Source: Candidatus Nitrospira nitrificans
GTDB taxonomy: Bacteria; Nitrospirota; Nitrospiria; Nitrospirales; Nitrospiraceae
Length of the DNA stretch: 64,000 nt
NCBI RefSeq assembly: GCF_001458775.1
Contig: NZ_CZPZ01000001.1
Location: 372,001-436,000, forward strand
Reading direction: 5' to 3'
The notes under the pieces: model-generated
What the model saw: the letters and a program-made list of their open reading frames with translations, nothing else
What the model was told of the DNA's origin: nothing
Databases searched by the model: none
Part shown: one piece after another, positions 1 through 64,000 of the stretch
How positions within the stretch are numbered: position 1 is the stretch's first letter
Layout of the letters: each line of letters starts with the position of its first letter
Made by a program: the position numbers and the translations under genes

Positions 1-213
1 ACCCTGCGGGACGCCGCCACGCTGGCGCTTCTCTATAGTGACCTGAAGAAAAGCGGTAAAGGCGATGTGATCTACACCAGGCGCAAGTGGGTCAAGAAAG
101 CGAAGGGCCAGGCGCCCGGCGCGGTGATCGTGACCCAAGAGAAGTCACTGCACATGAACCTCGACAAGACCAGACTTGACGCGCTGAAAACTCGAGGAAC
201 TTCTGAGCAGTAA
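1..213 (+). CDS. NFACT-family protein (RqcH/FbpA-like), C-terminal fragment
   Basis: The window opens inside a gene. The last 70 codons read in frame 1 to a TAA at 211-213. The peptide contains RDAATLALLYSDLKKSGKG, then TRRKWVKKAKGQAPGAVIV, ending near a TQEKSLHM segment. This matches the C-terminal NFACT-R RNA-binding domain (alternating Ala/Tyr-Ser helix, a Y-T-x-x-K-x-V-K-K stretch, then a K-G-x-x-P-G-x-V strand). In the family, NFACT proteins bind stalled 60S/50S-peptidyl-tRNA complexes in ribosome quality control. Only the end is visible, so the N-terminal domains cannot be checked. Confidence 0.75.
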   Translation, partial: TLRDAATLALLYSDLKKSGKGDVIYTRRKWVKKAKGQAPGAVIVTQEKSLHMNLDKTRLDALKTRGTSEQ

Positions 214-368
214 CTCGTTTCTCGCATGGTGACCGTTCACGGCGCTCGGAGGGTGATGGCAACCATCACGTGTCATGTCTCCGTCTTAATTTCACACGTC
301 TCCACATGAAGGAATAATGGTTTTCCTCGCCGTATGCGGTGTTCAGCACTATGATGGACGGAGAACTT

Positions 369-875
369 ATGGAAGATCAACGAAGCACCTCATCATCAAA
401 CGTTTCGGCGACTGTCCTGGTCGTCGATGACGAATCGTCGATCGTCACACTCTGCAAAGCACTGTTGGAAGGAGCGGGGCTGACGGTACTCGAGGCCGAC
501 GGCAGCGCCGAGGCGCTCAAGATTTGCACTCACCACGAAGGTCCGATCAATCTCCTTCTCACAGACCTTGTGTTACCGCCGCGAGGTTTTCAACTTGCCT
601 CGACCTCCAATCAATTTCCGCACGTCAACGGTCATGAACTGGCCGTTCGTGCGACCATGATTCGGAAAGGCCTCCGAATTATTTTGATGTCGGGGAATCC
701 TGATAAGGAACTCGCCAGTCACGGGATCAAGCGGGGAACACTCCCGTTTTTGGCAAAGCCGTTCGAGCGTGACCGCCTGATCGCCCTCGTGCACAACGTG
801 CTCGCACAGCCGGCGCCGACCCTTGGAATAGAAGACCGGCCCCGCGCAGCCAACGATACCCCCTGGTTCGGTTGA
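369..875 (+). CDS. Single-domain response regulator (receiver) with a loop insertion
   Basis: A 168-residue stand-alone CheY-like receiver with no output domain. The acidic pair is D20-D21 (VLVVDDE), the predicted phospho-acceptor is D66 (LLLTDLVLP), the switch Ser lies in ILMSGNP and the conserved Lys in FLAKPFERD. After the acceptor strand there is an unusual insertion of about 14 residues (PRGFQLASTSNQFPHVNG) where most receivers have a short P-x-M-x-G turn. A GTG at 339 and ATGs at 351/354 are also in frame, but the ATG at 369 has GGAG about 7 bases upstream and was chosen. No histidine kinase gene is adjacent, so the partner is unknown. Confidence 0.85.
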   Translation: MEDQRSTSSSNVSATVLVVDDESSIVTLCKALLEGAGLTVLEADGSAEALKICTHHEGPINLLLTDLVLPPRGFQLASTSNQFPHVNGHELAVRATMIRKGLRIILMSGNPDKELASHGIKRGTLPFLAKPFERDRLIALVHNVLAQPAPTLGIEDRPRAANDTPWFG

Positions 876-965
876 ACACCAGAAAACGCGGCAGATGAGG
901 CGAGCGTTCACTGAAAGCGATCGGCATCCGCTCCATCCGTGGATTACGCTTGGTTCTCTTGTATT

Positions 966-1628
966 CTAGGAATGCTCTGTCATGAACCATCCGGCAATCG
1001 ATAACCGCCGGTGCTCGCCGGCGGTCGGGTCCACGCGGCAGACTCGGTGGAATCGAGGAACAGTAAACATGACCAACGATCCGGGGCGAGGTTCGATACA
1101 GTGCGTCGGTATAAGATTGACAGGCTCCCCGGCGCGATCCGCTCGTCGCTCATAGATGATCAATTCCCCTCCCCAGTCAGGCTGCCATTCCTCATGAACG
1201 TAGGTCACGACGGCGATCCGACGTTTAGGCGCTCGACGGCCTTCCACGAGCCGACCCTGGTCCGTGTCGTCATGAGTCAACAGACAGTCGCCGGCGGCAT
1301 AGGAATAGTAATTGAATCCCACATGACGTCCGATGATATTCGGGAACGACTCGATATGATCTCGAATGCAGGGAAGCTCTAGCCGCGACAGAAATCGCCG
1401 CCCCTCCTCTGAACCGAGTTCAGCTTTCGCCCAGTTGCCGGAATTCGGAAAGTCTGCCCGAACATGTGGCAGATCGGAAAGACTTTTCCAGGATGCTCCG
1501 TTCATCTTTTCCCGAAAGAACCGTCGCTCGTCCGACGACCAGAAGTTTTCCACAACAAGCACCGGATTTCTCTGCAATGAAACCGACGACAAATCCGCCG
1601 GCGCAATCGTTGATTGAGCAATGTTCAT
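966..1628 (-). CDS. 2-oxoglutarate/Fe(II)-dependent oxygenase (prolyl-4-hydroxylase-like)
   Basis: A 220-residue soluble protein with the double-stranded beta-helix signature of 2OG-Fe(II) dioxygenases. H119-x-D121 (LLTHDDTD) and H194 (PRFHRV) would bind iron, and R207/R208 in EHRRLSIAGWF would bind the 2OG carboxylate. The strand WGGELIIYE is typical of the prolyl-4-hydroxylase/PHD branch. The substrate is unknown; family members hydroxylate protein prolines, or small molecules. The gene stands alone between two unrelated genes. Its start codon lies just behind a perfect 8-bp inverted repeat (1637-1657), which may control it. Confidence 0.82.
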   Translation of the reverse strand: MNIAQSTIAPADLSSVSLQRNPVLVVENFWSSDERRFFREKMNGASWKSLSDLPHVRADFPNSGNWAKAELGSEEGRRFLSRLELPCIRDHIESFPNIIGRHVGFNYYSYAAGDCLLTHDDTDQGRLVEGRRAPKRRIAVVTYVHEEWQPDWGGELIIYERRADRAGEPVNLIPTHCIEPRPGSLVMFTVPRFHRVCRVDPTAGEHRRLSIAGWFMTEHS

Positions 1629-1636
1629 GCTTGATC

Positions 1637-1657
1637 ATACGTCCAGTGAGGACGTAT
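1637..1657 (-). promoter_or_regulatory. 8-bp inverted repeat directly upstream of the oxygenase start
   Basis: ATACGTCC-agtga-GGACGTAT is a perfect 8/5/8 inverted repeat ending 8 bases before the ATG of the minus-strand oxygenase gene. It could be an operator, or an RNA hairpin in the leader that hides the translation start. No convincing separate Shine-Dalgarno sequence lies between it and the ATG. The dyad is seen directly; the role is inferred. Confidence 0.5.
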
Positions 1658-1700
1658 ATCCTCTCTCTACTTCACCGTATCATCAGCCGGTCCAGTTCAC

Positions 1701-1736
1701 AAAAAAGAAGGGGGCACCACATTCTGTGGCACCCCC
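1701..1736 (-). terminator. Rho-independent terminator of the RRM gene
   Basis: Read on the minus strand, an 11-bp stem (GGGGGTGCCAC with GTGGTGCCCCC, two G-U pairs) closes a 5-base loop and is followed by TTCTTTTTT. It lies 26 bases after the stop of the RNA-binding protein gene. Confidence 0.85.
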
Positions 1737-1761
1737 TCCGTCCTGTGTCTAGGCTGTTGGA

Positions 1762-2106
1762 CTACCAGCGATCGCGCTTTCCACCACCGCCACCACCGCT
1801 GCGACCGCCGCCTCCACCGAATCCACCGCGCCCACCACCGCCACCACCGGTACGCGGTTCTTGGGGACGTGCTTCATTGACAGTCAAAGTCCGGCCACCC
1901 ATCTCCGACCCATTGAGGGCTGTGATCGCCGCTTGCGCTTCGGAATCCGAGGACATTTCCACAAAGCCGAATCCACGGGATTGGCCGGTGAACTTATCCG
2001 TGATGATCCGCGCCGACGCCACCGCGCCATGGGCCGCGAATAAGTCACTCAATTGCTGCTCGGTCGCCGAATAGGGCAACCCACCGACATAGATCTTCGA
2101 ACCCAT
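1762..2106 (-). CDS. Glycine-rich RRM RNA-binding protein
   Basis: A 114-residue protein with a single RNA recognition motif: RNP2 is IYVGGL (residues 4-9) and RNP1 is RGFGFVEM. After the RRM comes a low-complexity Gly/Arg tail (about 30 residues, largely GGGG with R, F and S) ending in KRDRW. This is the architecture of bacterial and cyanobacterial Rbp-type proteins, thought to act as RNA chaperones, often in the cold. The start at 2106 has a strong AGGAGG 8 bases upstream; a longer in-frame reading to 2262 lacks such a site. The roughly 200 bases upstream could hold a structured leader. A terminator follows. Confidence 0.9.
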   Translation of the reverse strand: MGSKIYVGGLPYSATEQQLSDLFAAHGAVASARIITDKFTGQSRGFGFVEMSSDSEAQAAITALNGSEMGGRTLTVNEARPQEPRTGGGGGGRGGFGGGGGRSGGGGGGKRDRW

Positions 2107-2332
2107 CGGGGTTCCTCCTTTAAAATAATGACATTGTCTTGAACACGAGGAACGGGGAAGGAGCGGGCCGAAGACGCGATCGATGCAGCGACTTAGGTCT
2201 GACTTCCGACAAGATTCCCGGACAAGGCAACATCGGCATTGTGGGTCTCCTCTGATAGACACTCGGTATCGCCGAGACCCAGGGCGACATGAGCCTGCGC
2301 TACCCTAGCACAGAGCTATTTGGATTACAATA

Positions 2333-3124
2333 TCACTCCCCTACTCGAACCAAGAGCCCGTGCTCCTTACAATAGTCGACCGTCCGATAGAACCATGCGA
2401 CAACGCCGACGAGAAACGCCCCGTTCAAACACACCGCCCAGGCAAGATCGCCAAGAGGCGGAGCTCCGGCACTCAGGACGGTTCGCATGCCCTCAAAGAT
2501 ATGCGCCGCCGGATTCGCCCATGCAATCACCTGCAGCCACGTAGGCAATACCTCCATTGGATAGAAGACACAGGAAATCGGCTGAAAGAGAAACACCATG
2601 CTCCAGGCGAGCACTTCAGCCTCTTGTCCGAACCGCATGATCAATGAGGTCGTAAACACGCCGATAATCCAGCCGGTAATGATCAAATTGAGCACGAACG
2701 GCGTCAGCCATACCCCGACGATCAAGATGTTGTACGAATAAAAAAGAAGGGCACTGCCCACCATGACAATCGACACGACCGCCACCTTCATCACGCTCAT
2801 GGCCATCGTGGCGGCCAAAAACTCGCTCGGTTTCAATGGACTGGCGAACAGGTTCATCAAGTTGCGCGCCCAGAGCTCTTCGAGAAAAGCAATCGTGATC
2901 CCCTGTTGCGACCGGAACAGCATGTCCCAGAGAATCAATGCGCCCAAAAAAAACGTTACGAATCCTGGAACCTGGCTTTGATATCGGGCGAGATAGAGCG
3001 TGATAAACCCCCAGATCACGAGATCCAGAAAGGGCCAGTAAAAGATTTCCATAATGCGGGGCAAACTGCGTCGATACAGGTACACATGCCGGACGATCAA
3101 TGCCGTGATGCGATGCAGTTTCAT
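2333..3124 (-). CDS. ABC-2 type transporter permease
   Basis: A 263-residue integral membrane protein with about six hydrophobic segments and the ABC-2 layout, including the late motif WANPAAHIFEGMR that is typical of the family. Together with the ATPase two genes upstream it would form a complete ABC exporter or membrane-remodelling transporter. The substrate is unknown. The ATG at 3124 overlaps the previous stop as ATGA, which favours it over a GTG at 3130 and indicates translational coupling. It is the last gene of the minus-strand run that begins with mrp. Confidence 0.85.
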   Translation of the reverse strand: MKLHRITALIVRHVYLYRRSLPRIMEIFYWPFLDLVIWGFITLYLARYQSQVPGFVTFFLGALILWDMLFRSQQGITIAFLEELWARNLMNLFASPLKPSEFLAATMAMSVMKVAVVSIVMVGSALLFYSYNILIVGVWLTPFVLNLIITGWIIGVFTTSLIMRFGQEAEVLAWSMVFLFQPISCVFYPMEVLPTWLQVIAWANPAAHIFEGMRTVLSAGAPPLGDLAWAVCLNGAFLVGVVAWFYRTVDYCKEHGLLVRVGE

Positions 3125-3531
3125 CGGCACGTCTTCTGGTCATGTCCATCGTGACACCCACCGCACCCGTGGTGCATGCCGAGCAAGTCCTCTCTAAGAT
3201 ATCGGACCCCTGCGGCCAGATGCGTTCCCGCCCGTTGTCCGTCCGGCATCCGCCGTAGCCAAAGGCCCGCCAGCACCGTCGGCATCCCCACGAGCCCCGC
3301 CGCAAATACAGGCGTCATACGTTCAAAACCGCCCATCCACCACAGGAGAGCAATCGCCAAGGCAAGCGGCACACATCCTCCCACCGCGCCCATCAATACA
3401 ATACGCCGGCCACAGGTACGTCGGCTCAGACCGACCAGGCCGATTGCCAACCAAAAGAATCCCCAGGCCGCGCTGAGCGCAAGCCCTCCGGTCACGAATC
3501 CGGCGACACTCTCGATTACTACATCTGTCAC
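3121..3531 (-). CDS. Small membrane protein with Cys/His-rich C-terminal tail
   Basis: A 136-residue protein with about four hydrophobic segments (for example ALSAAWGFFWLAIGLVGL and VPLALAIALLWWMGGF) and a soluble tail containing GMHHGCGGCHDGHDQKTC, which carries four His and three Cys. The tail looks able to bind a metal ion. I do not recognise the family. The gene is locked between the ABC ATPase (GTGA overlap with its stop) and the permease (ATGA overlap), so it probably works with the transporter. The start is GTG at 3531. The CGGCH sequence formally fits a heme-c CxxCH motif, but a tail on the cytoplasmic side could not be hemylated; the topology is not known. Confidence 0.7.
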   Translation of the reverse strand: MTDVVIESVAGFVTGGLALSAAWGFFWLAIGLVGLSRRTCGRRIVLMGAVGGCVPLALAIALLWWMGGFERMTPVFAAGLVGMPTVLAGLWLRRMPDGQRAGTHLAAGVRYLREDLLGMHHGCGGCHDGHDQKTCR

Positions 3532-4265
3532 GATGTTGCCTGCTCCCGTGCAAACTTCAAGAACACCTCTTCCAGATCCGCCTTTCCAAATCGGTCGATA
3601 ATTTCCTGCGCCGTTCCTTCTGTCACGATGCGTCCGCGCTGAAGAAAAATGATGCGATCCGACATTTCTTCCATTTCTCGCATGTTATGGGACGTATAGA
3701 GGATGCTCAGGCCGGATGCTCGCCGCTCTTCTTTGAGCCACGACCTGATCTTGTCGGCGATATCGGGATCCAAACTCGCCGTCGGCTCGTCAAGAAACAG
3801 GATGCGCGGCTCGGTCAGAAATGCCTTCGCCAAGGTGAGTCTCGTCATTTGCCCCGACGACAGTTTGCGGGCAATCTTGCCGCGAAACTCTTCCATCTCC
3901 AGTTTTTTGACGATGTCGTTGACGCGCCGAACCACATCGGAAATCCCGTAGAGACGCGCCACGACCCATAGATTTTCTTCCACCGTGAGCGACTGGGGCA
4001 TGGAGATGTAGGTGGACGAAAAGTTGACCTGCTGCAGAATCTCTTCGCGATGCGTCGAAAGATCCAGCCCGAACATGTGAATAGAACCCGCCGTCGGGGT
4101 CACGAGTCCCAGGAGCATCTGAATGGTGGTGGTCTTTCCGGCTCCGTTCGGGCCCAAGAGTCCGAGAATTTCCCCCGGCCTGATTTCGAAGGACACCTCA
4201 TTGACCGCCGTAAAGTCGCCGAACCGCTTGGTCAGGGCTGACGCTTTCAGTACCGGGATAGCCAT
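3528..4265 (-). CDS. ABC transporter ATP-binding protein (CcmA/ABC-2 class)
   Basis: A 245-residue nucleotide-binding subunit. Walker A is GPNGAGKTT, the signature is LSSGQ (with Met in place of the usual Gln/Arg that follows), Walker B is ILFLDEPTASLD and the switch His is in YTSHNM. It pairs with the ABC-2 permease downstream. The ATG at 4265 lies 19 bases after the cytochrome stop; an in-frame extension to 4337 would run into the cytochrome gene and is less likely. Its stop overlaps the start of the small membrane protein. Confidence 0.92.
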   Translation of the reverse strand: MAIPVLKASALTKRFGDFTAVNEVSFEIRPGEILGLLGPNGAGKTTTIQMLLGLVTPTAGSIHMFGLDLSTHREEILQQVNFSSTYISMPQSLTVEENLWVVARLYGISDVVRRVNDIVKKLEMEEFRGKIARKLSSGQMTRLTLAKAFLTEPRILFLDEPTASLDPDIADKIRSWLKEERRASGLSILYTSHNMREMEEMSDRIIFLQRGRIVTEGTAQEIIDRFGKADLEEVFLKFAREQATS

Positions 4266-4284
4266 CGCGTCGACAGAATCGGGA

Positions 4285-4995
4285 TTAGTTGAACAATAAG
4301 ACACCGCTGATCTTCTCCGCGATATGACAAGTCTCACATTTCCGGTCTAACACTTTTCCGCCATGCTGTGCCTTCCCATCATGGCAGCGGAAACAATCAC
4401 TGAGCGCCCTCGCGCGAAGATAGGAACCGTCCGGATGAGTGGGATACCAAGCTTGGCTGTCGGTCGAGACATGTCCGCGTGGAATGACAATGGGATATCC
4501 CTTGATGGGGGCATCGTGCACCACCCCGGAATGACAGGTCGTACAACCTTCATCCTGTCCTCGGACGCTGAACGCCTCCATATGGCGACGATGATTCATG
4601 ACCAACCCCACCTCCTTCACCGGTGATGGAAGATCCCGCGGCGCTGTCTCGGACATGCGAAGGATATGACGATGGCAACTGAGACAGACTCCGGAATCCA
4701 CCTTGGCCTTGAGATTGTGCGCGTCGGTCGGCGTTCCAAAGACGTAGATGGCTGTATCCCTGACTCCCGCTACGACCTTATCGGACAACCAGCCTTGCAC
4801 ACCGGGCCTCACATGACACTCGACACAGGCGACGTCCCTATGGGAAGACTTGGCCCAGCTCTCATACGCAGGGGCGATCGTATGGCATCCGGCGCAGAAC
4901 GTCGGATGATCGGTAAGCGGTATCGCGGCTCCGACCAAAGCCATCGCCCCGATGACGAGAGTCAGCAGCAGCGTGGCCTTAGGCTTCCAGCTCAT
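4285..4995 (-). CDS. Membrane-anchored hexaheme c-type cytochrome (NapC/NirT-like)
   Basis: A 236-residue protein with one N-terminal membrane anchor (residues about 8-27) and six CxxCH heme-binding motifs at residues 34, 57, 104, 151, 201 and 220. The first part (CAGCHTIAP...SHRDVACVECHV) resembles NapC/NirT quinol dehydrogenases, which usually carry four hemes; here the C-terminal part adds more. Such proteins pass electrons from the quinone pool to periplasmic partners. The gene overlaps mobB by 17 bases and precedes the ABC ATPase, so it is expressed with molybdenum-cofactor genes. A link to a molybdoenzyme is plausible but inferred. Confidence 0.88.
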   Translation of the reverse strand: MSWKPKATLLLTLVIGAMALVGAAIPLTDHPTFCAGCHTIAPAYESWAKSSHRDVACVECHVRPGVQGWLSDKVVAGVRDTAIYVFGTPTDAHNLKAKVDSGVCLSCHRHILRMSETAPRDLPSPVKEVGLVMNHRRHMEAFSVRGQDEGCTTCHSGVVHDAPIKGYPIVIPRGHVSTDSQAWYPTHPDGSYLRARALSDCFRCHDGKAQHGGKVLDRKCETCHIAEKISGVLLFN

Positions 4996-5497
4996 GCTCC
5001 CGTCGTCTGCGAGGGAACTGCTTGATCAAAAGGGCGGCGACCCCGGTCACATCGTCCAGATGGAGCACCGGCACAGGCAGGGTGATCGGCTTGTCGGACA
5101 CCACCGCCAGGAGACCGTCGGGAGAGTATGAAATTTCACCGAGCTGATCACGAACGATCATGATCTTCGGGTATCCTTCACTTTTCCACCCTTCGGCGAT
5201 AATGAGGTCGTAGGACGCATCCAAGAAACGATCCCGTACTTCCTCCACCTTCAGCTGTTCGGATACGTCGGCAAACAAGGCAAGACTCCCCTTCGAGACC
5301 ACCACGACGCTACCGGCGCCGGCGCGTTTATGACGCCAGCTGTCCTTCCCTTCCGTATCAAGATCAAACCCATGGCCGGCATGTTTCACCGTCGCCACAC
5401 GATACCCGGCCTTGACCAATTCAGGAATGAGACGTTCGATCAAGGTGGTTTTGCCGCTGTTCGACCGGCCGATGAATGAGACGATGGGAACTGGCAT
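4979..5497 (-). CDS. mobB: Molybdopterin-guanine dinucleotide biosynthesis adaptor MobB
   Basis: A 172-residue P-loop GTPase-like protein: Walker A is GRSNSGKTT near the N-terminus, then VATVKHAGHGFDLDTEGKDS and the IIAEGWK motif, all characteristic of MobB. It assists MobA in attaching GMP to molybdopterin. The ATG at 5497 is preferred; a TTG three codons earlier is also possible, and neither has a strong ribosome site. A long inverted repeat sits immediately upstream, between this gene and moeA. Confidence 0.9.
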   Translation of the reverse strand: MPVPIVSFIGRSNSGKTTLIERLIPELVKAGYRVATVKHAGHGFDLDTEGKDSWRHKRAGAGSVVVVSKGSLALFADVSEQLKVEEVRDRFLDASYDLIIAEGWKSEGYPKIMIVRDQLGEISYSPDGLLAVVSDKPITLPVPVLHLDDVTGVAALLIKQFPRRRREHELEA

Positions 5498-5510
5498 TGA
5501 AATCAATGAT

Positions 5511-5567
5511 CAATGGTCATTGGTCATTGGTCCAGGAGAAATGACGACCAATGACTAATGACCATTG
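5511..5567. repeat. 22-bp near-perfect inverted repeat between moeA and mobB
   Basis: The arms at 5511-5532 and 5546-5567 are complementary over 22 bases with one mismatch (which becomes G-U in one of the RNA strands), separated by 13 bases. The arms are built from the word TGACCAATGAC, which also occurs upstream of the sigma-54 regulator (54578-54591). It would form a strong hairpin in the mRNA between the moeA stop and the mobB start. Confidence 0.7.
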
Positions 5568-5577
5568 ACTCCCTGGA

Positions 5578-6876
5578 TTAGCAACAAGAGAGACTCGGCG
5601 CGCTCGAGTGCTGATGCTCCGCCTCGGTGGGCCATCCCTCACCGCTCAATACCTGCACCGCCACCTCGTCGCCGGGGTTGAGCCGCTCAACGTCCACCGG
5701 CACATCGATGAGGCAATTCGCCTTGACCATCGAGGTGAGAATACCGGAGCCCTGGTTTCCGGTCGTTCGAACCTTAAACACACCGTCTTCTCTTGTGAGA
5801 ATGCCGCGCAGGAAATGTCGGCGATCGCCCCGCTTGGAAAATCGTTCTTGGAAGAGGGCCTGAACCACCGGCCGTCCAGAGGTCCGACACCCACTCATTT
5901 TGAGCAACGCAGGCCGCACCAATTGCTCGAAGGTCACCATCGACGAGACCGGATTGCCTGGGAGCCCAAACGCGAGCTTCCCTTGGATCTTCCCGAAGGC
6001 CAACGGCTGACCCGGCCGGATGGCGAGTTTCCAAAAATTCATCTCGGCGCCGAGCTCACGAAAGACAACCTTCGTAAAGTCGTAATCTCCCATCGACACG
6101 CCGCCGGACAACACAAGAATATCCGCGCTCAGCCCCTGTGAGATTTTTTCTTTCAACGCCGCCGGTGTATCGCGGGCGATACCGAGCAAGAACGGAATGC
6201 CCCCCGCTTCCTGCACAGCCGCGGCGATGCCGTAGCTGTTCGAATTGATGATCTTCTCTTCGCTGAACCGCTCGTCCAAGTCCGCCAACTCATCCCCAGT
6301 CGAAAGGATCGCTACCCGCGGCCGCTGGTAGACAAATACGAATGACTTTGCAAGGATCGCCAACATCCCGACCTCGCCGGGACGAATTCTGGTCCCTTTC
6401 GCGATGATGCAGTCCCCTGTCTTGACGTCTTCACCTTGCGGCCTGATGTTGGCTCCTTTGGGTTCCGCCTTGAACACGCGGACTGAATCAGGCATCTGTT
6501 CCGTATCTTCGACCTTCAGCACGGTATCCGCTCCTCTGGGGATCGGGGCTCCGGTCATGATCCGGATAGCCTGACCAGGGCCGACGGCTTTTGACGGCAT
6601 GGTCCCGGCGGGAACGTCCTCAACGACCGAAAGCGTGACTGGTTTCTGAACGGCGTGCTCCTGTTTGATATCGTCCCATCTGACGGCAAACCCATCCATC
6701 GCTGAGTTGTCCCATGGCGGATTATCACGCTCAGCGACGATGTCTTCACCGAGGACGCGACCCAAGGCGTCCAGAATCGAGATTTTTTCAAGACCCAACA
6801 ACGGCGCAGCATCGAGGACTATCTGTTGCGCATCGGAGAGTTGAGTCAATCCGGTCATCGCATCCGCAGCTTTCAC
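5578..6876 (-). CDS. moeA: Molybdopterin molybdenumtransferase MoeA
   Basis: A 432-residue protein that covers the whole MoeA family, which inserts molybdate into adenylylated molybdopterin. Visible signatures are PPWDNSAMDGFAVR, the RIMTGAPIPRGADTV segment, AILSTGDEL, the MoCF-binding VLSGGVSMGDYDF and AFGLPGNPVSS. The C-terminal beta domain follows. The last residues (HQHSSAPSLSCC) form a short His/Cys tail not usual for the family. The start overlaps the stop of the upstream mrp gene by 4 bases (ATGA), so the two are coupled. Confidence 0.95.
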   Translation of the reverse strand: MKAADAMTGLTQLSDAQQIVLDAAPLLGLEKISILDALGRVLGEDIVAERDNPPWDNSAMDGFAVRWDDIKQEHAVQKPVTLSVVEDVPAGTMPSKAVGPGQAIRIMTGAPIPRGADTVLKVEDTEQMPDSVRVFKAEPKGANIRPQGEDVKTGDCIIAKGTRIRPGEVGMLAILAKSFVFVYQRPRVAILSTGDELADLDERFSEEKIINSNSYGIAAAVQEAGGIPFLLGIARDTPAALKEKISQGLSADILVLSGGVSMGDYDFTKVVFRELGAEMNFWKLAIRPGQPLAFGKIQGKLAFGLPGNPVSSMVTFEQLVRPALLKMSGCRTSGRPVVQALFQERFSKRGDRRHFLRGILTREDGVFKVRTTGNQGSGILTSMVKANCLIDVPVDVERLNPGDEVAVQVLSGEGWPTEAEHQHSSAPSLSCC

Positions 6877-7844
6877 TGACTGTCTCCCTTCAGCAATCCT
6901 GTCGTGGTCCGTCCCACTTTCAGCAACGAGGTACTCTTTTTACAGAAGGCTTCAACCTGATTGGCGATCTGGTGGTACGCTTCCGCCGTCGGTGAGTCGG
7001 AGTTGAAGAGGGCAAAGGGTTCACCCGCGTCGGACTGAGTGACCACATCGGGATCGAGCGGAATCCGTCCCAAAAATGGGACACCCATATCGAGCGCGGA
7101 CGCTTCCCCGCCACCCTTTCTGAATACATCAATCTGCGTATGGCAATGCGGGCACTCGAGCCCGCTCATGTTCTCCACGATGCCGACGATCGGCACCTCG
7201 CTGTCCTTACAAAATGTGACCGACTTCCGGGAATCAAGGAGCGCCACTTCCTGCGGCGTCGTGATGATCACGGCGCCGCTCACCGTACCGAGCAGATCGA
7301 TCGTCGTGACCGACTCGTTCCCGGTTCCCGGCGGCAGATCGATCAGGAGAAAATTCAAATCCTGCCAATCGACACCCCCGAGCAGCTGATTGATGAATTC
7401 GTACTTATAGGCATCGCGCCAGATAATCGGATCATCCGAGTTCTGCAGCAGAAACGACATCGAGGCGATCTTCAAATTGTAGGCTTGGAAGGGAATAATT
7501 CCCCCGGAAGTGCTGACTTTGAGCTTCTGACCCTCCGCGCCGACCATTTTGGGAATGTTGGGGCCATGAATATCCATGTCACAGATCCCGACATGCCATC
7601 CCTTGAGCGCCAGGCTCACCGCGATGTTGGTCGTGCACGTGCTTTTCCCCACCCCGCCCTTATTGCTCATGATGAGCACTTTGTGCTCGATACGCTCCAT
7701 CCGCTTGGCGACCAGCCATCGGCTATGCCCTTCTTTATCCTTTTGGCATCGCTCGTTTTCGTCGCAGATGGCACAGGCCCACATATACGTACAGGCGTCG
7801 CTGTTTCCGCTTCCGGTATTGATGACGTTCAGTTCACGTGCCAT
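6873..7844 (-). CDS. Mrp/NBP35-type Fe-S cluster carrier ATPase (ApbC)
   Basis: A 323-residue P-loop ATPase with the deviant Walker A KGGVGKST, MDIHGPNIPKM, the LLIDLPPGTGNE switch and the C-terminal CPHC metal-binding pair (GLECPHCHTQ). The N-terminal 40 residues hold extra cysteines (CTYMWACAICDENERC), as in NBP35-like members. The family carries [4Fe-4S] clusters to apo-proteins. First gene of the run leading through moeA and mobB, which suggests that cofactor and cluster supply for a molybdoenzyme are made together. Confidence 0.9.
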   Translation of the reverse strand: MARELNVINTGSGNSDACTYMWACAICDENERCQKDKEGHSRWLVAKRMERIEHKVLIMSNKGGVGKSTCTTNIAVSLALKGWHVGICDMDIHGPNIPKMVGAEGQKLKVSTSGGIIPFQAYNLKIASMSFLLQNSDDPIIWRDAYKYEFINQLLGGVDWQDLNFLLIDLPPGTGNESVTTIDLLGTVSGAVIITTPQEVALLDSRKSVTFCKDSEVPIVGIVENMSGLECPHCHTQIDVFRKGGGEASALDMGVPFLGRIPLDPDVVTQSDAGEPFALFNSDSPTAEAYHQIANQVEAFCKKSTSLLKVGRTTTGLLKGDSQ

Positions 7845-7892
7845 AGAATGTCATATCCTTCATAAGTACTGCCCGTCGCTTGCATGGGCTCG

Positions 7893-8126
7893 CAGGATGT
7901 TCAAAAATGCCAATGTTCTCACCCCATCCAACTCCGGCGCACCAAGACGCGTCGTTCCGCGGGCGCGGCCGCAGTTGACCGACAGGCTTTCCATGTTCCT
8001 GTCTGTCCGTTTCACGAGATACGCTCGCCTCGCACGCCTCGCAGACTCGTCGATGCGGGCTGAGCGGGCTTCCCGCACTTCCAAGCGATGCGAGAACAAA
8101 GCCGGCGGACTTTCCTCAACACCCTG
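7893..8126. repeat. Candidate dispersed intergenic element with imperfect terminal inverted repeats
   Basis: Between mrp and tatC. The left end CAGGATGTTCAAAAA (7893-) and the reverse complement of the right end, CAGGGTGTTGAGGAAA (8111-8126), match at 11 of 16 positions. The right end touches the tatC stop codon exactly. The interior is GC-rich and has no convincing gene. The layout looks like a small non-autonomous mobile or dispersed repeat; this is inferred, as no second copy is in the window. Confidence 0.45.
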
Positions 8127-9128
8127 TCAGTGATGACGTCCTCCGGGAACGCCGACATAGTCATCACCCGAAGATTTCGGCATCGACATGCCCGAAACCG
8201 TTCCCCCGGCCCCTACCCCGGCCATGGCGACCGTCGGGACACCTGCGGGCTGGCTTTCAGCGGATGTTTTTTTGCCGAACACCTTCGCGCCAAAGATGCC
8301 GACCCAGTAGAGAAGAAACATGGGCCCAGCCATCAGCGTCTGATTGAACGGGTCGGGTGTGGGCGTCAGAATCGCGGAGACGACAAACGATCCCAACAAC
8401 GCCCACTTCCAATACTGAATCAGGAACGGCGCATCGACCCAGCCCAACTTGGCCATGAGCGTGATGGCCAACGGCACCTCAAAGATCAGGCCAAAGACCG
8501 TCAAGAACCACAGGGCAAACCCGACATACTGGGCGATCGAGATCTGCGGCACGAATCCGGCATTCACTCCGTATGAAATCAAAAAATTCAAGGCGAACGG
8601 AAGCACGAAGAAAAAGGAAAATCCGACCCCGGCGTAGAACGCCAACGTGCTCACACACACGAACGGCCCGACAAACCGCCGCTCCTGAGCATGCAGTCCC
8701 GGAACGACGAACCGCCAGATCTCGACCAAGAGATAGGGCATGGCGAGCACGACGGCGAACAGTCCCGCGACCTTGACGTTCTGCCAGAGGGCCTCCGCCG
8801 GAGCGAGAAAGACAAACGGCACCGTCGGCAAATCGGTGGGTTCCCAGGTCAATTGGCTCGGCACGAACATATTCTGGAGCGGGACTCGCAACCATTTGAC
8901 CAAGGTGTCGGCATAAAAAAACGTCCCCATGAACACGACCGCCAGGCCGATCACCGCACGGGTAAGCCGGACTTGGAACTCCACGAGGTGCTCCATGACC
9001 GGCATCTTTTTGTCTTCCAGCGGCTTGAAGACCGAGTCTTGCAGCCACCGGTTCAGCTTGTTCAGCACCGAGCCTCGCAAGTTTCGGAATCCGTCGACCC
9101 GACGATCCGGCGATTGGTCTTCCGACAA
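8127..9128 (-). CDS. tatC: Sec-independent protein translocase TatC
   Basis: A 333-residue protein with six membrane segments and TatC landmarks: MPVMEHLVEFQVRL at the start of the core, the periplasmic loop with FLAPAEALW, FVVPGLHAQERR, and F-x-FFFVLPFAL. TatC recognises twin-arginine signal peptides and moves folded proteins, including molybdo- and Fe-S enzymes, across the inner membrane. The TTG at 9128 gives an extra amphipathic N-terminus of 41 residues; the ATG at 9005 (MPVMEHL), with GGAAG upstream, gives the usual family length. The longer form is given because the extension reads like protein, but the start is uncertain. The C-terminal tail of about 50 residues is Gly/Pro-rich. Confidence 0.9.
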   Translation of the reverse strand: MSEDQSPDRRVDGFRNLRGSVLNKLNRWLQDSVFKPLEDKKMPVMEHLVEFQVRLTRAVIGLAVVFMGTFFYADTLVKWLRVPLQNMFVPSQLTWEPTDLPTVPFVFLAPAEALWQNVKVAGLFAVVLAMPYLLVEIWRFVVPGLHAQERRFVGPFVCVSTLAFYAGVGFSFFFVLPFALNFLISYGVNAGFVPQISIAQYVGFALWFLTVFGLIFEVPLAITLMAKLGWVDAPFLIQYWKWALLGSFVVSAILTPTPDPFNQTLMAGPMFLLYWVGIFGAKVFGKKTSAESQPAGVPTVAMAGVGAGGTVSGMSMPKSSGDDYVGVPGGRHH

Positions 9129-9129
9129 T

Positions 9130-9153
9130 CAACAGATCGACAGATCAACAGAT
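9130..9153. repeat. Three tandem 8-base repeats before the tatC start
   Basis: C[A/G]ACAGAT is repeated three times head to tail. The array lies directly between the degP stop (9167) and the TTG reading of tatC. Confidence 0.7.
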
Positions 9154-9166
9154 TCCTCTGTGCTTC

Positions 9167-10675
9167 TTACTTCGGATTGACCGCGACAAACAGACTGTTC
9201 CCTTGCCGATTGACCAACAGCACGGCAAGTTCGTCTTTTTTGATCTTTTCCGCGGCCTTTTGATAATCGCCGAGCGTCTTGACCGGCTCGTGATTGACTT
9301 CTTGGATGACGTCACCACGCTGGAGCCCGGCTGCCTCTCCCGGCCCACCCGGTTCCACGGAGGTGATGACGACTCCGGCCGTCTTCGAGGAAATGTTCAA
9401 CTGACTCATCAACGCGTTATCCAACGTTTGGACACGCAACGACGCGAGTACATTGTCCGGAAGCTTCATCGTTTCGCCCGCGTCTTTCGGCGGCGCCGAA
9501 TCTTTTTTGGCCAGCAGTTCATCCGATGGGCGTTCGGCGACCTTCACCGAAATCAGTTGCTCCTTGCCTTCGCGCAACACTTTGACCTGTGCGTCTTTTC
9601 CGACCATGGTTCGTGCGACAAGATTGCGCAGCTGACTGACGCTCTGCACCTCCTTGCCGTTAAAGGCCACGACGACATCGCCGCGCTTCACTCCCGCGGC
9701 ATGAGAAGGGCCATTCTCATTGACATCGCTGATCAACACCCCCTTCCGCTGCTCCGGGAGTTTGAACGATTTCGCCAAGGCCGGCGTAATTTCCTGGATC
9801 GCAACACCCATCCATCCACGGACGACCTTGCCCGTCTTCTGCAGGCTATCTACGATATCGAGGGCGATGCTGCTGGGAATCGCAAACCCGATCCCTTCCG
9901 ATCCGCCGGTTCTCGAGAAGATCGCGGTGTTGATGCCGATCAGATCGCCATTCATGTTGACGAGCGCTCCGCCGGAATTTCCCGGATTGATCGCCGCGTC
10001 GGTCTGAATGAAATCCTCATAGTCCGCAATGCCGACATTCCCCCGCCCCAGGGCGCTGATGATGCCGAGCGTGACGGTCGAGCTCAGGCCAAACGGACTT
10101 CCCACCGCCAGCACAAGATCACCGACTTGTAGTTTTTCATACTCCGCCCATTTCAGCGACGGCAGATCCTTGGCCTCAATCTTGATGACCGCCAAATCCG
10201 TCTTTGGATCGGTGCCCACCACCTTTGCCGAAAACTCGCGCCGATCGCTGAGGGTCACCGTAATCTGCGTGGCTCCTTCAACGACGTGATTATTGGTCAC
10301 GATGAACCCATTGCCATCCAAGATGACTCCGGATCCCGCACTCTGATCCGGGCGGCCATGCGGCTGGGGTGGACCATGTGGGCTTGGCGGCGGAGTCGGC
10401 AATTCTCCACCTCCCGGCTCATCCCCAGGGGGAGGGGTCCCGAATGGATTAGGAGGCATTCCCCCGCGTCTTCGGCTCCCTTCTCCTCCACCCGTCACCG
10501 CGATATTTACGACAGCCGGGGTGGTCTTTTTCACGATCTCCGAAAAACCCTGAGCCCAGGCCGGAGGGACACCAGCAGCTGAGACGGGTGATACGCATCC
10601 ACTTCCGACAAGAGCACAGACGGCCAAGCCACCACCGATAAGCATGTTCGTCGCTTGCTGAGTCCAATTGACCAT
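9167..10675 (-). CDS. Periplasmic serine protease DegP/HtrA (Do-like)
   Basis: A 502-residue exported protease-chaperone. The order is a signal peptide (ALVGSGCVSPVSAA region), a Pro/Gly-rich linker (about residues 80-115), the trypsin-like domain with catalytic His (VTNNHVVEG), Asp (KTDLAVIKI) and Ser (NPGNSGGAL), then two PDZ domains. It would degrade or refold misfolded envelope proteins. The ATG at 10675 has GGAGG 8 bases upstream and is preferred over an in-frame start at 10738. It lies upstream of tatC, separated by a short tandem repeat, and may be co-transcribed. Confidence 0.93.
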   Translation of the reverse strand: MVNWTQQATNMLIGGGLAVCALVGSGCVSPVSAAGVPPAWAQGFSEIVKKTTPAVVNIAVTGGGEGSRRRGGMPPNPFGTPPPGDEPGGGELPTPPPSPHGPPQPHGRPDQSAGSGVILDGNGFIVTNNHVVEGATQITVTLSDRREFSAKVVGTDPKTDLAVIKIEAKDLPSLKWAEYEKLQVGDLVLAVGSPFGLSSTVTLGIISALGRGNVGIADYEDFIQTDAAINPGNSGGALVNMNGDLIGINTAIFSRTGGSEGIGFAIPSSIALDIVDSLQKTGKVVRGWMGVAIQEITPALAKSFKLPEQRKGVLISDVNENGPSHAAGVKRGDVVVAFNGKEVQSVSQLRNLVARTMVGKDAQVKVLREGKEQLISVKVAERPSDELLAKKDSAPPKDAGETMKLPDNVLASLRVQTLDNALMSQLNISSKTAGVVITSVEPGGPGEAAGLQRGDVIQEVNHEPVKTLGDYQKAAEKIKKDELAVLLVNRQGNSLFVAVNPK

Positions 10676-10698
10676 ATCTGAATTCCTCCAGGATGTGA

Positions 10699-10713
10699 CT
10701 CTCATCGAGAGTG
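10699..10713 (-). promoter_or_regulatory. Inverted repeat in the degP leader
   Basis: ACTCTC-atc-GAGAGT (6/3/6, perfect) lies 24 bases before the degP start. It may be a binding site or a leader hairpin. No consensus heat-shock promoter was identified with confidence. Confidence 0.3.
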
Positions 10714-10941
10714 CTAATGAGAACGAGCATCTCCACACAGTGAACGCTTCATATTACACCACTCTTTCAACAGGCTTCAAAGAGGAAAAGTCCCTTTACG
10801 AGCAAAGTCCGTCATGAGAGAGATCTAATCAAAGACCTTCTCATCGCCCCAAAAACATCCATTCAACTCATACCGTCCTACCAGCCGGACAGTTGCCTTT
10901 CATCTGATGTTTCCAGTACGGTGGCGGGCGGCCGCAGCGAA

Positions 10942-12804
10942 ATGATCACCATAGGCCATGCGGTGATTTCAACAAAACGACTCCATCATACCAGGCATGT
11001 CAGGCTTGTCACGGGGGCGGGGATCGCCTGCCTGTTGCTCCTCGCCGCTTGTGTCAAACCTCTGGAATTGCCTCCACTGGGGGACCCGTTGCCCGCCAGC
11101 GCCAAGCTGGACATTGCCCCATCGATCAAAGACTTGACGATTCGTTATAGCGATTCCTGCGGACAGCTTCAGGAAATTCCGCTGGGCGATCGACTCCAGG
11201 AGGCCGTCCGGGAGGGCATTCGGCGAACGTTCACTACGACGGTAGACGACGGCACCGACGACACCACCACACCAGACTATAGCATCCATGTTGATCTCGT
11301 CGATTCATCGTTCGACCTCAACAAGGAGGCCCTGTACGACCGAGCCCCGGCGAACATACAAGTCAATGCCATTGCCCGCATCTCTGATCGAAAAGGGACG
11401 TTGCTCCGTCAAGCGGACATCAAAATCGCCCGTCAGGAACGGTTGCGGCTTGAACAGCTCTCCAAAAACTGCAACTATCTGATCGACCCCTTCATCCGCG
11501 ACACCGTTATCGATTTTGCCACGCGCGTCTCGCTGAATGCCAGACAAGCGGCCGGTGGCCAGGAACCCGCTGCTTTGATAGAGCCGAGCCAGGCCCCGAT
11601 AGAAAACTTGAGAGCGCCTTCGGCTTCCATCTCGCCGAATCTTCAATTCAAGGCAACGCTCCTCGACGAAAACAGCAACCTGATCTTTGAAGGGGGCGAG
11701 CATATCCGCGTACGCGTGGATATCGTCAACACTGGGACAAGCCTGATCGACCAGGCATCGGCCTCGCTCTCCGGCACGCCGACCATCATTGAACGGTTTC
11801 CCGCTTCAACCTTGAAGATTCCACCTCTGCAACCCGGTCAAACGAAATCCCTGGAGTTCATCGCCACCCTGCCCACGACCAAGCAGGCCCATCAGGCCCT
11901 GATCCAGGTCACGGTCGCTGAATCGGGAGGAGCCGCGGCGCCGCCCCAATCCCTTTCCTTGACCATTCAACCGGCCGGTACCAACCAGGACGATGTGAAC
12001 CAAATTCCCGCCCTAGCGCCTGGTTTCCACCGGCCTCAAACCTACCTCGTCTCGATCGGGGTCGGAGCCTATCGCGATCCAAAACTCACGCCACGCCGTT
12101 ACGCCGCGATGGATGCGGAGACCGTCGCCGCCTATTTTCAATCGCTCGGCGGTGTGCCCTTGCCCAATATCCGGCTGTTGCACGACCAGAAGACTCTCCG
12201 CGCCGATCTCCATGAAACATTGTTCGGCTGGCTGCCGACGCACGCGGCCAAGGATGCAATCGTAATTGTCTATTTCTCGGGACAAGCACTGGTGACGCCG
12301 ACCGGCGACGTCTTGCTCGCTCTTTATGATGGCAGTGCGGCGGACTCGGCCCGCCTCTACCCGCTCAATGATCTGGAATCCGCCTTCGCCAGGCTCAAAG
12401 CCAAACAGGTCCTCTTTCTCTTCGACGGCAGGGTGTCCAGACTACGCGGCGAGACTAAAGGGAAGACCGCGGCACCCCGCTGGGAACTCGCCGGAAGCAA
12501 TACGGTCGGACTGATCGGAGGCGAAGACTTGACGAAGGGACTGGAAGACGACCAGCATCGCCACAGTCTCTTCACCTACTACCTCTTAAAAGGACTCCGA
12601 GGAGAGGCCGATACCAACCGCAACGGAACCGTCACATTCGGAGAACTCGCCGGCTACGTGCGCCAAAAAGTCGCCTGGGCGGCGAAATCCCGGTTCAATC
12701 AGGAGCAACGGCCCTTGCTGCTTCCCCCGCTCACACCGGACGACCCAGCCGCCTCACTGATCCTGACTGCCCTGCCTTCGCTTAGCTCTTCTGAACGGCC
12801 GTAA
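10942..12804 (+). CDS. Lipoprotein with degenerate caspase-like (C14) domain
   Basis: About 620 residues. A signal peptide with lipobox LLLAAC comes first. Residues about 50-200 form an uncharacterised domain, and 235-330 an Ig-like/CARDB-like domain (VRVDIVNTG...LQPGQTKSLEF). Then comes a peptidase C14 fold: TYLVSIGVGAYRDPKLTP, DAETVAAYF, and VIVYFSGQ. In caspases the last motif is SGHG and the second is DACxSG; here Gln stands for His and FDGRVS replaces the Cys motif, so both catalytic residues seem lost. An EF-hand-like loop (DTNRNGTVTFGEL) follows. GTG at 10921 is an alternative start. The function is unknown. Confidence 0.75.
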   Translation: MITIGHAVISTKRLHHTRHVRLVTGAGIACLLLLAACVKPLELPPLGDPLPASAKLDIAPSIKDLTIRYSDSCGQLQEIPLGDRLQEAVREGIRRTFTTTVDDGTDDTTTPDYSIHVDLVDSSFDLNKEALYDRAPANIQVNAIARISDRKGTLLRQADIKIARQERLRLEQLSKNCNYLIDPFIRDTVIDFATRVSLNARQAAGGQEPAALIEPSQAPIENLRAPSASISPNLQFKATLLDENSNLIFEGGEHIRVRVDIVNTGTSLIDQASASLSGTPTIIERFPASTLKIPPLQPGQTKSLEFIATLPTTKQAHQALIQVTVAESGGAAAPPQSLSLTIQPAGTNQDDVNQIPALAPGFHRPQTYLVSIGVGAYRDPKLTPRRYAAMDAETVAAYFQSLGGVPLPNIRLLHDQKTLRADLHETLFGWLPTHAAKDAIVIVYFSGQALVTPTGDVLLALYDGSAADSARLYPLNDLESAFARLKAKQVLFLFDGRVSRLRGETKGKTAAPRWELAGSNTVGLIGGEDLTKGLEDDQHRHSLFTYYLLKGLRGEADTNRNGTVTFGELAGYVRQKVAWAAKSRFNQEQRPLLLPPLTPDDPAASLILTALPSLSSSERP

Positions 12805-12844
12805 TCCTCTCTCCAATTAGAGTAATACGCAGGTTCAAAGCCAT

Positions 12845-12883
12845 TTGCAGAATGGGAAAACCGATGGTATATTTTATACCATG
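12845..12883 (+). promoter_or_regulatory. Promoter and operator of the vapBC pair, overlapping the start codon
   Basis: TTGCAG (12845-12850), a 17-base spacer and TATATT (12868-12873) form a good sigma-70 promoter. A perfect dyad ATGGTATA-ttt-TATACCAT (12864-12882) covers the -10 box and the start codon at 12881. Transcription would begin at or next to the ATG, giving a leaderless message; no ribosome site is visible. The dyad is the likely autoregulation site of the antitoxin. Confidence 0.65.
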
Positions 12884-13144
12884 AAAACAACCATCGATAC
12901 TGCTGGGCGTTTGGTGATCCCTAAGGAATTGCGGCAAGAAGCAGGACTTCAGCCGGGCACCGAGCTGGAAATCCGTTGGCGACAGGGACTGATTGAAATC
13001 GAGCCGACGCCGCTTTCCGTTAAACTGAAGAAACGTGGCCGGTTCCTTGTCGCGATGCCGAATCAGCCGATCGAGCAACTCCCGAAGGAGACCGTCGAGC
13101 GGACACGTCGGCAACTCACCCGCGACAGAGCAACCTCCTCCTAA
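12881..13144 (+). CDS. AbrB/MazE-fold antitoxin (VapB-type)
   Basis: An 87-residue protein beginning MKTTIDTAGRLVIPKELR, the SpoVT/AbrB swapped-hairpin DNA-binding motif (D-x-x-G-R-L-V-I-P), followed by a basic C-terminal half that would wrap the toxin. It should neutralise the PIN-domain toxin downstream and repress their shared promoter, whose operator overlaps this start codon. The toxin gene begins 6 bases after this stop. Confidence 0.88.
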   Translation: MKTTIDTAGRLVIPKELRQEAGLQPGTELEIRWRQGLIEIEPTPLSVKLKKRGRFLVAMPNQPIEQLPKETVERTRRQLTRDRATSS

Positions 13145-13150
13145 CCTCAT

Positions 13151-13585
13151 ATGGGTAGCTTTCTCCCCGACACCAGCGTTATGGTCGCCACGGTGTGCAC
13201 GTGGCATGAGCATCATGAGCGAGCCATTACGGAGATGGAGCACCGACTTATGGAGCGGGAATCCCTGGTCATCGCCACGCCCGCCTTGGTCGAAGCTTAC
13301 GCCGTACTCACCAGACTCCCGCCGCCTCATCGATTGTCGCCGCAGGACGCGATCGCTCTCATCGAGACCAGCTTTCTCACAGGAGGAGCGCTCGCAGGCT
13401 TGGACAACAAAGCCTTTCGTCCGCTGCTCAGAGAGGCAGCCGACCACAACATAGCAGGTGGTCGAACCTATGATTGGGTGATCGCAGCTTGCGCTAAGGC
13501 CGCGCGCGTCAAAACCTTACTTACTTTCAATGCGCGGGACTTTCTGAGCTTTCATCTGGACGGCATCGACATTCGCATCCCTTAA
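13151..13585 (+). CDS. PIN-domain ribonuclease toxin (VapC-type)
   Basis: A 144-residue PIN domain. The conserved acids are visible: the first Asp in FLPDTSVMV, Glu in PALVEAYAVL, the third Asp in TYDWVIAACA and the last polar residue in LLTFNARDF. VapC toxins cut RNA, often initiator tRNA, rRNA or selected tRNAs. It is coded 6 bases downstream of its antitoxin. No frameshift or loss of catalytic residues is seen, so the pair looks active. Confidence 0.88.
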   Translation: MGSFLPDTSVMVATVCTWHEHHERAITEMEHRLMERESLVIATPALVEAYAVLTRLPPPHRLSPQDAIALIETSFLTGGALAGLDNKAFRPLLREAADHNIAGGRTYDWVIAACAKAARVKTLLTFNARDFLSFHLDGIDIRIP

Positions 13586-13883
13586 CCCGCAAACACACGA
13601 CTGCTCGTCATGTCGTCGACTCAACAGCACAATCGCTGCCCTCCCCATGTTCGGCAGGCCAATCCTCCCGGCACATTCGGGCAACAGCAATAGCCATCGC
13701 CCCAATAAGGCAACCCGGAACTCAGCTCAAAGGACATAACCGAAGAGGACTATCATCTTGCGTGGGCTTGGATCATTCCACTGGTATTCTTCGGTAGCGT
13801 CAAGAATCGAACCAGCTTTCGCGAGGCGCAATACAAGATCCAGCCACAGTTCCCTTCTCTCATCCTCCGACTTTCCTGCCCTG
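13586..13883. other. Intergenic region, no supported gene
   Basis: A stretch of about 300 bases between the toxin gene and the convergent exported-protein gene. A short minus-strand reading (13727-13912) overlaps the neighbour and has no clear start, so it is not called. No terminator hairpin with a T-run was seen. Confidence 0.5.
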
Positions 13884-14711
13884 TCACTGGGTCGCAGACG
13901 GGGACGCATCAATCACCGACTGGCTCGGTACAAGCGGATCGTACGGCGGCTCGAAGCCAACGAGAACATTCTTCAATCGCGTCACGTGGACCGACAGCCG
14001 GTATACACCGTTCCAGTAGTTCGTCCAGGGGCCATAGCCGCACGTGCCGCCGTCGATCGTGAGTATGGCGCTGCAGGAGTCAACCACAAGGTTGTCCTGC
14101 CGTGTTTGCCCGACGGCGAGACCTGCGAGATCCGCGACCGTGTAGACCTTCCGAACGCTGCCGACGCTGTTGAATTCATCGGCTCCACCGCTTAGGCAGT
14201 TGCTCGATATGTCACCCTGGCCTCCGGTAATACAGAAGCCGACGCCTTCCAATCTTGTCAGGGATTCCCAGAAAGCCCGCCCGACGCCATCCTTCTCGAC
14301 CACGGTGAACGTCAACGTGAAGGGAGCCGGATGTCCGGCATCGGCGCAACTCCACTTGCCGTCCTTCACGTCGTCGACGGCGGGCAGAAGGCACGCGTTC
14401 TCCGGATCGATCGTGACCTTTTCGTCAGAATCCATGTCGCCAAGACCCTTCTGGATCCAAAGCTCATAGGAGCCAATGCCGCGGACGCCGTCGACATCGG
14501 CAATGACGAGGATCTCATCCGAACCAGGCCAATCAAACCCGGTTTCATCCCGAGCTTTCACCTCGGTCAGCTCTACCTTATATCTCGCCTCGTAACGCCA
14601 GAGCTTTGCGTCCGCCGATGGGCGTGAATCCGACTGGGCGGTATCCTCCGTAGCCACACCCACCAGACCCGCCCAAAAGACAAATGAAAGACACAGAAAG
14701 AACATGCGCAT
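13884..14711 (-). CDS. Exported protein of unknown function
   Basis: A 275-residue protein with a clear signal peptide (MRMFFLCLSFVFWAGLVGVA) and a mature part rich in acidic and aromatic residues. Six cysteines (CLLP, WSCAD, GFCITGG, SSNCLSGG, DSCSAI, GTCGYG) may form disulfides in the periplasm or outside the cell. No family is recognised. The ATG at 14711 has GAGAGGA 5 bases upstream. The gene is transcribed alone on the minus strand. Confidence 0.75.
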   Translation of the reverse strand: MRMFFLCLSFVFWAGLVGVATEDTAQSDSRPSADAKLWRYEARYKVELTEVKARDETGFDWPGSDEILVIADVDGVRGIGSYELWIQKGLGDMDSDEKVTIDPENACLLPAVDDVKDGKWSCADAGHPAPFTLTFTVVEKDGVGRAFWESLTRLEGVGFCITGGQGDISSNCLSGGADEFNSVGSVRKVYTVADLAGLAVGQTRQDNLVVDSCSAILTIDGGTCGYGPWTNYWNGVYRLSVHVTRLKNVLVGFEPPYDPLVPSQSVIDASPSATQ

Positions 14712-15184
14712 AGGGTCCTCTCAACGAGTTCGTCCGGTCGACGTCAGAGCCGGGCGCAGTGTAGCAGAATTCCAAACGGCAAAATACTGAAGGACGAATT
14801 AGGATAGAAGGTCGAAATCTTTAACCAGACCGGCTCTCGAAGAGCCGGAAATTGTCCAGCTACTTAGCTGCCGACTTCGTGCTGGTGGTAAGAGGGACGG
14901 AAGCGCGCATACTTCAAATTCTCTATGGAGTCATGAGCTACACCCAGCATCACATTGGGGGAGTTGCCTTTGGGGGGCAAATCTCGAATCATACATGGCG
15001 TAGAAATCACAGTCTCCGTTTCCCGTTCGCCCCCGCCACCGCCACTCTCACAACCTCCGGTTTCCCAACGTCATTCACATGCTCTACGTGGAACTGACGT
15101 TCGACCTTCCCTCATTTCCATACCTACGGGGAAGACGACGAGTATCGATCGATTCGTTTCCCGCCCAGATCATTACCTTGTGAC
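14712..15184. other. Intergenic region with a small hairpin
   Basis: About 470 bases without a supported gene. The only clear structure is CCGGCTCT-cga-AGAGCCGG at 14830-14848 (perfect 8-bp stem, 3-base loop). It lies upstream of the minus-strand exported-protein gene and could be in its leader. No T-run follows. Confidence 0.5.
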
Positions 15185-15222
15185 AAAAAAGAGGGCGGGA
15201 AGTTGCCTCCCCGCCCTCTTTT
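15185..15222 (-). terminator. Rho-independent terminator of the PPC-repeat gene
   Basis: The arms AAAAGAGGGCGGG (15187-15199) and CCCGCCCTCTTTT (15210-15222) form a 13-bp stem with a 10-base loop. Read on the minus strand it ends in a run of T. The loop contains AAGTTGCCTC, which is very like the loop of the terminator at 17410. Confidence 0.85.
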
Positions 15223-15233
15223 GATCTGTTACC

Positions 15234-15269
15234 GTTGCGGCAGAGACGATAATTCGCCTCTGCCGCAAC
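15234..15269 (-). repeat. Second hairpin just after the PPC-repeat gene
   Basis: GTTGCGGCAGAG and CTCTGCCGCAAC pair perfectly over 12 bases around a 12-base loop, 7 bases after the stop codon. It has no T-run and precedes the true terminator; it may protect the mRNA 3' end. Confidence 0.65.
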
Positions 15270-15276
15270 TCCATTC

Positions 15277-17115
15277 TTATTGGTTACTAACCTGCAGCTG
15301 AATACTCCCCGTATCAGCCATCACAGGATTGATTGTAACGGTGTATGTGTCTGTTGAAGCCAGTGTGACAGGGTTGAGGGTAAAGCTCGATGCTGAGCTC
15401 GTCATCCCGGCTTGCAGAATACCGTTCGGACCATAGAGACTTACGGTCACGTTGCCGAGCTTATTGTTCGTGACCTTGATCGTGGCCTGTTGACTCGTGG
15501 TGCCCGAAAACGTATACCGCCCATTCTGGCCGGGGCGGCTGAGCGTGATGGGCCTAGGTGCCGTGTTCATCTTTATTGAATCCGAAACCTCGGTCGAGAG
15601 AGTCAACGTCATGTTGCCCGTGTAGCTACCGACCGGATCGACGAGAATCGTGTACGTACCGGTCGTCGGCAAGGGGTCTTGGTCTTCGAGCCCGCCGCCG
15701 GCGGTACCGACAGCGGTCGAAGCTAAGATGGTCCCCTCCGATGTCATAAGCGTGACGGAGCTGGATGTAATACTCACGGACGTAAGTCCAAGGTTGACCC
15801 ATTGCCCGGCCTTGCCGTTAAACGTATAACGAGCCGTCTGGCCCGGCTTGGTGATACTGACCGGCACGGCTGGTCCATCAAGCCCGATCGTGGCGGTGAT
15901 CGGAGAAGAAAGGGCCAGCGTCATGCTGCCGGTATAGTTGCTGACCGGCACCACAACGATACTGTACGTCCCCGTTACAGGCAAGGCTGTCAAAGGATCG
16001 AGACTACCGCCGCTCGGACCGATCGTCGTCGACTCCCACTTGCTGCCGTCCGGCTTCATGATCAATACCGTACTCATGGGAATTGACACCTTGGTCACAC
16101 CGAGATTGACCCATTGGCCAGCCGTTCCGTTAAACGTATAGCGCGCCCGTTGGCCCGGCACAGTCAAAGCCGGCGTGACCGTCACTTGGTCGGTTATGGT
16201 ACCGGTCAACTCCGGAGCGTTATAGAGCGCGAGCTTGGCCCTCCCGATATAACTCAGATCCGGATCAACCAGGACAGCATAGGTCCCGGAAGTCGGAAGA
16301 GCCTGTCCCGGAATCATGACACCCCCGCCGGCAAATGAGAGCGGCTGGCTCAGGAGAGTCCCATCTGGTTGAATGATTGAGACGGTACCACTTCGAATGG
16401 TCACATCGCTCAGCTGCAAACTCACTACTTGCCCGCTGGTACCCGAAAAGGTATACCGAGCGTTCTGCCCTGGTCGGTTGAGGGCAATCGGCACCGCCGG
16501 ACCGTGAGGCATTATTTCTCCACTCAGCTCGCTTGAAACGTCGACAGTGACACTGCCGGTGTAATCGCCCGCTGGATCGAGCAAGATCGTATAGGCTCCG
16601 GTTACCGGCAGTTCGACGAGGTCAATGCTACTGCCGTTTATCTCGCTGGCAGAGATCCAATTACCTGTCGAATCGCCGGTCGTCAGGTAGGATGTGGCGT
16701 CTGGAAGAACCTGGGTCTGTGTGGAGAGTGGCCGAGTGCCCATAGTCGCATAATACTGTTTTATCGCGGACTGTTGAGCGCTCACTATGCCGCCATTGGG
16801 TTGATACACTGTAACCTTGAACTGCGTAAGGCTGGCGCCGTTAAAACCGATACTGACCCTCTGGCCGGCCGTTCCGTCGAAAAGGAGGACGGCTTTTTTC
16901 TTTGCGCTGGTAATGGTGGCTTTGACAGGTTCTCCTCCAACTACAACCTGACCCTTGTATTCGACGTCCTTAGCCGAGACACCAGGCGGTACAGCACTTT
17001 CTCCAGCGTAACTCGTACCGGAGTCGGCACTCCACATACCTCCAGCTGATACAAGCGCAAGCGATAACGTAACCACTGCTTCGCGGAACTTCACCCACGG
17101 CCATAGGCTGTCCAT
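15277..17115 (-). CDS. Exported protein of five PPC-like beta-sandwich repeats
   Basis: A 612-residue protein with an N-terminal export signal (about residues 10-37). It then has five tandem units at about 61-195, 206-297, 310-403, 417-507 and 521-610. Each begins with a RPGQxARYTFxGTxGQ strand and ends with LPxTGTYxIxVDPxxxYTGxMTL, the pattern of bacterial pre-peptidase C-terminal (PPC) domains. The first unit carries an extra 40 residues. No enzymatic domain is present. PPC domains are usually accessory parts of secreted hydrolases, so a protein made only of them may be a surface or matrix component. Repeats 3 and 4 are most alike, which suggests recent duplication. Confidence 0.82.
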   Translation of the reverse strand: MDSLWPWVKFREAVVTLSLALVSAGGMWSADSGTSYAGESAVPPGVSAKDVEYKGQVVVGGEPVKATITSAKKKAVLLFDGTAGQRVSIGFNGASLTQFKVTVYQPNGGIVSAQQSAIKQYYATMGTRPLSTQTQVLPDATSYLTTGDSTGNWISASEINGSSIDLVELPVTGAYTILLDPAGDYTGSVTVDVSSELSGEIMPHGPAVPIALNRPGQNARYTFSGTSGQVVSLQLSDVTIRSGTVSIIQPDGTLLSQPLSFAGGGVMIPGQALPTSGTYAVLVDPDLSYIGRAKLALYNAPELTGTITDQVTVTPALTVPGQRARYTFNGTAGQWVNLGVTKVSIPMSTVLIMKPDGSKWESTTIGPSGGSLDPLTALPVTGTYSIVVVPVSNYTGSMTLALSSPITATIGLDGPAVPVSITKPGQTARYTFNGKAGQWVNLGLTSVSITSSSVTLMTSEGTILASTAVGTAGGGLEDQDPLPTTGTYTILVDPVGSYTGNMTLTLSTEVSDSIKMNTAPRPITLSRPGQNGRYTFSGTTSQQATIKVTNNKLGNVTVSLYGPNGILQAGMTSSASSFTLNPVTLASTDTYTVTINPVMADTGSIQLQVSNQ

Positions 17116-17409
17116 AGTCGCCCCTCCTATTGATAAAAACCGACGGCTCTTAGTGGTATGTTACCTCGTGTAAGTTGGTATTGAGATGTAGGCTAACGCG
17201 CGGACTCTACCCTTTTTTGTGTCCGAGACGCAATCCCCTTAGGCCCCTCTTCACTGATTGCCTGTACGCCCCCCCGACTGAGGGGGATCAGACCAAGGAA
17301 GCCCCCTGCGCCTCATTTTTCATAGATATTGGTGAAATATATGGGGTTAGCCAAGCGAACACGAACTCGTCTGGGATGGACAGGCGTGGAGGGGATCGGC
17401 TGACAATTA
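17116..17409. other. Intergenic region upstream of the PPC-repeat gene
   Basis: About 290 bases without a supported gene. It should hold the promoter of the PPC-repeat gene, but no consensus pair could be assigned with confidence. Confidence 0.4.
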
Positions 17410-17443
17410 AAGAAGGGTGGAGAATTGCCTCCCCACCCTTCTT
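17410..17443 (-). terminator. Terminator-like hairpin after the cytochrome gene
   Basis: AAGAAGGGTGG and CCACCCTTCTT pair over 11 bases with a 12-base loop (AGAATTGCCTCC). It lies 29 bases past the cytochrome stop on the minus strand; the downstream T-run is weak (TTAATTG). It resembles the hairpin at 15187 in stem composition and loop. Confidence 0.65.
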
Positions 17444-17472
17444 CGTTCGACTCACCAGCAGCTTCTCAGCAA

Positions 17473-17919
17473 CTACTCGCCCTTGCAGAAACTCCGCTCA
17501 TAGTTGATGACCGCCCAGGCTTCTTCTTCCGTGATCGCGGCAGGGATCAAGGACACCATCCCCGTTCCGGGGCTGCCGTTCTTAATGACCCAGAAGAGTT
17601 CGCCGTCTTTCCGCTTCTTGTGAAACTTGCAGTTGGTGAAATCCCGCGGGCTTGGATTCAGGATTTTCCCGGCTTCACCCTGACCATCCCCGAGCTTACC
17701 ATGACAATTGAAGCACGTGCCCTTCCCCTCGTAAATCGCCTTGCCTTTGGCAAGACTCTCCGGAGAAGACGCGACAGGATTTTTCATGGCTTTCGCATCC
17801 GCCATCTGATCCGGCGGAACGCGAGGCTTCAACGGCTCTTTTTCTTCAGCCCCCACGACTGAGACCGAGAGCACCATCACTGCTGCAGCGAAACCTAAAC
17901 ACTTGGACAGATACCCCAT
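17473..17919 (-). CDS. Periplasmic monoheme cytochrome c
   Basis: A 148-residue protein with a signal peptide ending near SVVGA, then one heme motif CFNCH with GKGTCFNCHGKLGDGQG around it, as in class I cytochromes. A Met ligand is likely in GSPGTGMVSLIP. Two further Cys (NCKF and the C-terminal SFCKGE) may form a disulfide. It would shuttle electrons in the periplasm. The ATG at 17919 has AAAGGAGGA about 7 bases upstream; a longer reading to 18045 lacks a signal-peptide-like start. Confidence 0.88.
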   Translation of the reverse strand: MGYLSKCLGFAAAVMVLSVSVVGAEEKEPLKPRVPPDQMADAKAMKNPVASSPESLAKGKAIYEGKGTCFNCHGKLGDGQGEAGKILNPSPRDFTNCKFHKKRKDGELFWVIKNGSPGTGMVSLIPAAITEEEAWAVINYERSFCKGE

Positions 17920-18310
17920 TACACGTCCTCCTTTGTGTTGAACCCACCGAGCCCGATTGACACTTCGGGCCGCCGACTCGTTTTCGCAATTATCAAGATC
18001 CAGGTAAAGCGCTAAACTATACCTATGCCTTTCAATTCCTGTCAAGAAAACATCCCCCGCCTTTCTCTGTCACCCACATCCGCTTCTTCTTACCTGGGGA
18101 AGATCAAGCCTCATGCCAGGATGGGCTCAAGAACGAGGCGAGAAAATGTTGGCATTTACGTGGTTCACCATACGCTCATCCCGTATTTCCATCGAGTTTG
18201 TGACACCTTTGCGCCTCACCACGCCCTCAGTGCCCCACCAACAGCGGCGATAAACGGAGCATGCTTCACTGACGGGAAACAGGCATGGACGCAATAGGCG
18301 GGACGAAGAG

Positions 18311-19231
18311 CTACCGCTTCAACACGATGTCGCGGGCGACTTTGCCGCTCGGACCGAAGGGCTTTTGAGGTTTGCCGTTTAATTCGGCCTTGACTCCACC
18401 GGCGTTCCCAAGGGTCAAGATGAATTGGTCCTGTCCCTTCCAGTGGGCTTTTTCACCAGGCCGTAGCAACGATTCCTGAGGACTTCCGTTATCAATCTGT
18501 ACCACGACCCAGCTCAACTCTGTCGCTTCCAAATCCAATGCCAGCTGGCCATCCCCAACACTCTCCGTGGCGTTCAGCGCAATGCCAGCTAACGGGCCGT
18601 CGCTGCCGGGAGAAGCCGTCGAAACCGTTTCCGCCTCTGATCTCACGGCTACGCCGGCGGGTGTGACAGATTCCTGTCTCGGCGGGGCTTCGGTCGTGGT
18701 CTTCACCGTTCCGGAAGGCGTCTCGATCGGTTTCAGCACCTCGGCAGTATGTTCGGGCTCACGGGTTGTTGGGGCCGGCATCTCTTTTGCCGTTTGAGTC
18801 GTGCGTTTCGTCGTCGGACCTTGCTCGGCAGCCCCACGTCGAAAGACCGACGATTGTTCTCTGCTGAGGAGAAAGATCAGCGTCAGGACGGCGATACTGA
18901 TGGCAATCGTCACCGCTTTCCGATTGGACTGGCGTTTCCGGTCTTCTTCAATCTGTCGCACCTTGAGCCGTTCACGTTCGTCCTGTTTCTCGTAAAACGA
19001 GCCGGCAGATTGAATAAACCGGTGAATCGCATCTTCCTCATCCAAGCCCAGCGATCGGGCGTAGGAACGGACAAACCCCTTGGCAAAGACTTGGTCGGGC
19101 AACTTGGCGAAATTCCCGTCCTCGAGCGCCTTGACGAAATCCGTGCGAATGCGGGTTTTTGAGGCCACCTCATCAACCGTCAACCCTTTCGTCTCCCGGA
19201 CTTGCCTGAAAAATTCGCCGACCGACTCCAT
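18311..19231 (-). CDS. rodZ: Cell-shape protein RodZ-like (HTH, membrane segment, DUF4115)
   Basis: A 306-residue protein. An N-terminal HTH of the Xre/RodZ type (VGEFFRQVRETKGLTVDEVASKTRI, in part) occupies residues 1-70. A basic stretch precedes one membrane segment (about 107-123), then comes a Pro/Thr-rich linker and a C-terminal DUF4115 beta domain (ELSWVVVQIDNGSPQESLLRPGE). RodZ couples MreB filaments to the elongation machinery. It is the last gene of the long minus-strand array and starts behind AGGAG. Confidence 0.88.
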   Translation of the reverse strand: MESVGEFFRQVRETKGLTVDEVASKTRIRTDFVKALEDGNFAKLPDQVFAKGFVRSYARSLGLDEEDAIHRFIQSAGSFYEKQDERERLKVRQIEEDRKRQSNRKAVTIAISIAVLTLIFLLSREQSSVFRRGAAEQGPTTKRTTQTAKEMPAPTTREPEHTAEVLKPIETPSGTVKTTTEAPPRQESVTPAGVAVRSEAETVSTASPGSDGPLAGIALNATESVGDGQLALDLEATELSWVVVQIDNGSPQESLLRPGEKAHWKGQDQFILTLGNAGGVKAELNGKPQKPFGPSGKVARDIVLKR

Positions 19232-19238
19232 AAGTCTC

Positions 19239-19922
19239 CTACTTCACTCGCGTCAAGAGGTCCGCTGCAGCCGCCGCCGACTCTCCACCACCCTTATCCA
19301 AGGTGGCCACTTTTTTCAGAATATCACGGGCTCTGGCCGTATAGCCCATTTTATAGTACACCCGACCGAGCTCAAGATGAGTCATTGCGGGTGGAACACT
19401 GGGAGGACTCGCGGACACGGCGTCTTCCAACGCCTCCATCGAGCCCTGAAGATCGCCCTGGTGTGCGAGCGCACGGCCGAGATGGAACCGAGCGAGGTCG
19501 GGTGTCGGATAAAGAGGATTCGCCAGGGCCAGCCGGTAGGATTGAATCGCCTCCTCCCACCGATCCTGATTGGCCAAAACTTGTCCCAGATACGTATGCG
19601 CTTCGGAGTAGGTTTCATCGGTTTTAATCGCCGCGCGAAATTGCTCTTCCGCGTGGGATAATTTGCCTTGCAGCGCATACACGTGTCCCAGAGCGTACCG
19701 TGCCTCTTTATTGGCCGGATCCAACTGCACGGCCTTCTGGAACGAGACGAAGGCCTTTTGACGATCTCCCGGAAGGCTGGCGACACCCTCTTGATAATGC
19801 CCTTGCGATTTTTGCACCAGGTCTTTGTCGGTCGCACACCCTCCCAATACACTCAGGAGTCCGACACAGATCAGCGGGGGATAGGCTCGCCACCGACCAA
19901 AGGACCGATCGCATCCGGTCAT
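19239..19922 (-). CDS. TPR lipoprotein (PilW/PilF-like)
   Basis: A 227-residue lipoprotein with lipobox SVLGGC followed by about five tetratricopeptide repeats (for example AFVSFQKAVQLDPANKEARY and AEEQFRAAIKTDETYSEAH). This resembles PilF/PilW pilotins that assemble type IV pilus secretin, but no other pilus gene is near, so a general scaffold role is equally possible. Its ATG overlaps the stop of the pfkB gene by 4 bases, and rodZ starts 7 bases downstream. Confidence 0.8.
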   Translation of the reverse strand: MTGCDRSFGRWRAYPPLICVGLLSVLGGCATDKDLVQKSQGHYQEGVASLPGDRQKAFVSFQKAVQLDPANKEARYALGHVYALQGKLSHAEEQFRAAIKTDETYSEAHTYLGQVLANQDRWEEAIQSYRLALANPLYPTPDLARFHLGRALAHQGDLQGSMEALEDAVSASPPSVPPAMTHLELGRVYYKMGYTARARDILKKVATLDKGGGESAAAAADLLTRVK

Positions 19923-20833
19923 CGAACATCCTCAAAGTGCGTGAGCCGCTTAAACTCGGTGAACCGAGCCTGAATCTCTTTGTAATCCAGGATTCGTAAT
20001 CGGTCAAGACTAAAGGATTCTACGGTAAAGGACGCCATCACGCTCCCAAAGATGATGGCTTGTCGCATGGCCTCCGGAGACCGGTTTCCGGTCGCCGCCA
20101 AGTAGCCCAAAAATCCGCCGGCAAAGGTATCGCCGGCGCCGGTCGGATCCCGTACGTCTTCGAGCGGGAAAGCCGGCGCGCCGAAAATCTGTTGGTCGTT
20201 GAACATCAGCACGCCGTACTCGCCCCGCTTGACGATGAGATGCTTGGGCCCTCGGGACAGCACGAGCTTCGCCACTTTCATCAGATTGGAATCCTGGCCC
20301 AATGCGCGCGCCTCACCATCGTTGATGATCAGGACATCCACCTTCTCCAGCACCTTCCAGAGCGCATCGCGCTGGCCGTTGATCCAGAAATTCATGGTGT
20401 CGCAGGCTACCAACGCAGGACGTTTCACTTTGTGCAACACGTCGAGTTGAAGCTCCGGATGGATATTCCCCAGGAACAGCACGTCCGGCGCGAGATAGTC
20501 TTCAGGAATCTGAGGACGAAACGTTTCAAACACGTTGAGCTGGGTATCCAAGGTATGGGCTTCGTTCAGCTGGTGCGTGTATTCCCCCTTCCAGCGAAAG
20601 GTTGCCCCCGGGCGCCGCTCGAGCCCCGCGAGATCGATTCCACGGCTCTTCAGAAACGCGATATGCTGTTGGGGAAAATCCTCGCCGACGACGGCGATCA
20701 GCGCGACGGACGTGAAGAAGCTGGCCGCCGTCGAAAAATAGGTGGCCGACCCTCCGAGAATCTCGGTGCCTTCGCCGAACGGAGTTTTGACTGTATCGAG
20801 CGCAACCGATCCCACGACTAACAGCTTTCCCAT
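19919..20833 (-). CDS. PfkB-family sugar or nucleoside kinase
   Basis: A 304-residue ribokinase-fold enzyme with the N-terminal GGSATYFSTAASFF substrate loop and the C-terminal DPTGAGDTFAGGF catalytic signature, in which Asp of GAGD is the base. The substrate is not certain. It follows the methylthioadenosine phosphorylase gene by 2 bases, which suggests a purine nucleoside or a methylthioribose-related sugar. Confidence 0.85.
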   Translation of the reverse strand: MGKLLVVGSVALDTVKTPFGEGTEILGGSATYFSTAASFFTSVALIAVVGEDFPQQHIAFLKSRGIDLAGLERRPGATFRWKGEYTHQLNEAHTLDTQLNVFETFRPQIPEDYLAPDVLFLGNIHPELQLDVLHKVKRPALVACDTMNFWINGQRDALWKVLEKVDVLIINDGEARALGQDSNLMKVAKLVLSRGPKHLIVKRGEYGVLMFNDQQIFGAPAFPLEDVRDPTGAGDTFAGGFLGYLAATGNRSPEAMRQAIIFGSVMASFTVESFSLDRLRILDYKEIQARFTEFKRLTHFEDVR

Positions 20834-20835
20834 GA

Positions 20836-21735
20836 CTAACGGATTCCTTTCTTTGGTGACAGGGCACGGTCAATGAGGAGGGAGAGTTTCTTCCGCGCAG
20901 CTGACGGAATTCGGTTCGGCGCCGTCAGAATGGCATGATCCAATGCCCGATGACAAGGACAGTCCATCGGATGAGCGAAGGACGGCATCACCGCGCGTAG
21001 TATCTGTTTAGCCAAGGCGACGTTACGATGGAGCGTCCCCAACACCGCCTCCACGGTGACCGCCTCTTCTGTCTCATGCCAACAGTCATAATCGGTCACC
21101 AGCGCCAAGGTCGCATAACAGAGCTCCGCCTCACGAGCCAATTTCGCTTCCGGCATATTGGTCATGCCGATCACATCGACGCCCCATTGCCGATAGAGCC
21201 GCGATTCCGCTTTGGTTGAAAACTGCGGCCCTTCCATGCAGAGATAGGTCCCACTGCGATGCAACGTGGCGCCGACCCTTTCTCCGGCCGACAGGAGAAC
21301 CTGTGTCAATTCGGCACAAACCGGCTCGCCGAAGGCGACATGCGCCACAATTCCATCATCGAAAAATGTGGAGACCCGTCGCTTGGTCAGGTCGATAAAC
21401 TGGTCCGGCACCACGACGTCGCCTGGGTGAATCGATTCCTTCATGCTGCCGACCGCGCTGACCGAAATCACATGGGACACCCCTAGCGACTTGAGCGCGA
21501 AAATGTTCGCGCGATAGTTGATCCCGCTCGGATTCAACAAATGCCCGCGCCCATGTCGCGAAAGAAAGGCGACCCGAATCCCTTCAAGCGAGCCCACGGT
21601 AATCGCATCGGACGGCGCGCCGAAGGGTGTCCGGACGCGGATCGAGCGAGTGGAAGTCATCCCTTCAATGTCATACAGTCCGCTGCCTCCGATCACCCCG
21701 ACGGTCACCGGCTTGTCCTGTTGTTTTCTCTTCAT
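20836..21735 (-). CDS. mtnP: S-methyl-5'-thioadenosine phosphorylase
   Basis: A 299-residue purine nucleoside phosphorylase of the MTAP branch: IGGSGLYDIEGM, LSRHGRGH (phosphate site), LCMEGPQFSTKAES, MTNMPEAKLARE and VTDYDCWH. The Asp in DYD favours 6-aminopurines such as MTA. It splits methylthioadenosine from polyamine and quorum-signal synthesis into adenine and methylthioribose-1-phosphate. It lies in a run with miaA upstream and a PfkB kinase downstream. Confidence 0.92.
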   Translation of the reverse strand: MKRKQQDKPVTVGVIGGSGLYDIEGMTSTRSIRVRTPFGAPSDAITVGSLEGIRVAFLSRHGRGHLLNPSGINYRANIFALKSLGVSHVISVSAVGSMKESIHPGDVVVPDQFIDLTKRRVSTFFDDGIVAHVAFGEPVCAELTQVLLSAGERVGATLHRSGTYLCMEGPQFSTKAESRLYRQWGVDVIGMTNMPEAKLAREAELCYATLALVTDYDCWHETEEAVTVEAVLGTLHRNVALAKQILRAVMPSFAHPMDCPCHRALDHAILTAPNRIPSAARKKLSLLIDRALSPKKGIR

Positions 21736-21748
21736 ACGGATCCTTTTC

Positions 21749-22750
21749 CTAAGAGGCTCGCTTCACCGCAGCAAGCCGTGTCTGTTGTCCGAGAGCGCTC
21801 ACAAATTGTTCGATCTGTGCGATCACTCGTTCTGCCGTTCGCTCACGGGGCTCGCTGTCTTCGATCGACAACCATGTAACGCCCGCTTCACGTCGAAACC
21901 ACGTCATCTGCCGTTTGGCAAAATGTCTCGTATCGCGTTTGAACAGGCGCACCATTTCGGCGTAATCACACTCCTCCGCCAAATAGGCCGCGACCTGGCG
22001 GTAACCGAGACCTTTCATCGCCCCGAGCTCCCGACCGTATCCCTGGCCGAGCAACGATCGAGTCTCTTCTACCATTCCATGAGTCAGCTGCCAATCGATT
22101 CGTTCCTCAATCCTGCGGTAGAGAGTCTCTCTCTGTCGTTCGAGGCCGATCAGAAGCGCGCAAAACGGAGTCTCGTCAAACCCGTGTTCGGCTTGCACCG
22201 TCGACAAGGGGCGCCCCGATAGCCGATACACTTCTACCGCTCGCATGACCTTGGATTCATCGTTGGGGTGTAACCGTGCCGCCGTTTCAGGATCAACGCG
22301 CATCAGCTCTGCATAGAGACCGGTTCGCCCCCGTTCGTCTCGCAATTTCTTGAGGTCTGCCCTCACCAGCGGGTCGGCCTGGGGCGCTGGACACAACCCT
22401 CTCACCAAGGTCCGGAGATACAACCCTGTTCCGCCCACGACGAAAGGCAACCGCCCCGCACCGTATAAACGTTCGATTTCTCCCATCGCGACCCGCCGAT
22501 ACCAACCGGCGTTGAACGTTTCGCCGGGGTCGACTACATCGATCAGCCGATGCGGCACATCCTGACGCTCTTCCGCGGTCGGTTTATCCGTTCCGATGTC
22601 CATTCCGCGATACACCTGACGCGAATCTGCGGTCAGAACTTCGGTGTCGAAATGTTTGGCCACCAATAACGCAACCCGGCTCTTTCCGACGGCTGTCGGC
22701 CCCAGGAGCACAACCAAAGGCCGGTGGCGACGCACACCTTCTGATAGCAT
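21749..22750 (-). CDS. miaA: tRNA dimethylallyltransferase MiaA
   Basis: A 333-residue enzyme with P-loop GPTAVGKS, the DSRQVYRGMDIGTDKP segment, VGGTGLYLRTLVRGL and KRDTRHFAKRQMTWFR near the end, all hallmarks of MiaA. It adds a dimethylallyl group to A37 of tRNAs reading UNN codons. It sits behind mutL, an order known from many Gram-negative bacteria. Confidence 0.95.
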   Translation of the reverse strand: MLSEGVRRHRPLVVLLGPTAVGKSRVALLVAKHFDTEVLTADSRQVYRGMDIGTDKPTAEERQDVPHRLIDVVDPGETFNAGWYRRVAMGEIERLYGAGRLPFVVGGTGLYLRTLVRGLCPAPQADPLVRADLKKLRDERGRTGLYAELMRVDPETAARLHPNDESKVMRAVEVYRLSGRPLSTVQAEHGFDETPFCALLIGLERQRETLYRRIEERIDWQLTHGMVEETRSLLGQGYGRELGAMKGLGYRQVAAYLAEECDYAEMVRLFKRDTRHFAKRQMTWFRREAGVTWLSIEDSEPRERTAERVIAQIEQFVSALGQQTRLAAVKRAS

Positions 22751-22833
22751 GTTTATATCAGCGTTGCTGAGATATGGTTAGCATGAGCACGGCACGCTCG
22801 CCCACTGTCGATCGCCGATTTCTCTGCCACGAC

Positions 22834-24606
22834 CTACCAGCCGGCTCGTCCGAACATGTTCTCGAGATCCGTGATGCTGAGTCGGAAGGATGTTCTCCGC
22901 CCGTGTGGACAAGTTGTGATCTCTCCTTCGGTACGCCAGTCCTCAATCAGCGCCTTGATTTCTTCCGCTTTCATCGAGCGACCGGCCCGAACCGCGCCAT
23001 GACAGGCCAACGATGCCAGGACCGACCGCACTCGCGCCTCCAGATTGGGAGCGCTGTCCCATTGCGTGAGATCATCCATGAGATCGTGCAGAAACGTGGC
23101 AGGATCAAGCTTGCCGAGACCGACGGGAATCGCCCTGATCAAGACGGTTGAGGAGCCAAACGGTTCAAGTTCCACCCCCAACTGCTCCAGGTCATGCTGG
23201 TAACGCTGAAGCACTGCCGTCTGAGATGGCGTCAGTTCGACAGGATCAGGGATCAACAAAGGCTGGGCCTGAATGCCACGAGTCGTCCATGCGCGATACA
23301 GCCGCTCAAACAGAACCCGCTCATGGGCCGTGTGTTGATCAATCACCGTCAGATCGCCGCCGACTTGCGCGACGAGGAACGTCCGATTGATTTGCCCCAG
23401 CGCAGTCACCTCAGCGGAAGGCACTCGCCCGTAGGGCTCCGCCGCTTCGCTCACCAACGGCAATTGAGTTTCCTGGACGCGCGACAGGGTCATCGAGTCC
23501 GCTTCAACGGATTCGGCCACAGGGAGCGTGGTCACGATGGAACCCAAGATCCGTCGCACGGAAGACTCGGCGAACGCGGGGTTCCCAAGCTCTTCGGTCT
23601 TTCCACCGCTCAAGACATGGCGAACCGCTCGCCGTACGAGTTGGTGGATCATCTCGCTGTCGGAAAATCTTACTTCCCGCTTGGTCGGATGGACATTGAC
23701 ATCGAGACGGTCCGGGTCAATTTCCAGAAACAGCACGAATCGCGGCTGACTCCCCTTGGCGAGGAATGAGCCATATCCTTCCCCGACTGCATGAGACACG
23801 GCAGCGTTACGCACAGGACGGCGGTTGACAAACAACTCCTGAGGGATGCGAGCGGTCTTTGCATGGACCGCATCCACAATGTACCCGCTGAGCTGAGCCC
23901 CGGGGACCGAGGCTTTGATCCGGAGACTGTGGTCGAGAAAGGTGCGCCGATAGACCTGGGCGATCCGATCGTCATCCGACGAAGCCGATGGGTAATTGAG
24001 AATCTCCTCGGCATTGTGCGTCAAGCGAACATGGAGGGACGGCCAGGCAAGCGATGCCTGCTGGACGACCCGACTGATATGCGAGAACTCCGTGATGGTC
24101 GATTTCAGGAACTTCTTCCGGGCCGGTTGATTATAAAACAGCTCTGCGACTTCGATACGTGTTCCCAGGACCGGAGGAGCCTCGGTGATTCTCTCGATCG
24201 CTCCCCCCACGACTTCCAACTCTGTCCCCGCGTCGGCGAATGGCGTCGCCGTTGTCAGCCGAACATGGGCCACTGCGGCGATGCTCGGTAGGGCCTCGCC
24301 CCGAAAGCCCATCGTTCGGATGGACCAGAGGTCCAGATCGGACCGGAGCTTGCTCGTGGCATGCCGCTGAAACGCGCATGGAGCGTCTTCCCGACTCATG
24401 CCCGCCCCGTCATCGGTCACCCGAATCAAGGAGAGGCCTCCGTCCTTCACGTCGATCGTGATGGACCGACTTCCCGCATCGATACTGTTTTCGAGGAGCT
24501 CTTTGACGACCGCCGCCGGGCGTTCGACCACTTCTCCGGCTGCAATGCGACCGATGACTTCTTCAGGAAGAACACAAATCCGACCACTGCCGTCGGTTTT
24601 CAGCAC
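22834..24606 (-). CDS. mutL: DNA mismatch repair protein MutL
   Basis: A 590-residue GHKL ATPase. The N-box is ELLENSIDAGS, the G1 box DDGAGM, and FRGEALPSIA follows. The C-terminal domain has DQHTAHERVLFE, a variant of the DQHA(x)2E(x)4E metal site (Thr for Ala), together with CHGAVRAGRSM and TCPHGRRTSF, so the endonuclease activity found in MutL proteins lacking MutH is expected. The GTG at 24606 lies 9 bases after GAGGAG and gives the normal N-terminus; a longer reading to 24735 would overlap the upstream cpoB-like gene. Confidence 0.93.
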   Translation of the reverse strand: MLKTDGSGRICVLPEEVIGRIAAGEVVERPAAVVKELLENSIDAGSRSITIDVKDGGLSLIRVTDDGAGMSREDAPCAFQRHATSKLRSDLDLWSIRTMGFRGEALPSIAAVAHVRLTTATPFADAGTELEVVGGAIERITEAPPVLGTRIEVAELFYNQPARKKFLKSTITEFSHISRVVQQASLAWPSLHVRLTHNAEEILNYPSASSDDDRIAQVYRRTFLDHSLRIKASVPGAQLSGYIVDAVHAKTARIPQELFVNRRPVRNAAVSHAVGEGYGSFLAKGSQPRFVLFLEIDPDRLDVNVHPTKREVRFSDSEMIHQLVRRAVRHVLSGGKTEELGNPAFAESSVRRILGSIVTTLPVAESVEADSMTLSRVQETQLPLVSEAAEPYGRVPSAEVTALGQINRTFLVAQVGGDLTVIDQHTAHERVLFERLYRAWTTRGIQAQPLLIPDPVELTPSQTAVLQRYQHDLEQLGVELEPFGSSTVLIRAIPVGLGKLDPATFLHDLMDDLTQWDSAPNLEARVRSVLASLACHGAVRAGRSMKAEEIKALIEDWRTEGEITTCPHGRRTSFRLSITDLENMFGRAGW

Positions 24607-24670
24607 GACACGATGCTCCTCATGAGTGAAAGGGCGGTGACCAGGTAGGGACGTCGCATCATGGCGACGG

Positions 24671-25432
24671 TCATCGGATTTCGGCCAACTTATTCTTCGC
24701 CAACTTTGACTCGTCCGATGAGGGGAACTCCTCAAGGACTCGCTTCAGATTTTTTCTCGACCTGCCGAGATCGCCGGTCTCTGCCGTCGCTAAGCCAAGC
24801 TTATACAACGCCGCGGGAATCTTTTCGTTCCCCGGATATTCCGCCACGAGAGAGTCGAACGTATGGATGGCCCGCCCATAGTCTTTCAAGTTGTAATACG
24901 ACTCTCCCAGCCAATAGTGGGCGTTCGGAGTCAGAGACGTACCGGAAAAATCCTTGATAAACCGCTGGAACCCGGCGACCGCAAGTTCGTATTTCCCATT
25001 GAGGTAATCATTATAGGCCAGATTGAAGGCAGAGGTCGGCGTGATACCGGACACTATCCCCGCCGGTTCGGCAAGCGGCGTCTGCTTGACGGGTCTGGAA
25101 GCGCGCGGCTCAGTCGGGGAATCCGCCCTGGCAGATGCCTGGCTGGCGACCTCTTCCAGCTTTGCCAATCGACTTTCAAGCTTTTGAAAGCGAGTCGCCA
25201 GATCATCAAATCGCACCTTCGCGGGATCGGTCTCCTTACTTCGCTCGACGGTTTCCAATCGGCGCATCACGGCATCCACCCGTTGATGATCCTGATCCTG
25301 CGTTCGGGAGATGGTCGAGAGCTGATTGCGCATTTCCATAAAATCGGCATGTTTGGCGCAGCCCACCAGCACGACCGTCGACGCCAACAATCCCCATGCC
25401 GCGGAATGAGACACAAGTGTACGGACATGCAT
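24671..25432 (-). CDS. Tol-Pal associated protein CpoB/YbgF (first in map order)
   Basis: A 253-residue lipoprotein (lipobox VLVGC) with an N-terminal coiled coil (about 30-90) and a C-terminal TPR domain (AFNLAYNDYLNGKYELAVAG, HYWLGESYYNLKDY, AALYKLGLATAETG). CpoB links Tol-Pal activity to PBP1B during division. It is preceded 4 bases upstream by a second, longer CpoB-like gene, so the cluster has two. Confidence 0.85.
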   Translation of the reverse strand: MHVRTLVSHSAAWGLLASTVVLVGCAKHADFMEMRNQLSTISRTQDQDHQRVDAVMRRLETVERSKETDPAKVRFDDLATRFQKLESRLAKLEEVASQASARADSPTEPRASRPVKQTPLAEPAGIVSGITPTSAFNLAYNDYLNGKYELAVAGFQRFIKDFSGTSLTPNAHYWLGESYYNLKDYGRAIHTFDSLVAEYPGNEKIPAALYKLGLATAETGDLGRSRKNLKRVLEEFPSSDESKLAKNKLAEIR

Positions 25433-25436
25433 GTTG

Positions 25437-26837
25437 CTACCGCACCTCCTTGAGCTGCGCTAGTTTATCCGAAGCCTTCCCCGCCTCAACAGTTTTCGGG
25501 TAGAGGGTGACGACCTGTTTAAAGGCGGACGACGCTCGCCTTTTATCTTTTAATGCCAGATAGGCATAGCCCTTTTTCAAGATTGCAGCGGGCACCTTTT
25601 CGCTGCCGGGATAGTCGATCTCCACTTTATCGTAGGCATCGATCGCTCGCTGAAACTCTTTCTTGCCGAAGTACGACTCCCCCAGCCAAAACCGGGCATT
25701 CGGCGCGAGGGTGGAGTTTGGATACTCATCGAGAAATCCGGCGAACCCTTGCCGAGCGCCTTCCAAATCCCCGTCCCGAAACAACCCCAATACCCGCTCA
25801 TACCGACCCCGATCAGGTGGATCGGCGCTGGCTTGAACCGGTTCAAACTTCGGTGCTTCTTGAGGAGGAGAGATCGTTGTTGAACCACCCGTCGTCTCCG
25901 GGCCCGCAGACAACTTTGCCGTCTCGCCTCCTTCTACCGTGGGCTCATTGACTCCCGGTGCGGAGTGGTGCGCGGGTTTGTGAGCCGGCTGAGGAGAAGC
26001 AGGCTTATTGGATACCTGCTCAAGAGCTTTCGCCAAGCCATCGATTCGTCCATCCTGCTCATCAAGGCGAGCCGTGACTTTTTTTCCGACAGCTTCAAGC
26101 GCCCTCGTAATGGAGACCACGCTTCGGTTGACATCTTCCGCATGGGTGGCGGTCGCTTTTGAATCGACATCGATTTTCGACGTCAAGTGCTTGGTAACCT
26201 GCTCATGCTCGCCCACGCGATCATTCAGTCCGGTCAGCGCCTCCCGAAATCCCGTCAGCGCCTGATTGAACTGCGTGAACTTGAGAGAGATCTGTTCAAT
26301 CTTATTCTGGTGCTCGGCTAACTCCTTTTGATGCCCTTCCATCTTGACATCGACGCGTTTTGCCAACCCCTCGTTCGTGCGCTGGACGACATCGATGACC
26401 TCTTTTTTCAACGTCTCCATGGCCTTCGAGAGCTCGTCGAGCCGGGCCGACACCTTCACATCCTGCGTCTCGAAGCTCTTCTGCATCCACAGATACCGCG
26501 TGCTGCTGTCGGCTTCGAGCTTGGCCGCCAATTGTTCAAGTTTTTTTGTCTGCTGCTCCAACTGGGCCGACCGATGCTTGAAGTCCTCCTGTTTCCCCTG
26601 GAGCTCTCGTGCCTGGTGCAGAGCCTTATCCAGTTCTCCTCGCAGCTGCGGCAGTTCAAATTCGCGCAAGGTCGAAATTTCCTGGCTCTGCCTGGCTCTG
26701 GTCTGGGACAGCTGCTGCTGAAGATCTTTTTCGGCTTTCTTCAGGTCGGACTGCTGCGCGACACAACCGGGCAGAAGGAGACCGCCCACGACGATACCGA
26801 GAAGCACACCATGCGCGGTTCGTAGTTGAAACGTCAT
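25437..26837 (-). CDS. Long coiled-coil CpoB/YbgF-like lipoprotein
   Basis: A 466-residue lipoprotein (lipobox LLLPGC). Residues about 28-275 are heptad-rich coiled coil (Gln/Glu/Lys/Leu), followed by a Pro/Ser linker and a C-terminal TPR domain with RYERVLGLFRDGDLEGARQG and RFWLGESYFGKKEFQ, the same layout as the shorter paralogue next door but with a much longer rod. It may span more of the periplasm. Located between pal and the second cpoB. Confidence 0.82.
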   Translation of the reverse strand: MTFQLRTAHGVLLGIVVGGLLLPGCVAQQSDLKKAEKDLQQQLSQTRARQSQEISTLREFELPQLRGELDKALHQARELQGKQEDFKHRSAQLEQQTKKLEQLAAKLEADSSTRYLWMQKSFETQDVKVSARLDELSKAMETLKKEVIDVVQRTNEGLAKRVDVKMEGHQKELAEHQNKIEQISLKFTQFNQALTGFREALTGLNDRVGEHEQVTKHLTSKIDVDSKATATHAEDVNRSVVSITRALEAVGKKVTARLDEQDGRIDGLAKALEQVSNKPASPQPAHKPAHHSAPGVNEPTVEGGETAKLSAGPETTGGSTTISPPQEAPKFEPVQASADPPDRGRYERVLGLFRDGDLEGARQGFAGFLDEYPNSTLAPNARFWLGESYFGKKEFQRAIDAYDKVEIDYPGSEKVPAAILKKGYAYLALKDKRRASSAFKQVVTLYPKTVEAGKASDKLAQLKEVR

Positions 26838-26901
26838 GTTCTGAGATCCAAACGACCGCTTACGATCAGGATACGTTCAGGCGAGCGGCGCAATCGGCTC
26901 A

Positions 26902-27615
26902 CTACTTTCCTGTCTTGACAACGAGATGTCCACGGCGATTCTGCGAATAACACGATTCTGTATGTTCCGTGCAGAACGGCCGTTCTTTGCCGTACGAGAC
27001 GACCGACAAATACGTGGGAGCCACCCCCAGCTCGACGAGGTAATTCCGAACGGCTTTCGCGCGTTTCTCACCCAACACCAAATTATACGCCGACGTGCCG
27101 CGCTCATCACAATGGCCTTCGATTTTCAGCTGTGCGGTCGGATTCGATCTGGCCCATTCCGCATCGCCGGCAAGGGCATGACGCCCTTCGTCGGTGACTG
27201 AAAAACTGTCATACGCGAAAAAGACGTCCCGAAGTCCGGCTGCCACCGACGCCACCTGCTCCGCACGAATTTCAGCCAACTGACGAGCGGCCGAGCCGGA
27301 ATCCGCTTTGGCAACCATCGCGTTGGCATGGCCGGCACCGCCCGGACTCCCTGTATTGCCGGCCTGTCCGCCCAACCGTTCTTCCGAAGGATTGCGATCC
27401 AACCCCCGCAAGTTATTCGACTCATCGCGTCCGGAGAACGACGTGTCGGGAAAACCTGAACTCGTGCCGTCTTTGCTCCCCCCTCCCTTGGCCATCTCGT
27501 CTTGCAACGCCTGTATATCCCCCCCGGATCGAACCGCCTTCTTCGAGCAGGCCGGCATTCCCAGTACGATAATCCCAAGGATCAACGGCAGACAGCTGAC
27601 TGGTATTTTTTTCAT
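26902..27615 (-). CDS. pal: Peptidoglycan-associated lipoprotein Pal
   Basis: A 237-residue lipoprotein (lipobox GMPAC) with a Gly/Ser-rich linker and a C-terminal OmpA-like domain: LKIEGHCDERGTSAYNLVLGEKRA, where the Asp and Arg bind meso-diaminopimelate of peptidoglycan. It tethers the outer membrane to the wall and interacts with TolB. The linker (about residues 35-110) is longer than in E. coli Pal. Starts behind GGAGGGAAGGAA. Confidence 0.92.
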   Translation of the reverse strand: MKKIPVSCLPLILGIIVLGMPACSKKAVRSGGDIQALQDEMAKGGGSKDGTSSGFPDTSFSGRDESNNLRGLDRNPSEERLGGQAGNTGSPGGAGHANAMVAKADSGSAARQLAEIRAEQVASVAAGLRDVFFAYDSFSVTDEGRHALAGDAEWARSNPTAQLKIEGHCDERGTSAYNLVLGEKRAKAVRNYLVELGVAPTYLSVVSYGKERPFCTEHTESCYSQNRRGHLVVKTGK

Positions 27616-27694
27616 TGGATTCCTTCCCTCCTGTGAAATACCGTCCCTTTTTCTTACAACCTAGGACGATTGCCGTCAATGCCTTCCTGGAAAT

Positions 27695-29035
27695 TTACGA
27701 GGCCGGGGACCAGGACGGTGCGCTATTGTGCGTGCCGGTGAACGTAATGCGCTCGAGATCTTTCCCGTCGGCATCAATCATGTAGATCTGACTCTTCCCC
27801 TCCACCGTCGAGCTGAAAACGAGATGCCGTCCGTCCGGCGACCAAGACGGAGAATCATCCACGCCCAACCCTGTCGTGAGTTGTAGCCGTTTCTGACCGT
27901 CGGGAGTGATCACACACAGTTTGTACTCTTTTTTGGGAGTCCGGCACACATAGGCAATCCAATTTCCTCGAGGCGACCAGGCCGGCGCCGCGTTATAGTC
28001 TCCTTCGAACGTCAATCGACGCACATTGGATCCATCCGCGCTCATGAGGAAAATCTGTGGTCCCCCGCTCCGATCGGACGTAAATACGAGCTCTCGGCCC
28101 GATGGAGACCATGAGGGCGATAAGTCCCCGGCCGCATGCGTGGTCAGTCGTTGAACGGCTTTCGTCTTGGTATCCAATCTGTACAATTCTGCATTCCCTT
28201 CATGGCTTGATGAGTAGGCCAGCGAATTCCCGTCGGGAGAGAGAACCGGCGTGATATTCAACCCTCCTTGAGCGACGAGTGTCCATCGCTTCCCCGTGGC
28301 CAGCTCGATCATGTCGATATCCTGCGTGTTCCGATTGCGGTATGTCGTGAAGACCAAAAATCGGCGATCCGGCGACCAACGTGGCATCAGATTCAAAAAC
28401 CCATCGGCCGTCAGCTGACGCGGATCATATCCATCGTAATCCATCACGAATAATTCACGAGCCGTCCCCAATTCCGAGACATAGGCGATCTTCGTCCGGG
28501 CGATTCCCGGCTCTCCCGTATAGCGAAAGACCAGCTCATCCGCAAAGCGATGGGCCATGAGGCGAGCGACCGATGTCGAGCCGACATAGCGTTTCCCGCC
28601 CACGACTTCATTGTTCCCGGCGTCATACACATAGCCATCCATGCTGAGATCGGCGTCCTTGCTCCCACTCTTCATTCCCGCCTGACCCCACACAATGACC
28701 GACACCCCATTCTCGGCAGCTCGTTTGAACGAGGGATCGGGCTCAGCGCCGAGGTGACCGACCTTAATGCCAAGGCTCGGCAAATCGACCAGCGCAAAGA
28801 CCAGCGAGCGCCGCACGTCCGCCTTGAGCACGTCTTCAATGCGCGTGCCGAGCTTCACGCGCGCCTCGGGTGACTCCGACCCGCCCAGATTTTCAATCCC
28901 GGCGATCCCGAGCGGAATCTTTTGAAAATCCGATCTCGTGGCTTCAAGAAAGACATCGGCGGCGCCGGATTCAATGATCCACGCCACACCGATCGATACA
29001 CACAGGCTGACGAGCACGACAACTCGAAACGTCAT
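27695..29035 (-). CDS. tolB: Tol-Pal periplasmic protein TolB
   Basis: A 446-residue protein with a signal peptide, the N-terminal TolB domain (about 30-165) and a six-bladed beta-propeller with repeats such as WSPDRRFLVFTTYRN, LSPDGNSLAYSSSHEG and WSPDGRHLVFSST. TolB binds Pal and the TolA system to keep the outer membrane invaginated during division. Lies between tolA (3 bases) and pal. Confidence 0.93.
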   Translation of the reverse strand: MTFRVVVLVSLCVSIGVAWIIESGAADVFLEATRSDFQKIPLGIAGIENLGGSESPEARVKLGTRIEDVLKADVRRSLVFALVDLPSLGIKVGHLGAEPDPSFKRAAENGVSVIVWGQAGMKSGSKDADLSMDGYVYDAGNNEVVGGKRYVGSTSVARLMAHRFADELVFRYTGEPGIARTKIAYVSELGTARELFVMDYDGYDPRQLTADGFLNLMPRWSPDRRFLVFTTYRNRNTQDIDMIELATGKRWTLVAQGGLNITPVLSPDGNSLAYSSSHEGNAELYRLDTKTKAVQRLTTHAAGDLSPSWSPSGRELVFTSDRSGGPQIFLMSADGSNVRRLTFEGDYNAAPAWSPRGNWIAYVCRTPKKEYKLCVITPDGQKRLQLTTGLGVDDSPSWSPDGRHLVFSSTVEGKSQIYMIDADGKDLERITFTGTHNSAPSWSPAS

Positions 29036-29038
29036 GGC

Positions 29039-30109
29039 TTATCCTTGTGGCTCTCCGACGGTAAAGGTGAAATGGGCATCAAAATACAGATCCGTGATAT
29101 CAGATGGAAACACCGGCAATGGGTTGGCGCTGATCACAGCCCGTTTCCCGGCCAAATCATAGTACTCGTTTCCGGACGATTGTTCGATCGTCACACCGGT
29201 GACCGATCCGTTCTTATGGAGTCTGAACTGTATGACAACGACATACGCATGGCTGGTCAGATCCATGGGCGGGGCATTCCAAGCATTACTGATTCGCTTC
29301 CGCACAAGCGCAAGATAGGCGTTAGAACCAGGAGCCATTCCGGGAACCTTCAGCGCGGTGTCGACAGCCTTGGCGCTCTGGGCCTTCGCTTCAACCTGAG
29401 TCACAGGTTTTGTCGGCACATCCACCGGCGGCGCTGCTTTCGGCACCTCAAGTGTCTTGATTTTCTTCAATTCCTCGTCTAATTCCTTCGCCACATCTTC
29501 CGTCAAGGATGAGGACGGAACAGAGGCAACCGGCTTTTTTTGCGTCGTCTCCTTGGTTTCCGACACGACCGGCACATCCGGCAGCTTCATCGCAGGCGCT
29601 TTTTTTGGTTTGTCCTCGGGACTGATGTCGCCGCGTGTTGGAGCATCCGGAGGCAACTCAATATCTTTCATGATATCGCGCATCAGATCATTCGAAGGCT
29701 TTGCGGGAGTCACTGGTGGAGAAACAGGCGCGGCGGTCACCGGCGGAAGAGGCGCGGGCGCTTTCACAGGAGGAGCGAATTTCGACGGTTCAATAGGTTT
29801 CGGCTGTTCAACGGATTTGGGTGGCGTAATGGTTTTCGCGCGCTCGATGGGCTTCGTCTGCTGTACCGGCTTGGGTTGTTCTATCTCTTTCTTAATCGGC
29901 GGACTTTTCTGAGGGTCAACGGCCTTTTCCGGAAGCGTCGGCAAACTCGCGAGGGAAATCTCAATCGACGTCAGAGGCCGTTCACCATGCCGTGGCAGTC
30001 GAACCCAGCCCACTATCACCAGTATGCCGATATGAAGGACCAGAGAGACGACGACGGCAAGGCCCAAGCGACGAGTCAGTCTCGCCTGCCATTCATCATC
30101 CGAAACCAT
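29039..30109 (-). CDS. tolA: TolA-like energy transducer (TonB C-terminal domain)
   Basis: A 356-residue protein with one N-terminal membrane anchor (LAVVVSLVLHIGILVIVGWV), a long Lys/Pro/Gln-rich middle with repeated KP and PKxxEQPKPIE units, and a C-terminal TonB/TolA domain (ISNAWNAPPMDLTSHAYVVV and the NGSVTGVTIEQSSG strand). It spans the periplasm and couples the TolQ/TolR motor to Pal/TolB. The ATG at 30109 is chosen; an in-frame start at 30184 would overlap tolR by 38 bases. Confidence 0.85.
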   Translation of the reverse strand: MVSDDEWQARLTRRLGLAVVVSLVLHIGILVIVGWVRLPRHGERPLTSIEISLASLPTLPEKAVDPQKSPPIKKEIEQPKPVQQTKPIERAKTITPPKSVEQPKPIEPSKFAPPVKAPAPLPPVTAAPVSPPVTPAKPSNDLMRDIMKDIELPPDAPTRGDISPEDKPKKAPAMKLPDVPVVSETKETTQKKPVASVPSSSLTEDVAKELDEELKKIKTLEVPKAAPPVDVPTKPVTQVEAKAQSAKAVDTALKVPGMAPGSNAYLALVRKRISNAWNAPPMDLTSHAYVVVIQFRLHKNGSVTGVTIEQSSGNEYYDLAGKRAVISANPLPVFPSDITDLYFDAHFTFTVGEPQG

Positions 30110-30146
30110 GCCGGCTGATGCCCAAGCCTGCACCGTGGACCTTATC

Positions 30147-30590
30147 CTACTGATTGTGTTGGGATGGCGTACCCTCACTGACACGTTCAGGTCCGGTGGG
30201 ATCAGTCACCATGCCAAGTTTCTCGATACCGGCTTTTTTGACTCCATCCATCACCTGAACCACTATTCCATATGGCACGTCGCGGTCGGCGCGCAAATAC
30301 AACGAGACATCGACATGCTCTTCTTTCATCATGCGCAACTTCCGTTCCAGCTGAGCCACGCTCACCTGATCTTTGTCGAGATAGAGGCGTTGATCTTTTT
30401 CGATCGTCAGCACCGCTCGAATTTCCGGCTTGATCGTGTTCGACGCCGAAGTCGGCAACTTGATGTCCATGCCTCGATAGAGCATCGGTGCCGTGACCAT
30501 AAAGATCACCAGAAGCACCAGCACCACGTCCACAAGCGGAATGACGTTGATTTCCGCTAAAAATCGACGCTGCCTTGTCTCAAACATCAT
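30147..30590 (-). CDS. tolR: Tol-Pal motor subunit TolR (ExbD family)
   Basis: A 147-residue protein with the N-terminal membrane segment [20 protein letters not shown], in which the Asp of LVDVV is the proton-bearing residue, followed by a periplasmic domain (KLPTS...[12 protein letters not shown]). With TolQ it forms the proton-driven motor. Its start overlaps the tolQ stop by 4 bases. Confidence 0.92.
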
Positions 30591-31288
30591 CCCTTCGCTC
30601 CAACGGAAACCGGAGCGACAGGTCTCGTCTGGGCTGGAATCAAGGCCAGGAGCTCCACCACGACCGAATCCATATGCATGGCGGCACGTCTGATGCGTAC
30701 GAGAAAATAATTATAGGCGATGACGGCGGGAATCGCGGCAAACAATCCGGCTGCGGTCGCGATCAAGGCTTCGGAAACGCCGGGAGCCACAGCCGCAATG
30801 CTGGCTGTGCCTTGCGTGCCGATTTCCCGGAATGAGTCGATAATGCCCATCACCGTCCCCAAGAGCCCCACGAACGGGCAGATATTGCCGGTCGTCGCAA
30901 GAAACGGAAGGAACGATTCCAACTTGGCGATTTGTCCCTGGACAAGATGAGCCGCCGTCCGCTCCATCACATGTCGATCATACGCAATGGAACCGTGTTC
31001 GTTCATCTCGGTGGGGAGATAACCGATCCGTTGAATCACGGTATGAAAAATCTTTGCGCAGGGACTTCCGATCGTCTGTTGCGCATGCCGAGTGACATCC
31101 TCCACATCTCTGGCCCGTAGCAATACGGCCATAAAATGACGATCTTTTGCATCAGCGGTGCGAAACACGGCCAGTTTGTAGAAAATGATGGCCCAGGACG
31201 CAACCGAAAAGCAGACCAGGAGGACGAGGACCACCTTGGACACGATCCCGAGCGACAGAATGACTCCTAGTGGGCCGGCTTGAAACAT
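30587..31288 (-). CDS. tolQ: Tol-Pal motor subunit TolQ (ExbB family)
   Basis: A 233-residue protein with three membrane segments and the ExbB/TolQ signature [23 protein letters not shown] followed by [19 protein letters not shown]. It is the pentameric channel part of the Tol motor. First gene of the long minus-strand array running through pal, mutL and rodZ. Confidence 0.93.
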
Positions 31289-31361
31289 ACGAGTCTCTAC
31301 TCTCCCTCCTCAGCGCTCATGAGTCCTTGGCAAAGTGGATTGTACCAAACTCTGAAGAAAA

Positions 31362-31439
31362 TGGCGGGGCCGACGGGATTTGAACCCGCGACCTCCAGAT
31401 TGACAATCTGGCGTCCTAACCAGGCTGAACGACGGCCCC
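31362..31439 (-). tRNA. tRNA-Asp (GTC)
   Basis: On the minus strand the acceptor GGGGCCG pairs with CGGCCCC. The anticodon stem CCAGA/TCTGG holds the loop TTGTCAA, giving anticodon GTC. The T-arm GGTTCAAATCC is normal, and the terminal CCA is encoded. Confidence 0.95.
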
Positions 31440-31570
31440 GCAAAATCTATCGATGGCAGAACAACAGCACGACAAGACGAAGTCGTTGGTCGCCGATCAA
31501 TTCCTGCGTGTAGGAACAGACCCTCCACACAGCAAACACACTTCCTGCCTCTGCGTACCACACTTTTACA

Positions 31571-31646
31571 TGGTAGGCGGAACAGGGATTGAACCTGTGA
31601 CCTCTGCCTTGTAAGGGCAGCGCTCTCCCAACTGAGCTATCCGCCC
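31571..31646 (-). tRNA. tRNA-Val (TAC)
   Basis: On the minus strand the acceptor GGGCGGA pairs with TCCGCCT (first pair G-U). The D-arm AGCTCAGTTGGGAGAGC is normal and the anticodon stem CTGCC/GGCAG holds CTTACAA, anticodon TAC. The terminal CCA is encoded. Confidence 0.95.
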
Positions 31647-31745
31647 GATTTTCTTGGCAACCGCTGCGGAGGGTATCAAGTCCACGATTCCTTGTCAACG
31701 GGTTCACGTCCCGTTCATCACGCTCCATAATATACTGATTCCTAA

Positions 31746-32702
31746 CTATTTAGGCTTCGTGGAATTTTGCACGTCCGACTGCCGTCGGCCACGCTGTCGT
31801 GGGAAATATCGGCGATGGATCTGTCGTAACCGGCTGCCTTCCACATGCGTATAGATTTGAGTCGTCGCGATGTCTGCGTGCCCCAACATTGATTGCACGA
31901 CTCGCAAATCGGCTCCTCCCTCCAGCAGATGCGTGGCAAAGGAATGCCTCAGCATGTGCGGAGAAATCGATTTGGAAATGCCGGCGCGTCGCGCCCGCCG
32001 CAGAAGCAGCTTCCAACATGCCTGCCTCGTAAGCCCTCGTCCTCGCCGGCTGATGAACAGCACACGGGACGATCGCCCTTTGAGTAGAACGGGTCTCACA
32101 TGCTCCACGTAATCCACCAACATCTTGACCGCAACCTGTCCCATCGGGACGACCCTCTCTTTGGCGCCTTTCCCGACGACTCGCACGCAACCCAATTGCA
32201 TGTCGATCTGCGAAAGACTGAGTCCGACAAGCTCTGACACACGAAGACCCGCCGCATACAACAATTCCAACATCACGCGATCGCGTTGATCCTCGGCGTG
32301 ATCACGAGCCGGCAGCTCCAGCAATGCCGTCATTTCCTCATGCGTCAGTGTCTTCGGTAATCGAACCGGCCGACGCACCGCCCTCATATCACGGAGCGGA
32401 CTGGCCTCCACGAGGTTTTCCCGAATCAGAAAGCGATACCACCCTCGCATCGCCGAGAGGAGACGGGCAATCGATGACGCCGCAAGGGCCTCGTGTTTAA
32501 GCGATGCAAGGAAGGACCGTATCGTGTGCGGTGGGACAGGGGCTACCACACTGAGCTGATGCTCCATCAAGTATCGCTGCCACCGCGACAGGTCTCGGCG
32601 GTAGGACTCGAGCGTATTGGTGGCTAGTCCGCTTTCAATCCGCAGCTCGCTGAGATACCGTTCAAGCAGAGGATCCAGCAATGGTGCCGTTGGTTCAATC
32701 AT
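31746..32702 (-). CDS. xerD: Tyrosine recombinase XerC/XerD
   Basis: A 318-residue phage-integrase family enzyme. The N-terminal SAM-like domain is followed by the catalytic set: Arg in AAGLRVSELVGL, Lys in GKGAKERVVP, His-x-x-Arg in PHMLRHSFATH, His in SMLGHADI and Tyr in TTQIYTHVE. XerCD resolves chromosome dimers at dif during division. The length and motifs fit XerD rather than a mobile integrase. The ATG at 32702 is chosen over a TTG at 32729. Confidence 0.9.
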   Translation of the reverse strand: MIEPTAPLLDPLLERYLSELRIESGLATNTLESYRRDLSRWQRYLMEHQLSVVAPVPPHTIRSFLASLKHEALAASSIARLLSAMRGWYRFLIRENLVEASPLRDMRAVRRPVRLPKTLTHEEMTALLELPARDHAEDQRDRVMLELLYAAGLRVSELVGLSLSQIDMQLGCVRVVGKGAKERVVPMGQVAVKMLVDYVEHVRPVLLKGRSSRVLFISRRGRGLTRQACWKLLLRRARRAGISKSISPHMLRHSFATHLLEGGADLRVVQSMLGHADIATTQIYTHVEGSRLRQIHRRYFPRQRGRRQSDVQNSTKPK

Positions 32703-32827
32703 GGCGGTCGGAGCACGAACTATAGCCAACTCGCTGCATCAGTACAATGCTGCCACCCGAGTACTCCTTGACAGGCCGCACCCTTTCCGATACTAGTCTG
32801 CCTACGGCCTACCGCCGATCGAACGTA

Positions 32828-34804
32828 ATGCTCACCTACTCGTATAACCCCTCTTCCATCCCTGCATGGCCGCCGCTGATGGTCGCTATGGCTCTCGCGC
32901 TGACGCTCGGCAGCGGCGTCATGTCGGCTCAACCGGGCGACGCGGCAGCGGCAGATCCCGTCAAGGTCCTTCTTCCAAACCCACCGGTCTTGAACCAGGC
33001 CAAACACCTGATTGAGAAAGGGGACGCGGAAACCGCAGCCACAGTCTTGCGTCGATTCTTGACGACCACTCCACCACCCGAACATCTCGATGACACCTAT
33101 CTGCTGCTGGGCGCCGCGTGTTATGGAATGAAGGACTACGCAGAGGCGCTCCGCTATCTGAACCAACTTCAGACGGAGTTTCCCGAATCCGACCTCCTGG
33201 ACCGAGGCAAACTGATGTTGGCCCGCACCCATACCGCGATGGGCAATATCGACCTCGCGTTGCCGTTGCTGGCGCAAGTGCGGACAGCGGCATCGGACGA
33301 CTCAACCAAACGCGAGGCCCAGCAGCTGACCGCCGAGGCATTCGCTCAAAAGAGAGACTATGTCCGGGCCATCCATACCTTGCTGGAAGGCATGGCCGGC
33401 AGTTCCGACGCACAGATGGCGGAGACACGGGAGCAGATTCGCCAATTCATCACCGAAAAGCTGGATAAAAAAGGGCTGACCCGGGTGCGGGATGCCTATC
33501 CTCGCTCCTATCCCGCCGACCTCGCGTCGCTTCGACTGATCGACTACTATATCGGGCGAGGCGAAGACCATTTAGCGGAACGGGAGACCCGGCATTTTCT
33601 CGCTGCGTTTCCTGCTCATCCCTCCGTCCCGAAAGCAAGCGAATCGCTGGAACTCATCAAGTCGAGATTGAAGGCCAACCAATATTTTATCGCGGCCGTC
33701 CTTCCGTTGTCGGGCCACTTGTCCCCCTTCGCCAATGACGTCCTGGAGGGCATTCAATTGGCGGTGGAACGGGCTCACGAGCAACCGGGCAGCCCATCCG
33801 TCGGATTGATCGTGAAGGATCATGATGCCGACCGGCTGGGCTTTTTGGACGATCTCTCGACGCTATTGCATGACGACCGTCCACTCGTCGTCATCGGCCC
33901 GATGTTGTCCAAAAACCTTCCGGTCATGGCTGAAATGGCGCAAAGAACCAGGATCCCGTTGATTACACCGGCAGCCACACTCCCCAATGTCCGTCGGTTG
34001 GGCAGTTACCTCTTCAGCACCTCGTTGACCTACGCCATGCAAGCCGAACGCATCGCGACCTACGCCGCGAAAGAACAGGGCTATCGACGATTCTGCATTC
34101 TCCACCCCGACACCGTCTATGGGCGAGAACTTGCCCGGCTTTTCGCGCAAGAGGTGCGCCGATACGACGGCGAAATCATCGCCATGGAAGCCTTCAAGGA
34201 AGGGGAAACGGATTTTGGCCCGCAGATCCAACGGCTCAAGGCGGAAGATCTGAAAAAGTATGGGCTGGCGGTTCCGATTGAAACGCCACGACAGCCCGGC
34301 AAGCCTCTCGGTCGAAACGAAAAACGCGTCCTCTACACGCCGGGGTTTGACGCAATCTTCATCCCCAGTCGTTCGCACGAGATCGGCCTCCTCGCCGCGC
34401 AGCTGGCGTTTCATGACATCAAAGCCCCGCTGCTGGGCACCAACGGCTGGAACTCGCAGGACTTCGCCCGCACCGCCGACCGGACTGTCGACGGTGCAAC
34501 ATTCGTGGATGGCTTCTTCGCCGACAGCCCGAACCCCGCCGTACAGGAGTTCGTTCAGCGGTACCACAAGCGCTTTCAATCGACTCCATCGCTGTTCACC
34601 ATGCAGGGCTATGATGCGGCCAGAGTCGTCATCGAAGGAATCCGCCATGGGGCCACTTCCGGCGAAGCGCTCCACGAATTCCTCATAACCCAGCGCAACC
34701 TGCCGACACTCGCCGGACCGGCCAGTTTCGGACCAGACGGCACCCTGCACCGCCCGCTCTTTCTTCTGCAGGTGAAACAGGGTAAGTTTGTCCAGTTGGA
34801 TTGA
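32828..34804 (+). CDS. TPR plus periplasmic-binding-fold protein (LppC/LpoA-like)
   Basis: A 658-residue exported protein: a signal-like segment (LMVAMALALTLGSGVMSA), a TPR region of about 200 residues (AATVLRRFLTTTPPPEHLDD, DYAEALRYLNQLQTEFP), then a Peripla_BP_6 domain (AAVLPLSGHLSPFANDVLEG, GPMLSKNLPVMAEM, GTNGWNSQDF). This is the architecture of LppC/LpoA, the outer-membrane activator of PBP1A. The start is the ATG at 32828; a longer reading from 32747 adds a poor N-terminus. Confidence 0.82.
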   Translation: MLTYSYNPSSIPAWPPLMVAMALALTLGSGVMSAQPGDAAAADPVKVLLPNPPVLNQAKHLIEKGDAETAATVLRRFLTTTPPPEHLDDTYLLLGAACYGMKDYAEALRYLNQLQTEFPESDLLDRGKLMLARTHTAMGNIDLALPLLAQVRTAASDDSTKREAQQLTAEAFAQKRDYVRAIHTLLEGMAGSSDAQMAETREQIRQFITEKLDKKGLTRVRDAYPRSYPADLASLRLIDYYIGRGEDHLAERETRHFLAAFPAHPSVPKASESLELIKSRLKANQYFIAAVLPLSGHLSPFANDVLEGIQLAVERAHEQPGSPSVGLIVKDHDADRLGFLDDLSTLLHDDRPLVVIGPMLSKNLPVMAEMAQRTRIPLITPAATLPNVRRLGSYLFSTSLTYAMQAERIATYAAKEQGYRRFCILHPDTVYGRELARLFAQEVRRYDGEIIAMEAFKEGETDFGPQIQRLKAEDLKKYGLAVPIETPRQPGKPLGRNEKRVLYTPGFDAIFIPSRSHEIGLLAAQLAFHDIKAPLLGTNGWNSQDFARTADRTVDGATFVDGFFADSPNPAVQEFVQRYHKRFQSTPSLFTMQGYDAARVVIEGIRHGATSGEALHEFLITQRNLPTLAGPASFGPDGTLHRPLFLLQVKQGKFVQLD

Positions 34805-34809
34805 TCGTC

Positions 34810-35550
34810 ATGAATTCCCTCTCGCAAATCCTTCACACAATCTCGTACATGGGGCTCCCCTTGTTGTTTGCGATGGTCCTCCATGAATATGCCCATGGCT
34901 GGATGGCGGAGAAATGCGGCGACTCGACCGCAAAACGTGAAGGACGACTCACCATCAATCCACTGGCCCATATCGATCCGTTCGGTACGATCATCTTGCC
35001 GCTGATCTGTTTGTTGTTGCCCGGGAGCTTTCTGTTGGGCTGGGCCAAGCCGGTTCCGATTGACCCTCGGAATATGCATCAGCCGCGACGCGACATGGCG
35101 CTCGTGGCGGCGGCCGGTCCCGGGATGAACCTGCTGCTCGCCGTCGTCAGCGCCTTGCTCTTGGCGTTGATCTTGACGTTCGAGCCGACCCTGTCTCCTC
35201 GCAGCGCCACCGAGGCCGAAGAGTCCTCGGGTCTCCTTGCAACCCTCTTATTGAGCCCGATCGCCGTCATGGCGAAATATTCCGTAATGATCAACGTATT
35301 TCTCGCACTGTTCAACCTGCTTCCGATCCCCCCGCTCGACGGCGGACGGATCCTGACGGCGCTGTTGCCGTCGAAGCCGGCGATGACACTCGCGCGATTG
35401 GAGCCCTATGGCATGCTCATCCTGGTGGGGCTCATCGTGTTCGACAAAGAACTAGGCATTCTCCATACGATCACCGGGACCTTCGCCAAGGAGCTGTCCG
35501 GGACGATCTTGTCCACGGCGCTTGGTCTCCGTCCGGGAGTCGCAGAATGA
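34810..35550 (+). CDS. Site-2 protease-type zinc metalloprotease (M50)
   Basis: A 246-residue membrane protein with the intramembrane zinc motif HEYAHGW (HExxH) in the first part and the second Zn ligand in NLLPIPPLDGGRIL. The AAAGPGMNLLLA stretch is also typical. Rhomboid-independent cleavage of a membrane substrate is expected; the target is unknown. A TTG at 34801 is an alternative start. It overlaps trpS by 4 bases (ATGA), so the two are coupled. Confidence 0.9.
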   Translation: MNSLSQILHTISYMGLPLLFAMVLHEYAHGWMAEKCGDSTAKREGRLTINPLAHIDPFGTIILPLICLLLPGSFLLGWAKPVPIDPRNMHQPRRDMALVAAAGPGMNLLLAVVSALLLALILTFEPTLSPRSATEAEESSGLLATLLLSPIAVMAKYSVMINVFLALFNLLPIPPLDGGRILTALLPSKPAMTLARLEPYGMLILVGLIVFDKELGILHTITGTFAKELSGTILSTALGLRPGVAE

Positions 35551-36539
35551 GTACACCACGCGGACGAGTCCTCAGCGGCATGCAGCCCAGCGGCCTCATG
35601 CATCTCGGGAACTTTCTCGGCGCCTTAGAAAACTGGAAGGTGCTGCAAGAACAATATGACTGTTACTTCTTCGTCGCCGACTGGCATGCGTTGTCGACAA
35701 ACTATGCCGACACGAGCCGCATCCGGACGTTCGTGCGTGAGATGCTGATCGATTGGCTTGCCGGGGGTATCGATCCGGAACGTTCCACCCTCTTTATCCA
35801 GTCTCGCATCCCGGAACACGCCATCCTCCACCTCTTGCTTTCAATGATGACGCCCGTTTCATGGCTTGAGCGCAATCCCACGTATAAAGAAAAACAAGAT
35901 GAGATTAAGGGGAAAGACCTCACCACCTACGGCTTTCTCGGCTATCCGGTGCTACAAGCCGCCGACATCCTTTTGTACAAACCGGATTTTGTTCCGGTGG
36001 GAAAAGATCAACTTCCCCACCTGGAACTGACACGAGAGCTCGCGCGTCGATTCAACGATATCTACAAGGCCGCGGTGTTCCCTGAACCGAAGGAACACCT
36101 GACGAAGTTTCCCAAGGTGCTTGGCACCGATGGCCGTAAAATGAGCAAGAGTTACAATAATACGATCAACCTCTCCGATGCCGAACCGGTCGTCCGGCAA
36201 AAACTCAAGACCATGGTCACCGACCCAGCCCGTGTCAGACGGACCGACCCCGGCAATCCAGACCTCTGTCCCGTCTACGAATTCCACACCATCTATTCCC
36301 CGCAGGCAGTCAGGGACCAGGTCAACGCAGACTGCCGATCCGCTGCGATCGGCTGTATCGACTGCAAGAAACTCGTGGCGGACCGAATCGTGGAACAGTT
36401 GGCACCGATCTGGGACAAGCGCGCCAAACTCACGCACGAGCCGTCCCGCGTTGACGAGATCGTGGAGATCGGCAGTACGCGAGCGGCCGCGGTCGCCAAG
36501 GCGACGCTGGAGGAAGTAAACGAAGCCATGAAAATTTAG
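35547..36539 (+). CDS. trpS: Tryptophanyl-tRNA synthetase
   Basis: A 330-residue class I synthetase with SGMQPSGLMHLGNFLGAL (HIGH-like site), the tryptophan-binding region (YPVLQAADILLY) and KMSKSYNNTI (KMSKS). It charges tRNA-Trp. The length is as expected. Confidence 0.95.
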   Translation: MSTPRGRVLSGMQPSGLMHLGNFLGALENWKVLQEQYDCYFFVADWHALSTNYADTSRIRTFVREMLIDWLAGGIDPERSTLFIQSRIPEHAILHLLLSMMTPVSWLERNPTYKEKQDEIKGKDLTTYGFLGYPVLQAADILLYKPDFVPVGKDQLPHLELTRELARRFNDIYKAAVFPEPKEHLTKFPKVLGTDGRKMSKSYNNTINLSDAEPVVRQKLKTMVTDPARVRRTDPGNPDLCPVYEFHTIYSPQAVRDQVNADCRSAAIGCIDCKKLVADRIVEQLAPIWDKRAKLTHEPSRVDEIVEIGSTRAAAVAKATLEEVNEAMKI

Positions 36540-36725
36540 CCCGCAAACGCCCCTTGCCTCTCCTGCAAGATTTGCAAATCCGCAAGAAGAACAATCGAGT
36601 CAGTCCAATATTCCTCACAGGAGAGCTGTCAGCGAGGAGAGATCTCTCACAGGTCTGCGCGATAGCGCGACTTGTGGTATGGTGTCGCGTTCTGCGAACC
36701 ATCTTTCTTTCTATTGGAACGAGAC

Positions 36726-37034
36726 ATGACTCAGATCCGGTGCCATCTGTCGGCGCTGATGATCGGCCTATTCGTCACAGCTTCCGTGTGGTCGGCCGTC
36801 GGCCCGCCGTGCGACACCTATCCGGCTGCCAAACAAACCCGCTGTACCGAGATCTGGAAAGAACTCAACAAGGAAGACGGACCGATCATCGCGCAGTTCG
36901 GACTCGATCAACAAAAACGGCGTGATGAAGGGAAGATCAACGCTCGGCAACATCTTGCCGAGAACATGATCTTTATCAAGCAATCGACTGAAAAGCGGAT
37001 GGAGCGCCTGAAAGAACGCATGGGCAGGGAATAA
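36726..37034 (+). CDS. Small exported protein of unknown function
   Basis: A 102-residue protein with a signal peptide (LSALMIGLFVTASVWSAVG), then two Cys and a charged helical C-terminal half (KRDEGKINARQHL...KRMERLKERMGRE). The ATG at 36726 has GGAACGAG just upstream. No family recognised. Confidence 0.65.
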   Translation: MTQIRCHLSALMIGLFVTASVWSAVGPPCDTYPAAKQTRCTEIWKELNKEDGPIIAQFGLDQQKRRDEGKINARQHLAENMIFIKQSTEKRMERLKERMGRE

Positions 37035-37053
37035 TCGCTACGGCCCAACCTTG

Positions 37054-37692
37054 TCACACACGAACAAACTGATTCGATTCCTTTTCAATGCCGATTTCGG
37101 TGTCCGGCCCATGACCGGTCACAACCGTAGTCGCCTCATCAAGGGTATAGAGTCGCTCACGAATCGATTCCTCGATGGTCTCAAAGTCGCCTCCCCATAA
37201 GTCCGTCCGGCCGATGCTTCCCCGAAAGAGTGTGTCCCCAGCCAACAGAAGCTTGTCGTTCGGCACATGAAAACTCATCGACCCAGGTGTATGGCCTGGT
37301 GTATGGATTGCCACAATCGGCGCCTGCCCCAGCATCACCCGTTCTTCATCCCCAAGCCAATGGTCCGGAGCCAGCGCCGGCACATACGACACCCCAAAAA
37401 CCCGACATTGAAGTTCGAGGTTGTTCCACAGTTGCAGATCGTCTTGATGCAGGCAAATCGCCGCTCCGGTCGCCTTCTTGATCTCGCTGGACGCCAGAAA
37501 GTGATCGAGATGGGCGTGCGTATGGAGGATGCGGGTGACGGTGAACCCCAGTTGCTGCACCTCCTGGAGAATTCGTTCCGGCGCGCCACCGGGGTCGATG
37601 ACGACCGCCTGCTTCGTGACGGGATCACCGATGATTGAGCAATTACAACCGAGGGGTGGAACCGAGAAGGTCTTCCGAATCAAGGCGGTCAT
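37054..37692 (-). CDS. MBL-fold metallohydrolase (glyoxalase II-like)
   Basis: A 212-residue metallo-beta-lactamase fold enzyme with HTHAHLDH, later His and Asp ligands in IHTPGHTPGSM and LLLAGDTLFRGSIGRTDL, and a final TGHGPDT. This is the hydroxyacylglutathione hydrolase-like or persulfide dioxygenase-like group. The substrate is not known. Confidence 0.88.
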   Translation of the reverse strand: MTALIRKTFSVPPLGCNCSIIGDPVTKQAVVIDPGGAPERILQEVQQLGFTVTRILHTHAHLDHFLASSEIKKATGAAICLHQDDLQLWNNLELQCRVFGVSYVPALAPDHWLGDEERVMLGQAPIVAIHTPGHTPGSMSFHVPNDKLLLAGDTLFRGSIGRTDLWGGDFETIEESIRERLYTLDEATTVVTGHGPDTEIGIEKESNQFVRV

Positions 37693-38109
37693 GATACGAA
37701 CATGCTACAGTCGAACGAGCAGGAAGCGCAAGCGAGGAACCTTCATTCTCCCTCCCTCTTCTCTACCGCTGAAACGTCTTCATCATGATTCCATCCGAGT
37801 CAAGCAGAAGCCGAGGCGCCGCCCGGTGATCCGGCAGGACCAATTGGATCTAAGGTGTGAGAAATTTGCCCTTACTGACCCGATCGTGTAGCCCATCGTC
37901 ATCTGCTACGACACCCCGAGTAGTCCGCACTCTCGGTCGCCGACGACAACTGCATGAAATGACAGGATAACGACGACAGGATATCCGCCCGTGACTTTCA
38001 TCCGAACGGCAAACCGGTGAGTCGCTGGAACGGTCATCGATCGGATATCACATGGACAAGTTCATCAGAAGTGTAGATAATCCACCCACCGAATTAGGAG
38101 GACTCACGC
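37693..38109. other. Intergenic region, no supported gene
   Basis: About 415 bases between divergent genes. Only the end is informative: TAGGAGGA upstream of the GTG at 38110. Confidence 0.5.
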
Positions 38110-38820
38110 GTGCGCACCGAAACACTACTTGTTCGATGGTCGTTACAGGTCGGGTTCCTATTGGTCTTGGTTGCCTTTGGATGTACTCCGGATGACAGCC
38201 CATTCCGCGCCGAAAATGAAGTGCTCAAGAGACAGGTCCTCAAACAAGAGTCCCTCCTGAGCTCTTTACAGGACGGGAATAAGGTGATGCAGCAGCAAAT
38301 CGATCTCCTCAATCAAGAGCTCCGGGATGCAAGGAGCACCACGGAAGCCGCAAAAAACGAAGCCAAACACCAAATCGAGCAATACGAGCTGCAACTGGCT
38401 GAGACCAAGCGAATGATTGCCTCGCAGATGACGGAATCCCTCAAAGTCGAGGAAAAAGGCGCCCAGTCCGATACGCTCCCCCGGCCTATGCCGACCGTGG
38501 CCAAAGTCGTTGAAGATGCGCTGGCACGCAACGGATATCACCTGAAGGTCAGCGTCAAGACCGATCAACGGGCGGTCTATGTGACGGAGCGCAAGATCTC
38601 CAACCCCGCTTCGCTCGAAGTGACGGGCTCGCGAAACCAATACCTCATTTCTCTGCAAGCGCTTCCTGACAGCCTCACAAAGCTCGGCGTGAAGGCGGAA
38701 TTCGAACGAGTCGCACAAGGGGGTCGCATCTTAACCGTCAGTCACGAAGAAACGAGCGAAATCGAGCGCCGCCTTATCAACGAAATCAACAAAGCACTCG
38801 ACAGTCCCGCCAAGACATAA
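38110..38820 (+). CDS. Coiled-coil lipoprotein of unknown function
   Basis: A 236-residue lipoprotein (lipobox VAFGC). Residues about 34-110 form a Gln/Glu-rich coiled coil, and 115-236 a compact alpha/beta part with no family recognised (VEDALARNGYHLKVSVKT, SHEETSEIERRLIN). The start is GTG with GGAGG 8 bases upstream. It precedes the AAA+ gene by 74 bases. Confidence 0.72.
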   Translation: MRTETLLVRWSLQVGFLLVLVAFGCTPDDSPFRAENEVLKRQVLKQESLLSSLQDGNKVMQQQIDLLNQELRDARSTTEAAKNEAKHQIEQYELQLAETKRMIASQMTESLKVEEKGAQSDTLPRPMPTVAKVVEDALARNGYHLKVSVKTDQRAVYVTERKISNPASLEVTGSRNQYLISLQALPDSLTKLGVKAEFERVAQGGRILTVSHEETSEIERRLINEINKALDSPAKT

Positions 38821-38894
38821 GCCTTCGACGGACGACGGCCACAATCACCGGTTTTCTTGGTCCGGTCAAGGCCTCGTGCTAGCATTGCCCTCCG

Positions 38895-40454
38895 ATGGCT
38901 CTGTCAACCAGCGTGCACGATCTCCGTACTCTCATTCGCTCCTCCCATCCTCTCGTCGTCATTGAAACAGTGGAGGAGGAGCGGGTCCTGGCCCTACTAC
39001 AATCGGTGACCGCGCAGGAACGCATGCCGTTGTTCGAGTGGTCTATCACCAGAGGACTCACTCGCGCCGACGAGGGCGCGACACTCAGTAAGATGACCGC
39101 GACCCCCTTGGCTGTCCTGCAGCATCTTCATGGGTTGACCGTCGAAGCGGTGTTTTGGCTCAAGGACCTCGGCCCGCACCTGCAAGATCCCGCTGTCTGC
39201 CGACAACTTCGAGAGGTTGCCGCCATCTATAGTCGATCACGGGCCACCTGCGTGCTGACCGGTCAGCCGATCACGCTGCCGCCGGATCTCGACAAAACTG
39301 CGGTGCGGCTCGACCTCAAACTGCCGAACCAAGATGAACTCCGATCGATGCTGCGTGGGTTGCTCCAATCGTTGGGACCTCGCACGACTTCTCGTCCACG
39401 GCCCACGCCCCTCGCGCGCGGCATTCCCGGTTCGATCACTGAACCCAACACTGCCGCAAGCGGCCTCTCGCCTAAGGAGTCCGAAACTATCCTCCGTGCC
39501 CTACAAGGATTGACGCTCCATCAAGCCCGTCAGGTCATCGCCCAATGCCTCGTCGAACGGGGCACTCTCTCCGCCGGGGATGTCCAAACCATCCTGCAGC
39601 GCAAGGTGCAGGCGATCAAGGACGGAGGTCTCTTGGAATACTATCCCTTGGAGGACAATCGGTTTGAATTGGGAGGCTTTGCCAATCTGAAGTCCTGGTT
39701 GGATCGCGCCCAAGTTGGGTTTACCGCCGAAGCCAAATCGCTCAATCTCACCCCGCCTCGCGGCATCATGTTGGTCGGTGTGCCGGGCTGCGGCAAGTCG
39801 CTTGCCGCCAAGGCAATCGCACGGGAGTGGAAACTTCCGCTCCTGAAACTCGACGCCGGTCGGTTGTTCGACAAGTTCGTCGGCGAATCGGAAAAGAACT
39901 TCCGCAAAGCGATCGACATGGCGGAGTCCTTGTCCCCGATTGTTCTCTGGATCGATGAAATTGAGAAGGCGATGGTCGCCGGCGGAGGAAACGGCGACGC
40001 CGACGCGGGATTGAGCCGACGACTCTTTGGTGCCTTTCTCACTTGGCTGCAGGAAAAAAGACAAGATGTGTTCGTCGTCGCCACGGCCAACGACCTGTCG
40101 TCGTTGCCTCCCGAACTCCTGCGCAAAGGGCGGTTCGATGAAATATTTTTCGTCGATCTGCCGGACGATGTCGAACGGGAAAGCATCTGGACGATTCACC
40201 TCGGCCTTCGGAAGCAGGACAGCAAGAAGTTTGACCTGGGCAAGATCGTCAGCGCAAGCGCCGGCTTCAGCGGGTCGGAGATCGAACAGGCAGTGGTAGC
40301 AGCCCTCTATCGAGCGCTGCACCAAAAAACTCCGCTCACGACTGATCTGCTCATCGAAGAATTGACCCACACGGTGCCGCTCTCCGTCACGCGGCGTGAA
40401 GACATCGATGCACTCCGACAGACAGCCGAAGGCCGATTTGTGAACGTGCGGTAA
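38895..40454 (+). CDS. AAA+ ATPase, Ycf46-like
   Basis: A 519-residue protein. The N-terminal part (LSTSVHDLRTLIRSSHPLVV and ESVEEERV-like sequence) is typical of Ycf46. The AAA+ module follows with Walker A GVPGCGKSLAAK, Walker B IVLWIDEIEKAM, sensor region VVATANDLSSLPPELLRKGRFDE and an FtsH-like second region of homology. Ycf46-type proteins are linked to stress and carbon uptake in cyanobacteria, with no settled role. Confidence 0.88.
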   Translation: MALSTSVHDLRTLIRSSHPLVVIETVEEERVLALLQSVTAQERMPLFEWSITRGLTRADEGATLSKMTATPLAVLQHLHGLTVEAVFWLKDLGPHLQDPAVCRQLREVAAIYSRSRATCVLTGQPITLPPDLDKTAVRLDLKLPNQDELRSMLRGLLQSLGPRTTSRPRPTPLARGIPGSITEPNTAASGLSPKESETILRALQGLTLHQARQVIAQCLVERGTLSAGDVQTILQRKVQAIKDGGLLEYYPLEDNRFELGGFANLKSWLDRAQVGFTAEAKSLNLTPPRGIMLVGVPGCGKSLAAKAIAREWKLPLLKLDAGRLFDKFVGESEKNFRKAIDMAESLSPIVLWIDEIEKAMVAGGGNGDADAGLSRRLFGAFLTWLQEKRQDVFVVATANDLSSLPPELLRKGRFDEIFFVDLPDDVERESIWTIHLGLRKQDSKKFDLGKIVSASAGFSGSEIEQAVVAALYRALHQKTPLTTDLLIEELTHTVPLSVTRREDIDALRQTAEGRFVNVR

Positions 40455-40460
40455 CCACTG

Positions 40461-41291
40461 ATGCCGTTCTTCCTGATCATAGCCGTTCTTGCGATCGCGA
40501 CTCTCATGGGCTGCACCAAGCCAGCCCAGACGCTGAAGAGGGGAATCGGTGCGCCCGCAATCTCAGCGGACAAGACAGAGCCTCGTGATGGACCCGCACC
40601 GCCCCATCCTTCTCCCGGACCAGCCTCTGGAAATCACCCGACTGCCTTCATCACGTCTCTCCCCAGTCGATCGGCGATCGTCGAATCTGCGGCGCGACTG
40701 GTCGGAGCGCGAACGATTACAAGCCAAGGCAAACGAATCGCCTACGACTGTGCGGGGGTGACACGCGCCATCTTCCTGGAGCACGGGATCGACCTGTATC
40801 ATGGAGCGTTTACCGACCCGAAGGGAAACGGCGTCCGGCTCATCCACAACCACGTGCGTCGGCACGGAACCCTTCTTCGAGGGTCGAACGTCAGCCCAGG
40901 CGATCTCGTGTTTTTTGATAATACGTGGGATTTTAACGGAGACAACACACTGAACGATCTCCTGACCCATGTGGGAGTCGTCGAACGGCTGGATCCAGAC
41001 GGCACTGTGGTCTTCATCAGCCGCGTCGCCGACGCTGTCCAGCGCTACAACATGAATTTGGACCAGCCTCATGTCCATAAGACCGCTCAAGGCCGTGTCC
41101 TCAACGACTATATCCGGCGGAAACACCCAACCGATCCAGACAATGTCGCTCGTCTGACCGGCGAGCTGTTTTCCGTCTATGGAAACCTTCTAAGCCCGCA
41201 GAAACATATTTCTTCGGGAAAAACGGGGGCTCAGGATTCGAGCCAGCAACGGACTGCTGTTTCTCTGTCCTCAGAATTACCCGAACAATGA
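40461..41291 (+). CDS. NlpC/P60-like lipoprotein
   Basis: A 276-residue lipoprotein (lipobox ATLMGC), then a Pro/Ser-rich linker and an NlpC/P60 or CHAP-like papain fold: AYDCAGVTRAIFLEHGIDL (Cys nucleophile), then GDLVFFDNT and THVGVVE (His). Peptidoglycan peptide cleavage is likely, but weak family resemblance leaves this open. It starts 6 bases after the AAA+ gene. Confidence 0.72.
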   Translation: MPFFLIIAVLAIATLMGCTKPAQTLKRGIGAPAISADKTEPRDGPAPPHPSPGPASGNHPTAFITSLPSRSAIVESAARLVGARTITSQGKRIAYDCAGVTRAIFLEHGIDLYHGAFTDPKGNGVRLIHNHVRRHGTLLRGSNVSPGDLVFFDNTWDFNGDNTLNDLLTHVGVVERLDPDGTVVFISRVADAVQRYNMNLDQPHVHKTAQGRVLNDYIRRKHPTDPDNVARLTGELFSVYGNLLSPQKHISSGKTGAQDSSQQRTAVSLSSELPEQ

Positions 41292-41495
41292 CGCTGACTT
41301 CCGGCGCGCCATCGAGCAACCCCGCCCGAATGATAGAGATGTGTATCAGGCCCCCGACTGCCCCATCGCCAATGCCCCTGTCGCGGCTACAGAACAAACG
41401 GCTGATCTCCGATAAGAAGGTATAACGTGACTGACTCTTCACGAAGGAAGGCCCCTGAGTCCCTATTTTCTCATTGACCTGTTAGGATTATTCAT

Positions 41496-41927
41496 ATGGC
41501 ACTCTCATCGAAACAGACGCAGATTCGAGAAACCAACCCGCTCCGGAGAACCTTGTCGGATGTTCGGCATGGACTCTTGGGATTGCATAAAGCCCTGATC
41601 GTCGCCGAACAGCTGACCTATGAGCGCATTTACGGTCGAGTGGACACCACCGGCCAACTCTTACAATTGGTGATGAACGACCCGTGGTTTACCTGGCTGC
41701 ATCCGTTGTCCAACATGGTCGTCCATATCGATGAATTGCTCGATGGGAAGGACCAACTGAGCGTCGACGATGTAGCGGTCTTGTTGACCGAGGTGCGAAC
41801 GCTCATCCGCCCCTCGGAACTCGGTGACGGATATGAACGCAGTTATTATGAGGCGCTGCAGCGGGCCCCCGACGTTGTCCTGGCACATTGCGAAATGAAG
41901 AAGTTGCTGACGCTCCCCTCCCTGTAG
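41496..41927 (+). CDS. Conserved protein of unknown function
   Basis: A 143-residue soluble, mainly helical protein (RRTLSDVRHGLLGLHKALIV, VMNDPWFTWLHPLSNMVVHI). The HPLSNMVVHIDELL segment reads as conserved. No domain is recognised. The ATG has AGGA about 8 bases upstream. Confidence 0.65.
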   Translation: MALSSKQTQIRETNPLRRTLSDVRHGLLGLHKALIVAEQLTYERIYGRVDTTGQLLQLVMNDPWFTWLHPLSNMVVHIDELLDGKDQLSVDDVAVLLTEVRTLIRPSELGDGYERSYYEALQRAPDVVLAHCEMKKLLTLPSL

Positions 41928-41961
41928 GATCGATCGCCGTTCAACACAAGACAAGTACCGG

Positions 41962-41987
41962 CCGTCGGTCCTCACGGGCCGACGGCG
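41962..41987 (+). other. Hairpin after the unknown gene
   Basis: GCCGTCGG and CCGACGGC pair perfectly over 8 bases with a 10-base loop, 34 bases past the stop. No T-run follows, so it is not a classical terminator; it may be in the leader of the next gene. Confidence 0.4.
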
Positions 41988-42048
41988 CTGTATTGCCGCG
42001 AGAGGCTCTTCATGAGAACCTCCGGCGCAATCTGTTGCAGGAGGCTCT

Positions 42049-42066
42049 ATGAATAGGCGACACTGA
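42049..42066 (+). CDS. Possible five-codon leader peptide
   Basis: AGGAGG-CTCT-ATG opens MNRRH followed by TGA, 17 bases before the next gene. It is the best ribosome site in the area. It could be a translated leader or just chance; the short peptide contains two Arg. Confidence 0.3.
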   Translation: MNRRH

Positions 42067-42083
42067 GCCAGCTTACAAACAGC

Positions 42084-42722
42084 ATGCAGATGCTTTCCAC
42101 CACCATCCGCGCCACGTTTGCTCTCATCCTTCTGCTGTCCCTGGGCTTCAGTCTCGTCCTCGCGCAAGTTCGCCAGATCGATGTCTTGATCACGCTCGTC
42201 AAAGACAGAGTCGTTGCGCTTCCAGGAGGCGGCAGTCCTGTCGAAGAACCCTTGGGGGTCAATGAAACACTCGTCACCACGGGGTCTCAAGGGCCGGCCG
42301 GCTTTGCCCAGACCACCCGCCGGCTTTTAGGCTTTTCATCCGGCTTGCGGCGATGGACGGAAATGCAGCTGGGCATCGAGGAGCAGGTTGACCGACATCA
42401 GATATTGCCGCGCCTCATCGTGGTTCAGACCAACCGGCGAGTCCATGGGTTTCAAGAGAGTCGCGGTCATTGGTTCAGCGATCCGTTGGGGCCGAATGAA
42501 ACCGTCAAACAACTGCGGGGTCGCGGCCATGTCATCGTTGTGGTGACCTCCGAGCGAGCCCTGGCGTTTTCCGCGTTCACCGGAGGCGTCTTCGCGGTGC
42601 GCTGGTCGGCGCACGAACAGATGCAATCCATCGACCAGACGAACGACGTGACCGTGATCCAGACCACCACGCGCCAACTGGCCTTTCGCTCGCAAACAGG
42701 CGGATGGACAGAATTGAGATAG
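42084..42722 (+). CDS. Exported protein of unknown function
   Basis: A 212-residue protein with an N-terminal hydrophobic segment (TFALILLLSLGFSLVLA) and a mature beta-rich part with repeated Arg/Gln/Trp-rich strands (RLLGFSSGLRRWTEMQLG, RQLAFRSQTGGWTELR). No family is recognised. An ATG at 42090 is an alternative start. It converges with the next gene with 20 bases between them. Confidence 0.7.
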   Translation: MQMLSTTIRATFALILLLSLGFSLVLAQVRQIDVLITLVKDRVVALPGGGSPVEEPLGVNETLVTTGSQGPAGFAQTTRRLLGFSSGLRRWTEMQLGIEEQVDRHQILPRLIVVQTNRRVHGFQESRGHWFSDPLGPNETVKQLRGRGHVIVVVTSERALAFSAFTGGVFAVRWSAHEQMQSIDQTNDVTVIQTTTRQLAFRSQTGGWTELR

Positions 42723-42741
42723 CGCCGTTCCGTTTCAGCGA

Positions 42742-43887
42742 TCAAGAGTGACCCGTCTCGTTTCCATGCCGGTAATACTTCACTCCTCCGGAAAACCGAC
42801 GATTCAAACAGAGATCGGCGACCGCGATACATTCGAGACCGAACGGCAGATATCCCGCATAGCCTAGCAAGGGCATCTCGAACATCTGAAACCGATGCAC
42901 GAACGGAATGGCGTATTCCCAGTGGGCAAGGCTCTTCCAGTTCCACAGCTCCCAAAAGATTCCACAAATCAGGGCTGCGATTGCCGGCACCCAGACGCTC
43001 CGCCAATCGCCCCGAGCGAGCGGTGAAAGGATGGTCGGTCTCCCGGCCAGCGCCTCAAGCGAGACCACGAGCAACAACGGGCCAATCCAGACGAAGGGGA
43101 AGAGATAATTGGGCCAGAGTCCGACGCCGAGGAGTCCGAGGCAGGACAATAGAAGAAGCGACCAACTCGCCGGCTTCGCGGTGAGGGGACGCACCGGTCG
43201 AAACCGACCCATGCCAGCACTGGCGGCGGGATACGACGTCAACAGCTCCGCCGTGCCGATGACGGCCGGCAGCACGGTGGAGAACGGAATCGTGGCTCGA
43301 ACGAAGTACTCGAGCGCCGACGGCTCGACGACACCGACGTAATACCAGTTCTGCACGAAACGATTCAGATACTCGAGCAGCCACCAGAAGGCGGCGCTTA
43401 GCGGAAACAGCGAGAGAAAGTAGCGTGGTCGATAAAGCATCATGCATCGGCCGGTGCGAGCGAACGTGGCGGCATTCACGGTCACGATGTAGCTCAGCCA
43501 CAACGGCGTGAAGGTATGTTCCTGAGCGGCCGTCATCCAAGGGAAGCGGGTCCAGGCCAGCACCCACCAGAGCCCCATCCATCCGATTCCGAGCCAACCC
43601 CACCAGGGGAGCGTGAAGCGCTTCTGCAAGAACTGATGATTGTGATGACCGATTGATAGCTGATGATTTGTGACAGTGATCCGAAAGAGAATTGGTCCGA
43701 GGAATGTGACAATCAAGAGCGACAGAGCGATGAAGACCAGCCGAGAGAACGGTTCATGCCGCACGTAGCTGGTACGCGGAGGAAATTCAAGATAGCGTCC
43801 GAGCGGTTCACCAACCAGCAGTACGCCGAGAAGCGGCAGCCCGAGCACCAGCGCAACGCAGACGCAGATGACACCGGCTCGGCTCAT
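42742..43887 (-). CDS. Multi-pass membrane protein of unknown function
   Basis: A 381-residue protein with about eight to ten membrane segments and several Trp-rich stretches (WWGWLGIGWMGLWWVLAW). Residues 71-88 contain a His/Asn-rich run (NHQLSIGHHNHQ) encoded by a sequence that looks like an intergenic repeat. No family recognised. Confidence 0.72.
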   Translation of the reverse strand: MSRAGVICVCVALVLGLPLLGVLLVGEPLGRYLEFPPRTSYVRHEPFSRLVFIALSLLIVTFLGPILFRITVTNHQLSIGHHNHQFLQKRFTLPWWGWLGIGWMGLWWVLAWTRFPWMTAAQEHTFTPLWLSYIVTVNAATFARTGRCMMLYRPRYFLSLFPLSAAFWWLLEYLNRFVQNWYYVGVVEPSALEYFVRATIPFSTVLPAVIGTAELLTSYPAASAGMGRFRPVRPLTAKPASWSLLLLSCLGLLGVGLWPNYLFPFVWIGPLLLVVSLEALAGRPTILSPLARGDWRSVWVPAIAALICGIFWELWNWKSLAHWEYAIPFVHRFQMFEMPLLGYAGYLPFGLECIAVADLCLNRRFSGGVKYYRHGNETGHS

Positions 43888-43899
43888 GCCTTTTGGCCT

Positions 43900-44337
43900 T
43901 TACAGTCGACCTTCATCGAGTTCGATCACATCGGCCCAAGTGGTGACCGAAGGAAGGGAACTCACTGCCACGCCGCGCTTGGTCGCGATATCCTCCAAAC
44001 GGCCTTGGAATCGCCGGCGAGCTGCATCATCTTTGGGACCGGAGACAAGCAGCCCTTGCGACCATTGCGTCACCTCCTGGCTAGACAGCATGCGGCCGTT
44101 AACCTTGACCCAGGCAAGCAGCTCCTCATCAGTCCCACCGACCAAGACTCGCTGTTCGAACGATTGCGCGTCGATCCCAAGAAAATCGACCAGATACTTA
44201 TCGAACCCGACCGTGATGTAGTTATAGTCCTGAATCTGCCCGGCATGGCGCAGACGAATCTTGTCGATCAACCGCCCGAGATGAGCGATGCCGCCGAGGA
44301 GAGCCTTAGGGCTGCGTGGATAGCTTTGTTGCGTCAT
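43900..44337 (-). CDS. DUF5069 domain protein
   Basis: A 145-residue protein beginning PRSPKALLGGIAHLGRLIDKIR, the DUF5069 signature, with a central QDYNYITVGFDKYLVDFLGI segment. The family is of unknown function. It lies 12 bases upstream of the membrane protein gene on the same strand. Confidence 0.82.
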   Translation of the reverse strand: MTQQSYPRSPKALLGGIAHLGRLIDKIRLRHAGQIQDYNYITVGFDKYLVDFLGIDAQSFEQRVLVGGTDEELLAWVKVNGRMLSSQEVTQWSQGLLVSGPKDDAARRRFQGRLEDIATKRGVAVSSLPSVTTWADVIELDEGRL

Positions 44338-44486
44338 GGCTCGTTCCTCCCGACTATGAGTGTCACGTACGATACAGACATGACCGCAGTCGCGTCTAGT
44401 AGAAACCAGAGGAGGAGAAATTGCGTAGCCGGCACATTTAAGTTTTTCTCGACACTACCGATACAGACATCAGCGGCGAGGATGAT

Positions 44487-44852
44487 ATGCAGCTCCGATG
44501 CAGCTCAAGAAAATATGTCCGGTATCCCGCCAGCGTCCAGACCGACAACGGCGCTGGAGAGGGAACCCTCTTTGATCTCTCTCCGACGGGATGCCGAATG
44601 CAGAGCAGTGTCGCCCTGACGCCGGGCAGCTACCTCGCGCTGCATATCGAGGCGCCGGAAAGAGAATCTCCGCTCGCCGTCGAAGTCTCAATCGTGCGCT
44701 GGCACAAAGACAACCAGTTCGGGATCGAGTTTCTTCGATACGCGCAGGGAGTCCGTGAGCAAGTCACCGATTTGATCGAAGGCGGAGAAGTCTCCGTCGT
44801 TCCCAACCACGTCGATGAAACAGAACTGACCCTCAGCCCGGTCGCCGTCTAA
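44487..44852 (+). CDS. PilZ domain protein (c-di-GMP receptor)
   Basis: A 121-residue PilZ domain with both ligand motifs intact: RxxxR as R8-KYV-R12, and D30-LSPTG-35 (D/N-x-S-x-x-G). It should bind cyclic di-GMP and act as a small adaptor. The ATG has GAGG a few bases upstream. Neighbours are an orphan Hcp (convergent) and DUF5069, so no target is implied. Confidence 0.85.
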   Translation: MQLRCSSRKYVRYPASVQTDNGAGEGTLFDLSPTGCRMQSSVALTPGSYLALHIEAPERESPLAVEVSIVRWHKDNQFGIEFLRYAQGVREQVTDLIEGGEVSVVPNHVDETELTLSPVAV

Positions 44853-44886
44853 ACGCTGTTTCCCTGGAGCTGTCCCCTTTCGTCCC

Positions 44887-45375
44887 CTACACAGCCTTAT
44901 TGAGCTTCAAGTCATAGCCGCCCTTCACCACTGTGCCGAGCGACCCATCTGCTTTTTGTTCTGTATACTCGATCTCAATCTTCCCGAAACTCAGCGACGC
45001 CTGATCCGTTGGAATGAGTTCCGATCCGACAGCCCCACCCTGCCGGTAGGAAGACACCAAACAGTCGCTGAACGTAATCTTGTAGTACTCCTGCTGTCCC
45101 TCGCCTGCCTTTCTCGCCACGAGCGTCGCATTCTTCAACCGTTCACCAGTGGCACAGGCCTGAAAGAGTTTCGGCGAGGCTTTGCTGAGCTTCGTCGCGA
45201 AATGAAAATCTTGCGCCGAGAACTTCCCCCCGCCCCCACCGCCGGCGAAATGATCACCCCCGGTTTGCGTGCCTCCGAACGACCACGAATCCAGGTGGAT
45301 GTCTCCCTTGTGCTTCAGATCATTGCTCTCGCCTTCAATCCCGACAATCTTGAGGAAATAATCAACAGCCGCCAT
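44887..45375 (-). CDS. Hcp family protein (type VI secretion tube-like), orphan
   Basis: A 162-residue protein of the Hcp1 family: VDYFLKIVGIEGESND, then GDIHLDSWSFGGTQTG, a GGGGGG loop, KLSKASPKLFQACATGE and FGKIEIEYTEQKADGSLG at the end. In type VI systems Hcp forms hexameric rings of the tail tube and may also be secreted. No other T6SS gene lies in this window. Starts behind GGAGGG. Confidence 0.9.
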   Translation of the reverse strand: MAAVDYFLKIVGIEGESNDLKHKGDIHLDSWSFGGTQTGGDHFAGGGGGGKFSAQDFHFATKLSKASPKLFQACATGERLKNATLVARKAGEGQQEYYKITFSDCLVSSYRQGGAVGSELIPTDQASLSFGKIEIEYTEQKADGSLGTVVKGGYDLKLNKAV

Positions 45376-45804
45376 GATAGCCCTCCTCAGAATTCTTGAA
45401 TATAGTAAGACGGGAGACAGGCTACGTTCCTGGACGGAACGCTGTCAATGAAGAAGCGCTATAGCCGGTGCAATCAATGGTTCTTAGGGGCTTTTTCGTT
45501 TAAATTCAAGATTGCTCACCAAACAATGATTCCCGACCCGTTTTTATTGCCATACACTGATCATGAAGAACTGGCACTCAGCCAGTCGCCGCGTAAACGC
45601 CTTCTCCTGACTTCCGCTACCTAATTTCTCCTGAACGACCCATCCGGATTAAGTTGAGTAGAACATCCTCGAGTTCTTTTGCTGCGATCGAAGTGCATAG
45701 TCCGTTCCGCCTTCCTCTCAACCCAACTTCGACGGTTCTCCGCTCATCCGCAAATGAAAAACTAAATGAGAAGCATGGAGGAGATAATCTCTGGTGCTCT
45801 GTGC
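45376..45804. other. Intergenic region, no supported gene
   Basis: About 430 bases upstream of hcp and downstream of gltD, with AT-richer patches. No hairpin terminator was found. Confidence 0.5.
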
Positions 45805-45828
45805 AGCTGACTGACTAGTCAGTCAGCT
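45805..45828. repeat. 24-base perfect palindrome at the gltD stop
   Basis: AGCTGACTGACT followed directly by its reverse complement AGTCAGTCAGCT, with no spacer. Its last base is part of the gltD stop codon. No T-run follows. It may be a binding site or a strong 3'-end structure of the glt mRNA. Confidence 0.7.
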
Positions 45829-47264
45829 CAGGAGACGGCCTTTTTTGTAGACCGATTCGCATGCAGATACTGATTGATCCCTGCTGCCATCTTTCTTCCT
45901 TCGGCGATGGCCCAGACGATGAGCGAGGCGCCGCGTTTGGTGTCGCCGCCGGCAAAAACGCCGTCGAGGTTGGTCATGAAATTCTCGCCCACTGATACCA
46001 CTCCGCGGGCATCATACTTCACGCCCAGGTCATCGAGCAGGCCGTTCTTGACGGGGCCGGTGAATCCCATTGCCAACAGCACCAGGTCGGCGTTCATCTC
46101 GAACTCGGTACCGGGCATCGGTTCAAACTTGCCGTTTTCAAACGTAACTCGGCCGGCGTGGAGTTTTGTGACATGGCCATCGTGGCCGGTGAATTTCGTG
46201 GTGGACACGCTCCATTGCCGGTCGCACCCTTCTTCATGGGCGTGGGACGTGCGTAATTGCATCGGCCAGAGCGGCCAGGGTGTCGATTGCGCTCGCTGCG
46301 GCGGTGGTTCCGGCAGCAATTCAAATTGATGCGCTTCGACGCAGCCTTGACGGTGTGCCGTCCCAAGACAGTCAGAGCCCGTGTCGCCGCCGCCGATAAT
46401 GACCACCCGCTTGCCCTTTGCCGTGATCGGCTCGTCGGTGAACGGGATTCCCGCCGTCCGCTTATTCTGCTGGGTGAGATATTCCATCGCGAGATGCACA
46501 CCCTTCAGTTCGCGTCCCGGAATCGGCAGCTCGCGAGCCTGCTCGGCGCCCATCGTCAATCCCACCGCATCAAACTGTCGACGCAACTGTTCGCCGGTGA
46601 TGTCTTTACCGACGGCGACGCTGGTTTGGAACTTGACCCCTTCGGCCTTCATCTGTTCCAACCGTCTGTCGATGACCCATTTCTCCATTTTGAAGTCGGG
46701 AATGCCATAGCGAAGCAGGCCTCCGACCCGATCGGATTTTTCGAAGACCGTCACCTCATGGCCGGCCCGAGCCAATTGCTGCGCGGCAGCCAACCCCGCC
46801 GGGCCGGAACCGACGATCGCCACCGTCTTGCCGGTCTGCACGACCGGGAGGATCGGGGTCACGAAGCCTTCGTTGAAACCACGATCGACGATGTTCCATT
46901 CGATGATGCGGATGGAGACCGGATCTTCATTGATGCCCAGCACACAGGCCCCTTCGCAGGGCGCCGGGCAGAGCCGACCCGTAAACTCGGGAAAGTTGTT
47001 CGTCGTGTGCAACGCTTTCAGCGCATCGTTCCAACGACCGCGATAGACAAGATCGTTCCACTCGGGAATCAGATTCACGACCGGGCAACCGGTGTTCCCT
47101 TGGCAAAACGGCACCCCACAGTCCATGCAGCGCGCGCCCTGGATCTTCAGCCTGTCCTCGGAGATCGGTTCGTACATCTCCTTCCAATCGAGCACACGCA
47201 GTTCGATCGGTTTGCGCTTCGGGCCCTCACGGGCATACTTTATGAAACCTTTCGGATCTCCCAT
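45828..47264 (-). CDS. gltD: Glutamate synthase small (beta) subunit
   Basis: A 478-residue flavoprotein. N-terminal cysteines in CMDCGVPFCQGNTGCP and CPAPCEGACVLG bind Fe-S clusters. Then come GSGPAGLAAAQQLARAGHEVTVFE (FAD), VVIIGGGDTGSD (NADPH) and MGFTGPVKNGLLDDLG. It delivers electrons from NAD(P)H to GltB. Starts behind GAGGAAAG. Confidence 0.95.
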   Translation of the reverse strand: MGDPKGFIKYAREGPKRKPIELRVLDWKEMYEPISEDRLKIQGARCMDCGVPFCQGNTGCPVVNLIPEWNDLVYRGRWNDALKALHTTNNFPEFTGRLCPAPCEGACVLGINEDPVSIRIIEWNIVDRGFNEGFVTPILPVVQTGKTVAIVGSGPAGLAAAQQLARAGHEVTVFEKSDRVGGLLRYGIPDFKMEKWVIDRRLEQMKAEGVKFQTSVAVGKDITGEQLRRQFDAVGLTMGAEQARELPIPGRELKGVHLAMEYLTQQNKRTAGIPFTDEPITAKGKRVVIIGGGDTGSDCLGTAHRQGCVEAHQFELLPEPPPQRAQSTPWPLWPMQLRTSHAHEEGCDRQWSVSTTKFTGHDGHVTKLHAGRVTFENGKFEPMPGTEFEMNADLVLLAMGFTGPVKNGLLDDLGVKYDARGVVSVGENFMTNLDGVFAGGDTKRGASLIVWAIAEGRKMAAGINQYLHANRSTKKAVS

Positions 47265-47327
47265 CTTTCCTCAGTGCCTTTTACCGTTGACTCTTTAGCC
47301 CATGTTTAACTTTTCACGCTTCACGTT

Positions 47328-50300
47328 CTAGTGTACCGCGCTCGCTTTCCGCTTCCGTTCTTCTATGACACGCTTGTAGTCGACCGGCATGACCTTGAGA
47401 AACTTCGGCAAGGCAGCCTCGAACGCATCGAGGACCTGTTTGGCTTTCCGGCTTCCCGTATACATGAAGTGTTTCGTGATCAACCCGTGGAGCAATTGCT
47501 TGTCTTCCTTCGTCGTCACCGACTCCAGTTCGACCATCCCGGTGTTGCAACGGCTCTGAAATGATCCGGCATCGTCCAGCACAAACGCCACGCCCCCGGA
47601 CATGCCGGCCGCGAAGTTGCGGCCGGTCCTCCCGAGCACCACGACCACGCCGCCGGTCATATACTCACATCCGTGATCGCCCGTCCCTTCGACAACGGTC
47701 TGCGCCCCGCTGTTCCGCACGGCAAACCGTTCACCCGCCATGCCATAGAAATAGGCCTCACCTTGTGTCGCCCCATAAAGCGACGTATTGCCGATCAAAA
47801 TCGTCTCTTCCGGATTATACAAAATGTTCTTCGGCGGAAAGACGATGATCTTCCCTCCGGACAATCCCTTGCCGATATAGTCGTTGGACTCCCCTTCCAG
47901 GGTCAGTGTGATGCCTTTCGCGAGGAAGGCCCCGAACGATTGGCCGGCCGAGCCGGTGAATTTAATCGAGATGGTATCTTCCGGCAATCCGTCCGGCCCA
48001 TACGTCTTTGCGATCTTGCTGGAAAGCACCGTGCCGGTCGTCCGGTTGATATTTCTGATCGGGAGATCGAGCGCGACCTTCTCACCCTTCTCGATCGCCG
48101 CCTTGCAGAGCTCGACAAGCTTATTGTCGAGAATATCGGCAAGACCATGGTCCTGCTTCTGCACGCAATAGCGAGGCACATCCGCCGGCACATCCGGAGC
48201 CGTCAGCAACGGCGTGAGGTCCAACCCCTTGGCTTTCCAATGGTCGACGGCTGTCGTGATCCGGAGTTTGTCGACGCAGCCCACCATCTCGTTGATCGTC
48301 CGGAAGCCGAGCTTCGCCATCAACTGCCGGGCTTCTTCGGCCACGAAGAACAGGTAGTTGACGATGTGTTCAGGCTTGCCGTTGAACTTCTTGCGCAATT
48401 CAGGATCTTGTGTCGCAATCCCGACCGGGCAGGTGTTGAGATGGCACTTGCGCATCATGATACAGCCTTCGACGATGAGGGGGGCCGTCGCGAACCCATA
48501 CTCTTCCGCGCCGAGCAACGTGGCGATGACCACGTCGCGACCGGTCTTCATTTGACCGTCGGTTTCAACACGGATGCGCCCTCGCAGATCATTGAGGACC
48601 AGCGTCTGGTGAGTCTCCGCCAGCCCCAGCTCCCAAGGAATCCCGGCATATTTGATCGATGCCAATGGAGAAGCACCCGTGCCGCCCGAATCGCCGCTGA
48701 TGAGCACCTTGTCCGCATGGGCCTTGGCCACACCGGCTGCGACTGTGCCGACGCCGACCTCCGCCACCAGTTTGACGGAGACTCCGGCATCGGGATTGGA
48801 ATTTTTGAGGTCGAAGATCAGCTGGGCTAAATCCTCGATCGAATAGATGTCGTGATGCGGCGGCGGCGAAATCAGTTGCACACCCGGCGTGGCATATCGA
48901 AAGCGCGCGATGTTTTCGTCCACCTTGTGCCCCGGCAATTGACCGCCTTCTCCGGGCTTGGCCCCCTGCGCCATCTTGATCTGCAATTCCCGCGCGTTCA
49001 CGAGATAATGCGCCGTGACCCCGAATCTGGCAGACGCCACCTGTTTGATATAGCTGTTCTTTGAATCGCCGTTCGGCAAGGGCTTGAACCGCTCGGGATC
49101 TTCGCCGCCTTCCCCCGTGTTGCTCTTGCCGCCGAGTCGGTTCATCGCGATGGCCAGCGTTTCATGCGCTTCCTTGCTGATCGAGCCGAAGGACATCGCG
49201 CCGGTATTGAAACGCTTCACGATGTCTTTGGCCGACTCCACTTCCTCGATCGGAATCGGCTGGGGGACGAACTTGAAATCAAGGAGCCCGCGCAGGTTCG
49301 ATCGCCGCTTGCTCTCGTCGTTCACGATCTGCGCGAATTCGGCGTAGGTCTTCGGGTCGTTCGAGCGGCTGGCATGCTGCAGCTTGTAGATCGTCTCCGG
49401 ATTCCAGTTATGGTGCTCACCCTGGATGCGGTAGTGAATCTCGCCGCCGAAATCGAGTTGGCGGATCGCCGCCGGCTCATAGGCAGTGCGGTGTCGGCGT
49501 AACGTTTCTTCGCCGACCTCGCGGATGCCGACCCCTTCCACGCGTGACGGGGTCCCGGTGAAGTAGCGATCGATCAGTTCGCGACTCAACCCGATCGCCT
49601 CGAAGATCTGCGCCCCGCAGTAAGACTGCACGGTCGAGATGCCCATCTTGGAAAAGATCTTGAGCAGGCCCTTGTTGATGGCCTTGATGAATTTCCCTTC
49701 CGCCGTCTGCGCATCGAGTCCTTCCGGCAAATAGTTATCGCGCTCCATGTCGACGAGCGACTCGAACACCAGATAGGGATTGATGGTCCCGGCGCCATAG
49801 CCGAGTAGACAGGCAAACTGATGCACATCGCGCGGCTCGCCGGTTTCGAGAATCAAGCCCACTTCAGTTCGCGTGCACTCACGAACCAGGTGATGGTGGA
49901 CGGCGGAAATCCCGAGCAAACTCGGGATCGGGGCCCACTGTTCATCCACGCCACGATCACTCAAAATGAGAAACTTGTAGCCTTCCTTGATCGCCTGCGA
50001 GGCCTGCCGGCAGAGGTCGTCGACCGCCTCGCCAAGCCCATCAGGCCCTTCGGCGACGCGGAACAACATGCGAAGCGTCTTGCTCTTGAAGTGCGGGTCG
50101 GAAATGCCTCTGATTTTTTGCAGATCGGCGTTCGTCAGAATCGGCTGCTGCACCTTGATGCGGCGGCACGACTCCGGCGATTCGTCCATCAAGTTCGGCT
50201 TCGGGCCGATGTTGGTCACGAGCGACATGACGAGCTGTTCGCGGATCGGATCGATGGGGGGATTCGTCACTTGCGCAAAGAGCTGCTTGAAATATTTGAA

Positions 50301-51845
50301 CAGCAGCTGCGGCCGATCGGACAGCACCGCCAACGGGGTATCGGTGCCCATCGAGGAGATCGCTTCTTCGCCCATCATGATCATCGGCGTGATGACCATT
50401 TTGAGCTCCTCGACCGTATAGCCGAAGGCTTGCTGCCGCTGGCGGATCGTCGGGTGGTCGGGCTGCGGGACATTCAGCGGCTCCGGCAACTCATCCAACG
50501 AGACCCCGTACTGCGTCACCCAACTGCGATAGGGTTTGCGGCCGACGATATCGGCCTTGATCTCTTCGTCGTCGATGATACGGCCCTGCACCGTATCGAC
50601 GAGGAACATGCGGCCCGGTTGGAGCCGGCCCTTCATGCGAATCTCTTTCGCGTCGGCCGGCAAGACCCCGGCCTCGGATGCCAGAACCACGAGACCGTCG
50701 GTCGTGACGTGATAACGGCAGGGACGCAGCCCATTCCGGTCCAACGTCGCGCCGATCATCTTCCCGTCGGTAAAACAGACGGCTGCCGGCCCGTCCCATG
50801 GCTCCATCATCGCCGCGTGATACTGGTAGAAGCCTCGACGATCCAAATCCATCTGGGCATTCGCCACCCAGGGTTCCGGAATCAACATCATCATGGCATG
50901 GGGGAGCGAACGACCCCCGAGCAGCAGAAACTCGAGTGTATTGTCGAGACAAGCCGAGTCACTTTGATCCTCCGAGACGATCGGGAACAACTTCTCCATG
51001 TCCTTCCCGAACAGCTCGGAATGAAGACGTCCTTGGCGAGCCTTCATCCAATTGACGTTCCCCTTCAGCGTATTGATCTCCCCGTTGTGGCACACATACC
51101 GATAGGGATGGGCCCGCGGCCAGGTGGGAAAGGTGTTCGTGCTGAAGCGTGAGTGCACCAAAGCCAGCGCGCTGACCATTCGCTCATCGGTGAGGTCTTG
51201 GTAGTAGGCCGCCATTTGATGCGGCAACAACAACCCCTTATAGACGATGGTGTTGGCCGACAGGCTGGAGACGTAGAAGTGTTCCCGTCCTTGAATGGCC
51301 GACTCCGCCACGGCCTTTTCAACCCGCTTGCGCGTCACATACAGTTTCCGCTCGAATTGGGATTCGTTCAACGCATCTCGCGCAATGAAGATCTGCCGCA
51401 TGAACGGCTCGGTCGTTCGCGCTTGCGTACCGATCCGGTCGCTCTTGACCGGCACATCGCGCCACCCAAGCAGACGCAAGCCTTCTTCCACAAGAATCTC
51501 CGTGAACAGCTTCTCGCACAGCCGTCGAGCGTCTGCAATAGGCGGTAAAAAGAGCTGGCCGACTCCGTACTCGCCGACATTCGGCAATGACACGCCGACA
51601 TCCCCCGCGACCCGCTTCAGGAAGGTGTCCGGGATCTGCAACAGGATTCCGGCTCCATCTCCGGTGTGAGGATCACAGCCTTGCGCCCCACGATGGGTCA
51701 GGTTCTCCAAGACTTGAAGCCCTTTGCGGACGATGTCATGGGATTTCTTCCCTTTGATATTGACGACAAAACCGATCCCACAGGAGTCCTTCTCGTGCCG
51801 AGGATCGTAGAGCCCTTGCTGGCGGGGAAATCCAGGAATATTCAT
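47328..51845 (-). CDS. gltB: Glutamate synthase large (alpha) subunit
   Basis: A 1505-residue enzyme. The catalytic Cys is C22 in [10 protein letters not shown], so a 21-residue propeptide is expected to be removed. The class II amidotransferase domain is followed by the central domain, the FMN-binding synthase domain ([37 protein letters not shown]) and the [3Fe-4S] cysteines in [15 protein letters not shown], then the C-terminal GXGXG helix ([13 protein letters not shown]). It makes two glutamates from glutamine and 2-oxoglutarate. Confidence 0.97.
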
Positions 51846-52067
51846 GTACCTATCTCGTTAAAAGACTGAGAGTTTTTCCTATGTATGCAGGGAAGAAACA
51901 CGCGAGAAACCTGGGGTGGATGTGCCCCTCTGACGCTCAGGGTGAACCTCACCCGATTGTTACGATGGGACCTTACTGGATGGGTCATTCTTCTGTCAAG
52001 ATTGCGGCAGTCCATACCTCTTTCATTTGCTTGACTTTATTTCCTCGGCTGCCATACCATCCGCGAC

Positions 52068-53072
52068 ATGACACAAGGTCCAGCGATCGCAACCCTGCAC
52101 AGTATGTCGGATGTGTGGGACGCCTACCGTGGCGAACTGGACGGAGTGGAAGATCGAGTCAGGGGGAACCTCGACTCCAGCGTCACCCTGGTCAATACGG
52201 TCGCTGCCCATATCTTGAGCGGTGGCGGCAAACGCATCAGACCTCTGCTGCTCCTCCTGTCGGCTCGCCTCTGCGGCTATCCCGGCGCCGAGCATCATCA
52301 GCTTGGCAGCATCGTAGAATTCATCCACACCGCCACGCTGTTACACGACGATGTCGTCGATGACGCCGATCTCCGGCGAGGCAGAAGAGCCGCGCGTAAA
52401 GTGTGGGGAAACCAGATCAGCATTCTCGTCGGCGATTACCTCTATACAAAGGCCATGTGCAAAGTCGTTGAGTTCCAGAATCAAGGCATCAATGAAGTCC
52501 TGGCCGAGGCCTGCAACAAAATGGCGGAAGGTGAAGTCCTTCAGCTGTACTATAACGGCAACCCCTCGATGCCGGAAATCGAGTATATCAAGATCGTCGA
52601 GCATAAGACCGCCGGTCTCATCGCGGCGGCTTGCCGCATGGGCGCCATTCTGGCCGAAGCGTCTGAAATCCAACAGGGGGCGCTGTTCCGCTTCGGACAA
52701 TACCTCGGCATCGCCTTTCAAGTCGCCGACGATACCTTGGATTACATCGCAAACGGCGAGTCGCTCGGAAAAACGATCGGGCAAGATCTCCGGCAGGGCA
52801 AAGCGACGCTGCCGCTGCTCCATCTGTTGCAACATTGCTCGGAGCAGGACCGCCAAATGATCAAGGACCGCATGGAAACCCGGACGCTCAGCACGGCCGA
52901 TCTTGAACGAATTTTATTGTTGATGGCCGATTTCGGTTCGATCACCTATGCGATGGATCGCGCGAGCGCCTATATCGCCGCCGCTAAACATGAGCTTGAA
53001 CGCTTCGACGATAGTACCGCACGCCGTGCGCTGTCGGTCGCCGCTGATTACATGATTACCCGCGATCGATAG
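52068..53072 (+). CDS. Polyprenyl diphosphate synthase (IspB-like)
   Basis: A 334-residue all-trans prenyltransferase with first Asp-rich motif HDDVVDDADLRRG, second QVADDTLDY and GGGKRIRP near the start. It makes the long polyprenyl side chain of quinones. Length is usual. Divergent from gltB, with about 220 bases between. Confidence 0.92.
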   Translation: MTQGPAIATLHSMSDVWDAYRGELDGVEDRVRGNLDSSVTLVNTVAAHILSGGGKRIRPLLLLLSARLCGYPGAEHHQLGSIVEFIHTATLLHDDVVDDADLRRGRRAARKVWGNQISILVGDYLYTKAMCKVVEFQNQGINEVLAEACNKMAEGEVLQLYYNGNPSMPEIEYIKIVEHKTAGLIAAACRMGAILAEASEIQQGALFRFGQYLGIAFQVADDTLDYIANGESLGKTIGQDLRQGKATLPLLHLLQHCSEQDRQMIKDRMETRTLSTADLERILLLMADFGSITYAMDRASAYIAAAKHELERFDDSTARRALSVAADYMITRDR

Positions 53073-53196
53073 TTGTCTCCCACTCACTGGAAGAACGCCG
53101 GGCTGTAGAAGCGGCACAGCGTAGGGCGAAAGGACCCCACCTCTCCTGTAACCATCAAACCGTCGTCACCGTCACGACATTACCAAGGGGTTGTTC

Positions 53197-54516
53197 ATGT
53201 CACAGATTTTTCCATTCCAGGGCATGCTGTACGATCAAACGCTCGTGGGCGCTATCAAGGATGTGGTCGCCCCGCCGTACGACATTATCGACACGAATGG
53301 GCAGAAACGACTTCACGACCGCCATCCCCACAACATCATCCGAATGGAGTTGGGGCTCGACCAACCTGGCGACAGCCCCGCCCATAACCGATACACCCGA
53401 GCAGCCTCGACGCTGCGGACCTGGCTCAACGAGGGTATCCTCAAGCGCGAGGCCCGGCCGGCCGTCTACTATCACACGATCGAATATACTCCTCCCTATT
53501 CCGCGCTCGATGCTCCGAAGAAGGTGCTTCGTGGATTTCTGGCGCTGGCCAAGCTGGAGGCGCTCGACTCCGGACATATCTATCCCCACGAGAACACACG
53601 CGCCGCGGCGAAGACTGATCGCCTGAACCTGATCGAAGCCTGTCGCTCAAACTTCAGCCCGATCTGGTCTCTCTATTCCGATCCGCTCGGTGCCATCATC
53701 CAACTTCTGGAAACGGCGGTCAAAGGCACACCGGCGCGCTACGACTTTCAAGACGATGCCGGTTGTCGGGAATGCCTGTGGGCCGTGACCGATGAGACCG
53801 TACTGAAACACGTGACCGATGCGATGCGCAACAAGCCGCTGTTCATTGCGGACGGTCACCATCGCTATGAAACGGCGCTGAATTATCAAACGCTCCGGCG
53901 ACAGCAGGCGGGCTGTCGGACGGGGCTGCAACCCTACGACTCGGTGCTCATGCTGCTCACTCCGCTTGAAGATCCAGGGTTGACGGTATTACCGACGCAC
54001 CGCGTTGCGACCACCCCTTTGCCGTCTTCGGACCAGATCAAGACGGCACTGGGCGACGTGTTCGAGCTTCGAGAATTCCCCTTTGACGCATCCACTCACG
54101 ATCACACACGTGCACGATTCCTGGCCAGCTTGCGGACCGAAGGAAAGAATGCTCCCGTGTTCGGGCTGGCGCGCCAAGGCGACGACCGCTACGTCATCCT
54201 CACGCTGAAGCCGGCCCATCGACCTTCCATTCAGGCCTCCCCTCGAGCCAAACTCGACGTCTCCCTGCTGCAGCAGCTGATCGTGACCAGGCTCTGTCCG
54301 ACGCAGCGGGAACAAGAAGCCATCCTGTACACCAAGGACGACCACGAAGCCCTGGACTGGGTGGCCAACGGAACAGGGACGGGCGCATTCCTGCTCAACG
54401 CCACGAAGGTCGGTGAAGTGCAAGCGGTCGCGGCTGCGGGGGAGCGGATGCCGCACAAATCAACGTATTTTTACCCGAAGCCGTTGACGGGGCTCGTCAT
54501 CAATGTACAAGAGTAA
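53197..54516 (+). CDS. DUF1015 family protein
   Basis: A 439-residue protein with VAPPYDIID, then PIWSLYSDP and the strongly conserved FIADGHHRYETALNY of DUF1015. The family function is unsettled, although phosphoserine metabolism has been proposed for relatives. The ATG at 53197 is chosen over a TTG at 53191. Confidence 0.85.
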   Translation: MSQIFPFQGMLYDQTLVGAIKDVVAPPYDIIDTNGQKRLHDRHPHNIIRMELGLDQPGDSPAHNRYTRAASTLRTWLNEGILKREARPAVYYHTIEYTPPYSALDAPKKVLRGFLALAKLEALDSGHIYPHENTRAAAKTDRLNLIEACRSNFSPIWSLYSDPLGAIIQLLETAVKGTPARYDFQDDAGCRECLWAVTDETVLKHVTDAMRNKPLFIADGHHRYETALNYQTLRRQQAGCRTGLQPYDSVLMLLTPLEDPGLTVLPTHRVATTPLPSSDQIKTALGDVFELREFPFDASTHDHTRARFLASLRTEGKNAPVFGLARQGDDRYVILTLKPAHRPSIQASPRAKLDVSLLQQLIVTRLCPTQREQEAILYTKDDHEALDWVANGTGTGAFLLNATKVGEVQAVAAAGERMPHKSTYFYPKPLTGLVINVQE

Positions 54517-54603
54517 ATCATCGGTCAGCAGTCATGAGTCAGAAGAACACGCGATGCGGTCTTCAGATACCGATGACGAATGACCAATGACAGAGGCTGC
54601 GCT

Positions 54604-55965
54604 ATGAACGCCAAGATTCTCATTGTCGACGATGACCCCGACATCGTCATGATGCTCGAGGACCGCCTCCAGGCCTCCGGGTACGAGACCGTCTCGGCCA
54701 CCGAGGGGCAGGAGGCGCTTGACCGCATCGTTCACGAGTCTCCGCAGCTGATCCTCCTGGACCTCACACTGCCGAAAGTATCGGGGCTCGATGTCCTCAA
54801 GCGTTTGTCCCAGATAAAACCGTCGGAAAATATTCCCGTCATCGTCATGACCGCGCATGGCTCCGTTGAAGCCGCGGTGGAGGCCATGAAGGAAGGGGCG
54901 TACGACTTTCTGACCAAACCTCTCGACAAAGACCATCTGTTGATCGTGATTCGCAAAGCCTTGGAGCGGGATGCGCTGCGACGCCAGGTCGCCTACCTCC
55001 GCTCCGAGGTCGACGGCCGTTACGCCTCCATCGTCGGCAACAGCCCCTCCGTCAAGTCTGTCGTGGACGCGGCACAACGGGCCGCCAAATCCGATGCGAG
55101 CGTGTTGCTCCTCGGCGAAAGCGGGACCGGCAAGGAACTCTTCGCTCGGTCGATCCATCAGTGGAGCCATCGTTGCGCCATGCCGCTCATCGTCATCAAC
55201 TGCGTCGCCTTGACGGAGACGTTGCTGGAGAATGAACTGTTTGGACATGAGCGAGGGGCTTTCACCGGGGCCGACCGCCAGCAGAAGGGCAAACTCGAAA
55301 CGGCCGACGGCGGAACCGTCTTCCTTGACGAGATCGGAGACATGTCCCTTCCGTTGCAGGCAAAGCTGTTACGAGTCCTGCAAGACCGGGAGTTTCACCG
55401 TGTCGGCGGGTCCAAGACCGTCTCGGTGAACATTCGCATCATTGCGGCCACGAACAAGGATCTTCGGCAAGCCGTGCGAGCAGGCCAGTTTCGCGAAGAC
55501 CTCTATTTTCGGCTCAACGTCGTGACTCTCACGCTGCCGCCGCTTCGCGAACGATCAGGGGACGTCCCTGCCCTGGCCCAGTTCTTTTTGGATCGGCATA
55601 CGAGAGACGCGAAACGACCGGGTATGGCGTTGAGCACGGCCGCGGTCGAGGCCTTGACCCGCTATCCATGGCCGGGGAATATTCGGGAATTAGATAACGT
55701 GATCGCCCGCGCCGTCGTCTTGAGCCCGAAGGATATCATTGAACCAGAGATGTTGGCACTCCTGGCGGAGGACACCATCTTCTGTCGGAGCAAAGACGAT
55801 CCGCTGCCGTATCTGAACCTGCCTTACCATGAATCGATGGAACAACACAGCCGCTATATCATCGCGCGCGCGATGGAGCTGGCCGAAGGCAATCAGACAA
55901 AAGCCGCTGAATCACTCAAACTGCAACGAACCTACCTGGCTCGATTACTCAAACAGCAAAAATAG
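54604..55965 (+). CDS. Sigma-54 dependent response regulator (NtrC family)
   Basis: A 453-residue activator: a receiver (acidic pair D9-D10, acceptor D53 in ILLDLTLP), then the AAA+ domain with GESGTGKE, GHERGAFTGA (sigma-54 contact) and GGTVFLDEIGDM, and a C-terminal Fis-type HTH (EGNQTKAAESLKLQRTYLARLL). It turns on sigma-54 promoters. No histidine kinase is next to it. Starts behind GAGG; the region just upstream carries the TGACCAATGAC word. Confidence 0.92.
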   Translation: MNAKILIVDDDPDIVMMLEDRLQASGYETVSATEGQEALDRIVHESPQLILLDLTLPKVSGLDVLKRLSQIKPSENIPVIVMTAHGSVEAAVEAMKEGAYDFLTKPLDKDHLLIVIRKALERDALRRQVAYLRSEVDGRYASIVGNSPSVKSVVDAAQRAAKSDASVLLLGESGTGKELFARSIHQWSHRCAMPLIVINCVALTETLLENELFGHERGAFTGADRQQKGKLETADGGTVFLDEIGDMSLPLQAKLLRVLQDREFHRVGGSKTVSVNIRIIAATNKDLRQAVRAGQFREDLYFRLNVVTLTLPPLRERSGDVPALAQFFLDRHTRDAKRPGMALSTAAVEALTRYPWPGNIRELDNVIARAVVLSPKDIIEPEMLALLAEDTIFCRSKDDPLPYLNLPYHESMEQHSRYIIARAMELAEGNQTKAAESLKLQRTYLARLLKQQK

Positions 55966-55984
55966 GCGAGACGAAGCGACCGGT

Positions 55985-56743
55985 CTAGCCAAGCGGCGCG
56001 CGCGATTCGGCAAGCTGACGGGCTTCCAAACGAATCAATCCCGCTCGGACATCCCGTTCCGCCTGTGCGTAGCGCTCGGCCGTGCCGATGTCCGACCAAT
56101 ACCCATGCAGATCATACCCGAGCACCGGTTCTCCCTGCTCGATGGCTCTCACATACGGATCGATGATCGAGGAGGCCACTCCTTTCGGCACCTGCCGGAG
56201 CAACCGAGGATGCAAGATGTGAATCCCGGCGAACATACGAGGCATCGCTGGAACGGAATCCGCAAGCCCTCTTCCGGTGATACGCAGGATCCGCCCTTTC
56301 TCTCCCACTTCAACCAGCCCCCAACGGGCTGCCTCCGAATCTTCCCGGAGCACCAAGGTTGCCGCCGCGTTGCTGGCGCGATGAAAATCGCAGAGCGCCT
56401 CAAGATCCAACTCCACCAGCGTATCTCCGTTGAGAATCAACACCGGCTCCCCCGAAAAATGGGGCTCAGCCTGTTTAATCCCACCGCCGGTCCCCAGAAT
56501 GACCGGTTCATTGGAGTAGAGGATCCGAATCCCGAATTTCGACCCGGTGCCCAAGGCCTGTTCGATCATCGGCCCCAGATGATGCAAATTGATGACGACC
56601 TGACGGAACCCATGCCGCTTCAGCAGCAAGAGATTCCAGACGATGAGCGGCACCCCATCGACCGGCAACAACGGTTTCGGAATGGTGTGCGTCAGCGGTC
56701 TCAGGCGGGTGCCAAGACCGGCCGCTAAAATCATTGCTCGCAT
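55985..56743 (-). CDS. murU: Nucleotidyltransferase, MurU-like
   Basis: A 252-residue enzyme with AMILAAGLGTRLRPLTHTIPKPLLP and the NLHHLG and GTGGGIKQ motifs of the GlmU/MurU-like sugar-phosphate nucleotidyltransferases. It lies downstream of an AmgK-like kinase, the known pair that converts N-acetylmuramic acid to UDP-MurNAc in peptidoglycan recycling, bypassing de novo synthesis and fosfomycin-sensitive MurA. Named by context and motif. Confidence 0.8.
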   Translation of the reverse strand: MRAMILAAGLGTRLRPLTHTIPKPLLPVDGVPLIVWNLLLLKRHGFRQVVINLHHLGPMIEQALGTGSKFGIRILYSNEPVILGTGGGIKQAEPHFSGEPVLILNGDTLVELDLEALCDFHRASNAAATLVLREDSEAARWGLVEVGEKGRILRITGRGLADSVPAMPRMFAGIHILHPRLLRQVPKGVASSIIDPYVRAIEQGEPVLGYDLHGYWSDIGTAERYAQAERDVRAGLIRLEARQLAESRAPLG

Positions 56744-56835
56744 GGTGTGCTCGCAAAGGCGGGAAAAGTAAAACGTGAACGGTGAAACGCCGTGGGAGAG
56801 GAGCCCATGCTGAGCTTTCCCACACGTTTCACGTC
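56744..56835. repeat. Inverted repeat words between amgK and murU
   Basis: GTAAAACGTGAACGGTGAAACG and, on the other side, CACGTTTCACGTCTTAC are related by imperfect inverted symmetry. Similar words occur at 47300-47330 in front of the gltB stop. Confidence 0.45.
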
Positions 56836-57942
56836 TTACTGCAGCTCCGGCACATACGGCGTGAGGCGCTTCCGAAGCATATCCAGCTCCGGATGTTTTT
56901 CAAGATTGCGTTTGACGTAGCTCAAGACGCGAGGAATATCGGCTAAAAACTTCGAGTTGCCTTTGACCCGATCAATGTAGACAAACCGGCCGGCCGCCTT
57001 CAAATTGCGCTGAATGCTCGTCAGGTCAAAGAGCCGTCGAAACGCGGCACGATTGGTCCAAACGAATCGCCGTTCGGCCAGTTGATCGAGGTAGTACTCC
57101 ACCAAATCGTCAACGAGGGTTTCGTCGAGTCGGATGTAAGCGTCCCGTAAGAGTGAGGCTAGGTCGTAGGTTGCCGGTCCCATCAACGCATCCTGAAAGT
57201 CGATCACGCCGAGCCGAAGCCCGTCGACCATCAAATTGCGAGAGTGATAATCGCGATGCGTAAAGACGCGTGGCTGCCCGGCGAGCAATTCCGCAATCCT
57301 TTCGAACTCCCGTCGTATCGCCGTGGCGTCCTCTTCAGGCAACGGGCTGCCGCGACGCGCCACCACGCCATACTCAAGGAAATGATCGAACTCCCACATC
57401 AGCAAGGGCACATCGAAACTGCGGTGAAACGCCAGGCACCCAGGATCCGCCGGCGTCGTGGCGTGGACCTGCATCTGCACCAGGACATTGATGGCCTGTT
57501 TGTACCGTGACTCCACGCTCGGCGCATCCGCCTGACTGACGGCCTCCGCCAATGTCACATCTCCGAAGTCTTCCAGGTACAGCAACCCCGCGGATTGATC
57601 ATAGTAGTGGAGTGCCGGCACCGGCACCTTCGTTTTGGCCAGATGCGACATGATGTTGATGAAGGGTAGTTCAGAAATCTGATGGATCCCCCCACTGACC
57701 GCCTCTTCAGACTGTTTGAAACCTTCCGGCTCAGCCAGCTGCATCACGATCACAGTATGTGGTGGCCCGCCTGAAACGGTGGCCCGATAGTAGCGCCGAT
57801 TGGAGGCATCACCTGCCAATGGCGTCAGCGCCTTCAAAACGAGGCCGGGAGAAAAACGAGTCTCGACGGCCTGGGCGATGAGGGTATAGTCGGGAGGAGA
57901 CAGCAGCGGAGCCTTGATAGACGTGGGACGGGCCGGCAACAT
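56836..57942 (-). CDS. amgK: Aminoglycoside-phosphotransferase-fold sugar kinase, AmgK-like
   Basis: A 368-residue kinase with GDASNRRYYRATV (N-terminal lobe), the catalytic VFTHRDYHSRNLMV and IDFQDALMGPATYDLASLL (metal-binding DF-like). AmgK phosphorylates MurNAc/GlcNAc at the anomeric position. It is followed on the same strand by murU. The substrate specificity is inferred from this arrangement. Confidence 0.8.
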   Translation of the reverse strand: MLPARPTSIKAPLLSPPDYTLIAQAVETRFSPGLVLKALTPLAGDASNRRYYRATVSGGPPHTVIVMQLAEPEGFKQSEEAVSGGIHQISELPFINIMSHLAKTKVPVPALHYYDQSAGLLYLEDFGDVTLAEAVSQADAPSVESRYKQAINVLVQMQVHATTPADPGCLAFHRSFDVPLLMWEFDHFLEYGVVARRGSPLPEEDATAIRREFERIAELLAGQPRVFTHRDYHSRNLMVDGLRLGVIDFQDALMGPATYDLASLLRDAYIRLDETLVDDLVEYYLDQLAERRFVWTNRAAFRRLFDLTSIQRNLKAAGRFVYIDRVKGNSKFLADIPRVLSYVKRNLEKHPELDMLRKRLTPYVPELQ

Positions 57943-58003
57943 ATTCAGCAGATTATAGCGAGGGTTCCACGACTTGTCACGAACACCTCGGATTCGATCG
58001 GCC

Positions 58004-58408
58004 TTACCGCAGCGCTTCTGGCATCGAGCCTACCGGCCTGAGACTCGACACCCGATGCATGACGGTCACTCCGATCGCAGCTCCGACCGTATCCGCCACC
58101 CAATCCAACCAGTTGGCATCCCGGAATGGGACAAAGGCCTGATGGATCTCGTCGCTCATCCCATACATTGAGGCCAGAAGGATGGCCATCGGAATCGCTT
58201 GCTGTCTCCACGCATCATTCCCGCTTCCCCGAAGAGCCCGGTAGCACAACGCGCCGAATACCGCATACTCGATCGCATGCAAAACTTTATCACTGAAATG
58301 CGTGACGAACGGCAACTGCTCGTCAGGGTGAGGCTGCACGGATAAATAAAAAATGAGCCCGGCATATCCGCACACCGGCCCCCAGTACCGAAGAAATATC
58401 ACCATCAT
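58004..58408 (-). CDS. VanZ family membrane protein
   Basis: A 134-residue protein with four membrane segments and VanZ-like residues: YLSVQPHPDE, DKVLHAIEYAVFGAL and MSDEIHQAFVPFRDANWLDWVADTVGAAIG. VanZ confers low-level teicoplanin resistance in enterococci, but most family members are uncharacterised. The ATG at 58408 has GAGGAG closely upstream; a longer reading to 58504 is disfavoured. Confidence 0.85.
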   Translation of the reverse strand: MMVIFLRYWGPVCGYAGLIFYLSVQPHPDEQLPFVTHFSDKVLHAIEYAVFGALCYRALRGSGNDAWRQQAIPMAILLASMYGMSDEIHQAFVPFRDANWLDWVADTVGAAIGVTVMHRVSSLRPVGSMPEALR

Positions 58409-58503
58409 CAACTCCTCATGCGATGTTCTATCACAAATCTGCCCGTGGATTGCATGCTCATACCCCCTATGACATACTCGCGAGAAGGAGGAAATCGGCA
58501 TCA

Positions 58504-60705
58504 ATGAAGCATGTCCACGTGTGCTTTTTGTGGCATATGCACCAGCCCTATTACACCGATCCAGTGGCCGGATCGGCCAGCATGCCGTGGGTACGCCTCC
58601 ATGCGACCAAGGCCTATTACGATATGGCCTATCTGTTGGAGAAGTTTCCCGGCGTGAACGCCACGTTTAATTTCACTCCATCCCTCCTCTTGCAGTTACA
58701 GGAGATCGGCAGCGGGAAGGTCCTCGACCTGTTTCTCGAACATGCACAGCGCCCAGCGGCCGACCTCACGCACGAAGAAAAAGCCTTTCTGGTCCGTCAT
58801 TTCTTTTCAGCCAACTGGGCGACAATGGTCCGCCCCTATCCACGATACCATGAGTTGCTGGTGAAACGCGGACTGGACGTCCCGGGACAGGATCTCCATC
58901 GCGTCGCCCGTCAATTCTCCACGCAAGAACTGCTGGACCTCCAGGTATGGCACAATCTCGCCTGGTTCGGATATGGCACCGTTCAACAATATCCTCGTCT
59001 GGCCGCGCTACGCCAGAAAAATCGAGGCTTCACCGAGGATGACAAGCAGGAACTCTTGGATCTGCAACGGCTGGCCGTGCGAGAAATCCTCCCGCTGTAC
59101 CGACGGCTCTTGGAACGGGGGCAAGTCGAACTGACGACGACACCCTTCTATCATCCGATTCTTCCGCTGGTGATCGACACCGATATCAACCGGCGAGCCA
59201 GGCCGGACCTTCCCTTGCCCGCCCGTTTTCATGCTCCGGAGGATGCCGCGGCCCAACTCCAGCAGGCCGTTGAATATCATCAGCGCACATTCGGTCGGGC
59301 TCCGACCGGCCTGTGGCCGTCGGAAGGGTCTGTGTGTCCCGAGATGCTTCCGCTGATCCATCAGACCGGCCTTCGCTGGTTTGCCACGGACGAAGGTATT
59401 CTCGCACGCTCCCTGGGAATGTGCGGCCGTCCATGGCATCGGCAGTCCGCGCTCTATCAACCCTATCGCATCGGTGAACCCGAGCACGCATTGACCGTAT
59501 TGTTTCGCGATCGCGAGATCTCCGACGCATTCGGATTCGTCTATCACAAGACGACGCCCGAATCCGCCGCCGAGGATGTCCTGCGGCGTGTGCGAGGCAT
59601 TCTTCACGACACACCGCAAGAGAAGATCGTCATCCCCATCATCCTGGACGGCGAAAACCCATGGGAACACTATCACGACGGCGGAGAGCGGTTCCTGTCT
59701 CTTCTATACGAATCCCTCACCAACCACGAGCTGGATCACGCCGGAGAGGTGATGGTCCAGGCCTCGACCATGTCGGATGCAATGACCGCCGTGCAACCCG
59801 CACAACAGCTCCCCTGCCTCCATTCCGGCTCCTGGATCAATTCCGACTACAAGATCTGGATCGGACACCAGGAAGACAACTGCGGGTGGGATCTCCTCGG
59901 TCACACTCGCACACAGCTGATGAATCTCGCGCAAAGTCTTCCGCCCGATCGCGCGCAAGCGGCTTGGCAAGAACTCTACGCAGCCGAGGGCAGCGACTGG
60001 TTCTGGTGGTACGGCGATGATTTCGATACCGACTTTAAGCCTGAATTCGATCGGCTCTTCCGCACCCATCTTCGGAACGTCTGGACGCACATGGGCATTC
60101 CGCCCCCCGAGCAACTGAATGCCCCGATCTGTATCAGGACCATCGCCTCCGAATCCGATTCAGTCCAACAGCCGCTCGTCCTGTTGAATCCCGCAATCGA
60201 CGGCAAGGTGACCGACTTTTTCGAATGGCGTGGCGCGGGGAACATCAACACCCGACCCCCGCTGGGAGCCATGTGGAAAGCCGACGGACTCTTCACGGCG
60301 ATCCAATTCGGCTGGACTTTGGATCAGCTCGTGATGAGATTCGACCCCGACGAAACGAGTGCGACCAGGCAGGGCCTTGACGTCGACATTCTGTTGCAAG
60401 GGCCTCGATTCACCTTTCGACTGACGTTTTCGCTTGCCTCGCCGGGCCCGGAAGCTTTTCTCTTGTCTCGCCAGACCCAAGCAGACGCCTGGCAGGAGAT
60501 CGGGGCCTATCGTTCAATCATGGCCCGCGCCATTCTGGAGTTGGCCGTCCCCAGGAAAGAGCTGTGTTTGGAACAAGGGGATACGATCCAGATGGCGATC
60601 ATCGTGCGGGAACACGGCCTCGAAGTCGCTCGCTATCCTGGCCATCGTCCGGCTGTCCTCACGGTACCCGGGCCGGAATTTGAGGCGGAACTGTGGAGAG
60701 TGTGA
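58504..60705 (+). CDS. Glycoside hydrolase family 57 protein
   Basis: A 733-residue enzyme beginning HVCFLWHMHQPYY, which is the GH57 N-terminal motif. The nucleophile is E274 in GLWPSEGSV, and the acid is D382 in LDGENPWEHY. Family members are 4-alpha-glucanotransferases, amylases and branching enzymes; here glycogen metabolism is likely. GGAGG lies 12 bases upstream of the ATG. It is followed by galT. Confidence 0.88.
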   Translation: MKHVHVCFLWHMHQPYYTDPVAGSASMPWVRLHATKAYYDMAYLLEKFPGVNATFNFTPSLLLQLQEIGSGKVLDLFLEHAQRPAADLTHEEKAFLVRHFFSANWATMVRPYPRYHELLVKRGLDVPGQDLHRVARQFSTQELLDLQVWHNLAWFGYGTVQQYPRLAALRQKNRGFTEDDKQELLDLQRLAVREILPLYRRLLERGQVELTTTPFYHPILPLVIDTDINRRARPDLPLPARFHAPEDAAAQLQQAVEYHQRTFGRAPTGLWPSEGSVCPEMLPLIHQTGLRWFATDEGILARSLGMCGRPWHRQSALYQPYRIGEPEHALTVLFRDREISDAFGFVYHKTTPESAAEDVLRRVRGILHDTPQEKIVIPIILDGENPWEHYHDGGERFLSLLYESLTNHELDHAGEVMVQASTMSDAMTAVQPAQQLPCLHSGSWINSDYKIWIGHQEDNCGWDLLGHTRTQLMNLAQSLPPDRAQAAWQELYAAEGSDWFWWYGDDFDTDFKPEFDRLFRTHLRNVWTHMGIPPPEQLNAPICIRTIASESDSVQQPLVLLNPAIDGKVTDFFEWRGAGNINTRPPLGAMWKADGLFTAIQFGWTLDQLVMRFDPDETSATRQGLDVDILLQGPRFTFRLTFSLASPGPEAFLLSRQTQADAWQEIGAYRSIMARAILELAVPRKELCLEQGDTIQMAIIVREHGLEVARYPGHRPAVLTVPGPEFEAELWRV

Positions 60706-60715
60706 TCGGCGGGAA

Positions 60716-60804
60716 TAGTGAATGAATGGAACATGGTTACTGGTTGAATTGTTGACACCCATTCTACATTCACCATCAAACATTCAACATTTGCATGGAG
60801 GCAC
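60716..60804. repeat. Short repeated words between GH57 and galT
   Basis: GAATAGTGAATGAATGG and, further on, CATTCTACATTCACC and CATTCAACATT are partly self-complementary words. They precede the strong galT ribosome site GGAGG. Confidence 0.35.
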
Positions 60805-61809
60805 ATGCCGGATCTAAGACGTGACCCCGTTGTGGGCCGCTGGGTGATCATTTCCACCGAACGCAGGGGCCGCCCGCATGACTTTATCAATCTGCGACCG
60901 GCCCGACCGGTTTCGACGGCCCTCTGTCCGTTTTGCCCGGGGCAGGAACGGCTCACGCCGAAAGAAATCATGGCCTATCGACCGCAGCCGGCCGGACCCA
61001 ATTCTCCGAACTGGACCGTGCGTGTCGTCCCGAATAAATTTCCTGCGCTGCAAGTTGAAGGTGACATGGGTCGCGAGGGGATCGGACTTTACGATCGCAT
61101 GAACGGCGTGGGCGCCCATGAAGTCATCATTGAAACACCGACACATGTCGAAGGCCTTGCCGATCTGCCGACCAAGAAGATCGAGGACGTGCTGTGGGCC
61201 TATCGAGACCGAATGATCGACCTCAGAAAGGACATTCGATTTCGCTACATTCTCATTTTCAAGAACCACGGCGCGTCCGCCGGCGCCACCCTGGAACACA
61301 GCCATTCTCAACTCATTGCCCTGCCGATCGTCCCGACCAACGTGCAGGAGGAGTTGGACGGATGCCGCGCGCACTATCAGCAGAAGGAGCGTTGCATTTA
61401 CTGCGACATTCTCCGACAAGATCTCTCGGAGGGAGATCGAATCGTCGCCGAGAATCCGGAGTTTCTCTGCGTCACACCCTTCGCGCCACGATTCCCCTTC
61501 GAAATGTGGATTCTTCCCAAGCGCCATGCGGCATATTTTGAGGAAAGCCAGAAATCGCAGTTCGAATTTCTGGCCCCGATCCTTTCGGAGTCGTTGCGTC
61601 GCATGGACACAGTGTTGTCTCGCCCCTCGTACAACTTCATTCTCCACAGTTCTCCCCTGCATGAGAAAACCGGCGAGTACTACCATTGGCACCTGGAGAT
61701 CATCCCCAAACTCACGCAAGTCGCCGGCTTCGAATGGGGCACCGGCTTCTACATCAATCCGGTGTCGCCGGAAGAAGCTGCGACGTTCCTCCGCGAAGCA
61801 GGAATCTAG
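60805..61809 (+). CDS. galT: Galactose-1-phosphate uridylyltransferase
   Basis: A 334-residue HIT-superfamily enzyme with PLRRD-like PDLRRDPVVGRWVIIS, FCPGQE and the catalytic region LEHSHSQLIALP (the family motif is HPH; here Ser replaces Pro), then WHLEIIPKL. It swaps UMP between UDP-glucose and galactose-1-P, or in this group can act on ADP-glucose-type substrates. GGAGG lies 4 bases before the ATG. Confidence 0.88.
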   Translation: MPDLRRDPVVGRWVIISTERRGRPHDFINLRPARPVSTALCPFCPGQERLTPKEIMAYRPQPAGPNSPNWTVRVVPNKFPALQVEGDMGREGIGLYDRMNGVGAHEVIIETPTHVEGLADLPTKKIEDVLWAYRDRMIDLRKDIRFRYILIFKNHGASAGATLEHSHSQLIALPIVPTNVQEELDGCRAHYQQKERCIYCDILRQDLSEGDRIVAENPEFLCVTPFAPRFPFEMWILPKRHAAYFEESQKSQFEFLAPILSESLRRMDTVLSRPSYNFILHSSPLHEKTGEYYHWHLEIIPKLTQVAGFEWGTGFYINPVSPEEAATFLREAGI

Positions 61810-63189
61810 ATGCCGGTCCGCTTTCGCATCGAAGATCCCGCGCTTGCGGGAGCGCTGGGCAAGATTGAGCAATTGATTCGCCGCGCCGGCGGGAGAACAT
61901 GGCTGGTCGGCGGCTCGGTCCGGGATCTCGCGCTCGGCCGACAGCCCCGTGATTTAGACCTCGAAGTGACGGGTGTGCCGCCCGGCCAACTCCATGCGCT
62001 GCTGGATGGGCACTTCTCCGTGCAATTCGTCGGAAAAGCGTTCGCGGTCTTCAAGCTGCAAGGTCTACCGGTCGATCTTTCCGTTCCCTCCCGCATGCTT
62101 TCTGACGACACCTCCCTCTCCGGCTTGCTGAGACAGGCCGATCCCAATATGCCGATCGACGAGGCGCTTGCACGGCGAGACTTCACGATGAACGCAATGG
62201 CCTGGGATCCGGACACCAGAGAGCTTCGCGATCCCTTCAACGGTCGCAGCGACCTTGATGCACGGATCTTGCGCCACGCGTCGAGCCGATTCGCGGAAGA
62301 TCCTCTGCGCGTCTTGCGCGGCATGCAGCTGGCCGCTCGCTTTGAACTCGCGGGCGCGCCGGAAACAGTCGCCTTGTGTCAAACACTCTCCCAGGAGAAC
62401 CAACCCAGCGAGCGTCTGTGGGAAGAATGGAAGAAGCTGCTCCTTCAAGGCCGTAAACCATCGCTGGGTTTGCAGTTCTTACGTCACTGCGGCTGGCTCC
62501 GTTTCTATCCGGAGCTCGCGGCCCTTGAAGGCTGTCCACAAGACCCCATCTGGCACCCGGAAGGCGACGTCTGGATTCACACGCTCCATTGTCTGGATTG
62601 GTTCGCCGCAGAGCGAACCGGCGATGAACCGGACGACCTGGCCGTTGGGTTGGGCGTCCTCTGCCACGACTTCGGCAAACCGGCCGCGACCAGAGCGGAA
62701 TATGGACACGTCACCTCGCGAGGTCATGAAGCGGAAGGGGCCGGCCCAACGAAACGTTTTCTTGAGCGGCTGACGAACCAGCACCATTTGATCGATGAAG
62801 TGATCCCTCTGGTATTGTGCCATCTTCGTCCTCGTGCCCTCCACGATGCCGACGCTTCGGACAGCGCAGTTCGTCGATTGGCAAGACAAGTCAAGCGCAT
62901 CGACCGATTGGTGCGCGTGGCCCGAGCCGACCATGCCGGCCGCCCGCCGAAACAGTTTGATGGATTTCCCGCCGGCGAGTGGTTGTTGAGCCGGGCACAA
63001 CAGCTGTCAGTGGACCGTCAGACACCTCCTCCCATTGTCACGGGTCGTCACCTGTTGGATGTGGGGATCCAGCCTGGTCCTGACATGGGCCGACTCCTTG
63101 ATGACTGTTATGAGGCACAACTTGATGGGGTCTTCGCAACGCTGGAAGAGGGTTTGAACTATGCGAAAAGCAGGCACTCCGCTCTGTAG
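61810..63189 (+). CDS. CCA tRNA nucleotidyltransferase / poly(A) polymerase family
   Basis: A 459-residue class II nucleotidyltransferase. Residues 27-65 hold RTWLVGGSVRDLALGRQPRDLD, with Gly-Gly-Ser and the D-x-D metal site. Then come RRDFTMNAMAWDP and a region with RILRHASSRFAEDPLRVLRGM. A C-terminal HD domain (VLCHDFGKPAATR) suggests a phosphodiesterase-like part as in E. coli Cca. The gene starts directly after the galT stop. Confidence 0.9.
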   Translation: MPVRFRIEDPALAGALGKIEQLIRRAGGRTWLVGGSVRDLALGRQPRDLDLEVTGVPPGQLHALLDGHFSVQFVGKAFAVFKLQGLPVDLSVPSRMLSDDTSLSGLLRQADPNMPIDEALARRDFTMNAMAWDPDTRELRDPFNGRSDLDARILRHASSRFAEDPLRVLRGMQLAARFELAGAPETVALCQTLSQENQPSERLWEEWKKLLLQGRKPSLGLQFLRHCGWLRFYPELAALEGCPQDPIWHPEGDVWIHTLHCLDWFAAERTGDEPDDLAVGLGVLCHDFGKPAATRAEYGHVTSRGHEAEGAGPTKRFLERLTNQHHLIDEVIPLVLCHLRPRALHDADASDSAVRRLARQVKRIDRLVRVARADHAGRPPKQFDGFPAGEWLLSRAQQLSVDRQTPPPIVTGRHLLDVGIQPGPDMGRLLDDCYEAQLDGVFATLEEGLNYAKSRHSAL

Positions 63190-63522
63190 TCGGCGGGCCT
63201 GAAACCTTACCGCCTGTTCCTCGGATGCCTCTTCCTCCACACGTTACTTCCTCTCTGATGAGAACTCGCAAAGCGGCAGTCGCTTAGGTAATAGCAATTG
63301 GAATGAGGCAGTTTGGTCATGTCCAGACTATTCTGCTACAGCACTCTGTAGGATAAATCATTCGGAGCTTCATGAGAGGAATTTCGTAACCTGCTGATTA
63401 CCTGATGCTCTCTGTTTCATCTTCCAAATAGGGCAGAATGGCACTACCTTTGCTGTATACCTTCGCAAGTGCCAAATGAACGGCACACATATCTTCTAAT
63501 TTCTTAATAGGGGGTTCTTATA
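63190..63522. other. Intergenic region upstream of the small Lys-rich protein
   Basis: About 330 bases without a gene. It must hold the promoter of the 77-residue gene; AT-rich patches are visible near 63490-63515 but no consensus was assigned. Confidence 0.45.
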
Positions 63523-63756
63523 ATGAAAAGCATGTTGATGGCAGTGATGGCAGTGGCAGTGGCAGTGACGTTCAGCGCGCCAGCCTTCGCCGGCGAGAAG
63601 AAGGAAGAGAAGAAGGGTGGCCATGTCGTGATTTCTGCTGAAGAGAAGAAGAAGGATGGCAAGGCCGACGAGACTTTCGGCGATAAGAAAGAAGAGAAGA
63701 AGGGTGGCCACGCGGACACCTTTGGCGACAAGAAGGACGAAAAGGGCGGAAAGTAG
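63523..63756 (+). CDS. Small exported Lys/Glu/Gly-rich protein
   Basis: A 77-residue protein with a clean signal peptide (MAVMAVAVAVTFSAPAFA). The mature 53 residues are nearly all Lys, Glu, Asp and Gly, with three KGGH-type units and a repeat of TFGDKKEEKKGGHA / TFGDKKDEKGGK. Very charged, with no family recognised. GGGGG before the start may serve as ribosome site, and the gene has its own strong terminator. Confidence 0.75.
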   Translation: MKSMLMAVMAVAVAVTFSAPAFAGEKKEEKKGGHVVISAEEKKKDGKADETFGDKKEEKKGGHADTFGDKKDEKGGK

Positions 63757-63775
63757 ACTCGGCTGGTGAGACTGA

Positions 63776-63818
63776 GGGGGCTTTCTGCCTAAAGGGAGAA
63801 AGCCCCCCAGTGTTTTTT
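63776..63818 (+). terminator. Rho-independent terminator of the small exported-protein gene
   Basis: GGGGGCTTTCT and AGAAAGCCCCC pair over 11 bases with a 10-base loop, followed by TGTTTTTT. It lies 19 bases past the stop. Confidence 0.9.
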
Positions 63819-64000
63819 CCTCCTAGAACAGAGCCCCACCCTCTCGATTGCTATGCTCTCTCCGAGCTGTATGATTCAGACTACACCGCTCTCCATCTGA
63901 TCTTGCTGGTCACTGCAGATAGTCCACTCACATTTCATATACTTCCAATGACTTCCAGCTGAATACTTCCGCATTGACATCGGTACAAACTTTGCTCATA

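Follow-up and report, generated by a model that had tools for sequence, protein, structure and literature searches.

Nitrospira lipoproteins carrying a caspase domain with a substituted catalytic dyad

Background

Bacterial pseudo-orthocaspases, p20 domains in which the catalytic dyad is substituted, have been described as forming conserved clades that largely keep the acidic S1 pocket, with Gln-Cys, Tyr-Ser and Tyr-Asn among the other dyads listed (Klemencic et al. 2019, PMC6426788). That account centers on Alphaproteobacteria and Cyanobacteria, and the word Nitrospira is absent from its main text as available. A survey from 2012 (Asplund-Samuelsson et al., PMC3501461) gives a metacaspase density of 1.11 per 1000 proteins for Nitrospirae, the highest named there, together with 57% dyad conservation among the Nitrospirae homologues, so that dyad loss in this group is already in print; the accessible part of the survey provides no domain architecture, clade or ancestry for these proteins. 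Neither pseudo-caspases in bacteria nor the frequent absence of the dyad in Nitrospirae is therefore new. The open-licence papers searched included none that, by its title or the start of its abstract, treats a caspase, metacaspase or peptidase C14 family in Nitrospira, and nothing to the point on pseudo-caspases in connection with the periplasm or on orthocaspases in connection with calcium or EF-hands.

Several better characterized proteins resemble parts of the one described here. The paracaspase MALT1 also combines Ig-like and caspase domains but, unlike the protein studied here, is an active protease not known to be lipid-anchored. The PqiC and XCC0632 (DUF330) proteins are likewise lipoproteins and share the N-terminal fold, although PqiC lacks both the Ig and the caspase part. 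Closer at hand, other Nitrospirota encode Ig-plus-caspase lipoproteins (L099:4188-6014 and L097:17554-19899) that are among the nearest intact relatives but differ in having an intact His-Cys dyad and in not being matched by the profile of the N-terminal domain.

Here we analyze a gene within a 64,000-nucleotide stretch of the Candidatus Nitrospira nitrificans genome (the window), which an earlier note made from the letters alone had read as a lipoprotein pseudo-caspase with Ig-like and EF-hand-like parts. Its product shares with pseudo-orthocaspases the C14 p20 fold, a substituted His-Cys dyad and membership of conserved clades, and may share with them a largely kept acidic S1 pocket; it differs from them, as far as the available text describes them, in being a lipoprotein with PqiC-like and Ig-like domains and in belonging to one order-wide clade with the dyads Gln/Met-Arg-Lys-Thr, Arg/Ser, Asn/Ser and Gln/Pro. 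Whereas bacterial pseudo-caspases are usually seen as scattered variants beside active ones, here the dyad seems to have been lost once and long ago, purifying selection acts on the dead domain, and a metal-type loop has outlasted the catalytic residues. The family offers a natural system for asking why a caspase fold is kept once it is unable to cut, in abundant nitrite-oxidizing bacteria and in a genome with no detected active caspase to regulate.

Results and discussion

Domain layout of the lipoprotein

The gene has two candidate start codons, an ATG at 10942 that yields 620 aa and a GTG at 10921 that yields 627 aa, and the product comprises, from its N-terminal side onward, a lipobox, a PqiC-like domain, an Ig-like domain and a caspase domain (Table 1). 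With a signal peptide and a lipobox Cys the product qualifies as a lipoprotein, and the column of Cys37 is Cys in 50 of 50 aligned full-length members of the clade; a lipobox-like pattern precedes it in 41 of 52 rows, with Asp at the +2 position in one of the 52. Cys73 and Cys177 are also kept in all 50 aligned full-length rows, and the joint retention of these three residues would fit a lipid-anchored protein with a disulfide in the periplasm. A scan for promoters and terminators returned three promoter-like sites, none on the forward strand just upstream of the gene.

Table 1. Positions in the window of the lipoprotein gene, its parts and selected neighbors
Feature	Position	Strand	Remarks
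Divergent DegP/HtrA-family serine protease	9167..10738	-	TIGR02037 above cut-off
Pseudo-caspase lipoprotein gene	10942..12804	+	620 aa and a stop codon; start at either ATG 10942 or GTG 10921
Signal peptide with lipobox LLAAC	10942..11052	+	Cys37 codon 11050-11052; from sequence
N-terminal domain, residues 50-206	11089..11559	+	PqiC/XCC0632-like fold; contains Cys73 and Cys177
Ig-like domain, residues 232-346	11635..11979	+	Fold matches
Caspase (C14) domain, residues 364-597	12031..12732	+	Catalytically dead; Pfam PF00656, structure matches, alignment
Asp391	12112..12114	+	Proposed N-side Asp of a basic-residue S1 pocket; putative equivalence from motif
Gln448, at the catalytic His position	12283..12285	+	Alignment
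Asp495-Gly496-Arg497, replacing Asp-Ser-Cys	12424..12432	+	Arg497 at the catalytic Cys position; alignment
EF-hand-like loop DTNRNGTVTFGE, residues 557-568	12610..12645	+	Between two predicted helices
RodZ-like gene	18311..19231	-	Part of conserved downstream neighborhood
PfkB	19919-20833		Downstream in window
Phosphorylase-family gene	20836-21735		Downstream in window

A full-length model, built from 16 Nitrospira sequences, is of modest confidence overall (mean pLDDT 62.2), with values mostly of 70-89 by block in the N-terminal domain. Alignments A1 and A4 likewise contain 16 sequences out of a possible 19 (the window and 18 named loci), the broken or partial copies at L045, L047 and L048 being left out. 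In VIA-align comparisons, the first fold match of residues 38-210 was XCC0632 (2iqi, DUF330; Z 12.8, rmsd 3.5, 151 residues aligned), which places the N-terminal domain in the PqiC/DUF330 fold. Unlike PqiC, the protein has no DUF330-type family among the five that Pfam gives over its full length at E up to 10, under filters that drop weak matches, and no MCE partner gene was seen next door. Residues of about 228-345 gave Ig-like fold matches (Z about 11-12), bearing out the Ig-like part that had been proposed, and Pfam CARDB scored just under its cut-off (20.2 bits against 22.7). Residues 361-595 of the same model matched MALT1.

Membership of the C14 family is indicated by the caspase fold and by the Pfam Peptidase_C14 profile, which covers residues 372-593 with 30.2 bits (cut-off 21.4, E 4.4e-7); the NCBIfam model NF047832 (caspase, EACC1-associated) reached 49.3 bits, far under its curated cut-off of 140. 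A model restricted to the caspase domain, also of modest confidence (mean pLDDT 60.5, pTM 0.69), found MALT1 as its top structural match (3v55, Z 17.5, 205 residues aligned), and the MALT1, metacaspase, caspase and legumain structures among the matches listed scored Z 15.5-17.5. Foldseek with this model also ranked MALT1 first (E 7.1e-7); with the full-length model it returned mostly low-TM Ig-type matches that are uninformative. A search by sequence gave no solved relative, only weak unrelated matches (NOP5/NOP56, E 0.006). The predicted domain resembles the caspase fold beyond chance despite the modest confidence of the model.

Loss of the catalytic dyad

The motifs IGVGAYRDPKL, DAETVAAYF and VIVYFSG, from which a caspase-like fold had been recognized, are all present in the reading frame. 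The dyad positions were assigned from the alignment, in which Gln448 (the Gln455 of the frame read from 10921) stands in place of His and Arg497 in place of Cys, flanked by the conserved residues YFSG and FDG respectively. The segment FDGRVS, as had been suggested, occupies the place of the Cys motif, which in dyad-intact relatives is D[SAT]C[FY][SG]G; this sets Arg497 at the Cys position. With no His-Cys dyad the protein is not an active caspase, metacaspase or orthocaspase; it has a p20 domain with a substituted dyad, as pseudo-orthocaspases do. Taken with the lipobox and the C14 score, this upholds the description as a lipoprotein pseudo-caspase. A hidden His-Cys pair elsewhere in the fold, a possibility that had been raised against this reading, is excluded, since residues 364-597 contain no Cys at all.

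The substitution extends well beyond the window. Cys was found at the dyad position in none of 80 sampled clade members, and 44 of the 45 rows of the window's own subfamily (A) have no Cys anywhere in the caspase domain. In subfamily A the His position holds Gln in 36 rows, His in five and other residues in four, while the Cys position varies widely (Met 19, Thr 6, Lys 6, Leu 4, Asn 3, Ser 2, others 5) and is never Cys. A second subfamily (B), with a member in the window's genome at G000:C32, has Arg and Ser at the two positions in 21 of 21 rows. The dyad is Asn/Ser in five and Ser/Ala in one of the six f2 rows, and the eight f3-type rows have Gln (6) or His (2) at the first position and Pro (7) or Gln (1) at the second.

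Retention of a metal-type loop and acidic residues

The EF-hand-like part of the earlier description stands in one respect and fails in another: the ligand pattern of DTNRNGTVTFGE is present, with D557, N559, N561 and E568 at positions 1, 3, 5 and 12, whereas Pfam EF-hand_1 scores 12.9 bits, far under its cut-off of 25.4. The loop is flanked by predicted helices at residues 537-555 and 566-584 (DSSP of the model, where pLDDT is 57-70 by block and confidence low). It is complete in 79 of the 80 dead rows (A 44/45, B 21/21, f2 6/6, f3 8/8), or in 73 of the 80 if Gly is required at position 6. The same complete loop occurs in all six rows of a TPR-type C14 protein and in 10 of 23 dyad-intact rows, and further intact rows with the pattern were seen beyond the 23 counted. 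We therefore rejected the loop as a hallmark of the window protein, to which it is not special. As the rows are related to one another, the row counts given here and below are not independent and are inflated by kinship.

Two acidic residues have also largely been kept. The column of Asp495, just before the Cys position, is Asp or Glu in 79 of the 80 dead rows, and the column of Asp391 is Asp in all 23 intact rows, 43 of 45 rows of A (the other two being gaps), 21 of 21 of B, six of six of f2 and two of eight of f3, where the alignment is doubtful. In TbMC2 the pocket residues are Asp95 and Asp211 (PMC6426788), to which Asp391 and Asp495 appear to correspond by motif.

Ancestry and selection

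In a quick tree of 109 of the 136 domain rows (duplicates and those with fewer than 175 residues were dropped), computed with the two dyad columns removed, the 80 dead rows form one clade with SH-aLRT support of 99. A more careful tree held 104 rows, 60 dead and 44 intact, after removal by a hand-made list of near-duplicates of subfamilies A and B and of all but one TPR-type row, and after loss of rows shorter than 170 residues or above E 1e-10. Here 59 dead rows fall in one clade (bootstrap/SH-aLRT 100/99) nested among dyad-intact rows, the nearest of which, L139:5119-6498 and the two Ig-plus-caspase lipoproteins named above, group with support of 96/72; long branches were flagged within the tree set. 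The position of the dead rows as one clade among intact relatives implies one ancestral loss of the dyad, followed by division into several subfamilies. Together with the universal loss of Cys and the prevalence of Gln in subfamily A, this answers the comparison of homologues that had been proposed, and disposes of the alternative that the window protein is just one diverged copy.

All rows read from families outside the order are dyad-intact, namely 20 from L097-L103 (one a repeat) and 11 from L120-L130, which are a sample of the matches and not a census, the same-class matches in G151 and G168 lying outside this reading. The TPR-type C14 proteins, in which His is kept and Cys has become Pro, are placed elsewhere on both trees, and their dyad loss is separate from that of the main clade. 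We rejected the idea that the N-terminal domain was gained together with the dyad loss, as the link is not clean: the N-terminal domain profile matches none of three intact Ig-plus-caspase relatives, but it does match part of the intact caspase L136:389-2815 (E 2.5e-6, residues 344-400).

Pairwise dN/dS was estimated among 15 Nitrospira sequences, using only pairs with dS of 0.05-1.5. The caspase domain has a median of 0.16 (79 pairs), the lowest of the four parts compared; values were 0.43 for the signal, 0.21 for the N-terminal domain, 0.60 for the linker and 0.22 for the Ig-like domain. Within the caspase domain the ratio is 0.20 for residues 364-500 and 0.13 for residues 501-597. The dead caspase domain is under purifying selection.

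Distribution and other C14 genes

A match to the protein was found in 35 of the 39 nearest genomes, the four without one all belonging to one family. Among 23 genomes of the genus, the window's included, subfamily A is present as a full-length open frame in 15, is broken or truncated in five (G002, G005, G007, G009 and G019), is a fragment in G015 (a genome 54% complete), and was not found in G020 and G022. The broken or truncated copies show that the lipoprotein is not indispensable. In G002 and G005 the N-terminal and Ig parts are kept with no caspase part in the stretch fetched, so that these two genomes do without the caspase domain and it is dispensable there. Subfamily B occurs in 22 of the 23. 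Window-type genes are also full-length and open in other genera and families, and across a sample of the phylum 93 of 198 genomes gave a match, many in the caspase part only and dyad-intact where read.

The window's genome (99.77% complete, 36 contigs) has C14 homologues at three places, all dyad-dead: the window gene (Gln/Arg), a gene on contig C32 (Arg/Ser) and one on contig C4 (His/Pro). No dyad-intact C14 gene was detected there by a family search, a search with an intact caspase or a search with an intact-caspase profile. The family search gave two places and missed the window gene, and so was not exhaustive; the other two returned the same three places, the profile also matching places through its ankyrin-like N-terminal part alone, and an intact gene on sequence missing from the assembly could escape all of them. 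Elsewhere in the genus 73 of 79 other genomes have a C14 match, and 25 of 30 fetched loci show a His motif of the SGHGSN type, with the Cys motif seen in six of the 25, a count limited by alignments that stopped early in the remaining loci.

Some further arrangements were noted. Broken or truncated copies lie at L014, L017, L019, L020 and L007, two of which break off close to the Ig/caspase boundary, and short tandem copies with a lipobox-like stretch and an Ig part but no caspase adjoin the main gene at L035:7887-9227, L082:2457-3218 and L083:4099-4866. The second dead C14 type, with TPR repeats, is found at L034:7946-9349 (reverse strand) and also at L032, L033 and L091; in some genomes it lies directly downstream of the window-type gene and convergent to it, whereas the copy in the window's genome sits on a different contig (G000:C4:74533-75204, L087). 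In other Nitrospirota (L097, L099, L100, L101 and L103) several dyad-intact C14 lipoprotein-like genes occur in tandem runs.

Possible roles

We put at about even chances the proposal that the protein is an envelope-anchored, non-catalytic platform for docking or sensing, which draws on the lipid anchor, the ring-forming relatives of the N-terminal fold, the Ig spacer and a caspase fold under selection without its dyad. It would be exported by Sec and probably anchored in the outer membrane, facing the periplasm, with a PqiC/PelC/LptE-like domain, an Ig-like spacer and then a caspase domain predicted to be devoid of protease activity. That domain keeps its fold and a calcium-type loop, and three of the four subfamilies seem to keep the acidic residues with which active relatives hold a basic P1 residue. 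Its partner may be a peptide or a protein, possibly with an exposed Arg or Lys and possibly bound in a calcium-dependent manner, and such binding could let the lipoprotein act in the envelope as a platform for docking or sensing. In crystals PqiC and XCC0632 assemble as octamers and PelC as a dodecamer, and LptE shares the fold of PqiC (PMC10897342). By analogy, we would guess that the N-terminal domains assemble as a ring. LptE is not known to form a ring, which counts against this analogy. It is a good deal more doubtful that a single ancestral loss of catalysis gave rise to an order-wide family of calcium-tuned, outer-membrane and possibly ring-forming peptide receptors, which then split into several subfamilies, with some genomes, the window's included, retaining only dead caspases.

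It is also conceivable, if unlikely, that the function resides in the N-terminal PqiC-like and Ig domains, the protein being for instance a lipoprotein accessory to a transporter that spans the envelope, and that the caspase domain merely persists as a tolerated remnant or serves as a structural cap. The two genomes that keep the N-terminal and Ig parts with no caspase match in the fetched stretch, and the lipobox-plus-Ig copies beside the main gene, fit this well; that the caspase domain has the lowest dN/dS and retains its loop does not. Outright decay of the gene, to which the broken copies in five of 23 genomes might point, has very little to recommend it given the dN/dS of 0.16, the clade-wide retention of the loop, and the full-length open frames in 15 of 23 genomes and in other genera and families. 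There is even less reason to expect a peptidase acting through other residues: subfamily B does offer a Ser at the Cys position in all 21 rows, but in the window protein this residue is Arg and the His is replaced by Gln, and in subfamily A the Cys position varies freely.

Two other explanations would make the protein a regulator. Control of an active caspase, as by cFLIP in animals, has precedents among pseudo-caspases (PMC6426788, in the text available) and possible targets in the dyad-intact C14 proteins of other genomes of the genus, yet it is improbable for a genome in which the three C14 homologues found are all dead. Slightly less improbable, but still a long shot, is that the protein controls the DegP/HtrA protease encoded divergently beside it, or hands substrates to that protease. 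In 18 of 18 named MAG loci TatC and DegP are found upstream in divergent orientation, whereas DegP adjoins the gene in one of 13 wider loci (L104-L116) and is absent even from L115 and L116 of the same genus; we rejected DegP as a deep functional partner since the adjacency is confined to part of the genus. Gene order alone is no proof of function.

Other genes at the locus

In the 13 wider loci, the side on which DegP would lie carries a carbamoyltransferase-like gene in 11 and a 513-aa gene without a Pfam match in 12, and the other side a cytochrome c-like gene in nine, RodZ in 10, a TPR protein in 11 and PfkB in eight. The carbamoyltransferase homologue of the window's genome is not at the locus but at G000:C1:299800-301593. 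At L107:7728-9266 the 513-aa protein stands beside a carbamoyltransferase homologue of the NodU type. In the window, the pseudo-caspase gene is followed at 12845-13585 by a pair encoding a MazE/AbrB-like antitoxin and a PIN-domain toxin, which occupies the same place in L036 and L046, while L039 and L042 have a portion of the antitoxin. Further on, at 15277-17115 on the reverse strand, lies a gene whose 612-aa product contains internal repeats and a single match to the PPC domain; it is conserved downstream in several loci.
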